Source: Thioalkalivibrio sp. (GTDB lineage: Bacteria; Pseudomonadota; Gammaproteobacteria; Ectothiorhodospirales; Ectothiorhodospiraceae). Taken from it: DNA of 45,508 bases. Under the pieces are notes generated by a model, which saw nothing but the letters and a program-made list of their open reading frames with translations, did no database searches and was not told the DNA's origin. A program made the translations under genes and the position numbers. Every line of letters begins with the position of its first letter. Position 1 is the first letter of the stretch. Of the stretch, positions 1 to 45,508 are shown piece by piece. The stretch spans positions 1 through 45,508 of the forward strand of contig SKJG01000157.1 in the NCBI GenBank assembly GCA_007116035.1, read 5' to 3'.

Positions 1-1
1 C

Positions 2-550
2 TCATCCTCGGAAAGCCTCCTTTGATGCCAGCCATAGGATCTCTTCCGGCGTGCTCTCGCGCCCGAGGGCCTCGTTGCGGTGCGGGAATCGGCCGAAGCG
101 CCGGATGATCCCCCGGTGGTGCTCGGCCCAACGCAGGCTGTCGACGAGCCCCGCATCACGGTACAGCTGCACCGAACGATCCTGATCGGCAAGCGCTTCG
201 CTGTGCATCAACGGGAGGTAGAGGAAGGCCTTGCCGCCGTCGTCCAGCTTCCGATCCCACCCCCGGTCAATCGCTGCGGCTGCCACCTCACGGGATCGTA
301 CCTCGGTGGCGAAGCTCCTCGCCTGACCGCGAAACATGTTCAGTGGAAACTGGTCCAGCACGATCACGAGTGCCAGCGCGCCCTCGGGCGTATCTCTCCA
401 TCTGTCCAATTCCCCCCTCGCCGCAGCCTGCCAGGCCGCGAGAAAACGCTCACGCAGCTCGGCGTCGAACTCGGGTGTCGACCGAAACCAGCGCGGTCGC
501 ACCTCCCCGGAAAACCAGAACTCCACTATCTCCTCAGGACACACAGGCAT
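2..550 (-). CDS. DUF924 family protein
   Basis: Predicted soluble all-helical protein of about 182 residues, recognised as DUF924 by the N-terminal motif PEEIVEFWF and by the central blocks LVIVLDQFPLNMFRG and KAFLYLPLMHSE. The family is TPR-like by fold and has no established reaction. An upstream TTG (574) and an ATG (556) are in frame, but the ATG at 550 has a GGAG six bases ahead and leaves a protein of normal family length, so I chose it. The stop lies at the window edge (2-4), so the downstream neighbour is unknown. A copy of the GGGGTCGGACCAAG repeat begins 12 bases upstream. DUF924 genes often occur near photolyase genes, which fits this neighbourhood, but a light role is inference. 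Confidence 0.85.
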   Translation of the reverse strand: MPVCPEEIVEFWFSGEVRPRWFRSTPEFDAELRERFLAAWQAAARGELDRWRDTPEGALALVIVLDQFPLNMFRGQARSFATEVRSREVAAAAIDRGWDRKLDDGGKAFLYLPLMHSEALADQDRSVQLYRDAGLVDSLRWAEHHRGIIRRFGRFPHRNEALGRESTPEEILWLASKEAFRG

Positions 551-561
551 TGCCATCTCCG

Positions 562-678
562 GGGGTCGGGCCAAGCTATGTCATTGAAAAATTGACAATA
601 TAGCCGACTTTTCGATGTGTTTTCAGCCCTTGGAAGGCCCTTTTCCGCTGCAAAAATGCCCCGCAAGCGTCTCTAACC
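562..678 (+). repeat. GGGGTCGGACCAAG repeat, single-arm copy A
   Basis: One arm of the dispersed element seen four times in the first 6.2 kb. It starts GGGGTCGGGCCAAGCTATG, followed after about 50 variable bases by a second conserved block (GCCCTTGGAAGGCCCTTTT, 626-644) and CAAAAATGCC. It aligns along its whole length with copy B at 3442. No inverted partner arm follows, so this is a monomer. Function unknown; its form resembles REP elements mobilised by Y1 (RAYT-type) transposases. Confidence 0.75.
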
Positions 679-679
679 A

Positions 680-724
680 GGTTCGCCGGGGGTTCGCCGG
701 GGGGTTCGCCGGGGTTCGCCGGGG
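680..724 (+). repeat. four tandem GGTTCGCCGGG units
   Basis: Four back-to-back units of about 11-12 bases with core GGTTCGCCGGG, differing only in the length of the G run. The last unit runs straight into the first arm of repeat copy C at 721. The array sits exactly between a single-arm copy and a two-arm copy of the same element, so it may have arisen by slippage at their junction. No coding sense is apparent. Confidence 0.8.
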
Positions 725-987
725 TCGGACCAAGGCAAGAGCATGATTATGATACGAAATAGCGGCAATTGCGGGCCTGAAGAAGCCTCTGGAGGCGCCA
801 TTTTAGGCGCCAAAAGGGCGTTCCAAGGAGCATTGTGCCGGTTCGGGCCATGGTGCTGCGTGAGTAGACCCCTTTTTTTCCTTAAAACACCGTTTTTGGG
901 GCCGAAAACGGCCTGATAAGGTGCCGATTGACGGTGCTTTTGGGGTTGTTGTTCCATTTTTTCACGGAGTTGACTTGGTCCGACCCC
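721..987 (+). repeat. GGGGTCGGACCAAG repeat, head-to-head copy C
   Basis: A 267-base element bounded by a perfect 14-base inverted repeat, GGGGTCGGACCAAG at 721-734 and its complement at 974-987. Both halves carry the inner block (784 onward on the plus strand; ACCTTATCAGGCCGTTTT on the minus strand near 900-925), so the element is two arms facing each other. It is AT-richer than the surrounding DNA and has no convincing gene. The rest of the gap up to 1284 shows nothing I can name. Confidence 0.75.
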
Positions 988-1284
988 CGTTCCTCCTTGG
1001 GTGGGGAACCTTCGTCCTGGGGGCGGGCTCTGAACGGGGAATAGGGCCGGGTGCGGCCATCGGAGATCACGCCCAATGCACAGGGAGCCAGATTCCCGCA
1101 TGGCTGCAGACCAGCGAACAGGCTGTCCTGAATGCCTGTTGGGCGCCTGGCCGGTCACGCCCGGGCCGCGCACGGCAGCTGGTTGCCTGCAGGCCATCCC
1201 TGATCGAACGGGGGAGACGGCTCTCGCGACGCTGGCTCGTCCAACCGATCCCATAGTCCTCCGTGAACGCCGGGGAACGCGCCC

Positions 1285-2829
1285 ATGACGCGGCCGGCTT
1301 CCCGTGCGCCGCAACTGGTCTGGTTCAAGCGCGACCTCCGCGTACAGGATCACCTTCCCCTGGTCGCGGCCGCCGAGCGCGGGCCGGTGATCCCGCTCTA
1401 CGTTGTCGAGCCCGAACTCTGGGCGCAGCCCGACGCCGCCTGGCGCCACTGGGCCTTCATCCGCACTTGCCTGCAGACACTGGACCGCGACCTCACGGGA
1501 TTGGGCCAGCCGTTGCTGCTGCGCCGAGGCGAGGTCGTCGCCGTCCTGGACGAAATGCATCGGAGGACTGGCTTTACCACCCTCTGGTCGCACGAGGAGA
1601 CGGGGAACGGCTGGACCTTCGCCCGCGACCGCCGGGTCGCCGCCTGGGTCCGCGACCGGGGCATCGAGTGGATCGAGTTGCCCCAGACCGGCGTGGTACG
1701 CGGCCTGCGCAACCGCGACGGCTGGGCTGCGCGCTGGGAGCAACGCATGTCCGAACGGGTCAACGCAGCTCCCGGTGTGCTGGCGCCCGTTCCTGGGCTA
1801 CGTTCGGACCCCCTTCCCGACCTCCCTCGCGAAACACTGCCGCCAGAGCAGGGCTTGTCCCTGCAGCCTGGCGGCCGGGATGAAGGCGAAAAAACCCTGG
1901 CGAGCTTCCTCGCCGACCGTGGCAAAGCTTACCAGGCGGGAATGTCCAGCCCGCTCACCGCCTGGGACGCCTGTTCCCGACTCAGCCCGCACCTGGCCTG
2001 GGGCTGTCTTTCGTTACGCGAGGTGGTGCACGCCAGCCGGGCGCGGGTTGCGGGATTCCAGGGCGACATGAGCGCAGACGCCAAGGCGTGGCGCCGCTCG
2101 CTGCGGTCATTCGAGGAACGGCTGCACTGGCATTGTCACTTCATCCAGAAACTCGAGTCGCGTCCGTCGATCGAGTTCAGGAATCTCATGTCCTCCTGCG
2201 ACGGACTGCGCGAAGCCGAGTTTGACCCTGGTCGTTTTCAGGCGTGGAGCCGCGGGGAGACGGGGTTTCCGCTGGTCGATGCCTGCATGCGTTCCCTACG
2301 TGCCACGGGTTGGCTCAATTTCCGCATGCGTGCGATGCTCACCGCGTTCGCCTCCTATCACCTCTGGCTGCACTGGCGCGAACCCGCCCTTCATCTGGCA
2401 CGAGTGTTCACCGACTACGAACCCGGCATCCACTACAACCAGATCCAGATGCAGTCGGGTACGACAGGGATCAACGCGCTACGGATCTACAACCCGGTCA
2501 AACAATCGGTCGATCAGGATCCTGAGGGCCGCTTCATCCGACGTTGGCTGCCGGAACTCAGCGCCGTGCCCGATGCCTGGCTCCATGAGCCGTGGCGGAT
2601 GTCGAGACCGCTCCAGGATTCGATCGGGGTACGCATTGGACACGACTATCCGGAGCCCATCGTCGACCATATCGCGAACGCGCGTATTGCTCGGCAACGG
2701 ATTATCGCCGTCCGCAAGCAACCGGAGAGTCGGTTGGAGAGTCACTCGATACAGAAGACCATGGGCAGCCGGCGCGGTGCGCGCCGCGCCCGAAAGGCCC
2801 CGACCGGGCAGACCGAACTGGAGTTCTGA
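1285..2829 (+). CDS. photolyase/cryptochrome family flavoprotein
   Basis: 514-residue protein of the DNA photolyase/cryptochrome superfamily. The N-terminal alpha/beta domain (about residues 9-135) starts LVWFKRDLRVQDHLPL. The C-terminal FAD-binding helical domain (about 220-470) contains GETGFPLVDACMRSLRATGW and RIYNPVKQ. It differs from the class I enzyme PhrB at 6231 in the flavin and lesion pocket: where PhrB has GWQWAAGSGADAAPYFRIFNP-type sequence, this protein has IQMQSGTTGINALRIYNP. It therefore belongs to a separate clade, for which I cannot say whether CPD repair, (6-4) repair or signalling is the job. The start has only a weak ribosome site (GGGGAACG). A histidine phosphatase follows four bases after the stop, so the two are probably cotranscribed. 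The C-terminus is Arg-rich and may help bind DNA. Confidence 0.9.
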   Translation: MTRPASRAPQLVWFKRDLRVQDHLPLVAAAERGPVIPLYVVEPELWAQPDAAWRHWAFIRTCLQTLDRDLTGLGQPLLLRRGEVVAVLDEMHRRTGFTTLWSHEETGNGWTFARDRRVAAWVRDRGIEWIELPQTGVVRGLRNRDGWAARWEQRMSERVNAAPGVLAPVPGLRSDPLPDLPRETLPPEQGLSLQPGGRDEGEKTLASFLADRGKAYQAGMSSPLTAWDACSRLSPHLAWGCLSLREVVHASRARVAGFQGDMSADAKAWRRSLRSFEERLHWHCHFIQKLESRPSIEFRNLMSSCDGLREAEFDPGRFQAWSRGETGFPLVDACMRSLRATGWLNFRMRAMLTAFASYHLWLHWREPALHLARVFTDYEPGIHYNQIQMQSGTTGINALRIYNPVKQSVDQDPEGRFIRRWLPELSAVPDAWLHEPWRMSRPLQDSIGVRIGHDYPEPIVDHIANARIARQRIIAVRKQPESRLESHSIQKTMGSRRGARRARKAPTGQTELEF

Positions 2830-2833
2830 GTCC

Positions 2834-3406
2834 ATGCATTTCCTGTCCTCGCGATCGTCTGCACGTACGCTGGCGCTACTTGCGCTGGTCGCGTCTCTCC
2901 TGGTCCCGGCGCAGGCGGAGAAATCGCTCGCGAGGCTGCAAGAGCCCGGTACGATTCTGCTGCTCCGGCATGCGCTGGCGCCCGGTACCGGTGACCCACC
3001 CGGGTTCAGCGTCGAGGACTGTTCCACGCAGCGCAATCTCTCCGATGCGGGTCGCGAGCAGGCCCGAGCGCTCGGTGAACGGTTGCGCGCCGCTGGGATC
3101 GAGGAGGCGCGCGTCTTTTCCAGTCATTGGTGCCGCTGCCTGGAAACGGCGCAGCTGCTCGATCTCGGGCCGGTTTACCCGGAACCCGCGTTCGATTCCT
3201 TCTTTCAGCGCCGACAAGAGGGCGATGCGCGCACACGCGCCGCGCGTGAATTCCTGAGCCGCCTGCCGCCCGGGCCGCCGGTGGTGGTCGTCACGCACCA
3301 GTTCAACATCCGGGCCCTGACCGGCGAGTCCACGGCGTCCGCAGGGGGCTGGCTGGTACGCGTGTCGCCGCAGGGCGAAGTCGAGAGCGTAGGGCCTTTG
3401 CGTTAG
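2834..3406 (+). CDS. secreted histidine phosphatase family protein
   Basis: 190-residue protein with a signal peptide (LALLALVASLLVPAQA, about 13-29) followed by a small histidine-phosphatase domain. LLLRHALAPG carries the RH motif with the phospho-accepting His, and VVVTHQFNIRALTG carries the second active-site His. SHWCRCLETAQLL supplies the conserved substrate-side region. The fold is the SixA/phosphoglycerate-mutase type; the substrate cannot be told. Location is periplasmic or outer-surface by the leader. The ATG lies four bases after the photolyase-family stop, which implies coupling to that gene. Confidence 0.85.
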   Translation: MHFLSSRSSARTLALLALVASLLVPAQAEKSLARLQEPGTILLLRHALAPGTGDPPGFSVEDCSTQRNLSDAGREQARALGERLRAAGIEEARVFSSHWCRCLETAQLLDLGPVYPEPAFDSFFQRRQEGDARTRAAREFLSRLPPGPPVVVVTHQFNIRALTGESTASAGGWLVRVSPQGEVESVGPLR

Positions 3407-3441
3407 CCGCCAACCCCTGACCGTCGCCAATGCCGTCGCCG

Positions 3442-3560
3442 GGGGTCGGACCAAGCTATGTTTTTGAAAAATATGTGGTTTGCCCGATTTTTTTTGCTTT
3501 TTTGGCCCTTAGAAGGACCTTTTCGGGGTCAAAAAAGCCCGCGTAAGCGTCATTGACCTT
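3442..3560 (+). repeat. GGGGTCGGACCAAG repeat, single-arm copy B
   Basis: Second single-arm copy, 36 bases after the histidine phosphatase stop. GGGGTCGGACCAAGCTATG is followed by a T-rich stretch, then GGCCCTTAGAAGGACCTTTT and CAAAAAAGCCCGCGTAAGCGTC. It aligns with copy A over about 115 bases. The T-rich region could also serve as a transcription end for the upstream pair of genes, though I see no clear hairpin before it. Confidence 0.75.
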
Positions 3561-3575
3561 GTTTGCCCGGCTGTT

Positions 3576-3920
3576 TCAGTCCCGGGCGGGGAGGACGCGG
3601 GCTTCGCCGTTCCGGCGATCGATGGTGATGTCGATCTCGCAGTATTCTGTATTTTCATTCTCCTGCGAGGGGTCGCCAGCGCAGGCGCAGCCTCCGAGGA
3701 TGCTTGAAAAGAAGATTCCGGCCCGCAGTTGAATGGTGCCGGATGTCTCCGTCCGGCGGAGGATCATGACGCCGAGGTTATCGAGCAGCGCCGTGCTGCC
3801 GGCGGTGAGTTCCTGTTGTAGTCCTAGAACATCCGGGCCAAGGGCCGTTAGCTCCTCCTTGAGCATCGCCTCGAACCCCGGCGTTCCGAAGCTGGCAAGG
3901 CTGCGCGTCAGGCGTGGCAC
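3576..3920 (-). CDS. conserved small protein of unknown function
   Basis: 114-residue predicted cytoplasmic protein without a signal peptide or membrane segment. The N-terminal half is helical (TPGFEAMLKEELTALG), followed by a beta-rich half with GIFFSSILGGCACAGDPSQ and a terminal EYCEIDITIDR. Three cysteines (CAC then EYC) lie close enough to bind a metal. The pattern looks like a real conserved protein rather than chance reading: codon use matches the neighbours and the composition is normal. I recall similar unnamed proteobacterial proteins but cannot name a family or a function. Confidence 0.65.
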   Translation of the reverse strand: MPRLTRSLASFGTPGFEAMLKEELTALGPDVLGLQQELTAGSTALLDNLGVMILRRTETSGTIQLRAGIFFSSILGGCACAGDPSQENENTEYCEIDITIDRRNGEARVLPARD

Positions 3921-3972
3921 AGAATGTCCCCTTGCGAAAGCGGCGCGAATCTCAGCCAGTTCATCGTGTTTG

Positions 3973-4163
3973 TCAGGCCTTCAGCGGCGGGTAGTCGGTG
4001 TACCCTTCGGCGACGATCAGCCCCAAACCCGCGCGTTGCGCGTAATACCCTTCCATCAGAACATGTGGTCCACTGCCCAGCAGCGGGTCACTGGTGCGGT
4101 GACCGTCCGGTTCGCGAGTTCGAGCGGCCCGAGCCGGGCAGGAGAGAAGAGTTGCAATTCCAT
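3973..4163 (-). pseudogene. remnant of an Old Yellow Enzyme family gene
   Basis: Read on the minus strand from an ATG at 4161-4163 the first frame gives MELQLFSPARLGPLELANRT followed by VTAPVTRCWAVDHMF and a stop, which is the start of an NADH:flavin oxidoreductase of the OYE/NemA type. In another frame the sequence continues LMEGYYAQRAGLGLIVAEG, the next conserved OYE block (family form LMAEYYAQRASAGLIVTEG), and stops at 3973. A few residues between the blocks are missing and everything after about residue 70 of a 350-residue enzyme is gone. This is a broken and truncated gene, not a functional reductase. Confidence 0.7.
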
Positions 4164-4405
4164 CAGTGCCGATTCCTATGCGTACGTGGGCAGCGCGTCG
4201 AACGGCAGGAGCGCCATACAGATCAGCAACAGGCACCCATTCATCGGCCGCATGAATTACTCCCCGTCGCGTGCTCGGCGCACGCTACCCTCCTTATGGC
4301 ATGGATCCACGGCCGGAGCAAAGGCCTTGGCGGCCGGATCCCGGCATGGAACTCCGGATGCCGGAATCGAACCAACCCGGTACGCATTAAAAAGGGAATG
4401 AGGCG

Positions 4406-4825
4406 ATGACACAGAACGCAGCGGATGGCGTTGCCACGGATCGGGCCGGAAGCCAGCCGGTGACGGTCTTCTTTGACGGGGGGTGTCCCATGTGTCGCCG
4501 GGAGATTGCCCACTACCGCCGCCTGCAAGGGGCTGAGCGACTGGACTGGCGCGATATTCACGCCGATCCGGACGCGCTCTCCGATGCGGGGATTTCCTGG
4601 CAGAAAGCCATGGAGCGGCTGCACGTGCGGGATGGGAACGGGGCGCTGCGCACGGGAGCCTATGCTTTCGTCACCCTCTGGCGCGAGCTTCCCGGCTATC
4701 GCTGGCTCGCGCGGATGGTCTCTGCCATACCCGGTGTCGTATGGGCGATGGACCGTGTCTACACGGTCTTTGCCCGCTGGCGCTGGCGCCGTCGTTGTCG
4801 GGATGGTGTCTGCGGGGCACCCTGA
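4406..4825 (+). CDS. DCC-family thiol-disulfide oxidoreductase (DUF393)
   Basis: 139-residue protein of the DUF393/DCC family, thioredoxin-like by fold. The hallmark is VTVFFDGGCPMCRREIAHYR near residues 24-43, in which the family DCC signature appears as DGGCPMC, giving a CxxC pair. Later conserved parts are GAYAFVTLWRELPGYRWLA and the Arg-rich C-terminus RWRWRRRC. A good ribosome site (GGGAATGAGG) precedes the ATG. DUF393 genes are commonly found in light-induced photolyase gene sets of gammaproteobacteria, in line with the surroundings. The physiological substrate is not known. Confidence 0.85.
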   Translation: MTQNAADGVATDRAGSQPVTVFFDGGCPMCRREIAHYRRLQGAERLDWRDIHADPDALSDAGISWQKAMERLHVRDGNGALRTGAYAFVTLWRELPGYRWLARMVSAIPGVVWAMDRVYTVFARWRWRRRCRDGVCGAP

Positions 4826-5063
4826 TGGCCAGGCAGTTCCGCATTTGCATCCTTGCCATTCTGCGGTCTGTCCCACCCGGCCAGCGCACTGCCTCGGGCA
4901 GCGGTGTGCTGGCCCGGGTTCCGATGCCGGGCGATGGCGATCTAGAGTTGCTCAGGCTCGTGCGTTGAGAGGACTTCTGCGCGGGCCTGTGGCGAATCTG
5001 GCCATTAGCCGGTGTGGCTGTGGTACCTGAAGAACTTCGGCAGCACGGAATGGATGCCCGTCC

Positions 5064-5843
5064 TTACGTTCCGGCGAATCCCCAGGCCACGAAGTGCGGA
5101 TTGGCGAAATCGGGCTTGCCGTAAGTCAGGGGCTCGCCGTCGACCCGGGTAATCCGCCCTCCCGCGGCGGCGAGCACCGCGTGGCCCGCGGCGATGTCCC
5201 ACTCCATGGTGCGGCCGAGGCGCGGGTACAGGTCGGCCTCGCCGGCCGCGACCAGGCACAGCTTCAGTGAAGAACCGGCGCTGCGCTGGTGTGCGACCCT
5301 GCGGCCCTGCAGGAAGGCCTCAAGGGCGGCCGGGTCGCCGTGGGAGCGGCTGGCGACGATGGTCAGTCCCTCGTCCGGTGGCTTGCGGACCGAGATCGGC
5401 TGGCGCACGCCGTCTTTCTCGACGAACGCGCCCCCGCTGATGGCCCCCGCGAACAGGCGGTCGAGCGCCGGCGCGAAGACGACGCCCAGCACCGGTTGGC
5501 CGTGTTCGACCAGCCCGATATTGACGGTGAACTCGCCGTTGCGGCTGATGAATTCCCGGGTGCCGTCGAGCGGGTCCACCAGCCAGAAGCGCTCGGCGAT
5601 CGCGGGAACGCGCCCGGCCGCCACGGCCTCTTCGGCAATCACCGGGATCTCCGAAGTCAGCTCGGCGAGCGCAGGCAGGATGAGTGCCTCGGCTTTCTCG
5701 TCCGCCGCCGTGACCGGGGAGGCGTCCTCCTTCCCGCGAACCTCGAAGTCCGTGGCATAGATCTCCATGATCAGCGCGCCGGCCTGGCGAACGACGGGCA
5801 GCAGGTCTTCCAGGAGTTCGAGTCGGGACGCAGCGGTGGTCAT
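5064..5843 (-). CDS. cysQ: 3'(2'),5'-bisphosphate nucleotidase CysQ
   Basis: 259-residue inositol-monophosphatase superfamily member. It most likely removes the 3'-phosphate from adenosine 3',5'-bisphosphate, the by-product of sulfate activation, using magnesium. Visible metal-site motifs are the EEA block (VIAEEAVAAG), DPLDGTREFISRNGEFTVNI and the late WDIAAGHAVLAAAGG. Length is close to the usual 246-270. Two in-frame ATGs are near: 5858 (MEPFK) and 5843 (MTTAASRL). I prefer 5843 because GGAG lies nine bases before it. The gene stands alone, with repeat copy D between it and phrB. Confidence 0.9.
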   Translation of the reverse strand: MTTAASRLELLEDLLPVVRQAGALIMEIYATDFEVRGKEDASPVTAADEKAEALILPALAELTSEIPVIAEEAVAAGRVPAIAERFWLVDPLDGTREFISRNGEFTVNIGLVEHGQPVLGVVFAPALDRLFAGAISGGAFVEKDGVRQPISVRKPPDEGLTIVASRSHGDPAALEAFLQGRRVAHQRSAGSSLKLCLVAAGEADLYPRLGRTMEWDIAAGHAVLAAAGGRITRVDGEPLTYGKPDFANPHFVAWGFAGT

Positions 5844-5906
5844 CTTGAATGGCTCCATGGCAGTGAAAACGGCGCGATGAAATGCCGGCATCCTGATGCC
5901 AACCTC

Positions 5907-6192
5907 GGGGTCGGACCAAGGTAAACCATTGAGCAAGAGGGAAACAAGCTGCGAAATCGCGCTCCTTTTCGCCTTAGGGGGCCGTTTTTTAATCCAAAAA
6001 TGGCGGCGCAAACACCCACTCTGACGACATGATCGGTGAGTCAAGCCGAGCGGCAATCTTTCAACCATGTTCGGCGAACAGGATGCTTATGGGCCCCAAA
6101 ACCGTGCTTAAAACGGTCGTTTAAGGCCAATTCATGGTTCATTTACGAGGTGTTATTGTAGTTAAAACAAAGGGTTGCTTTGGTCCGACCCC
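5907..6192 (+). repeat. GGGGTCGGACCAAG repeat, head-to-head copy D
   Basis: A 286-base element filling most of the cysQ-phrB gap. It is bounded by GGGGTCGGACCAAG (5907-5920) and CTTTGGTCCGACCCC (6178-6192). Inner blocks occur in both arms: GCCTTAGGGGGCCGTTTTTT near 5971 on the plus strand, and GGCCTTAAACGACCGTTTT on the minus strand near 6112-6130. The arms differ internally from copy C but share the layout. No transposase gene is inside. Confidence 0.75.
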
Positions 6193-6230
6193 CTTGAGTC
6201 GGTAGGAGCGGCCTCTGGCCGCGATGGGGC

Positions 6231-7643
6231 CTACGGGAGGGTCTTGAACGCTTCCAGGGCGGCTTCGCGGCTGGTTTTCAGGTCGACGACGGGGTCGGGG
6301 TAGTCGGGGGTCTTGCGGCCGCTCTGCCAGGGGGCGTGTATCTTCGCATCGGGCATGTGTTCGAGTTCGGGCACGAAGCGGCGCACGTAGTCACCGTCCG
6401 CATCGAAGCGCTGGCCCTGAAGCACGGGGTTGAAGATGCGGAAGTAGGGCGCTGCGTCGGCGCCGCTGCCGGCGGCCCACTGCCAGCCGAGGGTGTTGGA
6501 GGCCAGGTCTGCATCGACGAGGGTGTCCCAGAACCAGCGGGCGCCGCGCAGCCAGTGCAGGCGCAGGTTCTTGGTGAGTAGCGAGGCGACGATCATCCGG
6601 GCACGGTTGTGCATCCACCCCGTCTGCCAGAGTTCGCGCATGCCGGCATCGACGATCGGGATGCCCGTGCGACCCTGTTGCCACGCCTCCAGGTCCTGCT
6701 GCGCTTCGCGCCAGGGGAAGTGCTGAAAACGCGGGTTGAGGGGTTCTTCGGTGGTCTGCGGGAAATGGTAGATCAGGTGATGGCCGAACTCGCGCCAGCC
6801 GAGCTCGCGGACGAAATGCTCCGCGCCGCCGGCGTCCAGGTCCAAGCCCGCCTCGCGCAGGGTCCAGACGATCTGCCGCGGCGAGATCTCGCCGAAATGC
6901 AGATGCGGCGACAGCCGCGAGGTACCGTCGCGGCCGGGCAGTTCGCGGCCCTTGGCATAGGCGCGGACGGAGTCCTCGACGAAGGATTGCAGACGTTCCA
7001 GTGCGCCCGCCGCTCCGGGTGTCCAGTGTTCGGCAAGGCCCTGGTCCCAACGGATCCTTGGCAGGAGATCGAGGGTCTCCAGGGGTTCGGAGGACGGCCA
7101 GCCACCGCCGGCCCCCGCATCCGGGCCGGGCAGTTGTGGCGGCGCCGTCCCGGGGGCGGTGTCGATGCCGGCCTTCCGGCAGGCTTTCCAGAACGGCGAG
7201 AACACCTTGTACGGGCCACCGCTACCCGTGGTGATCTGCCATGGCTCCTGCAGCAGGGCGGCATTGAAGCTCGTGGCCGTGAGGCCGGCCTCGCGCAGGG
7301 CCTTCTTGATCTCCTGGTCGCGGCGGATCACCGCCGGTTCGTAGAGACGGTTCCAGAAGACGGCATCGGCGCCAGTCGCGCGCGCGAGATCCAGGAGGGT
7401 CGCAAGACTTCCTCCGCGGCGCAGGATCAGACGGCTTCCGGCCTGTGCCAGGGCCTCGCCCATCCGGGCAAGGCTGTGGTGCAACCACCAGTTCGAGGCG
7501 GCACCGGGCTGCCACGGCGCCTCTTCGTCCGGTGCATGGATGAACACCGGGATCACCGGCAGTCCGCGCTCCGCGGCCGCGCTCAGCGCTGGCTGATCGG
7601 CCAGGCGCAGGTCGCGGCGAAGCCAGACCAGGGTCGCAGCCAT
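6231..7643 (-). CDS. phrB: class I CPD photolyase PhrB
   Basis: 470-residue deoxyribodipyrimidine photo-lyase, close to the 472 residues of the E. coli enzyme. It repairs cyclobutane pyrimidine dimers with blue light using FADH- plus an antenna chromophore. Start LVWLRRDLRLADQPAL marks the antenna domain. The FAD domain contains GRTGIPIVDAGMRELWQTGW, MHNRARMIVASLLTKNLRLHW and LGWQWAAGSGADAAPYFR, all standard for class I enzymes. Its ATG overlaps the stop of the SDR by one base (TGATG), so translation is coupled. With the MerR regulator it forms a merR-SDR-phrB operon. Confidence 0.95.
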   Translation of the reverse strand: MAATLVWLRRDLRLADQPALSAAAERGLPVIPVFIHAPDEEAPWQPGAASNWWLHHSLARMGEALAQAGSRLILRRGGSLATLLDLARATGADAVFWNRLYEPAVIRRDQEIKKALREAGLTATSFNAALLQEPWQITTGSGGPYKVFSPFWKACRKAGIDTAPGTAPPQLPGPDAGAGGGWPSSEPLETLDLLPRIRWDQGLAEHWTPGAAGALERLQSFVEDSVRAYAKGRELPGRDGTSRLSPHLHFGEISPRQIVWTLREAGLDLDAGGAEHFVRELGWREFGHHLIYHFPQTTEEPLNPRFQHFPWREAQQDLEAWQQGRTGIPIVDAGMRELWQTGWMHNRARMIVASLLTKNLRLHWLRGARWFWDTLVDADLASNTLGWQWAAGSGADAAPYFRIFNPVLQGQRFDADGDYVRRFVPELEHMPDAKIHAPWQSGRKTPDYPDPVVDLKTSREAALEAFKTLP

Positions 7644-8413
7644 CAGCGCAGGCGCACCATGGGCCGCACGGCGGTGAAGCCGCCGTCGACAGGCAGAATC
7701 TGTCCGGTGATCCAGCCGGCCTCGTCCGACAGAAGCCAGGCGGCGGCGCGGGCCTGGTCCTCGGCCTGGGCGTAGCGACCCAGGGGATACTGGGCGGTGA
7801 TCTGCTCCTCCGCACCCTTCGCCGCGAACAGGCGCTCCGTAGCACCGGTGCGGGTCAGACCCGGAGCAATGCCGTTGATGCGCAAGCCCTGCGCGGCATA
7901 GGTGGCCGCCGTGGCCGGGACCAGGCTGGCGACGGCCCCCTTGGCTGCCGCGATGGCCTCGTGGTTCGACACCCCGATCAGCGAGACGACGGAGCTGAAC
8001 AGCACTGCGGCGCCGGCGGAATCACTGGCCTTGACACGCCCCTGGACCCACGCGCGCAAGGTGAAGAAGGCGCTGTCCAGGTTCGCGGCCAGGCAATCCC
8101 GGTACTGGGCATCGGTGGTGCGGTGCAGGGGTGCCAACAGCGTGGTTCCCGTGCAGTGTGCCAGGTGCGTCGGCGCCTCGCCGAGTTGTTCGGTCGCCTG
8201 GGCAAAGGCCCCCTGTGCACCTTCTGGCTGGCTCACGTCGGCCTCGATGGCCACGGCGTCCAGGCCAGCGGGCAGATGGGCCATGACCGGATCGAGCCGG
8301 TTCCGGTCCCGGGTGACGAGCGCCACGCGGTACCTGGCGGGATCGATGACGCACAACAGTGCGCGGGCCACGCCTCCGGTGGCGCCGGTGATGAGAAGCG
8401 TGTGCTGGTTCAT
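7643..8413 (-). CDS. SDR family protein lacking the catalytic tyrosine
   Basis: 256-residue Rossmann-fold short-chain dehydrogenase/reductase relative. The nucleotide motif is TGATGGVA (about residues 9-16), with the family Asn in AANLDSAF (N111), Ser at 141 in LFSSVVSLIG, and Lys158. The Tyr of the YxxxK pair is replaced by Ile154 (NHEAIAAAKGAV), so ordinary SDR redox chemistry is doubtful. The C-terminal PVDGGF block is normal. The gene lies between the regulator and phrB, overlapping phrB by one base. Related SDR genes sit next to LitR and photolyase genes in other gammaproteobacteria, so a role in the light response is likely but undefined. Confidence 0.85.
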   Translation of the reverse strand: MNQHTLLITGATGGVARALLCVIDPARYRVALVTRDRNRLDPVMAHLPAGLDAVAIEADVSQPEGAQGAFAQATEQLGEAPTHLAHCTGTTLLAPLHRTTDAQYRDCLAANLDSAFFTLRAWVQGRVKASDSAGAAVLFSSVVSLIGVSNHEAIAAAKGAVASLVPATAATYAAQGLRINGIAPGLTRTGATERLFAAKGAEEQITAQYPLGRYAQAEDQARAAAWLLSDEAGWITGQILPVDGGFTAVRPMVRLR

Positions 8414-8500
8414 GGCTCGGGTTTCCTTTCCATCTATCGTTGATCGATGCTGGACCAGCCGATGGGCCGGCGGCGCCGGAGTCCCGCGCGCCCCTGCGGT

Positions 8501-9499
8501 TCAAGGCACGCGGGGATCGAGTAATTGCCCGCTCAGCGTGTCGGCTGCCTGCAGCGGATCGGACGGCAGTGTGATCAGTTGGCGCGGAGTGTCCAGCGCG
8601 GCCAGATCAGCGGCCCCGCTGCCGGAGAGGTAAGCCGGTACGCCATCCTCGGAAAGCAGTCGGCGCAGGCGTTCGATGTCGTGGTCGTGGACGGAGCGCG
8701 ACGGGGTATGGATGACGATCGCGGGCGATTGCAGGTGCCCGGTCAGGGCCTGCATCGCGGGCGCGGTGACGATGTCCTGCAGCGGCAGGAGCTGCAGACC
8801 CTGACGCGCGCTGGCCAGCAGCACCAGCATGCCGCCGATGCGCCGATGGCCGGTACCCAGGACCATGCAGGGGCTGGGCGGTCCTTCGCAGAGCAGGAGC
8901 GCCGCGCGCAGTTGTTCGGTCAGGGACGACAGCGCCCAGGAGGCAAACGCCGCCAGACGAGCCTCGACAGCCGGGTCATGGCGTGCCTGGTCGCGAAGCG
9001 CGGTATACGTTTCGAGAAAGGCTTTTTCGTGCACGCCCTCCCAGCCGTGGCGCATCACCAATCGGGCATGGGCGCGCTCGAGTTGCACCGTGCTGAGTTC
9101 CCGTGTGGCCTCCAGCAGTGCCTGCGAGAGCGGGTCGAGCACGTGCGGCGCGACACCGCCTGCGATGGCGTGTGAGTGCTCGTCGCGCCGCGACATCGGC
9201 GGCGCGGCCAGCGGATCGTGGCCGTTCGGACCGCTCCCGTGTTCGTCGTGCTGCAGTACCCGCCCGACTTGCGAGACGGCCACTCCTTCATCGAGCAGCG
9301 ACAGAATACGCCGAATACGCGCAATATCGTCCGAACTGTACAGCCGGTGTCCCTTGGGGGTCCGCAATGGCCGGATCAGCCCGTAGCGGCGTTCCCAGGC
9401 GCGCAGCGTGACCGGATTGATTCCGGTCTCCGCGCAGACGTGGCGGATCGGGAAAAATCCGTCGGTCGGTGGGATCTCGCTGTCAGTCGGATAAGGCAT
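8501..9499 (-). CDS. LitR/CarH-type MerR regulator, probably cobalamin-independent
   Basis: 332-residue transcription regulator. The N-terminal MerR helix-turn-helix (about residues 15-80) has RAWERRYGLIRPLRTPKGHR, the signature of the LitR/CarH/MlrA branch. The C-terminal part looks like the four-helix plus Rossmann cobalamin-sensor region, but the usual Wx9EH motif is not visible and the DxHxxG loop appears as GTGHRRIGG, with His-to-Gly spacing changed. This suggests a class II LitR that does not bind B12 and would need a partner, such as a LOV protein, to sense light. An in-frame TTG at 9514 exists, but I chose the ATG at 9499. No clear ribosome site precedes it; the region is occupied by the 11-bp operator repeats. 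Downstream SDR and phrB are probably its own operon. Confidence 0.88.
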   Translation of the reverse strand: MPYPTDSEIPPTDGFFPIRHVCAETGINPVTLRAWERRYGLIRPLRTPKGHRLYSSDDIARIRRILSLLDEGVAVSQVGRVLQHDEHGSGPNGHDPLAAPPMSRRDEHSHAIAGGVAPHVLDPLSQALLEATRELSTVQLERAHARLVMRHGWEGVHEKAFLETYTALRDQARHDPAVEARLAAFASWALSSLTEQLRAALLLCEGPPSPCMVLGTGHRRIGGMLVLLASARQGLQLLPLQDIVTAPAMQALTGHLQSPAIVIHTPSRSVHDHDIERLRRLLSEDGVPAYLSGSGAADLAALDTPRQLITLPSDPLQAADTLSGQLLDPRVP

Positions 9500-9528
9500 A
9501 CAGAGATTGTACAAGATTTGTACACAAA
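9496..9528. promoter_or_regulatory. putative LitR/CarH operator, three 11-bp direct repeats
   Basis: TACA recurs exactly every 11 bases at 9499-9502, 9510-9513 and 9521-9524. The second and third units are perfect TTGTACA; the first is GCATACA and overlaps the merR start codon. Three 11-bp direct repeats containing TnTACA are the known operator layout of CarH/LitR regulators. The site lies between merR (minus) and the DUF255 gene (plus), so it could control both. I saw no other TTGTACA pair in the window. Confidence 0.7.
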
Positions 9529-9664
9529 TGCCATGCCTCTTTCCAACTTATTCTCACGACAGCGCCGGGAACGGCCCGGCCCGGTGGTCCCTGCCTTGGG
9601 TCCCGGGGAATTTTTTCACTGCTGCGGGAATCCATCAATCATGGGCAACGACGAAGGGCGAGCA

Positions 9665-11542
9665 ATGTCGATCATCACCAGGGTATCGGGTACACGCGGC
9701 GCTGGGTGGGGCCGCCTCGCGGGTGTGGCCCTGACCGGCCTCTTCTGGTTGGGCGCGGCGCAGGTGCTGCTCGCGACCGAACCACGCTCTGCCATGGCGG
9801 ACAGCATCTCGCCCTACCTGCAGCTGCACGCCGACGACCCCGTACAGTGGCGCGACTGGAGTCCCGAGCTGTTGGAGGAGGCGCGGGCGACGGGCCGCCC
9901 GCTGCTGATCTCCAGCGGCTATTACGCCTGCCATTGGTGCCACGTGATGCAGGAGGAGAGCTTCAAGGACGTGGGCATCGCGGAGCGCCTGAACCGCGAT
10001 TACATCCCGGTGAAGGTCGACCGGGAGTTGAACGCTGCGCTGGACCAGTACCTCCTCGAGTTCGTGCGAGCCACCCGGGGCAGCGCCGGCTGGCCCCTGA
10101 ACGTGGTGGTTCTTCCTTCCGGGGACGCCCTGGCCGGCGTCGTGTACGCGCCGCGCGACGACTTCGCCCGTTTCCTCGACGGGATCACGGCCCGCCTGCT
10201 TGAGGACGGTGACGCGTTGACGGCGCTGGCCCGGGAGGGCCGGCTGGAACTCACGGCCCGACTGCGGGAGGGCGAACGGCCGTTGTCTGAAGCGCGGGCG
10301 GCGCGCCTGCCACAGGTTCTTTGGGCGGCGATGGAGCGCGACGCCGACTTCCTCGGGGGTGGGTTCGGTAACCAGTCCAAGTTTCCGCGCGCCCCGGCGC
10401 TGGACGCCCTGCTGCAGGCACGGGAACAGGGCCGGGCGCCGGAGTGGGCCGACGAGTTTGTGGAAGTGACCCTGGACGAGATGGCGCGGGCGGGGCTGCG
10501 GGACGTGATCGGCGGCGGCTTCTTCCGCTACTCGGAGACACCCGACTGGGGCCGCCCGCACTTCGAGATCATGCTGGACGACCAGGCACAGCTGGCGCGG
10601 GTCTATCTGCGCGCGGGGCGGCAGTTCGATCGTCCGGACTGGACCGCGGTCGGACGCGAGACCCTGGCCTTCGTACTGCGCGAAATGGCCCTCGATGACG
10701 CAGCGGCGTTCGCGTCGGGGCTGTCGGCTCTGGACGACGCGGGCCGTGAGGGGGGCGTGTATCTCTGGACCCCGGCGGAGGTGGATGAGGCCCTGCAGGG
10801 CCATCCCCATCCGGATCTGGTCCGGGCCTGGTTCCGGCTGGAGGGCGCGCCAACCTTTGAAGCCGGCTTCCTGCCCCAGCATCAGGAATCCCTCGCTGTC
10901 CTGGCGGAGCGTTCCGGGCTGTCGCTGAACGAAGCCCGTGAGCAGGTGGAGCAGGGCCGGAGGGCGCTGCTGGAACACCGGCAGGCCCGCGGCCTGCCGC
11001 GGGACGAGAAGCAGTTGACCGGCCTGCACGGCTTGCTGCTGTCCGCATTTGCCGAACGGCACGACGATCCCGTGATGGGCGCGGCCGGTGAAGAACTGGC
11101 CTCCAGGCTCAACGCCCTGGCGACGGATCCTGAAGCGCTGTCGCAGTTGGTGGACCTGCCCCGCGATGTCGCGGGCGCGGCCGATCTGTCGGATTACGCC
11201 TACCTGGCGCAGGGTCTGCACGATTGGGGTGTCGCCACCGGAAACCGTCGCGCCGGGCCCATGACCGGGTTGCTCGAGGTCGCGTGGGCGGATTTCACCG
11301 ATGCCGACGGCTGGCGCGCGGCGCGAACGCAGCCCTTGCCGGGCATGGTGGCGCAGCGCTTCCACACCGCCGTCCACAATTCGTCGCCGACCAGCCTGAT
11401 CCTGGCGCTGAGTCGGGAATACGTGGGTGACAGCGAGATTCTGTCCGAACGGCTCGCCGCATTCGACCTGCGCCCGGGCCGGGGTGTCGAGAGCAGCCCG
11501 CAGGAGCACGCGCAGCTGATCCTCCTGCTGACCCGGGGCTGA
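9665..11542 (+). CDS. DUF255 thioredoxin-domain protein with signal peptide
   Basis: 625-residue protein of the YyaL/SPATA20-like DUF255 family. A signal peptide or anchor (about residues 17-41, VALTGLFWLGAAQVLLA) is followed by the thioredoxin-like domain with ISPYLQLHADDPVQW and the hallmark YYACHWCHVMQEESF. The rest resembles the six-hairpin glycosidase-like region of the family, with NQSKFPRAPALDALL, RYSETPDWGRPHFEIMLDDQ and REGGVYLWTPAEVDEAL. Most relatives are cytosolic and somewhat longer, so the exported form is notable. The start at 9665 follows GAAGGGCGAG; an upstream ATG at 9641 is possible. Divergent from merR across the TACA operator. Reaction unknown. Confidence 0.85.
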   Translation: MSIITRVSGTRGAGWGRLAGVALTGLFWLGAAQVLLATEPRSAMADSISPYLQLHADDPVQWRDWSPELLEEARATGRPLLISSGYYACHWCHVMQEESFKDVGIAERLNRDYIPVKVDRELNAALDQYLLEFVRATRGSAGWPLNVVVLPSGDALAGVVYAPRDDFARFLDGITARLLEDGDALTALAREGRLELTARLREGERPLSEARAARLPQVLWAAMERDADFLGGGFGNQSKFPRAPALDALLQAREQGRAPEWADEFVEVTLDEMARAGLRDVIGGGFFRYSETPDWGRPHFEIMLDDQAQLARVYLRAGRQFDRPDWTAVGRETLAFVLREMALDDAAAFASGLSALDDAGREGGVYLWTPAEVDEALQGHPHPDLVRAWFRLEGAPTFEAGFLPQHQESLAVLAERSGLSLNEAREQVEQGRRALLEHRQARGLPRDEKQLTGLHGLLLSAFAERHDDPVMGAAGEELASRLNALATDPEALSQLVDLPRDVAGAADLSDYAYLAQGLHDWGVATGNRRAGPMTGLLEVAWADFTDADGWRAARTQPLPGMVAQRFHTAVHNSSPTSLILALSREYVGDSEILSERLAAFDLRPGRGVESSPQEHAQLILLLTRG

Positions 11543-11604
11543 GAGTCCGGTCGAGCCCGGAATCGGCGATAATCATGGTTTTGTGCGAGGGCGGTGTGCA
11601 GTCG

Positions 11605-12066
11605 ATGAACACGGGAGGCAACAACGCGAGCGAGAGCGGCAAATCCTTTCTCGAGGCGTTCAACGGCGGCTCCACCGGGATTCTGCATTGGCGTCAACTC
11701 GATGCCCTCTGGGAACGGCTGCGCGAGGATGCCGATGGTGCCTGGTACGTCTACGCGGTGGGGGAGCGGCCGCCTGCAGAGCCGGCCAGTGCCGGGCAAC
11801 TGGCGCTGTTCATCGCCAGGGTCGACCACCTGCTGCGCGCAGAGCATCATCACGACTACTGCGGTGTGGTGTACGCCGATCGCACGGATGCGCCACGTCT
11901 GGTCAAGATCTTCGACCCCAATCACCTGGGCTCCAGCTGCGGTTCCTCGGGAACACGAGTGCTGCCCGGCTGGGTGCTCTCACGCAATCCGCCGGTCGAT
12001 CTGCGGGCCGCGCTGCCCCCGACACGCAGTCGCCGTCGCTGGTGGCAGGCCGTCTTCTCCGGCTGA
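11605..12066 (+). CDS. hypothetical protein
   Basis: 153-residue soluble protein (163 if the ATG at 11575 is used; neither start has a strong ribosome site). Charged helical N-terminal half (FLEAFNGGSTGILHWRQLDALWERL), then HHHDYCGVVYADRTDAPRLV and KIFDPNHLGSSCGSSG, ending in an Arg/Trp-rich tail RSRRRWWQAVF. The block KIFDPNHLGSSCGSS with the preceding His-rich stretch looks conserved and could bind a metal. I do not recognise a named family. It follows DUF255 on the same strand after about 60 bases and may be cotranscribed with it. Confidence 0.65.
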   Translation: MNTGGNNASESGKSFLEAFNGGSTGILHWRQLDALWERLREDADGAWYVYAVGERPPAEPASAGQLALFIARVDHLLRAEHHHDYCGVVYADRTDAPRLVKIFDPNHLGSSCGSSGTRVLPGWVLSRNPPVDLRAALPPTRSRRRWWQAVFSG

Positions 12067-12102
12067 CCTGCCCCGGTTTGCGGATCACGATCCGCTACGG
12101 CG

Positions 12103-12540
12103 CTACGGGCCGGTGGACTTGCCTTCGACACGGCGCAGGCATTCCAGGTAAAGGGTTTCGTCGGGTTGGCTGCCGGCGCGCTGCGCCTCCCACAGGACCC
12201 GGCCCAGGCACTCGATCATCCGGTGTTCCGCCTCCATCGCGCCGTGGCGCGCGCTGAGTCTCCGGTGGATGTCACGGATGCCGGCCGGCCGGTTGGTGGC
12301 GGCCTGCTCGCGGATGCTGAGGTGCATCGCAAGGTGCAGGAAGGGGTTGCCCTGACCTCCCTCGGGTGGGAACTCGGCGGTCAGCGCGTGCTCCCGATCA
12401 GCCAGCAGGTCGTGGTATTCGGGGTGTTCGCGGATGAGTTCGGCGAGGGCCGCTTCCAATGGCTCCAGGGGCTGGCCGCTGCGCGCCTTGTCCCAGGCCT
12501 GGATGAACTGCTCGCGTAGTTGGTCTCGGTTCCCGAACAT
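12103..12540 (-). CDS. DUF1841 family protein
   Basis: 145-residue protein matching the DUF1841 pattern: start MFGNRDQLREQFIQAWDKAR, middle REHPEYHDLLADRE and the conserved NPFLHLAMHLSIREQ. The family is gammaproteobacterial and betaproteobacterial, helical and of unknown function. It lies 22 bases downstream of nth on the same strand, an arrangement also seen in related bacteria, so the two are probably one transcript. Confidence 0.85.
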   Translation of the reverse strand: MFGNRDQLREQFIQAWDKARSGQPLEPLEAALAELIREHPEYHDLLADREHALTAEFPPEGGQGNPFLHLAMHLSIREQAATNRPAGIRDIHRRLSARHGAMEAEHRMIECLGRVLWEAQRAGSQPDETLYLECLRRVEGKSTGP

Positions 12541-12562
12541 GATTCCTCCCTTGGCCGCCTGC

Positions 12563-13216
12563 TCAGCCGGTGCCGTTGCCGGAGACGGGGGTCTTGCTGC
12601 GGTACTCGCAGAGATCGTGGATCACGCACTGCTCGCAAAGCGGTCGCCGCGCGCGGCAGGTGTAGCGCCCGTGCAGGATCAGCCAGTGATGGGCGTCCCG
12701 GCGGAACTCGGCGGGCGTGAAGCGCAGCAGCTTGCGTTCCACCTCCAGCGGTGTCTTGCCGGGGGCGATGCCGGTGCGGTTGGCGACCCGGAAGATGTGC
12801 GTGTCCACCGCGATGGTGGCCTCGCCGAAGGCCGTGTTCAGCACCACGTTGGCGGTCTTGCGGCCGACGCCGGGGAGCGCCTCCAGCGCCGCACGCTCGC
12901 GCGGCACCTCGCCGCCGTGGTCGCGGACCAGGATATCGCAGGTCTTGATGATGTTGGCGGCCTTGCTGTTGAAGAGCCCGATGGTGCGGATGTGGGACTT
13001 CAACCCTTCCAGCCCCAACTCCAGGATCGCCTCGGGTGTGTTCGCGATGGGATAGAGGCGGCGGGTCGCGCGGTTCACGCCGACATCGGTCGCCTGGGCC
13101 GACAGGATCACCGCCACCAGCAGTTCGAAAGGCGTACGGTATTCGAGTTCGGTCGTGGGGGCAGGATCGATCTCGCGCAGGCGCTCGAAGATCGCGCGCC
13201 GTTTGGCGGCATTCAT
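12563..13216 (-). CDS. nth: endonuclease III
   Basis: 217-residue DNA glycosylase/AP lyase of base excision repair that removes oxidised pyrimidines. The helix-hairpin-helix is LPGVGRKTANVVLNTAFG with the catalytic Lys, followed by VDTHIFRVANR with the catalytic Asp. The C-terminal iron-sulfur loop is C-x6-C-x2-C-x5-C (CRARRPLCEQCVIHDLC). Length matches E. coli Nth (211). The rnf operon followed by nth is the same order as rsxABCDGE-nth in E. coli, here with one extra gene between. Confidence 0.97.
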   Translation of the reverse strand: MNAAKRRAIFERLREIDPAPTTELEYRTPFELLVAVILSAQATDVGVNRATRRLYPIANTPEAILELGLEGLKSHIRTIGLFNSKAANIIKTCDILVRDHGGEVPRERAALEALPGVGRKTANVVLNTAFGEATIAVDTHIFRVANRTGIAPGKTPLEVERKLLRFTPAEFRRDAHHWLILHGRYTCRARRPLCEQCVIHDLCEYRSKTPVSGNGTG

Positions 13217-13291
13217 GAGGCGCGCGGGGCCGCCGGCGGCAACGGAGCCACGGTCTCCGTCATCGGCAACGGCGGCTGTCGGCCGGCAGCC

Positions 13292-13729
13292 TCAGACGTG
13301 CCGGAACAGGCCGACATTCGGGGGTGCCTCGCGCGGGTTCCCGGTGGCCTCCTCGCGCAGGGAGTCGAGCATGGCCTTGTGCTCTTCCTCCAGCTTGTGC
13401 ATCGCGTCGGCATCCAGTTTGGGCAGGATCACGTTGCTGATGAATGAACCCAACTCGTCCATGCTGACGGCCCAGAACTTGTCGTTCAGGTGGAACGAGT
13501 GGCGCGCGTGCGTGCCCATCGGGTAGCTGCTGAAGCGCACGCCCATGGTTGCCGAGAGATCGCCGTCGTTGGTGACGAAGTCCTTGGCGAAGTCGTACCA
13601 CCACTTGTAGTACTTCTCCTGCAACTCGTTGTTCAAACCCTGGTTCTCGAAAAAGGCCGCAATGGTGCCACGCGGCGCAAGACCGTAGCGTGTGCCGCGC
13701 TTGCCGGCGAAGGGGAAGTGTCCAGCCAT
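13292..13729 (-). CDS. unknown protein between rnfE and nth
   Basis: 145-residue predicted soluble protein starting MAGHFPFAGKRGTRYGLAPR. A strong ribosome site (AGGAG, seven bases ahead) fixes the ATG at 13729. Recognisable features are an aromatic helix (NELQEKYYKWWYDFAKDF), a beta-rich centre (GVRFSSYPMGTHARHSFHLN) and a helical charged C-terminus. No cysteines, no signal peptide and no membrane segment. I do not recognise the family. Its place between rnfE and nth suggests a link to Rnf or to DNA repair, but this is only context. Confidence 0.75.
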   Translation of the reverse strand: MAGHFPFAGKRGTRYGLAPRGTIAAFFENQGLNNELQEKYYKWWYDFAKDFVTNDGDLSATMGVRFSSYPMGTHARHSFHLNDKFWAVSMDELGSFISNVILPKLDADAMHKLEEEHKAMLDSLREEATGNPREAPPNVGLFRHV

Positions 13730-13853
13730 GCCATTCTCCTGCGATTGGGGACTTCGGGCCGTTGGCCCGAATCGGAACATTAAAGCTTTCTTATTTTACG
13801 GCCGCGAGCACGTGGTTCCGCGATGACCACAATCGCAACCGGGATGGCCTCGT

Positions 13854-14007
13854 GGGCCATGCGGGAGGTTCGGTACCCGATCGCTTCGCCAGAGACGCCG
13901 GCGCTGCGTTGGCCAAGTTTGCAATAGGGTGGCTATTCCTGCACTGGCCCGCCTTGCTCCGGCGCCTCTGGCTGTGCTCCATAGGCACCGAACTTCCCGC
14001 ATGGCCC
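13854..14007. repeat. inverted repeat element downstream of rnfE
   Basis: Two 24-base arms, 13854-13877 and 13984-14007, are inverted copies with two mismatches; the shared core on the plus strand of the right arm is ACCGAACTTCCCGCATGGCC. The loop is about 106 bases. The element occupies most of the 285-base gap between rnfE and the next gene. The right-arm sequence, with its leading CTGGCTGTGCTCC, recurs at 19334 beyond the other end of the rnf operon. It may form a large hairpin in the rnf transcript. Confidence 0.75.
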
Positions 14008-14014
14008 GAGAGGT

Positions 14015-14707
14015 TCAGGTGTGCGAGGTGGCGGGCTGGGACTCGGGCGCGCCGGAAGGAATCGGCTTCGCCTCCAGGCGCGCATCGATGAGGTTCTTCA
14101 CCGCGATCAGCAGACCCATCGCCAGGAAGGCGCCGGGCGGCAGCAGGGCCAGCAGGAATCCGTGTTCCTGTGGGAAGATCTCGATCCGCAGCTCGCGGCC
14201 CCATTCACCGAAGAGCAGGTGGGCGTTGTCGAGCAGGCTGCCTTGTCCGATCACCTCGCGCAGGGCACCGATCGCGACCAGCACCCCGGTGAACCCGACG
14301 CCCATGGCCAGCCCGTCCAGGGCCGCCCGGGGTACCGAATTGCGTGAGGCGAAAGCCTCGGCACGACCGATGATGGCGCAGTTGGTCACGATCAACGGGA
14401 TGAAGATGCCCAACACCAGGAACAGGCCGTGGAACCAGGCATTCATGACGAGCTCGATCGCGGTCACCGCGGAGGCGATGATCAGGACGTACACCGGGAT
14501 GCGGATTTCCGGCCGGACGTGCTCGCGCAGCAGCGAAACCAGCGAATTGGACACGACCAGGGTCACGATGGTCGCGATGCCGAGACCGAGGGCGTTGATG
14601 ACGTTGCCGGAGATCGCGAGCAGGGGGCACAGGCCCAACAACTGGACGAGCCCCGGATTGTTGGTCCACAGACCTTCGCGGATGATATCGAGATAGGTGC
14701 TGTTCAT
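14015..14707 (-). CDS. rnfE: Rnf electron transport complex subunit E
   Basis: 230-residue integral membrane protein of the Rnf complex, which moves electrons between reduced ferredoxin and NADH and couples this to ion transport. Start [28 protein letters not shown] is typical RnfE/NqrD, as is [20 protein letters not shown]. About six membrane helices are visible, followed by a short charged tail. The ATG overlaps the rnfG stop by four bases (ATGA). Last gene of the rnfABCDGE set. Confidence 0.95.
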
Positions 14708-15456
14708 GGCGTGGCCTCAACGGATGGCGCGGGTACTGGGGCGGGCCGGGGTTCCTGCACCGGTCCCGACGGCGTCGTGGGGTCGGGTATCTCCGGTGAC
14801 AAGGCCTCGATGGGCAGAGCCTCGTCGTCGACCGGTGGTGGCGTGGCCAACAGGGCCTCGGCGTTGTCCTGAAAATAGACCAGCGTATTGCGCACTGCCT
14901 GCACGACCGCGCGCGGAGTGATGGTGGCGCCGGTGAATTGGTCGAACACGCCGCCGTCCTTGCGGACTCCCCATCGTTCAATCGGTGGGTCTCCCAGCGA
15001 CCGGCTGCGGAAGCCGTGGATCCAGTCGGAGCGATCCGCCTCGATATCGTCGCCGAGTCCCGGCGTCTCGCGGTGCTGCGTGACCCGGACGCCGAGCACG
15101 TGTCCGTCGGCATCGATCCCGATCAGCAGGTGGATGTTGCCGCTGTATCCGTTGGGCGCGATCGCCGAAAGCGCCAGGCCGACGACCGCATCGCCGCGAC
15201 GGGCGAACCAGGCCGGCAGATGTTCTCCACCGAGCAGCGGGTCGCTCAGCGTGGCGTGGTCGACGACCGGTTCGTTGTCATGATCCAGTCCCTCGAGCAC
15301 CTGCGTGATGCGCAGGCGGGTCATCGCGAGACGGTTCTCCGCGATGCGCGCCTCAGTGCCGGAGTGGACCCAGGCCACGATCCCGGTCCCGATCGCGGCG
15401 AACAGGCCGAGCAGCAGGGTGGTGATCACCATGTCCCGGACGACGAGCCTAGCCAT
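14704..15456 (-). CDS. rnfG: Rnf electron transport complex subunit G
   Basis: 250-residue subunit with one N-terminal membrane helix ([17 protein letters not shown]) and a periplasmic FMN-binding domain. The covalent FMN site is in [18 protein letters not shown], with the acceptor Thr in TGAT. The C-terminus is extended and Pro/Glu-rich ([20 protein letters not shown]), longer than in E. coli RsxG (206 residues). Overlaps rnfD by eight bases and rnfE by four. Confidence 0.95.
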
Positions 15457-16492
15457 GGCGGTCGCGCGAGTGGCCGAAGATGCGCGGCCGCGTGTAATGA
15501 TCGAGCGTGGGCGCCACCATGTTCATCAGCAGCACGGCGAAAGCCACCGCGTCCGGGTAGCCGCCCCAGGTGCGGATCACGTAGGTCAACAGGCCGATCC
15601 CGGCGCCGAAGAGGATGCGTCCCTTCGGCGTGGTTGCCGCGGAGACCGGGTCGGTGGCGATGAAGAAGGCGCCGATGATCGCGGCACCGCTGAACACGTG
15701 GAAGGCCGGCGAAGCGAAGTAGTCCGGGTCCATCACCCAGAAAATACCCGCGACCGTGGCCAGCGTCAGCAGCATCGACACCGGAATGTGCCAGGTGATC
15801 ACGCGCCGGTACAGCAACCAGAGGCCGCCCAGCAGGAAGAGGTTGCCCGCCCATTCCCACTCGGTCTGCGAGAACGATCCGAACAGGGGGCTTTGGGTGA
15901 CCTCGGTCACGGTCTGTCCGCTCACGATGCTCTCGCGCATCATGTCCAGCGGTGAGGCGCGCGTGATTGCGTCCCATTCCATCCCATCGGGCAACCGCCC
16001 GGTGAGCGTGGTCTGCAAGGTCTGCAGGAAGGTCAGCGAGGCATTGGTCAGGCCCTCCGGCGAGGGCCAGAGCGAGAGTTCGCGCGGAAACGAGACCAGC
16101 ACCACGACGTAGCCGACCATGGCCGGGTTGAACGGGTTGTAGCCAAGCCCCCCGTACAGGTGCTTGGCCACCACGATCGCAAAGGCGGTACCGATCAGCA
16201 GGACCCAGACCGGCGCCAACGGGGGAATCGCCAGCGCAAAAAGCCAGCCGGCCAGGATGGCGCTGGAATCACCGAGGGTTGCCAGGACCGGTCGCCCGCG
16301 CGCCGCGACCATCAGCGCCTCGAACAGGACCGAGAACAGGATGGCCAGGCTGACGTTGACCAGCACCCCCCAACCGAAAAACCAGGTCATGGCGAGCGTG
16401 CCCGGTACCAGCGCGTACAGGACCTGGCGCATCACGCCGCCGACGCTGTGGCCGGGAATGAGGTGGGGGGAGGTGCAGGTCCGGAAGCGCAT
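15449..16492 (-). CDS. rnfD: Rnf electron transport complex subunit D
   Basis: 347-residue polytopic membrane subunit, NqrB-related. Start TSPHLIPGHSVGGVMRQVLYALVPG and the block HLYGGLGYNPFNPAMVGYVV are diagnostic. The expected flavinylation site is seen as WDAITRASPLDMMR: the usual SGAT-type sequence is altered and the acceptor position is Ser instead of Thr. The C-terminal TDPVSAATTPKGRILFGAGIG is normal. The ATG overlaps the rnfC stop by one base (TGATG). Confidence 0.95.
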   Translation of the reverse strand: MRFRTCTSPHLIPGHSVGGVMRQVLYALVPGTLAMTWFFGWGVLVNVSLAILFSVLFEALMVAARGRPVLATLGDSSAILAGWLFALAIPPLAPVWVLLIGTAFAIVVAKHLYGGLGYNPFNPAMVGYVVVLVSFPRELSLWPSPEGLTNASLTFLQTLQTTLTGRLPDGMEWDAITRASPLDMMRESIVSGQTVTEVTQSPLFGSFSQTEWEWAGNLFLLGGLWLLYRRVITWHIPVSMLLTLATVAGIFWVMDPDYFASPAFHVFSGAAIIGAFFIATDPVSAATTPKGRILFGAGIGLLTYVIRTWGGYPDAVAFAVLLMNMVAPTLDHYTRPRIFGHSRDRHG

Positions 16493-18063
16493 CAGCTGTC
16501 GGCCCGCTCGCGGTCAGCGGGGGATGCTTCCTCGTTCGACTGTGCGGCCTTCTTCGCCCGTGCGCGCTCGATGGCGCCGTCGATGGCGGTCTTCTTGTCC
16601 GGGTCGGTATCCTTCTTTGCCAGCGCCGCCTTCTTTCGCGCCAGACGCTCGGCTTTCTCCTGTTCCTCACGTTCCTGTCGCAACTGCCTGTATTCGAAGC
16701 GTTCACGGGCGATATCGGCCTTCTGACGCTCCTTCTCCCGGCCCCAGATCTCCTGCTTGGCGAAGCGGTAATACTGGACCAGCGGAATGTTGCTGGGACA
16801 GACATGGGCGCAGCAGCCGCATTCGATGCAGTCGAACAGGCCGTAGTCCTGCACCGAGTCGAAGTCCTTGCCCTTTGCGAACCAGTACAACTGCTGCGGG
16901 AGAAGGTTGGCCGGACAGACGCGGGTACATTCGCCGCAACGGATGCAGGGCATGACCGGGCCCGGCGCCTGGGTGTCCTCGACCCGGGTCGCCAGAAGAC
17001 AGTTGGTCCCCTTGATCACCGGTACCGCGTCGTCGCCAATGGCGAAACCCATCATCGGGCCTCCCATGACCAGGCGGTCGACGCCGGGCGCGTACCCGCC
17101 GGCAGCCGCGACCAGATCCGCGAAGGTGGTGCCGATCAGGGCCTGGACATTGCGCGGTTCGCGAATGCCCGGCCCGGTGACCGTGACAATGCGCGAGATC
17201 AGCGGCTGGCCGTGCAGCACCGCATCACGGATGGCTTTCAGCGTGCCCGTGTTCTGGCAGACGATCCCCAGGTCCGCGGGCAGTCCGGCACTCGGGACCT
17301 CGCGCCCCGTCAGCACCTGGATCAACTGACGTTCGCCGCCCGTGGGATAGATGCTGGGGATCGAGATGATTCGGATGAAGTCCGCTTCCTCGGCGGGCCG
17401 GGCATCGGTCAGCGCGCGCAGGGCCTCGGGCTTGTTGTCCTCGACCGCGAACAGCACCTGTTCGGCGCCGAGGATGTGCGCGACGATGCGGGCACCCTCC
17501 AGGATCGCCTCGGGGTAGGTGCGCATCAGGATGTCGTCGCAACTGATGTAGGGCTCGCACTCGGCGCCGTTCACCACCAGCGTGTGGATGCGCTTTCCGG
17601 CGCGCGGATTGAGCTTGGCTGCCGTTGGGAACGCCGCACCGCCCATGCCGACGATCCCCGCGGCGCGTACCCGTTCACGCAGGCTCCGCGCGTCCCGCTC
17701 CCGCCAGTCGGGCCAGGCCGGCAAGCGGGTGTCGCCCCATTGGTCGTGGGCATCGGATTCGATGACGATGCAGGGCGCGCTGAGGCAGGAGGGGTGGGGT
17801 ATCGGGTGATCGACGATGTCCTTGATCCGGCCCGAGGTGGGCGCGTGCACATGCGCGCAGATATAGTCCTTGGCCTGGCTGATCCGCTGCCCCTTGAGTA
17901 CGCGGTCTCCCGGCTGGACCAGAGGTTCCGTCGGGGCGCCGATGTGCTGCGAAAGCGGCACGTAGAGGTACTTCGGCACGCCCATGGTGAGCAGCGGATG
18001 GACCGTGCTTTCGGCCTTGTGGTCTGGCAGCTTCAGGCCGCCGTGGAAGCGATGCAGTTGCAT
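16492..18063 (-). CDS. rnfC: Rnf electron transport complex subunit C
   Basis: 523-residue peripheral subunit that carries the NADH/FMN site and two [4Fe-4S] clusters. FMN/NADH region includes GMGGAAFPTAAKL and NGAECEPYISCDD. Ferredoxin motifs are CIRCGECTRVCPANLLP and CIECGCCAHVCPSNIP. The C-terminal tail is a charged coiled-coil (EREEQEKAERLARKKAALAK), much shorter than the Ala/Lys repeat tail of E. coli RsxC (740 residues). It follows rnfB by 27 bases. Confidence 0.96.
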   Translation of the reverse strand: MQLHRFHGGLKLPDHKAESTVHPLLTMGVPKYLYVPLSQHIGAPTEPLVQPGDRVLKGQRISQAKDYICAHVHAPTSGRIKDIVDHPIPHPSCLSAPCIVIESDAHDQWGDTRLPAWPDWRERDARSLRERVRAAGIVGMGGAAFPTAAKLNPRAGKRIHTLVVNGAECEPYISCDDILMRTYPEAILEGARIVAHILGAEQVLFAVEDNKPEALRALTDARPAEEADFIRIISIPSIYPTGGERQLIQVLTGREVPSAGLPADLGIVCQNTGTLKAIRDAVLHGQPLISRIVTVTGPGIREPRNVQALIGTTFADLVAAAGGYAPGVDRLVMGGPMMGFAIGDDAVPVIKGTNCLLATRVEDTQAPGPVMPCIRCGECTRVCPANLLPQQLYWFAKGKDFDSVQDYGLFDCIECGCCAHVCPSNIPLVQYYRFAKQEIWGREKERQKADIARERFEYRQLRQEREEQEKAERLARKKAALAKKDTDPDKKTAIDGAIERARAKKAAQSNEEASPADRERADS

Positions 18064-18090
18064 GAGCGAATTCTATGGGAATCCCGGCCC

Positions 18091-18678
18091 TCAGGCGGAT
18101 TCCCGGCGTTTCCCGATGACATGGCGCCCGTCCCGGCGCGGTCGCTCGATGGGCGAGGGTTCCGGCTGCGACCAGCGCCAGTCGGTGATGTCCTGCTGCA
18201 GGGGAACCATGACGATGCAGTCGACCGGGCAGGGTTCTAGGCACAGTTCGCAGCCGGTGCACTCCTCCTCGATCACCGTGTGCATCTGCTTGGCGGCCCC
18301 GACGATGGCATCCACGGGGCAGGCCTGAATGCACAGGGTGCAGCCGATGCAGGTCTGCTCGTCGATCACCGCGACCGCCTTTTCCCGTGTCTCGGCCTCG
18401 AGCGGCTTCGGGTCGCGGCCGAGCAGGTCCGCCAGCGCCAGTACCGTCGGCTCGCCACCCGGGGGGCAGCGGTTGATGTCGGCGTCGCCAGCCGCAATCG
18501 CCTCGGCATAGGGCCGGCAACCCGGATAACTGCACTGGCCGCACTGCGTCTGCGGCAGCAGGGAATCGATCTGGTCGACGATCGGGTCGCCCTCGACCCG
18601 GAAGCGCTGCGCTGAGTAGCCCAGGATCAACCCGAAGGCGAGGGCAAGTCCGGCGATGGCAAGGATGGCATGGAGCAT
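18091..18678 (-). CDS. rnfB: Rnf electron transport complex subunit B
   Basis: 195-residue iron-sulfur subunit. One N-terminal membrane helix ([18 protein letters not shown]), then the four-cysteine cluster domain ([20 protein letters not shown] with the following NRCPPGG), and two ferredoxin motifs, [16 protein letters not shown] and [16 protein letters not shown]. It relays electrons between RnfC and the membrane subunits. It starts two bases after the rnfA stop. Length matches E. coli RsxB (192). Confidence 0.96.
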
Positions 18679-18680
18679 GA

Positions 18681-19259
18681 TTAGAGGCGCACCAGGCCGG
18701 AGAAACCCATGAAGGCCAGGGACATCAGTCCGGCCGTGACCATCGCGATCGCGCTGCCGCGGAAGGGCACCGGTACGTCCGCGGCGGCGATGCGCTCACG
18801 GATCGCCGAGAACAGGATCAGCACGATCGAGAAACCGACTGCGGCGCCGAAGCCGTACAGGGCGGATTCGACGAAGCCGTGGGCTTCCTGCACGTTCAGC
18901 AGTGCCACCCCGAGCACGGCGCAGTTGGTGGTGATCAGCGGCAGGAAGATCCCCAGCACGTTGTACAGCAGGGGACTGGTCTTGTGCACCACCATCTCGG
19001 TGAACTGCACCACCGCGGCAATGACCAGGATGAAGGCGATGGTGCGCAGGTATTCGAGGCCGAGCGGGGTCAGCAGATACTCGTTGATCAGGTAACTGCT
19101 GACCGCGGACAGGGTCAGCACGAAGGTCGTCGCCAGGCCCATGCCGGTGGCGGTTTCGACCTTGCGCGACACGCCCATGAAGGGACACAGGCCGAGGAAC
19201 TTCACCAAAACGAAGTTGTTGACCAGAATCGTGCTGATGAGGATCAGGGCGTATTCCAC
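18681..19259 (-). CDS. rnfA: Rnf electron transport complex subunit A
   Basis: 192-residue membrane protein with about six helices, first gene of the operon. Start [20 protein letters not shown] followed by [19 protein letters not shown] is diagnostic for RnfA/NqrE, as is [15 protein letters not shown] in the middle. Paralogous to RnfE with opposite membrane topology; together they form the ion-conducting core. The full order rnfABCDGE is kept with overlaps or short gaps throughout. Confidence 0.97.
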
Positions 19260-19333
19260 GGCAATCCCGGGCGCTGCAATGAACCAGAGTATCGGACAGC
19301 GGGAGGGATCCGCTCAACCGCGTCGGCGCAAGC

Positions 19334-19375
19334 GCCTGGCTGTGCTCCGTAGGCACCCAACCTCCCGCGTGCCCC
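19334..19375 (+). repeat. second copy of the rnf-flanking repeat arm
   Basis: CTGGCTGTGCTCCGTAGGC followed by ACCCAACCTCCCGCGTGCCC matches the right arm of the element at 13966-14007 with a few changes and in the same orientation. It lies upstream of rnfA, so the rnf operon is bracketed by related sequence. The remaining gap to mtnC (19376-19492) shows nothing I can name. Confidence 0.65.
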
Positions 19376-19492
19376 ACCGGCTCCAACATAGCACCACGAC
19401 GGCAGGGGTGCGCCCGTCTCCACAGGCTCCGCATGGACACGGACACGGACGCAGGCGAGGCTGGGTCGCTCAGGCCCGGAGCGGGGTGGTCA

Positions 19493-20185
19493 TCACCCCT
19501 GGTTGATCGTCTCGGGCCGCAAGGCCGCAAAGTCGGGGAAGCTGCGATGGTGGCCGAATGGCCCGTCGACCCCTTCACGGAGCACGGCCGCGGTGTGCAT
19601 GCGCGTCAGCGCCGCCGCATCCAGCTCTTCCGGGCGATCCGAGAGGAACAGGATCTGCTCCGGCGGCTGCCCGATCTCCGCCGCGATCCGGCGGTAGCTG
19701 TCGGCGTCGCGCTTGCCGCCGATGCGGGTATCGAAATAACCGTTGAACAGCGGATTCAGGTCGCCTGCGCCGGTATGGCCGAAGAGCAGCTTCTGGGCAT
19801 GCACGGACCCCGAGGAGAAGACATACAGATCGAGACCCGCGTCCTTCCAGCGACGCAGGCTCTCGGGTACGTCGGGATACACGTGTCCGAGGAAGTCGCC
19901 CTTTTCGTAGCCGTTTTCCCAGATCAGCCCCTGCAGGGCCTTCAGCGGGGTGATCTTCTGGTCGGCGTCCATCCAGGCCCGCATGCGCTCGACCAGCGCC
20001 GCGTCGTCCAGGTCACCGCCCGCGTAGGCGCGCGCATCGGCGAGCAGGCGGGAGACCTGCGGCTCGTTGCGATGTTCCCGCACGAAGTCCGCGAGATGGG
20101 CCGCGGCATAGGGAAAGAGAATGTCATGGACGAACGACAGGCTGCTGGTGGTGCCCTCGATATCCAGCAGGACGGCCCTGATCAT
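19493..20185 (-). CDS. mtnC: enolase-phosphatase E1 (methionine salvage)
   Basis: 230-residue HAD-superfamily enzyme that enolises and dephosphorylates 2,3-diketo-5-methylthiopentyl-1-phosphate to the acireductone. Motif I is LLDIEGTTSSLSFVHDILFP, typical of E1. FSSGSVHAQKLLFGHT and LFLSDRPEELDAA are the later HAD motifs. Third gene of mtnB-mtnD-mtnC; its ATG overlaps the mtnD stop by four bases. Confidence 0.96.
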   Translation of the reverse strand: MIRAVLLDIEGTTSSLSFVHDILFPYAAAHLADFVREHRNEPQVSRLLADARAYAGGDLDDAALVERMRAWMDADQKITPLKALQGLIWENGYEKGDFLGHVYPDVPESLRRWKDAGLDLYVFSSGSVHAQKLLFGHTGAGDLNPLFNGYFDTRIGGKRDADSYRRIAAEIGQPPEQILFLSDRPEELDAAALTRMHTAAVLREGVDGPFGHHRSFPDFAALRPETINQG

Positions 20186-20742
20186 TGCGCCGCTCCGACC
20201 AGTTCGTCCAGCATCGGAAAGCGGCGGGCGATACCTTCACCGGTGAATTGGGCGACCCAGCCCTCGGTATTGGTGAAGAGACGGATCGCGGTGAAATGCG
20301 GCGCCGGACCCATGTCGAACCAGTGCCGGGTACCGGCAGGGACCGAGATCAGATCACCCGCCTCGGCGTGTACGCCCAGCACCTCGCCGCCGATGTGCAG
20401 GCAAAAGAGCCCGCTGCCCTCGACGAAGAAGCGGACCTCGTCCTCGCTGTGAGTGTGCTCGTCGAGGAATTTCTCCCGGAATTCCGCTCGCTGCGGGTGC
20501 TCCGGTGTCAGGCGCACCACGTCCGCGGTGGTGAACCCGCGTTCGCGCTTCAGGCGCTCGACGTCATCGGCATAGGCCGCGAGGATGGCCTCCTGGTCGG
20601 CGCCCGGTGGCAGGTCGCGGCTGGCGTCCCAGCGTTCGAAGCCGATGCCGGCGTCGGCCAGGATCCGGGTGATTTCGGCAGTGTCGTCGATGCGCGTGCC
20701 CTGGCCGGGCGCGGAGTCCGGGTAGACGTAGAGGGTGGTCAT
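20182..20742 (-). CDS. mtnD: acireductone dioxygenase (methionine salvage)
   Basis: 186-residue cupin enzyme that cleaves the acireductone with oxygen. The metal ligands are in DEHTHSEDEVRFFVEG (HxHxxxxE) and GTRHWFDMG. With iron it yields the methionine precursor 4-methylthio-2-oxobutanoate, with nickel an off-pathway product; the sequence does not tell which metal is used. I placed the start at MTTLYVYPD (20742), which gives an ATGA overlap with the mtnB stop; the ATG ten codons upstream lies inside mtnB and is less likely. Confidence 0.96.
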   Translation of the reverse strand: MTTLYVYPDSAPGQGTRIDDTAEITRILADAGIGFERWDASRDLPPGADQEAILAAYADDVERLKRERGFTTADVVRLTPEHPQRAEFREKFLDEHTHSEDEVRFFVEGSGLFCLHIGGEVLGVHAEAGDLISVPAGTRHWFDMGPAPHFTAIRLFTNTEGWVAQFTGEGIARRFPMLDELVGAAQ

Positions 20743-21362
20743 GGGTTCAGCCTCCGGGAAAGAATCTCGCATTCGAACAGGAACTCGAAGGCCTCGACGT
20801 GTTGCACCGCAGCCTCCACCGAGCGCCCCCAGGTGTACAGACCATGACTGCCGATCAGGTATCCGGACAGCTTGGGGTCGCGGTTCATGTAGTGATCCAC
20901 CTGCGCGGCCAGTTGCGGGATGTCCTGGGTGTTCGCGAAGACGGGCACGGGCAACGAGGTCTCGTGGGTGGTGATCGCCGGAAAGGCTTTCAGCACCTCG
21001 TAGTCGTCCAGCGTCAGGCCCTGGGGGAACAGCCGCGACAGCACCGTCGCGTTCACCGAATGGGTGTGCAGCACGGCGCCGATGTCGGGGTCGCGTCGGT
21101 ACATCACGATGTGCAGGAAGGTCTCCGCCGAGGGTTTCTTGCCGGGCGACAGGATGTTGCCGTCGAGGTCCACGACCATGAACCCGTTGTCGTCCAGGTG
21201 GCCCTTGTGGCGCCCGGAGACGGTGATCACGATCTGCTCGTCGTTCAGACGTGCGGAGAAGTTGCCCGCGGTCGCGGGTACCCAGCCGCGCTGGGCGAAC
21301 AGGCGTCCCGCGTCGGCGAGCAACCGGACCTGCGCCTTGAATTCCAGGGTCTCTTCAATCAT
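20739..21362 (-). CDS. mtnB: methylthioribulose-1-phosphate dehydratase
   Basis: 207-residue class II aldolase-fold enzyme, zinc dependent. Visible are TAGNFSARL (phosphate loop), KPSAETFLHIVMYR, the zinc pair in VLHTHSVNATVL and GSHGLYTWGRSVEAAVQHVE with a further His. It makes the diketone substrate of MtnC. First gene of the mtnBDC operon. MtnA and MtnP, needed earlier in the pathway, are not in this window. Confidence 0.96.
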   Translation of the reverse strand: MIEETLEFKAQVRLLADAGRLFAQRGWVPATAGNFSARLNDEQIVITVSGRHKGHLDDNGFMVVDLDGNILSPGKKPSAETFLHIVMYRRDPDIGAVLHTHSVNATVLSRLFPQGLTLDDYEVLKAFPAITTHETSLPVPVFANTQDIPQLAAQVDHYMNRDPKLSGYLIGSHGLYTWGRSVEAAVQHVEAFEFLFECEILSRRLNP

Positions 21363-21466
21363 TCCAATGCCGCGAAAAGTGGCGAAGCTTACGCCAGCCT
21401 GCAGCGTAAGGAAACTCCGGCTGCCCCCGCGATTCGCGTAAGCCCGGCCGAAGGCCTGTGGAGTCC

Positions 21467-21530
21467 GGGAGCTTGCTCCCGCTTTGGAGCGTTCGGGCTG
21501 GGCCGGGCAAAAGCGGCGGCAAGCCGCCGC
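21467..21530. repeat. two short palindromes in the metG-mtnB gap
   Basis: GGGAGCTTGCTCCC (21467-21480) and GCGGCGGCAAGCCGCCGC (21513-21530) are perfect hairpins within the 218-base gap between mtnB and metG. Both are of the common REP-like kind found between gammaproteobacterial genes. Neither is followed by a T-run, so I do not call them terminators. Confidence 0.6.
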
Positions 21531-21580
21531 ACTCCCGAGGTTTGGCGACGTCCCTTTGTGCCCTGCGGAGGCTGAGGACG

Positions 21581-23713
21581 CTACTTGACCCGCATGCCGG
21601 GAACGGCGCCTTCGTCCGGGGCGAGCAGGAAGATGTCCTTCCCGCCCGGGCCGGCGGCCAGGACCATCCCCTCGGAGACGCCGAAGCGCATCTTGCGTGG
21701 AGCCAGGTTCGCAACCATGACCGTGAGCCGGCCGGCAAGGTCTTCCGGCGCGTAGGCGGAGCGGATGCCGGCGAAGACCTGACGCGGTTCGCCACCGAGA
21801 TCCAGGGTGAGCCGCAGCAGCTTGTCCGCACCCTCGACGTACTCGGCGGCAGCGATGCGGGCCACGCGCAGATCGAGCCGGGCGAAGGTCTCGTAGTCGA
21901 TGGTGTCGGCGATCGGGTCCATCACCGGTTGGCGTGCTCCGGCGGACGTGCCGGACGCGGCTGCATCGGCCTGTGACCCGGATCCACGCGCTGCGCTCGC
22001 CGCCGTATCCGCAGGAGTGGCTGCTGTCGCTGCGGTACCGGCGGGGCCTGCATCCGTCGGCGCCAGACTCTCCCGGGAGGCCTCCAGGAGGGCTGCCACC
22101 GCAGCCGGTTCGATCCGGGTCATCAGCGCCTCGTAGGGTCGGATGGTGCCGCCGATCAGCGGTTCTTCCCGGGCCACCCAGGCGAGGTCCTCGCGGCTCA
22201 GGAAGCGGCCTGCCTGCGCGGCGAGGCGGGGCAGCACCGGAGCGAGGTAGATGATCAGGATGCGGAACAGGTCCAGCCCCTGGGTGCAGATGGCCTGGAC
22301 CTCCTCGGCGCGCTCCGGATCCTTCGCCAGCACCCAGGGCCTGGCCTCGTCGATGTACTGGTTGGCCTGGTCGGCCAACGCCATGATCTGCCGCATGGCC
22401 TGACTGTACTCACGGCCCTCGTAGGAGCGGGCGATCGTCTCGCCGGCGACGACGAACTGCTGATGGAGCTCGGGGCGCGGCAGCCGGGGGGACAGCGTGC
22501 CGTCGAAGCCCTTGGTCAGGAAACCGGCGCAGCGGCTGGCGATGTTGACCACCTTTCCGACCAGATCGGAGTTCACGCGCTGGACGAAGTCGTCCAGGCT
22601 GAGGTCGATGTCGTCCACGCCCGCGCCCAGCTTCGCCGCGAAGTAGTAGCGCAGGGCCTCGGGATTCAGGTGGTCGAGGAAGTCGCGGGCGCGGATGAAG
22701 GTGCCGCGGGACTTCGACATCTTCTGGCCGTTTACCGTGAGGAAGCCGTGGCAGAACACCGCGGTCGGGGTGCGGAAGCCGGCGCCGTGCAGCATCGCCG
22801 GCCAGAACAGCGTGTGAAAGTAGGCGATGTCCTTGCCGATAAAATGGTACATCTCGGTCTCGGAGCCCGCGCCCCACCAGGCGTCGAAGTCCAGCCCTTC
22901 CTTCTCCGCATACGCCTTGAAGCTGGCCATGTAGCCGACCGGCGCGTCCAGCCACACGTAGAAGAACTTGCCCGGTGCGTCCGGAATCTCGAAGCCGAAG
23001 TAGGGCGCGTCGCGGGAGATGTCCCAATCCGCCAGGCCCGCCTCGAACCACTCGTTCAGCTTGTTGCGGATCGCGCTCTGCAGCCGCCCTGAACCCGTCC
23101 AATCGCGCAGGAAGGTCTCGAAGTCCGCGAGCTGGAAGAAATAGTGCTCGGAGTCGCGGGCCACCGGGCGCGCTCCGCTGATGGCCGAGATCGCGTCCTG
23201 CAGGTCCATCGGGCTGTAGGTGGCGCCGCAGGCCTCGCAGGAATCGCCGTACTGGTCGGTTGCCCCGCATTTGGGGCAGGTGCCCTTGATGAAGCGGTCG
23301 GGCAGGAACAGGCCTGCCTCCGGGTCATAGGCCTGCTGGATGGTGCGCACCGCGATGTGGCCGCCCGCCTTCAGCGCCTTATAGATAAAGGTGGCGCAAT
23401 AGCGGTTCTCTTCCGAGTGCGTGCTGTGATAGTGATCGAAGCCGACCAGGAATTCGGCGAAATCCGCCTCGTGCTCGGTGCGCACCCGCGCAATCAACGC
23501 CTCCGGCTCGATGCCCTCGGCTCGTGCCTTGAGCATGATCGGGGTCCCGTGGGCGTCGTCCGCACAGACATAGATCGCCTCGTGACCCCGCGCGCGCTGG
23601 AAGCGTGCCCAGATGTCCGTCTGGATGTATTCGACCAGGTGTCCCAGGTGGATCGGTCCGTTGGCATACGGCAGGGCGCTGGTGATGAGGATCTTGCGGC
23701 GGGATTCGGTCAT
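21581..23713 (-). CDS. metG: methionyl-tRNA synthetase
   Basis: 710-residue class I aminoacyl-tRNA synthetase. The HIGH motif appears as [15 protein letters not shown] near the N-terminus, the zinc knuckle as [19 protein letters not shown] (about residues 145-165), and KMSKS as [12 protein letters not shown]. After the anticodon domain comes an Ala/Thr-rich linker ([17 protein letters not shown]) and a C-terminal tRNA-binding domain ([11 protein letters not shown] to GGKDIFLL) as in long bacterial MetG. Slightly longer than E. coli (677) because of the linker. Divergent from mrp, a conserved arrangement in gammaproteobacteria. Confidence 0.98.
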
Positions 23714-23853
23714 CGCGGGCAGGCGGTCTCGGTCGGCGTGGGACGGGCAGCGGCTAACCCATCATTCTCGGGGCTGGGGGCTGGCTTGTCGAGGCGTGCA
23801 GCAGGGCCTCGTTCCTGATCTGTGGGTTCGGCAGGCCTGCGGCTGGCGACGAA

Positions 23854-23945
23854 GCCGGGCGCCCGCTGGTGGGACGCCGTGAATACGTCCCTGTAGGCTT
23901 GACGGCAGTATCCCTGCTGCCGACACCCACCAGCGGGCACCCGGC
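23854..23945. repeat. 92-bp inverted repeat element in the metG-mrp gap
   Basis: The 20-base arms GCCGGGCGCCCGCTGGTGGG (23854-23873) and its inverted copy at 23926-23945 differ at one position. The loop holds GTGAATACGTCCCTGTAGGC followed by TTGACGGC and a small GCAGTATCCCTGCTGC hairpin. That loop wording (GTGAATAC.TCC.TGTAGGCTTGACGGC) recurs widely between genes of gammaproteobacteria. The rest of the 359-base gap contains no gene I can support. Confidence 0.7.
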
Positions 23946-24072
23946 TCCGCCGCTTCGGAATCATCGACATCCCCTGCTACCGTATTGTGCCGCACGCCGT
24001 GGGTGATTTGGCGGGGCGGTTGCCGATCGTTACTATGCGCGGTCTAGGCAAATCACAGGGAATCAGTCAACC

Positions 24073-25164
24073 ATGTCCGAGTTATCGCGTCTGCAGATCG
24101 AAACCGCCCTGAAAACGGTTCAGGACAAGTACCTGGAGAAGGACCTGATGGCGGCGGGCGCCGTGAAGGACATCGGCATCGACGGCACGCGGGCCACAGT
24201 CGCGATCGAACTGGGATACTCGGCTTCGGGCTATTTCGACGAACTGCGCGAGAATGTGGAGAAGGCGCTCGCGACCGTGCTTGGCCTCGATCACGCCGAT
24301 GTCACGATATCCAGCCGGGTGGTCTCGCATGCGGTGCAGAAGAGTCTGAAACCGATGCCCGGCATCAAGAACATCATCGCCGTGGCTTCGGGCAAGGGCG
24401 GGGTCGGCAAGTCGACCACCGCGGTCAACCTGGCGCTGGCCCTGGCTGCAGAGGGCGGCAAGGTCGGGATTCTGGACGCCGATATCTACGGCCCCAGCCA
24501 GCCGCGGATGCTCGGGATCACCGACAAGCCGGAGTCCAAGGACGGCAAGAGCATGGAGCCGCTGCGGAAATACGGCCTGCAGGCGATGTCGATCGGTTTC
24601 CTGATCGAGGAAGACACCCCGATGATCTGGCGCGGACCGATGGTGACCCAGGCGCTGGAGCAGTTGCTGCGCGATACCAACTGGGAGGATCTGGATTATC
24701 TCGTGGTCGACCTGCCGCCGGGCACCGGCGACATCCAGCTCACCCTGTCCCAGAAGATCCCGGTCAGCGGGGCGGTGATCGTGACGACGCCCCAGGACAT
24801 CGCCCTGCTGGATGCGCGCAAGGGCCTGAAGATGTTCGAAAAGGTGGACGTGCCTGTGCTGGGCATCGTGGAAAACATGAGCATCCACATCTGCTCCAAG
24901 TGCGGGCACGAAGAGTACATTTTCGGTCAGGGCGGTGGCGAGAAGATGGCGACCGACTACGACGTCGACCTGCTCGGCGCGCTGCCGCTGGACATCAGCA
25001 TCCGCGAGCAGGCCGATGGCGGCGAGCCGACGGTGGTGCGCTCGCCGGACAGCCGCATCGCGGAGATCTACCGCGAGATTGCCCGCCGTACCGGCGCCAA
25101 GCTGGCCGAGACGAGCAAGGATTACAGCGGCAAGTTCCCGAGCATCGTGATCAAGAATACCTGA
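24073..25164 (+). CDS. apbC: iron-sulfur cluster carrier Mrp/ApbC
   Basis: 363-residue P-loop ATPase that binds and transfers [4Fe-4S] clusters. The N-terminal MIP18-type domain (about 1-90) is followed by the deviant Walker A ASGKGGVGKSTTAVNLALAL, DADIYGPSQPRMLG, and DLPPGTGDIQLTLSQ. The cluster-binding CxxC is in HICSKCGHEEYIFG. Length equals typical Mrp (about 363-369). It is followed three bases later by dcd. It should not be confused with the Mrp antiporter genes at 29001-34778, which share only the name. Confidence 0.96.
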   Translation: MSELSRLQIETALKTVQDKYLEKDLMAAGAVKDIGIDGTRATVAIELGYSASGYFDELRENVEKALATVLGLDHADVTISSRVVSHAVQKSLKPMPGIKNIIAVASGKGGVGKSTTAVNLALALAAEGGKVGILDADIYGPSQPRMLGITDKPESKDGKSMEPLRKYGLQAMSIGFLIEEDTPMIWRGPMVTQALEQLLRDTNWEDLDYLVVDLPPGTGDIQLTLSQKIPVSGAVIVTTPQDIALLDARKGLKMFEKVDVPVLGIVENMSIHICSKCGHEEYIFGQGGGEKMATDYDVDLLGALPLDISIREQADGGEPTVVRSPDSRIAEIYREIARRTGAKLAETSKDYSGKFPSIVIKNT

Positions 25165-25167
25165 CCG

Positions 25168-25734
25168 ATGTCCATCAAGTCGGACCGGTGGATCCGGCAT
25201 ATGGCCGAGTCCACCGGCATGATCGAGCCCTTCGAGCCGGGGCAGGTGCGCTTCCGCGAGGATCTGCGCATCGTGTCCTACGGAACCTCGAGTTACGGCT
25301 ACGATGTCCGCTGCGCGGACGAATTCAAGATCTTCACGAACATCAACAGCTCGATCGTCGATCCCAAGGCCTTCGACGAACGCAGCTTCGTCGACGTGAA
25401 GGCCGATGTCTGCATCATCCCGCCGAACTCCTTCGCGCTGGCGCGCACGGTCGAGTACTTCCGGATTCCACGCAACGTGCTGACGATCTGCCTCGGCAAA
25501 AGCACGTATGCCCGCTGCGGCATCATCGTCAACGTGACGCCGCTGGAGCCCGAATGGGAGGGGCACGTGACCCTGGAGTTCTCGAACACCACGCCGCTGC
25601 CGGCCAAGATCTACGCCAACGAGGGCATCGCCCAGATGCTGTTCCTGGAATCCGACGAGGTCTGCGAAACCTCCTACCGGGATCGTGGCGGAAAGTACCA
25701 GGGCCAGCGGGGCGTCACCCTGCCCAAGACCTGA
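25168..25734 (+). CDS. dcd: dCTP deaminase
   Basis: 188-residue enzyme that deaminates dCTP to dUTP for dTMP synthesis. Motifs seen: [20 protein letters not shown], the active-site region [20 protein letters not shown] with the catalytic Glu in the following [12 protein letters not shown], and [10 protein letters not shown]. Length matches proteobacterial Dcd (188-193). Its ATG follows the apbC stop by three bases, so the two are one operon, as in related genomes. Confidence 0.97.
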
Positions 25735-25803
25735 GGGGGGCGGCCGCGCACCAATCTGGGCGGTGCTCCGGAGAACCCCGGGAGAACCTAGCCCCACTAT
25801 TAA

Positions 25804-25914
25804 GGTGAAAGTGCAGCCACGGAAAACACGGAAACACACGGAAGAGAATTTGAATGCCCTTCATGTTCCGTGATGTCCGTGTGTTCCGTGGCGCGATTTT
25901 TCATCGTCAGGGGC
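25804..25914 (+). repeat. CACGGA-type intergenic repeat, copy 1
   Basis: Starts GTGAAAGTGCAGCCACGG and ends TTCCGTGGCGCGATTTTTCA. The left part (25816-25844) is a run of CACGGA units and the right part (25866-25892) a run of TCCGTG units, so the whole can fold into a long imperfect hairpin. A second copy with the same ends in the same orientation lies at 40573. It sits downstream of both dcd and fabA in the 292-base gap, which holds nothing else I can name. Confidence 0.75.
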
Positions 25915-26026
25915 GCCACGCGTCCGAGGGCATGAGGGTTAGCGTGAAAGTCACGGCGACGCCCACCAAACCTACGCTCCCGCACTCCCCATAGGCCCTT
26001 CCGCTCGAGCAGTGACCAATCGGGCT

Positions 26027-26539
26027 TCAGAAGTTCTCGGTGGAGGTGAACAGGCCGACACGCAGATCCTTTGCCGTGTAGATCTCGCGACCGTCCACCT
26101 GCACCGATCCGTCGGCAATGCCGAGCACCAGCTTGCGGGCGATGACCCGCTTCATGTCCAGATGGTAGGTCACCTTCTTCGCCGTCGGCAGCACCTGGCC
26201 GGTGAACTTCACCTCGCCCACGCCCAGCGCCCGCCCGCGTCCCGGATTGCCGAGCCAGGCCAGGTGGAAGCCGACGAGCTGCCACATCGCGTCGAGGCCG
26301 AGGCAGCCGGGCATCACCGGGTCGCCCGGGAAATGGCAGGCGAAGAACCAGAGGTCCGGATGGATGTCCAGCTCGGCGAGCATCTCGCCCTTGCCGTACT
26401 TGCCACCGTCGCTGTTGATCTTCAGCACCCGGTCCATCATCAGCATGTTCGGCACGGGCAGGCGGGCGTTGCCCGGACCGAACATCCTACCGTAGCCGCA
26501 ATCCAGCAGCTCGTCGCGGTCGTAATGGTCTTTCTGCAT
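26027..26539 (-). CDS. fabA: 3-hydroxydecanoyl-ACP dehydratase/isomerase
   Basis: 170-residue hot-dog-fold enzyme that dehydrates 3-hydroxydecanoyl-ACP and isomerises the product, the branch point for anaerobic unsaturated fatty acid synthesis. Start [20 protein letters not shown] is typical. The active-site His is in [20 protein letters not shown], with the catalytic Asp in [10 protein letters not shown]. FabB, usually adjacent, is not in the window. The gene is transcribed away from the membrane protein at 26696. A hairpin overlaps its ribosome site. Confidence 0.97.
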
Positions 26540-26547
26540 GATGGAGT

Positions 26548-26563
26548 CCTGGTGCAAACCAGG
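26548..26563 (-). promoter_or_regulatory. hairpin at the fabA ribosome-binding site
   Basis: CCTGGT and ACCAGG separated by four bases form a six-pair hairpin eight bases upstream of the fabA ATG. The AGGA that would serve as ribosome site is part of the right arm. It may act as an operator or reduce translation. No FabR or FadR consensus is evident. Confidence 0.35.
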
Positions 26564-26695
26564 TATTGGACCCAAACCGGTGGCCAAAAGCAATCCTGAT
26601 CCTGTCGGCGGCCGGTTCGGGCAATCAGCGCTGCCGCTGGACTTGGGTGATCGATCGGCCATACTTCGTGGTTTGCCCATGCGCGGGAGGGGAAG

Positions 26696-28057
26696 GTGAC
26701 CGTAACGATCCTGATCTGGGTGGCCGCGATCCTGGCGCTCATCCTCGTCCTGGACCTCGCTCGGCAGCCGGTACGCCGGTTCCTCGTCGCCACGGCCAGC
26801 CTGATCGCGCGGATCACCTGTGGCCTGCGCGCACAACTGGTGCGTCTGCGCGACGCCGTTGGGCGCTGGCAGAGCCTGCACCTGGCGCGGCTCGAGGCTG
26901 CGCGCCTGGCCGATGCGGTGGATGCGCTGGAGCGGAACTACGGTGATCTGATCGGGCACGACCTGGCGCTGTTGCCGGATCTGCGCCAGCATACCCACGC
27001 CGTTCTCCGCGACCTGCAGTCGGCCTATGCCCGCGAGGAGACGGGTCTCACGGGTGAGCCGCCCTGGGTACGCCGTCTTGAGACGCTCGCGCGGACCTCC
27101 CCCGGCGACCAGCCGCAGAGCCAGCGCCTGGCCCGCGACATGCAGGAGACCGTGCTGCGCATCGCCCGGATGGCCCTCGAGGAGCACCGCCAGAATGCCC
27201 GGGCGTTGTTGACCACCCGGCGCAGGCTGCAGCAGCCGTTGCAGGATCTGGTGTCGCGTCTGGCGTCGCTGCAGGAGCGGTTGGCGAGCCTGGAGGGCCA
27301 GGCGCAGGGGCTGGACGCAAAGCTGAAGCGGTTCGAACAGAACCGCACCAACCGTTCCCTGCGCATGCCGGTCTACGCCCGTGCGGGCGGGCAGTGGTTG
27401 CTCAGCGCCGCCGGCCTGGCGCTGGCGGCGCTTGCCGTCTACGTCTACCAGCAGGTCTTCCGCGAGCCCTTCGAACTCCTGTTTCCGGCCCTGACCGACA
27501 CCACACCTGATGTCTCGATGCTCGCGATCTGGACGCTGCTGGGCGTTTCGGCCCTGACCGGCTGGATCCTGGTCGAAACGCGCGCGGCTGCCGGGGCGGG
27601 CTTGACGCCACTGGCGCGCCTTGCCCCGTTCTCGCGCGCGCTGCTCACGGCCATCGCCGGAGCGATCCTGCTCGCCGTGGTGATCGTCTCCATGATCAAC
27701 GGCTATCTTCGGGAATGGTTTCTCTACCGGGCCGAACTGGTCGATGTGCTGATGGCTGGCGGTGTGCAGCCGCCGGGACCCGATGTGGATTGGGTCGCGC
27801 AGATTCTCGGGGGGCTTCTCGGGTTGGTTTTGCCGCTGGTGGTCGCCCTTGCACCGCTCTGGCTGCTCGGGCTGCTGGCGGCCACGCGCGTGCTCTCCGG
27901 CGGCGCACTCTGGGTCCTGCTGGCATTGCTCGCGGGGCTGCTGCAGTGGCTGGCGGGAATTTCCATCCAGCTGCGCCGCTGGCTCCCGGCGGGCTTCGAT
28001 CTCGTGATCTTCCTTCCCGAGGCCTTCAGACGCTGGCGTCGGCGCGACCCTGCCTGA
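26696..28057 (+). CDS. membrane protein with coiled-coil region, unknown function
   Basis: 453-residue protein starting from GTG at 26696, fixed by the strong GGGAGGGG ribosome site just ahead. One N-terminal membrane helix ([15 protein letters not shown]) is followed by about 190 residues of helical, coiled-coil-prone sequence ([20 protein letters not shown]), then about five membrane helices from residue 225 onward. The C-terminus is basic ([12 protein letters not shown]). No enzyme motif is seen. The layout recalls membrane-anchored scaffold or mechanosensitive-type proteins, but no family can be named. Confidence 0.75.
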
Positions 28058-28162
28058 CGCGTCAGCCGGAGCGAGAAGTTCTTCGGGAGCACCCTTCGGC
28101 CGCGAGGACTGGTAAACTGCGACGCCGATTGACCGTTTGGCGAGAGCTGGGAGAAGGGCAGA

Positions 28163-28840
28163 ATGGGTTTTAGATTGGTCGGCATCGCATTTGTCTTGGG
28201 TCTGCTCCTCGTCTTTACGACGCAGGCAGCGGCGCAAAACATCACGCGCTATATCAGCGAGGAACTCGAGGTGGGCGTGCGCACCGGGAAGACCCTGCAG
28301 AACCGAATCATCCGGAGCGCGCGCAGCGGCGAGCAGGTCACCGTGCTGCAGCAGGATCCCGATGGTCACTCGCAGATCCGGTTCGCCAATGGCACCGAGG
28401 GCTGGATTCTCACCCGTTACCTGCAGAATCAGCCGCATTCCCGTGAACGGCTCGCCGCGGTGCAGGCGGAACTGGACGAGATCCGCTCCGGATCCGACGA
28501 CCAGGCCGGTCGTATCGCCCAGTTGCTGGATACGCGCCGGGGCCTGGAGGCCGAGCGCGAGACCCTGCAGCGTCAACTCGCCGACCTCGAAAGTGAACTC
28601 GAGGAACTGCGGGACGTCGCCGCCCGCCCACAGGAAATCCGGGCGCAGAACGCGCAGCTGCGCAGTTCCCTGGTCGAGGCACAGAGTTCCGCCGAGGACT
28701 ACCGCCGCCAGGTCGAGGTGATGCGGGCGGACAGCCAGCGCAAGTGGTTCATGACCGGCGCGCTGGTGACGGTGGGTTCGCTGATTTTCGGAATCCTGCT
28801 GACGCGGCTTCCGCGCCGGCGTCGCAGCAGCGAGTGGTAA
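28163..28840 (+). CDS. SH3 domain protein, TIGR04211-like
   Basis: 225-residue envelope protein. Signal peptide ([15 protein letters not shown], ends about residue 25), bacterial SH3 domain with [20 protein letters not shown] and [15 protein letters not shown], then a coiled-coil (about 98-195) and a C-terminal membrane helix ([15 protein letters not shown]) before a basic tail. This order is that of E. coli YgiM and the TIGR04211 group. The SH3 domain probably faces the periplasm. Function unknown. The gene follows the membrane protein at 26696 after 105 bases. Confidence 0.88.
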
Positions 28841-29000
28841 CCCGAACAGGAAGCCGGTGGTGGCTTGCACCGGAGGCACCGGGCCGGTAGCCTTCGCGCG
28901 GTTCCGTGTTGCCGTGCTGCGGCACTGCGCCTAGCCTTGGATGCCAATCCGTGCGCGCACCCGGGTGTGCCCGCTTTTCTGACCAAGGAGTCCTGACCGA

Positions 29001-31301
29001 ATGCTGTACGCGATTCTGTCGACATTCGTGCTGGCGGCGCTCGCGCCTTGGGTGCACCGGCTGACAGGGCGCTACAGCGGCTGGGTGCTGGCGTTGCTTC
29101 CCGCCGCGCTCTTCCTCTACTTCGCCAGCTTCCTCCCGGCCATCAATGCCGGCGACGTGGTGATACTGGTCACGCCCTGGATGCCCGGGCTGGACATCCA
29201 ACTCTCCTTTCTGGTCGATGGGCTGTCCCTGCTGTTCGCATTGCTGATCTCGGGAATCGGCTTCTTCATCGTCAGTTACGCCGGACGTTACCTCGAAAAG
29301 AGCCGTGACCTCGGGCGCTTCTACGTGCTCATCCTGTCGTTCATGGGTTCGATGCTGGGCCTGGTGCTGGCCGACAACCTGGTCGCGATGTTCGTGTTCT
29401 GGGAACTGACCAGCGTGACCTCCTATCTCCTGATCGGTTACAACCACGAGGACCTGAAGGCGCGCAAGGCGGCGCTGCAGGGGCTCATCGTGACCGTTGG
29501 CGGCGGGCTGGCTCTGCTCGCGGGGATCGTGATGCTGGCCATCGCCGGCGGCAGCTACGAACTCTCGGAGATCCTGAATTCCGGCGATGCCGTGCGCGAG
29601 CATGCGCTGTACCTGCCGCTGCTGATCCTGATCCTTCTCGGTGCCTTCACCAAGTCTGCCCAGGTGCCGTTCCACTTCTGGCTCCCGAACGCCATGGCGG
29701 CGCCGACGCCGGTCTCGGCCTACCTGCATTCCGCGACCATGGTGAAGGCCGGCGTGTACCTGTTGGCGCGGCTGAACCCGTCGCTGGGCGGTACCGAGGT
29801 CTGGTTCACGGTGCTCGCGCTGTTCGGCGCAGTCACGATGTTCGTCGGTGTGTTCCTGTCGTTCCGCAGCACCGGCATCAAGAGCGTGCTCGCGTATTCG
29901 ACCGTGATGGCGCTGGGCATGCTGACCATGCTGATCGGCATTGGCACCGAGACGGCGCTGCTCGCGGCGATGGCCTTCCTGCTCGCCCACTCGCTGTACA
30001 AGGGCGCGCTGTTCCTGGTGGCCGGGATTCTCGATCACGAGGCGGGTGCGAAGGACTTCCTGCAGACAGGGGGGCTGCGGGCTGCGCTCCCGGTGACCTC
30101 GGCGTTCGCAATTCTTGCGGCATTGTCGATGGCCGGCGTGCTGCCGCTGTTCGGCTTCGTGGCCAAGGAACTGATGCTGGAGTCGGTGCTGGGAGCGCCG
30201 GGGCTGGTGCCGCTGCTGGCGGTGCTCGCGATCGCCTCGGCGATCCTCGGGGTTGGCGTGGCGGCGATCGTCGGCATCCGGCCCTGGTTCGGCCCGCGCG
30301 TCGAGACAGCGAAGACGCCGCATGAGGCGCCACTGGCACTGGTCGCCGGTCCCGTGGTGCTGGCCAGCCTGGGCCTGGTGTTCGGACTCGGGCCGGGTCT
30401 GGCGGAGGGCGGCATACTGGCCGCCGCGGCGCAGGCGGTGAACGGCGGCGTGCCGGTCGACGCCTACCTGTCGCTGTGGCACGGACTGAACTGGCCGCTT
30501 GCGATCAGTGTGCTCGCGCTGGTGGCCGGGGTGTTCCTGTACACCCGCTGGGAGCGCACGCGGGAGCTGCTCGCCTGGGTCGACACGGCGTCCCGGTACG
30601 GGCCCGAGCGCGGCTACGACAAGATGATGGACGGGATCATCGGCGTCTCCGACTGGCAGACGCGGATGCTGCAGAGCGGTTACCTGCGCTTCTACATCAT
30701 GTTCATCATCGTGGCCACTGTCGTGATGGTCGGTGTCACCGCGCAGATCTTTGGCGTGTCGGTCGGCCCGCTGGCGATTGCGGACCTACGCCTGTACGAG
30801 ATGGCGATCGTCGCGATCATGGGATTGTCCGCACTGTTCGCGGTGCTCACCCGCTCGCGCCTGGGGGCGGTCGCGGCCCTCGGTTCGTTCGGCTTTACCG
30901 TGGCCCTGATCTTCGTTCTGTTCAGCGCGCTGGATGTGGGCATCACCCAAATCCTGGTCGAGACCCTGACGGTGATCCTGCTGGTGCTGGTGCTGTTCCG
31001 ACTGCCCGGGTTCCTCGGCCTGTCGCCCTGGTGGGTCAAGCTGCGCGATGCCACAATCGCGCTCGCCGCCGGCGGCATGGTGACGCTGCTCATCCTCAGC
31101 ACGCACAGTGCGCGCGAGTTCGATTCCATCGCACAGGAGTTGATCGAGTGGTCTGTTCCCGAGGGCTATGGCCGCAACGTGGTGAACGTGATCCTGGTCG
31201 ATTTCCGGACGCTCGACACGCTGGGTGAGATTTTCGTGCTCGCGCTGGCGGCCGTGGGGGTCTACGCGATGATCCGCTTCCGCGCGGAGGACCGTCGATG
31301 A
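29001..31301 (+). CDS. mnhA: Na+/H+ antiporter subunit A (Mrp/Mnh)
   Basis: 766-residue polytopic membrane protein, the large subunit of the Mrp/Mnh antiporter, related to NuoL. The core has [38 protein letters not shown] and [20 protein letters not shown] followed by [13 protein letters not shown], with the Lys and Glu used for proton transfer. The C-terminal part holds the DUF4040/MbhD-like block ([20 protein letters not shown]) and an MbhE-like end. An AAGGAG site precedes the ATG. First gene of a tight mnhABCDEFG operon. Role: sodium and proton exchange for salt and alkaline pH tolerance. Confidence 0.95.
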
Positions 31302-31723
31302 ACATGCACTCGCTGATCCTGCGTACCGCAGGAAACTTCCTGCTGCCGCTGCTGCTGCTTTTTTCGGTGTTTCTGCTGCTGCGCGGTCACGACGAGCCCG
31401 GTGGCGGGTTCATCGCCGGGCTGGTCGCGGCCGGTGCGATCGTGCTGTACGTGTTCTCGATGGATATCGCCTCCGCGCGCAGCTTGCTGCGCGTCGACCC
31501 GCGCGACCTCCTCGGCGCGGGGATGGTCATCGCGGTACTGAGTGGCGCGCCGGCGGCCTTCCTGGGCCAGCCGTACTTCACCGCGCAGTGGTGGGAGTTC
31601 GGGCTGCCCGGGGGTGGGGAGCTGAAGCTGAGCACGGTGCTCATCTTCGATATCGGGGTGTACCTGGTGGTCGTTGGCGCGGTGCTGACGATCATTCTCA
31701 ACCTGGCCGAGGCGGAGGACTGA
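31298..31723 (+). CDS. mnhB: Na+/H+ antiporter subunit B
   Basis: 141-residue subunit with about four membrane helices. The block [20 protein letters not shown] is diagnostic for MnhB/MrpB. The ATG overlaps the mnhA stop by four bases (ATGA). Separate from subunit A, unlike the fused PhaAB form of rhizobia. Confidence 0.95.
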
Positions 31724-31725
31724 CC

Positions 31726-32073
31726 ATGGAAGTCGTGATGGCCCTCGTGATCGGCTTCCTGTACGCGGCGGCGCTGTACATGATGCTGCGCCGTTCCATC
31801 GTGAAACTCGTGATCGGTCTGGTGCTGCTCTCGAATGCGGCCAACCTGCTGATCTTCACTGCCGCCGGGCTGGTGCGCGGCGCGCCCCCGCTGATCTACC
31901 CGGGCGATCTCGTTCCGCCCGGCGTCAGCGCCGACCCGCTCGCGCAGGCGCTGATCCTGACCGCGATCGTGATCGGATTTGGCGTGCTCGCCTTCGCGGT
32001 GGTACTGATTCACCGCGCCTACGAGGTGGTGGGCGCCGATGACATGGATCAGATGAAGGATACCGATACATGA
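31726..32073 (+). CDS. mnhC: Na+/H+ antiporter subunit C
   Basis: 115-residue NuoK-like membrane subunit with three helices. Seen are [20 protein letters not shown] and [18 protein letters not shown], the conserved second-half block. The ATG lies two bases after the mnhB stop, and its stop overlaps the mnhD start by four bases. Confidence 0.95.
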
Positions 32074-33605
32074 GCGCGTACATGAACGCGCTGGTCGCGC
32101 TTCCCGTCATCCTCCCGCTCCTGGCCGGGGCGCTGTCCCTGGCGTTCTGGCGCTCGACCGCGGCGCAGAAACTGCTCGGTGTGTTCGGCACGCTGGCATT
32201 GCTGGTGGTGTCGGTGCACCTGCTGTTCGAGACCTGGGAGCATGACCATCTGGTGATGCACATGGGGAGCTGGCACGCGCCGTTCGGCATCGTGCTGGTG
32301 TCCGACATGCTCTCCGCGATCATGGTGGTCCTGACCGGGATCATCGGCCTGGCGACGGCCGTGTACTCGCTGTCCGACATCGGCACCCGCCATGAGCGCT
32401 TCGGGTACTACCCCCTGTTCCACCTGTTGCTCGCGGGCGTGAACGGCGCCTTCCTGACCGGCGACATCTTCAACCTCTACGTGTGGTTCGAGGTGATGCT
32501 GGTCGCGTCCTTCGCGCTGCTGATCCTGGGCGGCGAACGGGCGCAGATGGAGGGCGCGATCAAGTACGTGACGCTGAACCTCGTCTCGTCGATGCTGTTT
32601 CTGACCGCGATCGGTCTGCTCTACGGTCTGACCGGCACGCTGAACATGGCGGACATCGCGGTGAGGCTGGCCGAGGTGGAAGACACCGGCCTGGTGACCG
32701 TGATCGCGATGCTGTTCATGGTGTCCTTCGGGATCAAGGCGGCGGCGTTCCCGTTCTTCTTCTGGCTGCCGGCGTCGTATCACACGCCGAAGGTCGCGGT
32801 CTCGGCGCTGTTCGCGGGCATGCTGACCAAGGTCGGTGTGTACGCGCTGTACCGGGTGTTTACCCTGATCTTCAATCAGGACGTCGACTACACACACGAG
32901 ATCTTGCTCTGGGTCGCGATGCTGACCATGCTGACCGGCGTGCTCGGCGCCGCGGCCCAGTTCGAGTTCCGGCGCATCCTGTCCTTCCACATCATCAGCC
33001 AGATCGGCTACATGATTCTCGGACTCGCGTTGTTCACACCGCTGGCGATCGTGGGCGGGGTCTTCTACATCATGCATCACATCATCGTGAAGGCGAACCT
33101 TTTCCTGATCAGTGGCTTGACGTATCAATTGAAGGGATCGCACGAGCTCAAGGAGCTGGGCGGGCTGTACCGATCGCACCCGATGCTCGCGGTGTTGTTC
33201 ATGGTTCCCGCGCTGTCGCTGGCCGGCCTGCCGCCATTGTCCGGGTTCTTCGCGAAGTTCATTATCATCCGTGCCGGCATCGAGGTTGAGGCCTGGCTGG
33301 CGGTCGCGGTGGCGCTGGTGGTCGGTCTGCTGACACTGTATTCGATGGTGAAGATCTGGAACGAGGTGTTCTGGAAAGCGCAGCCCGCGGGCTTCGGGCA
33401 GACCGCCACGCCCGCCCGGTCCCTGTTCTGGATGTGGCCGCCGATCGTCGGCCTCGCCCTGATGACGGTGATGATCGGACTCTACGGCCAACCGATCTTC
33501 GAGATGGCCGAGTTGTCCGCCGAGCAGCTGCTGGACACCTCGCGGTACATCGAGGCGGTGCTCGGCGCCGACTACGTCGAGTCCCTGCAGGAGATGCGGC
33601 GATGA
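32070..33605 (+). CDS. mnhD: Na+/H+ antiporter subunit D
   Basis: 511-residue NuoN/M-like membrane subunit with about 14 helices. [20 protein letters not shown] carries the conserved Glu, and [20 protein letters not shown] followed by [13 protein letters not shown] carries the conserved Lys of antiporter-like subunits. Overlaps mnhC and mnhE by four bases each. Confidence 0.95.
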
Positions 33606-34075
33606 TCGCGCTGATCTGGAACATCGCGCTGGCGCTGATCTGGATGGCGCTTACCGGTTCCTTCACCGGTGCCAACCTGGTGCTCGGTTTCGTGCTGGGC
33701 TACGTCGTGCTCGCGCTGACGCTCGGGCGCAAGCCGGCATTCCGGAAGTACCTGGTGAAGGTGCCGCAGTTCTTTGCGTTCCTCGGGTATTTCTTCTGGG
33801 AACTGCTGCTCTCGAACCTGAAGGTCGCGTACGATGTTCTGACACCCAAGCACCACATGTGTCCCGGCGTGATCGCGATGCCCTTGGACGCGAAGACCGA
33901 TGGCGAGATCACCATCGTGGCCAACCTGATTTCGCTGACGCCGGGGACGCTGAGTCTGGACGTGTCGAGCGACAAGAAAGTGCTCTATATCCACGTGATG
34001 TATCTGGACGACCGCGACGCGGTGATCCGGAGCATCAAGGTCCTGGAGGTCCGTGCGCTCCAGGTGTTGCGCTGA
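33602..34075 (+). CDS. mnhE: Na+/H+ antiporter subunit E
   Basis: 157-residue subunit with two or three N-terminal membrane helices and a cytoplasmic domain. [20 protein letters not shown] followed by [10 protein letters not shown] is the family signature. The ATG overlaps the mnhD stop by four bases. Confidence 0.95.
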
Positions 34076-34084
34076 GGGACCGGT

Positions 34085-34360
34085 ATGTTCGATTACGCGA
34101 TCTTCGTCGCCTACTTGCTGCTCAGTCTGGCCCTGGTGCTGAGTTTCGTGCGCCTCGTCCTGGGACCATCGCTTCCCGATCGCGTGGTGGCGCTGGAGCT
34201 TCTCGCATCGCTGACCGTGGGCTTCATCGGCGTTGCGGTGGTGGCCACCGGCCGATCGGCTTTTCTGGACGTGGCGATGGTGCTGGCGCTGACCGCGTTT
34301 CTCGCGGCGATCGCCTTCGCACGCTATCTCGAGAAGGGAGGACACCGCATTGATGATTGA
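34085..34360 (+). CDS. mnhF: Na+/H+ antiporter subunit F
   Basis: 91-residue three-helix subunit. The signature is VRLVLGPSLPDRVVALELLA. It follows mnhE by nine bases and overlaps the start of mnhG. Confidence 0.93.
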   Translation: MFDYAIFVAYLLLSLALVLSFVRLVLGPSLPDRVVALELLASLTVGFIGVAVVATGRSAFLDVAMVLALTAFLAAIAFARYLEKGGHRIDD

Positions 34361-34778
34361 GTTGCTGACCGCCGTGTTTCTGGTGGCCGGGGCCGGCTTC
34401 ATGCTGATCGCCGCACTCGGATTGCTGCGCATGCCGGATCTGCTCACCCGCATGCATGCGACGACCAAGGCGGGTGTACTCGGTGCCGGCCTGATCATGG
34501 TGGGCGCCGCGATCTTCATCGGGCAGCTGACGGTGGTGGTCAAGGCCGTGGCCGTCATCGCGTTCCTCATTCTCACCGCTCCGGTGGCTGCGCACGCGAT
34601 CGGCAGGGCGGGGTACTTCATGGGCGTGCCGCTGTGGTCGCAGACGCATACCGATGAACTCGAGGGGCGCTACGATCCGGAGACGCACATCCTCGCCTCG
34701 GGACCGGAGAAGCCTTCCGGGAACGACATCCAGGCCCCACGCGAGAACTCAGACAGCGACTCCAGTCGGTCGGGTTAG
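34353..34778 (+). CDS. mnhG: Na+/H+ antiporter subunit G
   Basis: 141-residue subunit with three membrane helices and a hydrophilic tail of about 40 residues (GPEKPSGNDIQAPRENSDSD). Diagnostic block: LIAALGLLRMPDLLTRMHAT. The ATG at 34353 lies inside the end of mnhF (eight bases shared), preceded by an in-frame TTG at 34350. Last gene of the operon. Confidence 0.94.
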   Translation: MIELLTAVFLVAGAGFMLIAALGLLRMPDLLTRMHATTKAGVLGAGLIMVGAAIFIGQLTVVVKAVAVIAFLILTAPVAAHAIGRAGYFMGVPLWSQTHTDELEGRYDPETHILASGPEKPSGNDIQAPRENSDSDSSRSG

Positions 34779-34917
34779 CACAGCGTCACCCGGCGGATCC
34801 CGCCCCCTCCCGTTTCCCAACAGGCCCGTTTGGCCTGAATGGCCGAACCCGCCAGCCCCGCTCGATTGGTTTGTCCGCAGGGGCGGCGATACACTCGTCC
34901 CCGGTGATGCTGGTCGT

Positions 34918-34938
34918 GGCTGCCGTCGAACGGCAGCC
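34918..34938 (+). promoter_or_regulatory. perfect hairpin in the lpxD leader
   Basis: GGCTGCCGT and ACGGCAGCC pair over nine bases around a three-base loop, 73 bases before the lpxD start. A second, weaker CCGGC/GCCGG pair follows directly. No T-run follows, so it is not a clear terminator of mnhG. It could be a leader structure. The rest of the 233-base gap shows nothing. Confidence 0.4.
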
Positions 34939-35011
34939 GTGCGCCCGGCCGTCAAGCCGGACGATGGTTGCAGCTTCATGATCAACAACAAACGGCACGC
35001 GGGGGGGCAAC

Positions 35012-36037
35012 ATGGAATTCAGCCTGGGTGATTTGGCCGACAGACTGGGCGTCGAACTGAGTGGTGATCCCCGGCGTCCGATTCACGGGATCAGTGCCCT
35101 GGTCTCGAGCAAGCCCGGTACGATCAGCTTTCTGGCGCATTCCCGGAATCGTCACCATCTACGCGGGACCCGTGCCGCCGCGGTCATCCTGACGCAGGAG
35201 GAACGCCAGCACTGTCCGGTCGATGCGCTCATCAGTGCGACCCCCTATCTCTGTTATGCCCGCCTCACCGCACTGTTTGCCCCACGATTTGCTGCCGCTG
35301 AGCCCATTCATCCGAGCGCCGTGGTCGATGCCGGCGCCAGCCTGGGCCCGGGGGTTCGGATCAGTGCCAATGCGGTGGTCGCCGACGGGGTGATCCTGGG
35401 CGAGGGGGTGGAGATCGGCGCCGGCTCTGTGGTGTTGCAGGGCAGCCGGATCGGTGCCTCCAGCCGTCTCATGCCGAATGTCACCGTCTATCATGACTGT
35501 GTGATTGGGGAACGGACCCTGATCCACAGTGGTGCGGTGATCGGCAGCGACGGCTTCGGGTTCGCCCCGGATGGCAAGGAGTGGGTCAAGATCCACCAAC
35601 TGGGCCGGGTCGTGATCGGCAATGACGTCGAGATCGGGGCCAATACCTGTGTCGACAGGGGTGCCATCGAAGACACGCTGATCGGCGATGGTGCCAAGCT
35701 CGACAACCTGATCCAGGTGGCGCACAACGTCAAGGTGGGCGCCCGTACGGTCATGGCCGGCTGCGTGGGGATCGCCGGGAGCGTGGATATCGGCGAGGAC
35801 TGCGCGCTGGGCGGTGGCGTCGGCGTTGCCGGTCACCTGAATATTCCCCCCGGCACCACGATCATGGGGATGTCTCTGGTGAGCAGTTCGCCGCCTGAGC
35901 CGGGTGTCTATGCCGGAGGTCTGCCGGCAGCGAAGCGCGGAGACTGGCAACGCAATGCATTGCGCTTCCGTCAGCTCGATGCCCTCGCGAAGCGTCTCGC
36001 CAAGCTGGAAAAGGCGCTGGAAGAAGGGCGGACCTGA
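35012..36037 (+). CDS. lpxD: UDP-3-O-acylglucosamine N-acyltransferase LpxD
   Basis: 341-residue hexapeptide-repeat acyltransferase that adds the N-linked 3-hydroxyacyl chain in lipid A synthesis. N-terminal uridine-binding domain (about 1-100, GISALVSSKPGTISFLAHSR), then the left-handed beta-helix of I-G-x-x-x-x repeats (about 105-305) with the catalytic His in LIQVAHNVKVGARTVMAG, then a C-terminal helix (LAKRLAKLEKALEEG). Length matches E. coli LpxD (341). It stands alone instead of in the usual bamA-skp-lpxD-fabZ-lpxA-lpxB row, so a second lpxD may exist elsewhere. Confidence 0.95.
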   Translation: MEFSLGDLADRLGVELSGDPRRPIHGISALVSSKPGTISFLAHSRNRHHLRGTRAAAVILTQEERQHCPVDALISATPYLCYARLTALFAPRFAAAEPIHPSAVVDAGASLGPGVRISANAVVADGVILGEGVEIGAGSVVLQGSRIGASSRLMPNVTVYHDCVIGERTLIHSGAVIGSDGFGFAPDGKEWVKIHQLGRVVIGNDVEIGANTCVDRGAIEDTLIGDGAKLDNLIQVAHNVKVGARTVMAGCVGIAGSVDIGEDCALGGGVGVAGHLNIPPGTTIMGMSLVSSSPPEPGVYAGGLPAAKRGDWQRNALRFRQLDALAKRLAKLEKALEEGRT

Positions 36038-36197
36038 CCCGCGTGTCGCAGGCCGGCGGCGTCGCGTCGCGTTCTGGAATAGAAACTCCCGCACGGACCA
36101 CTGGCGGAGGAAGGAAGCCGGACCGGACCTGCCGTGGATGACGGGGGCGTGCACGGCCGACGAGGCCGCTGGCGGTCAGGCCGCGGGGCTAACCCCT

Positions 36198-36278
36198 GTC
36201 GGGTTACTGCGTTAATCCGACCTACGCGACCACACCGCACGACCGTAGGTCGGGTCAGCCCGAAGGGCGTAACCCGAC
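36198..36278. repeat. inverted intergenic repeat (TAGGTCGG type)
   Basis: Left arm 36198-36226 (ends AATCCGACCTACG) and right arm 36244-36278 (starts CGTAGGTCGGGTCAGC, ends CGTAACCCGAC) face each other across 17 bases. Each arm is itself a partial hairpin. This is the common proteobacterial TAGGTCGG...CCCGAC repeat. It lies downstream of both lpxD and the SOR-like gene and may end both transcripts. Confidence 0.75.
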
Positions 36279-36293
36279 ATCACGCCTTGGCTC

Positions 36294-36743
36294 TCAGGCC
36301 GCGTACCGGGCCTTGGCTTCGCGAGCCGCCTTGGCCTCGGCTTCGGAGTAGGCCTTGCCGGACCACAGCATCTCGTAGGCGATCTCCTCGTTGCCGTTTT
36401 CGCAGAGGTCGAGCACCTCGCGGAATAGCGGCTGGAAGGTCTCGCTGCGGTGCGATGCCTCGTGTTCCTCGAACGACCTCCAGAACGTGATGATCAGGGC
36501 CTCCTTGTCCTTCAAGGGGCTGTCCACGGGCTGGCCTATGGTGGAGCCCTCGTTCGATACGGCTCCGGAATTCATGGCCACGAACCCGCCGACAAAGCCG
36601 GTGTCGGAGTGGTAGGTCTTCACGTTCTCGCAGAGCATCGCAACGCGCTCCTGGAGGTCGTCGACCGTGTATTCCGGCTTGATGATCACGCGATTGAGGG
36701 TCACGACACCATCGGGCGGGAAGTTGCTGATGAGCTGACTCAT
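36294..36743 (-). CDS. half-size sulfur oxygenase reductase-like protein
   Basis: 149-residue protein, no signal peptide. The central block TFWRSFEEHEASHRSETFQP followed by LFR matches the iron-site segment of sulfur oxygenase reductase (SOR), whose archaeal form reads TFWKxWKDHEExHxQ...LFR. From this, His94 and His98 would be the two His iron ligands and Glu120 (in EEIAYEML) the third. The upstream block TGFVGGFVAMNSG matches PGFVGF of SOR, with Cys38 near the place of the essential Cys31. Cys114 matches Cys104. SOR is about 310 residues; only the first half is present here, and the C-terminal end is a helical, Ala-rich tail. Strong ribosome site (GGAGG) before ATG 36743. Enzyme activity is inference; a plain ABM-like dimeric barrel protein is the alternative. 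Confidence 0.6.
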   Translation of the reverse strand: MSQLISNFPPDGVVTLNRVIIKPEYTVDDLQERVAMLCENVKTYHSDTGFVGGFVAMNSGAVSNEGSTIGQPVDSPLKDKEALIITFWRSFEEHEASHRSETFQPLFREVLDLCENGNEEIAYEMLWSGKAYSEAEAKAAREAKARYAA

Positions 36744-36803
36744 GACTGCCTCCTTTTCGGCAACAAGCCCCATGTGGGGCGTTTCAGTACTTGATTGACT
36801 GCT

Positions 36804-36831
36804 AATATAAATGACCTAGTAGAATAGTCAA
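36804..36831 (-). promoter_or_regulatory. sigma-70 promoter of the SOR-like gene
   Basis: On the minus strand TTGACT (36826-36831) and TATATT (36804-36809) are separated by 16 bases, a near-consensus housekeeping promoter about 60 bases ahead of the ATG at 36743. It is among the best promoters visible in the window and suggests strong expression. Confidence 0.65.
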
Positions 36832-36870
36832 GAATTCCCCTGCGGCTTGCGGCGCATTACACTCCCCACC

Positions 36871-37689
36871 ATGGATATTCACGACTCCGATCCACTGCGC
36901 CGCCTTCGCGCCGTCATGGCGCGGCTGCGCGATCCGGATGGCGGCTGCCCCTGGGATCGGGCGCAAACGCCCGGATCGATCGTGCCCTATACCCTGGAGG
37001 AGGCCTACGAGGTCGGCGAGGCCGTCGCAAGCGGAGAGCCCGCAGCGATCCAGGGGGAGCTCGGGGATCTGCTGTTCCAGGTGGTGTTTCAGGCACGCCT
37101 GGGCGAGGAAGCCGGGGATTTCGACTTCGACGACATCGCGCTCGCGATGGGCGACAAGTTGCTGCGCCGGCATCCGCACGTGTTCGGTGATGCCGAGTTC
37201 GCGCAGGACCACGAGCGGGAAGCGGCTTGGGAATCGGCCAAGGCCGATGAGCGCCGCGAGCGCGACCGGCACAGCGCGCTGGATGACATCCCGCTGGCGA
37301 TGCCGGCGCTGGCGCGGGCCCAGAAGCTGCAGCGCCGGGCGCGGCGGGTCGGCTTCGACTGGCACGAGGCCGCCGCGGTCATCGACAAGATCCGCGAGGA
37401 GATCGGCGAGGTGCAGGCCGAGTTCGAGCAGGGCGCCGTGCCCGAACGCCTCACCGACGAGGTGGGTGACGTGCTGTTCGCCGTGGTGAACTGGGCTCGG
37501 CACCTCGGCGTGGACGCAGAGACCGCGCTGCGCGGTAGCAACCGCAAGTTCGAGCGCCGCTTCCGCACAATGGAAACCCTGGCCGAAGCCGATGGTCGAG
37601 GGATGAACGATCTGAGCCTGGACGAACTCGAAGCCCTTTGGGCCGAGGCGAAGCGCTCGGAAAGCAAGGGTCCCCCGGACCACCTTTGA
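36871..37689 (+). CDS. mazG: nucleoside triphosphate pyrophosphohydrolase MazG
   Basis: 272-residue double-domain MazG that hydrolyses NTPs and dNTPs to monophosphates. First domain: GGCPWDRAQTPGSIVPYTLE followed by EAYEVGEAV, and GELGDLLFQVVFQ. Second domain: KIREEIGEVQAEFEQG and DEVGDVLFAVVNWAR with the metal-binding acidic residues. E. coli MazG has 263 residues. The ATG at 36871 fits the family start; an in-frame TTG upstream is not needed. Confidence 0.95.
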   Translation: MDIHDSDPLRRLRAVMARLRDPDGGCPWDRAQTPGSIVPYTLEEAYEVGEAVASGEPAAIQGELGDLLFQVVFQARLGEEAGDFDFDDIALAMGDKLLRRHPHVFGDAEFAQDHEREAAWESAKADERRERDRHSALDDIPLAMPALARAQKLQRRARRVGFDWHEAAAVIDKIREEIGEVQAEFEQGAVPERLTDEVGDVLFAVVNWARHLGVDAETALRGSNRKFERRFRTMETLAEADGRGMNDLSLDELEALWAEAKRSESKGPPDHL

Positions 37690-37703
37690 CGCAAGGATTC
37701 CCC

Positions 37704-38429
37704 ATGTCGCACGTACTGGAAGTACCCGATCACTTCATGCCGGCCCGGATCGAGCATATCGAGCAGGTCACGCCCCTGATCAAGGTTTTCACCCTGGTGG
37801 CCGATCCGCAACGCTTTCATGCGCGGGCGGGCCAATGGCTGGATCTTGCGATCCCCACCGCCGGCGAGCCCTTGGTCGGAGGGTATTCCGTGGTCTCCGC
37901 GCCCAACGCCGACGGTCGCCTGCAGCTTGCGATCAAGTATGCCGATCACCACGCAGCCACGCATCACCTCCACACCGTGAGCCGGATCGACGATGAAGTC
38001 TTCATTACGGCCGGCCAGGGCCCGTTCTATTTCGAGCCCGGGATGAGTCGGGAAGTGGTGCTGCTGGGCGCCGGTATCGGCGTTACGCCCTTGCTGAGCA
38101 TCCTGCGTTTCATCCACGCCGAGGTGCCCGACGTCCACGTGCACCTCGTCTACAGCGTGGCATCGCGGCGCGAGGTGCTGTTCGCCGAAGAACTCGCCAA
38201 CATCTCCCGCTCGCCCAACATCGACGTGACGCTCACGGTGACCCGCGATGCCGAGGACTGGCGCGGGCATACGGGGCGGATCAGTCATCCGCTGCTCGAG
38301 TCCCTGAACCTGTCCCGGGAGGCGCTGTACTACTTCTGCGGCTCGCGCGAATTCATCGAGGATATGACCGACCTGCTCGGCGAGTGGGGCGTCCCGGAGC
38401 AACAACTCAAGTACGAGAAGTGGTGGTAA
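37704..38429 (+). CDS. flavin-dependent NAD(P)H oxidoreductase, OXNAD1-like
   Basis: 241-residue ferredoxin-NADP reductase superfamily protein. FAD domain (about 1-105) with PLVGGYSVVSAP in place of the common RxYS, the variant seen in OXNAD1 proteins. NAD domain from VVLLGAGIGVTPLLSILRFI, ending with YYFCGSREFIEDM and KYEKWW. No ferredoxin domain or extra cofactor motif. The electron acceptor is unknown. It follows mazG by 14 bases and is probably cotranscribed. Confidence 0.88.
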   Translation: MSHVLEVPDHFMPARIEHIEQVTPLIKVFTLVADPQRFHARAGQWLDLAIPTAGEPLVGGYSVVSAPNADGRLQLAIKYADHHAATHHLHTVSRIDDEVFITAGQGPFYFEPGMSREVVLLGAGIGVTPLLSILRFIHAEVPDVHVHLVYSVASRREVLFAEELANISRSPNIDVTLTVTRDAEDWRGHTGRISHPLLESLNLSREALYYFCGSREFIEDMTDLLGEWGVPEQQLKYEKWW

Positions 38430-38468
38430 CGCTCGTCGCGACGCGCGACTTGCAATGACGTGCAGGGA

Positions 38469-39350
38469 TCAGCGCAGTCGCAGCGAGAAGTCGATTGCGC
38501 GCAGATGCTTGGTGAGGCTGCCCATCGAGATGTAGTCCACGCCGGTGGCGGCGATGCTGGGCAGCGTTTGCTCGCTCACGTTCCCGGAGGCCTCGGAGAC
38601 GGCGCGCCCCCGAATCCTTTCCACGGCTTCGCGTAGCGGCTCCAGTTCGAAGTTGTCCAGCATCACGACGTCGGCACCGGCGTCCAGCGCCTGACCGACC
38701 TCGCACAGGGTCTCGGTCTCGACCTCGATCCAGCGACCCTTGCCCATGGCGCGGGCCCGTTCCACCGCGACCTGGATGGAGCCGCAGGCCAGGATGTGGT
38801 TCTCCTTGATCAGCACCGCGTCCCAGAGCCCCAGCCGGTGGCTGTACCCGCCGCCGCAGCGCACGGCGTACTTCTGTGCGACGCGCAAACCGGGAAGCGT
38901 TTTCCGGGTGTCCAGGAGACGCGTGCGGCCCCCGGCGAGGAGCTTGGCCAGCCGCGCGGTCTCGGTGGCCGTTCCCGACAGGGTCTGGAGCAGGTTCAGG
39001 GCGCAGCGTTCGGCGGACAGGATCGCCCGGGCCGGTCCGCTGATCTCGGCGACGACACCGGGCGTCTCCACGGTCGCCGCCTCGTCGACCGTCCACAGCA
39101 CCCGCACCCCCGGCGCGAGGGCGCGGAAACAGGCGTTGAACCATGCCTGCCCGCAGATCACCGCGGGTTCGCGCAGGTGCAGCTCCGCGCGGGCCTGCTG
39201 CTCCGCGGGAACGAGTGTCGCGGAGAGATCCCCGGAGCCCAGATCCTCCCGCAGCGCGGCCTGGACCAGAGTCTGGATCTCTCCGGGATCCGGCGGCTCA
39301 GACGGCTCCGCGAAGGGATCGAGCACACGGCCTGGACGGGCCTGATTCAT
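38469..39350 (-). CDS. nadC: nicotinate-nucleotide pyrophosphorylase (carboxylating)
   Basis: 293-residue quinolinate phosphoribosyltransferase of de novo NAD synthesis. Key blocks: REDLGSGDLSATLVP, the active-site LLDTRKTLPGLRVAQKYAVR, LIKENHI and IEVETETLCE, and MLDNFE. ATG 39350 gives MNQARPGRVLDPF, slightly longer than usual at the N-terminus; an upstream ATG at 39401 would lengthen it with low-complexity sequence. Confidence 0.95.
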   Translation of the reverse strand: MNQARPGRVLDPFAEPSEPPDPGEIQTLVQAALREDLGSGDLSATLVPAEQQARAELHLREPAVICGQAWFNACFRALAPGVRVLWTVDEAATVETPGVVAEISGPARAILSAERCALNLLQTLSGTATETARLAKLLAGGRTRLLDTRKTLPGLRVAQKYAVRCGGGYSHRLGLWDAVLIKENHILACGSIQVAVERARAMGKGRWIEVETETLCEVGQALDAGADVVMLDNFELEPLREAVERIRGRAVSEASGNVSEQTLPSIAATGVDYISMGSLTKHLRAIDFSLRLR

Positions 39351-39599
39351 CGCGCCACCCGGTGACGGCCGACGGGCCGGCGGGACGCGTGGCCGGAACA
39401 TGGCCGGCTGCCTGCGCGGAGCGAAATGGTCGATGTGCTGTCCACGCTCCCTTGTATAGCGGATTCAGTGGGTGCTGAGAAGCCCCGAACGATCGAAGCA
39501 TCCCTGGGCCTGCCGTTTCCCCGGGGAGCAAGGCGCGCGCAGTCCGGTTCTGCCGCGTTACACTCGGGCGCGTGATCCAGCGGTTCTGGAGGGATTGCC

Positions 39600-40505
39600 G
39601 TGAGCGACGATCATCTGTCCCGTAGGGGCATGCTGAATGCCGGCATGCTTCTGGCGTTACTGGCGTTGGCGCTATTCGTGGCGGCGACGGGCGCGATCTG
39701 GCCGGCCCTGCAGGTTTGGCTGGCCGATCTGAGTACGCTGCAGTTGGGCGTCCTCGCGAGTTTCGTCGCCGGCATGTTCACCGCAGTCGGAGCGATCCCC
39801 ATCTTCTTCCTGCGACGCATATCGCGCGAAGTGGAGGACTCCCTGATGGGCTTCGGCGCCGGGGTGATGCTCGCGGCGACCGCCTTTGAGCTGGTGTTGC
39901 CGGCGGCCGCGATTGCCGAGGCCGATCTCGGTAACGCCTGGCTGGCAGCCCTGCTGGTCGGTACCGGCATCGCGCTGGGCGGCGGCTTCCTGCTGGCGCT
40001 GCACCGGCTGGTGCCGCACGAGCATTTCGTGACCGGACCGCAAAGCGGCGCGGACCCGAAGAAGATCCGGCGCGTATGGCTGTTCGTGTTCGCCATCGCC
40101 CTGCACAACCTGCCGGAAGGACTAGCCGTGGGCGTCGGCTTCGGCGGCGAGGATCTGAGCGACGGGGTCGCGCTTGCGATCGGAATCGGCCTGCAGAACA
40201 TCCCCGAGGGTCTGGTGGTCGCGGTGGCGCTGATGACCCTCGGCTACAGCCGGTTGGCCGCCTTCGGCGTCACGCTGCTGACCGGCCTGGTACAGCCTGT
40301 CGGCGGCCTGATCGGGGCCGGGGCGGTGACCCTGATGGAGATGCTGCTCCCGTGGGGGCTGGCCTTTGCCGCCGGGGCGATGCTGTTCGTGATCAGTCAC
40401 GAGATCATTCCGGAATCCCACCGCAAGGGGCACGAAGGGAAGGCCACCTTCGGGGTCCTGCTGGGCTTCATCGTGATGCTTACCATCGACATGGTGCTGG
40501 ACTGA
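39600..40505 (+). CDS. ZIP family divalent metal transporter
   Basis: 301-residue GufA-type ZIP transporter, probably importing zinc or a similar divalent metal. About eight membrane helices. The metal-path motifs are ALHNLPEGLAVGVGFGG (helix IV) and LQNIPEGLVVAVALM (helix V), with SHEIIPESHRKGHE near the end. The start is GTG at 39600 behind GGAGGGA. TTACACT about 30 bases ahead could be the -10 element; the rest of the 249-base gap shows nothing. No metal regulator lies nearby. Confidence 0.93.
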   Translation: MSDDHLSRRGMLNAGMLLALLALALFVAATGAIWPALQVWLADLSTLQLGVLASFVAGMFTAVGAIPIFFLRRISREVEDSLMGFGAGVMLAATAFELVLPAAAIAEADLGNAWLAALLVGTGIALGGGFLLALHRLVPHEHFVTGPQSGADPKKIRRVWLFVFAIALHNLPEGLAVGVGFGGEDLSDGVALAIGIGLQNIPEGLVVAVALMTLGYSRLAAFGVTLLTGLVQPVGGLIGAGAVTLMEMLLPWGLAFAAGAMLFVISHEIIPESHRKGHEGKATFGVLLGFIVMLTIDMVLD

Positions 40506-40572
40506 ACCAGGCCGTTGGCAGTACAAGGCGAATCCAGGGGTGTCTGAACCGGTCATGGGGAGGATGTCCAAC

Positions 40573-40690
40573 CGTGAAAGTGAAAACGTTTGCCTCAGAA
40601 GGGCACGGACATCACGGAAAACGAAGGGCATGCAAACGCTTTTCCGCGTCTGTCCGTGTTTTCCGTGGCGCACTTTTTCAGCGTCCGGGG
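40573..40690 (+). repeat. CACGGA-type intergenic repeat, copy 2
   Basis: GTGAAAGTG at the left end and TTCCGTGGCGCACTTTTTCA at the right end match copy 1 at 25804-25914. In between, GGCACGGACATCACGGAAAA on the left can pair with GTCCGTGTTTTCCGTG on the right. The central loop differs between copies. It lies between the ZIP and SDR genes. Confidence 0.75.
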
Positions 40691-40808
40691 TGGTCGCGGG
40701 CCATAACCGTGAGTGCGGTTGCGCCGGTCATGGCTTGTCTGGCATCGCCCCCAGCGGGTTTTCGCGATCCCAACCCAATCCACCAATGACCGTACAGGAG
40801 GAACCACC

Positions 40809-41525
40809 ATGCCTGGCAAGCCAATTCGTACCGCCCTCGTGACCGGCAATTCCAGCGGACTCGGCCTCGGCCTGACCCGCGTGCTGATGCGCGAGGGTGC
40901 CGCAGTGTATGGCCTCAGCCGCCGCGGCTGCCCTGAAGAGACGGCGGGCGACGTGAGCGTGGACCTGGCCCAGTACGAAGCCATCGCACCGGCCATGGCG
41001 CAGTTGCTGGACGGGGTCGAACGCCTGGACCTCGTGGTCCTGAACGCGGGCCTGCTCGGGCAGATCCAGAGCATGCAGGAGGCGGACATCGCCGAGCTCC
41101 GGCAGTTGATGGACGTGAACGTGTGGGCGAACAAGCCGATTCTCGACCACCTCCTGGCGCATGGCATCGAGGTCGGTCAGATCATCGCCATCTCCTCCGG
41201 GGCCTCGGTATCCGGCAATTTCGGCTGGAGCGGCTACTCGATCTCGAAGGCGGCCCTGAACATGTTCGTTCAGCTGTACGCACACGAGTTTCCGGACACG
41301 CACGTGCACGCTCTTGCGCCCGGTCTGGTCGACACCGCGATGCAGGAATTCATCTCCGATGCGGTCGACCTCGAACGCTTTCCGGCCTTGAAGCGCCTGA
41401 AGGAGGCGCGCGGCACGGACGCGATGCCCGACAACGAGTCCGCCGCGCAACAGATCCTCGACAGTCTGTACCGCCTCCGCGACGCCCCCAGCGGACGCTT
41501 CGTCGACCTGCGCGACTTGTCTTAG
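40809..41525 (+). CDS. SDR family oxidoreductase
   Basis: 238-residue classical short-chain dehydrogenase. Nucleotide motif TGNSSGLGLG, then LNAG, Ser in IAISSGASVSG, and the intact YSISKAAL (YxxxK). An AGGAGG site lies ahead of ATG 40809. Unlike the SDR at 7643 it has a complete catalytic triad. Substrate unknown; no operon partner. Confidence 0.9.
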   Translation: MPGKPIRTALVTGNSSGLGLGLTRVLMREGAAVYGLSRRGCPEETAGDVSVDLAQYEAIAPAMAQLLDGVERLDLVVLNAGLLGQIQSMQEADIAELRQLMDVNVWANKPILDHLLAHGIEVGQIIAISSGASVSGNFGWSGYSISKAALNMFVQLYAHEFPDTHVHALAPGLVDTAMQEFISDAVDLERFPALKRLKEARGTDAMPDNESAAQQILDSLYRLRDAPSGRFVDLRDLS

Positions 41526-41868
41526 CGGTAGGGGAGCAGCCAACGACCCAACCCTCGGGTGCAATCAGCGCCGCGAGTTGCATCGCTGGAAGCCTCCCGC
41601 TTGTGGGCGTTCCCGGCCTGGGAGCGGCGCGGTTCGGCCGCGCCTGACGCCACCCTGCGAGCGTCCTGCGGGCCAGGGCGTCGCAGGGGAAAGGATGGCA
41701 CCGCGGACGCTGGAAGCCCCGGTCCATCGGCATAAACCGGTTTTTCGGCATATTCTGAAGCTGGCGATATAAAAAATTTTCATCACCGGTCATCAGAAAA
41801 AAATAAGCTACTAGAGCGCTAGGACATTGCTCTCGCGGCTCCGGTTGGGGAGTCCAGTGCGCGTAAGG
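41526..41868. other. SDR-nrdA gap with an AT-rich patch
   Basis: No convincing gene. About 41730-41815 is sharply AT-richer than the rest of the window (for example GATATAAAAAATTTTCATC and CAGAAAAAAATAAGC). The first part (41526-41725) is GC-rich with no recognised feature. The patch ends about 55 bases before the hairpin and DnaA boxes ahead of nrdA. Confidence 0.6.
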
Positions 41869-41894
41869 GCTGGGTGACTTCTCGCCCAGCTTTT
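41869..41894 (+). terminator. terminator-like hairpin upstream of nrdA
   Basis: GCTGGGTGA and TCGCCCAGC pair over nine bases (one G-T pair) around CTTC and are followed by TTTTCC. It may end incoming transcription from the SDR side or act in the nrdA leader if a promoter lies further up. The T-run is shared with the first DnaA box. Confidence 0.55.
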
Positions 41895-41921
41895 CCACAG
41901 GTTGCCAAGCCTCTATGCACA
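41891..41921 (+). promoter_or_regulatory. two DnaA-box-like sites upstream of nrdA
   Basis: TTTTCCACA (41891-41899) fits the relaxed DnaA box TTWTNCACA exactly; CTATGCACA (41913-41921) differs from it at one position. E. coli nrdAB is controlled by DnaA at sites upstream of its promoter, so the same is plausible here. Confidence 0.5.
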
Positions 41922-41927
41922 GCAATG

Positions 41928-41943
41928 ACACAACATCTTGTGT
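41928..41943 (+). promoter_or_regulatory. NrdR box upstream of nrdA
   Basis: ACACAACATCTTGTGT is a near-palindrome matching the NrdR-box pattern (acaCwAtATaTwGtgt) except at two central positions. It lies 67 bases before the nrdA ATG. NrdR represses ribonucleotide reductase genes when dATP is high. The usual second box about 31 bases away is not clear. A possible -10 element TATAGT is at 41968-41973. Confidence 0.65.
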
Positions 41944-42009
41944 CTAGGAATGCCCGGACACACGCCCTATAGTATCTCGCCGTAACCCCCGGTTCAGCGC
42001 GAGGTCCTT

Positions 42010-44910
42010 ATGCACAGCGAAGCCCAGCCCCTTTCCCCGTCGGTTCCCACCGCAGTCTCAGACGCCGTCGACGCAAGCCCGAGTGCCGAGATTCTTGCGA
42101 CCTCGCCGGGACGGCACCAGGTGATTCGCCGCAATGGCAAGGTGACCCGCTTCGACGGCGCGAAAATCGGCGTCGCGATCACCAAGGCCTTTCTGGCCGT
42201 CGAGGGGGGTGGCGCCGCAGCCAGCCGCCGCATCCACGAGATCGTCGAGGACCTGACCGGGCAGGTCACGGACAACCTGTTCCGCCGCGCGGGCGGTGGT
42301 GGCGCCCAGGTGCACATCGAGGACATCCAGGACCAGGTCGAACTGGTGCTGATGCGCGGCGGCCACCACAAGGTCGCCCGGGCCTACGTGCTGTACCGCG
42401 AGAAACAGGCAGAGAAGCGCGCCGCCGAGGCTGCGAAGAAGAAGCCGGCCGCCGCTGCGGCGGATGTAATGCACGTGACCCGTGTCGACGGCACCCGCGT
42501 GCCGCTCGACGAGGCGCGCATGGCCGCGGTCGTCGACGAGGCCTGCCGCGACCTCGAGCAGGTGGACGCGGCCAGGGTTCTGGCCGAGGCCCGGCGCAAC
42601 CTGTTCGACGGCGTCGCCGAGAAGGACGTCGGCACCGCGCTGGTGATGGCGGCCCGCGTGCAGATCGAGCAGGAGCCGAACTACTCGCAGGTCACCGCGC
42701 GCCTGCTGATGGACAACCTGCGCCGCGAGGCGCTGAGCTTTCTGGCCGGTCTGCCGCAGGAGGCTACCCAGGCCGAGATGGGCGCACGCTACCCCGAGTA
42801 CTTCCACGCCTACATCAAGCGCGCGGCCCAGCTCGAGCTGGTCGACTCCGAACTCACCCGCTACGATCTCGACGCCTTGGGCAAGGCCATGAAGCCCGAG
42901 CGCGACCTGCAGTTCACCTACCTCGGCCTGCAGACCCTGTTCGACCGCTACTTCATCCACTCCGGCGGCGTGCGCTTCGAGCTGCCGCAGGCGTTCTTCA
43001 TGCGCGTCGCGATGGGCCTGGCGATCAACGAGGTCGACCGCGAGGCGCGCGCCGTCGAGTTCTACGAGCTGCTGAGCTCCTTCGACTTCATGAGCTCGAC
43101 CCCGACGCTGTTCAACTCGGGCACCCTGCGCCCGCAGCTCTCGTCCTGCTACCTGACCACGGTGCCCGACGACCTCGACGGCATCTTCGGCGCGATCAAG
43201 GACAACGCCCTGCTGTCGAAATTCGCCGGCGGCCTGGGCAACGACTGGACCCGCGTGCGCGGCATGGGCGCCCACATCAAGGGCACCAACGGCAAGAGCC
43301 AGGGCGTGATTCCCTTTCTCAAGGTCGCGAACGACACCGCTGTAGCTGTGAATCAGGGCGGGCGCCGCAAGGGCGCGGTCTGCGCGTACCTCGAGGCCTG
43401 GCACATCGATGTCGAGGAGTTCATCGAGCTGCGCAAGAACACCGGCGACGACCGCCGGCGCACGCACGACATGAACACCGCCAACTGGATCCCCGACCTG
43501 TTCATGCAGCGCGTGGTGGAGGAGGGCGAGTGGACGCTGTTCTCGCCCAGCGAGACCGGCGACCTGCACGACCTCGTCGGCGAAGCGTTCGCGAAGCGCT
43601 ACGCCGAATACGAAGAGAAGGCCGCGCGTGGCGAGATCAAGGTGTTCAAGAAGATCAAGGCCGTCGACCTGTGGCGCAAGATGCTCGCGATGCTGTTCGA
43701 GACCGGGCACCCGTGGATGACCTTCAAGGATCCCTGCAACCTGCGCAGCCCGCAGAGCCACGTGGGCGTGGTGCACAGCTCCAACCTCTGCACCGAGATT
43801 ACGCTGAACACGTCGGATGACGAGATCGCCGTCTGCAACCTCGGCTCGGTGAATCTCGCCGCGCACGTGAACGATGGCGCGCTGGACCTCGCCAAGCTCG
43901 AGCGCACCGTGACCACCGCGATGCGCATGCTCGACAACGTGATCGACTACAACTACTACAGCGTGCCGCAGGCGCGGCGCTCCAACCTGCGTCACCGCCC
44001 GGTGGGTCTCGGCATCATGGGCTTCCAGGACGCGCTCTACGCGATGCGTCTGCCCTACGCGAGCGAGGACGCGGTGGCCTTCGCCGACACCTCGATGGAG
44101 GCGGTGTCCTACTTCGCGATCCAGGCCTCGACGCAGCTCGCCGAGGAGCGCGGCCGCTACGCGACCTACGAGGGCTCGCTGTGGAGCCAGGGCATCCTGC
44201 CGATCGATTCGATCGACCGGCTTGCGGCGGCGCGCGGCCAGTACCTGCAGCAGGACACCAGCCGCACGCTCGACTGGGTCGCCCTGCGCGAGCGGGTGCA
44301 GACCGTTGGCATGCGCAACTCCAACACCATGGCGATCGCCCCCACCGCGACGATCTCGAACATCTGCGGCGTGTCGCAGAGCATCGAGCCGACCTACCAG
44401 AACCTGTTCGTGAAATCGAACCTCTCCGGCGAGTTCACCGTGATCAACCCCTACCTGGTCCACGACCTGAAGGAACGCGGCCTGTGGGACGAGGTGATGG
44501 TGAATGACCTCAAGTACTACGACGGCTCCGTGCAGCCGCTCGACCGCGTGCCGGCGGACCTGAAGGCGCTGTACGCGACCGCGTTCGAGCTCGACACCCG
44601 CTGGCTGGTCGAGGCCGCCTCGCGCCGGCAGAAGTGGATCGACCAGGGCCAGAGCCTGAACCTGTACATGGCCGAGCCCTCCGGCAAGAAGCTCGACAAC
44701 CTCTACAAGCTTGCATGGATGCGCGGCCTGAAGACGACGTACTACCTGCGCTCGATGGGCGCCACCCACGTCGAGAAGAGCACCGTCACAGACACCGGCC
44801 GCGCCAACAAGCTCAACGCCGTCAACGGTAACGGCAACGCCCAGGCCGCTGAATCATCGGCCCCCAAGGCCTGCTCGATCCTCGACCCCGACTGCGAGGC
44901 CTGCCAATAG
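42010..44910 (+). CDS. nrdA: class I ribonucleotide reductase, alpha subunit
   Basis: 966-residue large subunit reducing ribonucleoside diphosphates. Two ATP-cone domains (about 36-130, VIRRNGKVTRFDGAKIGVAI; and about 153-245, HVTRVDGTRVPLDEARMAAV) precede the ten-stranded barrel, an arrangement like Pseudomonas NrdA and longer than E. coli (761). Active-site residues: Cys380 in SSCYLTT, Cys594 with Asn592 and Glu596 in SNLCTEITL, Cys609 in AVCNLGSVNLA. The C-terminal shuttle cysteines are CEACQ (962 and 965). NrdR and DnaA sites lie upstream; nrdB follows after a repeat-bearing gap. Confidence 0.97.
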   Translation: MHSEAQPLSPSVPTAVSDAVDASPSAEILATSPGRHQVIRRNGKVTRFDGAKIGVAITKAFLAVEGGGAAASRRIHEIVEDLTGQVTDNLFRRAGGGGAQVHIEDIQDQVELVLMRGGHHKVARAYVLYREKQAEKRAAEAAKKKPAAAAADVMHVTRVDGTRVPLDEARMAAVVDEACRDLEQVDAARVLAEARRNLFDGVAEKDVGTALVMAARVQIEQEPNYSQVTARLLMDNLRREALSFLAGLPQEATQAEMGARYPEYFHAYIKRAAQLELVDSELTRYDLDALGKAMKPERDLQFTYLGLQTLFDRYFIHSGGVRFELPQAFFMRVAMGLAINEVDREARAVEFYELLSSFDFMSSTPTLFNSGTLRPQLSSCYLTTVPDDLDGIFGAIKDNALLSKFAGGLGNDWTRVRGMGAHIKGTNGKSQGVIPFLKVANDTAVAVNQGGRRKGAVCAYLEAWHIDVEEFIELRKNTGDDRRRTHDMNTANWIPDLFMQRVVEEGEWTLFSPSETGDLHDLVGEAFAKRYAEYEEKAARGEIKVFKKIKAVDLWRKMLAMLFETGHPWMTFKDPCNLRSPQSHVGVVHSSNLCTEITLNTSDDEIAVCNLGSVNLAAHVNDGALDLAKLERTVTTAMRMLDNVIDYNYYSVPQARRSNLRHRPVGLGIMGFQDALYAMRLPYASEDAVAFADTSMEAVSYFAIQASTQLAEERGRYATYEGSLWSQGILPIDSIDRLAAARGQYLQQDTSRTLDWVALRERVQTVGMRNSNTMAIAPTATISNICGVSQSIEPTYQNLFVKSNLSGEFTVINPYLVHDLKERGLWDEVMVNDLKYYDGSVQPLDRVPADLKALYATAFELDTRWLVEAASRRQKWIDQGQSLNLYMAEPSGKKLDNLYKLAWMRGLKTTYYLRSMGATHVEKSTVTDTGRANKLNAVNGNGNAQAAESSAPKACSILDPDCEACQ

Positions 44911-44939
44911 GAGCGCGCCCCGCGCGCGAACACGCGAAA

Positions 44940-45054
44940 CGTAGGGCGGAAAAGGCCGAAGGCCGTCATCCGCCGATCGGCACCCGGGTTGGCCAGAACG
45001 CCCGGGCCGGGGAAACGCCCGACGGCGGATGACGCTGCGCTCTTCCGCCCTACG
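44940..45054. repeat. inverted intergenic repeat between nrdA and nrdB
   Basis: Left arm 44940-44975 (CGTAGGGCGGAAAAGGCC to CGTCATCCGCCG) and right arm 45023-45054 (CGGCGGATGACGCTGCGC to TTCCGCCCTACG) are inverted copies. This is the common TAGGGCGGAAAAG...CATCCGCC repeat, related in layout to the one at 36198. It nearly fills the 184-base gap and would be transcribed as a large hairpin between nrdA and nrdB. Confidence 0.8.
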
Positions 45055-45094
45055 AATGACGGACGAACAACGAAGAATTCCTGGAGAAACCACG

Positions 45095-45508
45095 ATGCTG
45101 AACTGGGACGACCCCATCGCCGCCACCCAAACCCGGGGACAGATTGCAAACCTGTCCCCGGCCACTGTCCGCCCCGGCATGGGCCTGCAGGCCAACGATG
45201 CCCTGATGCAGACCGCCGGCGCCGCCCCGAGCGTGAACCCGGACCCCGCGGCCTACTTCGACGCCGCCCCCGCCGAGACCCCGGAACCCCCGGTCGGCAA
45301 CACCGGCCTCGAAGATCTCGAGATGGGCGCCGAGCGCATCCGCGTCGACGACAAGAAGATCATCAATTGCCGCGCCGACCTCAACCAGCTCGTGCCATTC
45401 AAGTACAAGTGGGCCTGGCAGAAATACCTCGACGGCTGCGCGAACCACTGGATGCCGCAGGAGATCAACATGAACGCGGACATCGCGCTGTGGAAGGACC
45501 CGCACGGC
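45095..45508 (+). CDS. nrdB: ribonucleotide reductase beta subunit (partial, 5' end)
   Basis: First 138 codons, cut by the window end. It encodes the radical-bearing small subunit. MLNWDDPIA is the usual start, and [20 protein letters not shown] followed by [20 protein letters not shown] is the conserved entry to the di-iron domain. Residues 13-23 (RGQIANLSP) are encoded by a palindromic repeat. The region up to about residue 60 is a variable, Ala/Pro-rich extension. A GGAG site precedes the ATG. Confidence 0.93.
45133..45161. repeat. palindrome inside nrdB coding sequence
   Basis: CCGGGGACAG and CTGTCCCCGG form a perfect ten-base stem around a nine-base loop (ATTGCAAAC), lying within codons 13-23 of nrdB and kept in frame. 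GGGGACAG...CTGTCCCC palindromes are a familiar intergenic REP type, so this looks like an inserted repeat. Confidence 0.75.

Follow-up and report, generated by a model that had tools for sequence, protein, structure and literature searches.

A stand-alone half-size relative of sulfur oxygenase reductase, a candidate sulfur-oxidation protein of bacteria and phages

The window (the whole stretch of Thioalkalivibrio DNA analysed, 45,508 nucleotides) carries a 149-codon gene whose product, judged from its sequence, is related to the N-terminal half of sulfur oxygenase reductase (SOR) and stands alone as a single domain. We regard it as very probable that the protein is of this single-domain SOR type, and it is likely an overlooked part of microbial sulfur oxidation. 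Many chemolithotrophic bacteria and symbionts oxidise sulfur in the cytoplasm by the reverse Dsr (rDsr) or the sHdr route, in which the core redox enzymes are Fe-S proteins; a conserved SOR-like single-iron protein controlled by an Fe-S-stress switch would give this pathway its missing O2-linked branch.

The gene and its relatives

The initial annotation had described a 149-residue protein at this place, with a promoter and a ribosome site of its own. We recovered all three elements, which are given here together with the codons of the predicted active site and the neighbouring genes.

36294..36743, minus strand: half-size SOR-like gene of type A, 149 codons plus stop, ATG at 36743
36630..36632, minus strand: codon of C38, equivalent of the essential SOR Cys31 (invariance; Cys-to-Cys in hhalign, one residue off in HMMER)
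36462..36464, minus strand: codon of H94, equivalent of the SOR iron ligand His86 (alignments, invariance, PMC7398979)
36450..36452, minus strand: codon of H98, equivalent of the SOR iron ligand His90 (alignments, invariance, PMC7398979)
36384..36386, minus strand: codon of E120, equivalent of the SOR iron ligand Glu114 (HMMER against 6m35, invariance)
36749..36755, minus strand: ribosome-binding site AAGGAGG, read from the sequence, five bases before the ATG
36804..36831, minus strand: sigma-70-type promoter TTGACT-16-TATATT, 10/12 matches
36810..36834, minus strand: IscR-type operator candidate overlapping the promoter, a weaker version of a motif that relatives conserve
35012-36037, plus strand: lpxD (Pfam)
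read from 36871, plus strand: mazG (Pfam)

The half-size gene is solitary, flanked by lpxD and mazG, and its promoter diverges from mazG. The promoter-like pattern was found once, against 0.2 expected in shuffles. The motifs described earlier in the protein, namely TFWRSFEEHEASHR, LFR, C114 and EEIAYE, are all present in the described order, as is GFVGG at residues 49-53 with C38 upstream of it. When the 149-aa protein was used as query, near-full-length matches were obtained in 25 of 40 genomes, its own included; because of these matches and of a median dN/dS of 0.12, the open reading frame is a real gene. The half-size genes are under purifying selection, the value of 0.12 being the median over 36 pairs of nine type-A genes and the corresponding figure for the phage copies being 0.07 over 28 pairs.

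Within the same genus the gene was carried by 21 of 25 genomes (own included). The four misses were all genomes of at most 80% completeness, and every searched same-genus genome of at least 90% completeness has the gene. A survey of genomes for other half-length members had been suggested, and it did find them: a sample drawn from the whole class gave matches at E<=1e-3 in 74 of its 369 genomes. Complete half-size members measure 123-170 aa. Two subfamilies separate in the sample: type A, present in 50 genomes, has 64-100% identity to the query and about 149 aa, and type B, present in 25, has 31-42% identity and about 130 aa. Both types occur together in five genomes, so that 70 genomes carry A or B; the type-A pieces in G220 and G091 and the weak matches in G155 and G312 are excluded from these counts. 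A scan of named genomes yielded at least 562 relatives among at least 591 stretches, of which the best 80 were kept, and the matches listed include Thioalkalivibrio, Thiobacillus, Sedimenticola, Candidatus Thiodiazotropha, Sulfuriferula and Gallionellaceae.

Relation to full-length SOR

A profile search had been named as a check on the SOR comparison, and its outcome was divided. SOR models were the best hits of the 149-aa protein in the PF07682 and NF047630 searches, but taken alone the protein reached neither cut-off, with 14.5 bits against PF07682 (E=0.016; cut-off 25 bits) and 15.1 bits against NF047630 (cut-off 400). Across 36 family members, PF07682 matched 28 at E<=1 (best 1.1e-4) and NF047630 matched 21 (best 1.4e-5); the ABM family PF03992 matched 13 at E<=1 (best 0.0053) and PF13826 nine (best 9.8e-4). 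With the family as query, the claim of an SOR-like, single-domain protein was supported. The best match of the family profile among PDB sequences was SOR (6m35, E=1.7e-6), with triosephosphate isomerase as the next unrelated family at 0.0035 and IsdI at 0.48, and a broader family profile placed SOR at 1.9e-5 and IsdI at 0.19. The triosephosphate isomerase and QueF sequence hits were regarded as chance. Moreover, hhalign of the family against 13 SOR N-halves returned a probability of 95.8 (E=7.9e-9), while 60 column-shuffled nulls reached at most 1.1 (E 0.047) and the reversed profile 0.4. The half-size family met the SOR C-half at E=0.037, and the two SOR halves met each other at 2e-4. The profile built from viral and type-B members alone placed SOR at E=0.27 only; among 24 of these members, weak Pfam matches at E<=0.1 were to PF13826 in 11, to PF13816 in five and to SOR in one.

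Across all 162 distinct complete sequences compared, 129 of them genomic and 33 viral (the incomplete viral ORFs L232, L269 and L270 being omitted), C38, H94, H98 and E120 never vary, and neither do N17 and W88. hhalign puts Asn17, Cys38, Trp88, His94 and His98 on the matching SOR residues, aligning C38 Cys-to-Cys where the HMMER alignment is one residue off. The hhalign alignment ends before E120, which HMMER (6m35) places on Glu114 of the S. tokodaii SOR; of the two adjacent Glu, E119 is variable and E120 is the sole invariant one. The iron ligands of SOR are His86, His90 and Glu114, and in the S. tokodaii enzyme the substitutions H86A, H90A, E114A and C31A each abolish activity (PMC7398979). 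The iron site had been called intact in the initial annotation, and the alignments uphold this at the sequence level, since H94, H98 and E120, together with C38, would correspond to the essential residues of SOR. Where SOR has Cys101 and Cys104, the half-size family has a single Cys, C114, kept in 157 of the 162 sequences, which hhalign assigns to the first of the two and HMMER sets beside Cys104.

The half-size family thus resembles SOR in the N-half fold, in the essential Cys, in the two His and the Glu by alignment, in the Asn of strand 1 and the Trp of strand 3, and in its occurrence in sulfur oxidisers. It differs in length and architecture, SOR having about 310 aa and two domains and the half-size proteins 149 or about 130 aa and one domain, and it stays below both curated SOR cut-offs. 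Full SOR assembles into a hollow 24-mer and disproportionates sulfur in an O2-dependent reaction. It is mostly found without full SOR and with rDsr or sHdr, and it also occurs on phage contigs. In searches of the open PMC literature, no listed paper dealt, by its title or abstract opening, with a half-size, single-domain or phage SOR.

The AlphaFold model (pLDDT 90.2, pTM 0.80) has the element order beta-alpha(C38)-beta-beta-alpha(H94,H98)-alpha-beta(E120), and according to it the protein is an alpha+beta barrel (ferredoxin-like) domain. VIA, in which 1000 chains were re-aligned with SOR among them, gave its highest Z of 14.3 to SnoaB and other ABM-type proteins; SOR 2cb2 scored Z 11.5 with an rmsd of 2.4 over 123 residues, and the model was aligned to the C-half of SOR (125-301), not to the N-half. 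The 50 best PDB rows of Foldseek contained no SOR and were instead ABM proteins, IsdG, polyketide cyclases and other alpha+beta barrels, with IsdG and IsdI at ranks 5 and 6. The fold alone thus does not single out SOR; it is the sequence that does. A structure search of BFVD returned nothing matching at E<=0.001, and a full SOR (L095) modelled from a single sequence was discarded at pLDDT 35.

A degenerate SOR had also been offered as an explanation, and the presence of the first half alone, in a genome that has a full SOR as well, would suit a decayed, truncated copy. We rejected this reading, which is hardly credible: the full-length SOR of the same genome is separate and lies elsewhere (418 bits), the half-size genes are conserved in length and sequence across many genera with a dN/dS of about 0.1, and only six of the 70 type A/B carriers have a full SOR or a member of a second SOR-like clade, both being absent from the other 64. 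Furthermore, in a tree of 49 rows (unrooted and with long branches) a branch of 100/100 splits the half-size proteins from the 13 SOR N-halves, and the family does not fall within that group.

The part of PMC6382920 covered here reports full SOR in only three Thioalkalivibrio strains. Duplication plus fusion has been described as one way to alpha+beta barrels (PMC4835899), and the half-size family would offer a homodimeric model of how the fused SOR subunit arose. It keeps a VSxxGS stretch like that of the SOR C-half, in a weak alignment, which is only suggestive and would fit an unfused SOR ancestor.

The second SOR-like clade is full-length and comprises L096, L097, L098 and L099 (from G150, G155, G039 and G067). 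Its members score 204-218 bits with PF07682, have 312-336 aa and a CAKCG or CARCG motif, and separate from classic SOR in the tree of N-halves. A type-A half-SOR is also present in three of the four genomes.

Genomic context in bacteria and phages

In the 369-genome sample, dsrA was counted in 118 genomes (112 above the cut-off plus six contig-edge pieces at E<=1e-60, with a piece in G261 at E=6e-33 left uncounted), soxB in 150 and sHdrB2 in 22. As query for sHdr we used the second gene of a CCG-domain pair in the G023 cluster, which we take to be sHdrB2. Either dsrA or sHdrB2 was present in 65 of the 70 type A/B genomes versus 70 of 299 others (p=4e-28, relatedness ignored); the figures were 61 of 70 versus 57 of 299 for dsrA and 63 of 70 versus 87 of 299 for soxB. 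The carriers without counted dsrA or sHdrB2 (G261, G293, G322, G341 and G360) are 55-91% complete, and G261 is the one with the small dsrA piece. The half-size gene is not required for rDsr, because 57 of the 118 dsrA genomes lack both types, although G220 among them has a broken piece and G155 a weak match. A phototrophy test, which asked whether anaerobic phototrophs are without the gene, was uninformative, since none of the 112 dsrA genomes tested (of 118) has PF00124. Two genomes of the same family as the window genome (G130 and G345) have sHdrB2 and soxB without a half-SOR gene.

In G328 a dsr operon contains a type-B gene (L271, 5966-6382), which shares the operon's strand and is placed between dsrP and dsrN, the order being dsrABEFHCMKLJOP, half-size gene, dsrN. 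In this operon dsrA, TusD/dsrE, TusB/dsrH, dsrC, DsrK and DsrO scored above their NCBIfam cut-offs and DsrP below its own (71 of 350 bits), dsrL was identified as an NAD(P)-binding subfamily member and dsrN as CobB, and dsrB, F, M and J were labelled by position. The neighbour taken as dsrN is a cobyrinate a,c-diamide synthase-family gene, and dsrN is presumably the siroheme amidation gene. In a Thiogranum MAG (L166, 5947-9323), a type-A gene is followed by a hemerythrin-domain gene with a four-base overlap and then by dsrA and dsrB; dsrE, F and H were not found by tblastn in this 12-kb locus. A type-A gene beside dsrAB was seen in L166 only, and a dsr operon around type B in L050 only. L052 and L053 were not counted as dsr operons because their nearby DsrC-like genes lack one or both C-terminal Cys. 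Conserved operon partners were not found: the commonest neighbour family occurred in 23 of 88 type-A loci, some of which are duplicates, and no neighbour family occurred in four or more of 20 type-B loci. A type-B gene of the 1.1-Mb genome G310 has a DsrE-family gene and an FAD-dependent oxidoreductase gene in its vicinity. The DsrE/FAD-oxidoreductase/DUF1641 context of L055 was rejected as a general one, being present in one of 20 type-B loci.

A first scan of IMG/VR returned 35 contigs with relatives and a later one 41; these relatives are closest to type B, and ORFs of the half-SOR cluster are present on 39 of the 41. Of these 39, 21 have one or more T4-type core genes (the set consisting of gp32, gp59, DNA end protector, head closure, baseplate and tail genes, with one representative identified per family), and 14 have an IscA-like gene. 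A DsrC/TusE-family gene was found on nine of the 41 contigs, three of the nine having been checked against NCBIfam. Five of these genes stop 121 bases short of the half-SOR ORF. Three others also stop ahead of it, with gaps of 321, 748 and 904 bases, and the ninth is kilobases distant. The eight nearby proteins keep the last Cys and lack the first, a state also described in 112 phage proteins called TusE-like (PMC8190135). All of these genes came by tblastn; a DsrC pattern needing both cysteines matched one implausible ORF only on the phage contigs. Two queries against 50,697 named phage records found no half-SOR, and none was matched in plasmid collections.

These contigs resemble those with known phage sulfur auxiliary metabolic genes (dsrA, dsrC/tusE, soxYZ and soxCD; PMC8190135, PMC4164917) in their dsrC/tusE-family genes, in their IscA-like genes and in the purifying selection of the half-SOR copies. 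They differ in the half-SOR itself, which is not named in the covered parts of PMC8190135 and PMC4164917: the main text of the former contains no word beginning with 'oxygenase', and the latter names a 2OG-Fe(II) oxygenase, not SOR. The half-size family would add a candidate sulfur gene to phages.

Two further observations were made on viral contigs. Nine of them (L204, L206, L208, L209, L210, L211, L225, L229 and L231) have a homologue of the ring-hydroxylating oxygenase alpha subunit next to or near the half-SOR, of which one representative matched PF00848, and each also has an IscA-like gene. Five putatively viral IMG/VR contigs of 24-110 kb (L263, L265, L266, L267 and L268) carry divergent type-B genes, and no member of the nine T4 core families was counted on them; NifU/IscU- and IscA-like genes lie near in four of the five, and L265 and L268 look like the same region.

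Upstream of type-A genes we found TAGTTGACTAATTTACTCAGGTATA. When 5 kb around E. coli iscRSUA were searched with a matrix built from 16 type-A sites, two sites stood out with 32.4 and 30.0 bits, both within the region 83-134 bases upstream of iscR; the best of 100 shuffles reached 10.6. We take these two sites of the iscR promoter to be IscR operators. Congruently, a matrix from the two E. coli sites reached a score of 12 or more in 75 of 105 regions upstream of type-A genes and in 3 of 269 control windows; for a score of 15 or more the counts were 55 and 2. The 105 regions are distinct, not independent lineages, and come from the closest relatives of the query. At score 12 the IscR-like site was not enriched in type B (1 of 20) or in phage genes (1 of 30). 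The site in the window scores 14.8 of 43 bits (15.4 with the E. coli-only matrix), is the best motif hit in the whole window and overlaps the -35 and -10 boxes. By this likeness it is an IscR-type operator candidate of the kind seen at type-A promoters, and its simplest reading would be repression by IscR when Fe-S clusters are plentiful. The site is conserved from Thiobacillus to Thioalkalivibrio, for example in L144, L168 and L133.

Proposed function and its alternatives

The function that we favour, with about an even chance of being right, is that of an O2-dependent single-iron sulfane-sulfur oxygenase, a backup or overflow to rDsr or sHdr that would be switched by Fe-S status. The protein would be a stand-alone alpha+beta barrel domain, very probably a homodimer, in which H94, H98 and E120 may bind one mononuclear non-heme iron. 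C38 may take sulfane sulfur, as a persulfide or polysulfide, as the N-half of SOR does, and O2 would be used to turn the C38-bound sulfur into sulfite in the cytoplasm; we infer this SOR-like chemistry from the residue correspondences. The protein would belong to the machinery of bacteria that oxidise sulfur via reverse Dsr or sHdr, and in type A the IscR-type repressor site may raise expression when Fe-S clusters are short or damaged. Being a single-iron enzyme, it could then act as a relief valve for the Fe-S-rich route. The phage copies, some of them accompanied by DsrC/TusE or IscA-like genes, plausibly keep sulfur oxidation running during infection. The whole picture, in which an IscR-controlled iron sulfur oxygenase forms an Fe-S-free bypass of rDsr/sHdr in aerobic sulfur oxidisers, was taken over by T4-like phages and resembles an unfused homodimeric SOR precursor, is put forward tentatively, and we judge it less likely than not to be right.

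The strongest rival, unlikely as we judge it, is a heme or siroheme monooxygenase, that is, an IsdG-type protein whose task would be the opening of heme or siroheme, or else the handling of siroheme for DsrAB. IsdG has an Asn-Trp-His arrangement with Trp and His ten residues apart, which the invariant N17, W88 and H98 resemble; this triad does not discriminate, because the SOR N-halves carry the same residues. IsdG and IsdI rank high in Foldseek, and the half-size family shares the alpha+beta barrel with them and with ABM proteins (PF03992). At the sequence level the NCBIfam heme-oxygenase PRK13315 matches seven of 36 members (best E=0.0044), but IsdG and IsdI show no significant similarity (best PDB E=0.48 and 0.19), and SOR is ahead of IsdI by about five orders with one profile (1.7e-6 vs 0.48) and four with the other (1.9e-5 vs 0.19). 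The IscR-like site would suit iron management, and one copy adjoins the cobyrinate a,c-diamide synthase-family gene taken as dsrN; yet the distribution of the family follows sulfur oxidation, and C38, H94 and E120, which are likewise invariant and have their equals in SOR, set it apart from IsdG and IsdI.

Less probable again is a sulfur-relay or sensing protein, in which C38 would carry a persulfide and the metal site would be structural or regulatory, without oxygenase activity. The DsrC/TusE-family genes close by in eight phage contigs, the copy within the dsr operon and the DsrE-family protein near the gene in L055 are all consistent with such a role, but a carrier would have no need of all three ligand-type residues of a known oxygenase site, which are invariant here, and C114 is not strictly kept (157/162). 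An ordinary cofactor-free ABM protein acting on an organic substrate or quinone agrees with the highest VIA Z (14.3, SnoaB and other ABM-type proteins) and with the 13 of 36 members matched by PF03992 at E<=1, but is improbable, as its sequence match is weaker than that of SOR (0.0053 vs 1.1e-4), only the fold is shared and the half-size gene is tied to sulfur oxidation.

The single-iron sulfane-sulfur oxygenase that we propose would resemble the persulfide dioxygenases in an O2-dependent oxidation of persulfide sulfur to sulfite on a mononuclear iron. Those enzymes have an unrelated fold, that of the metallo-beta-lactamases, and use glutathione persulfide as substrate.
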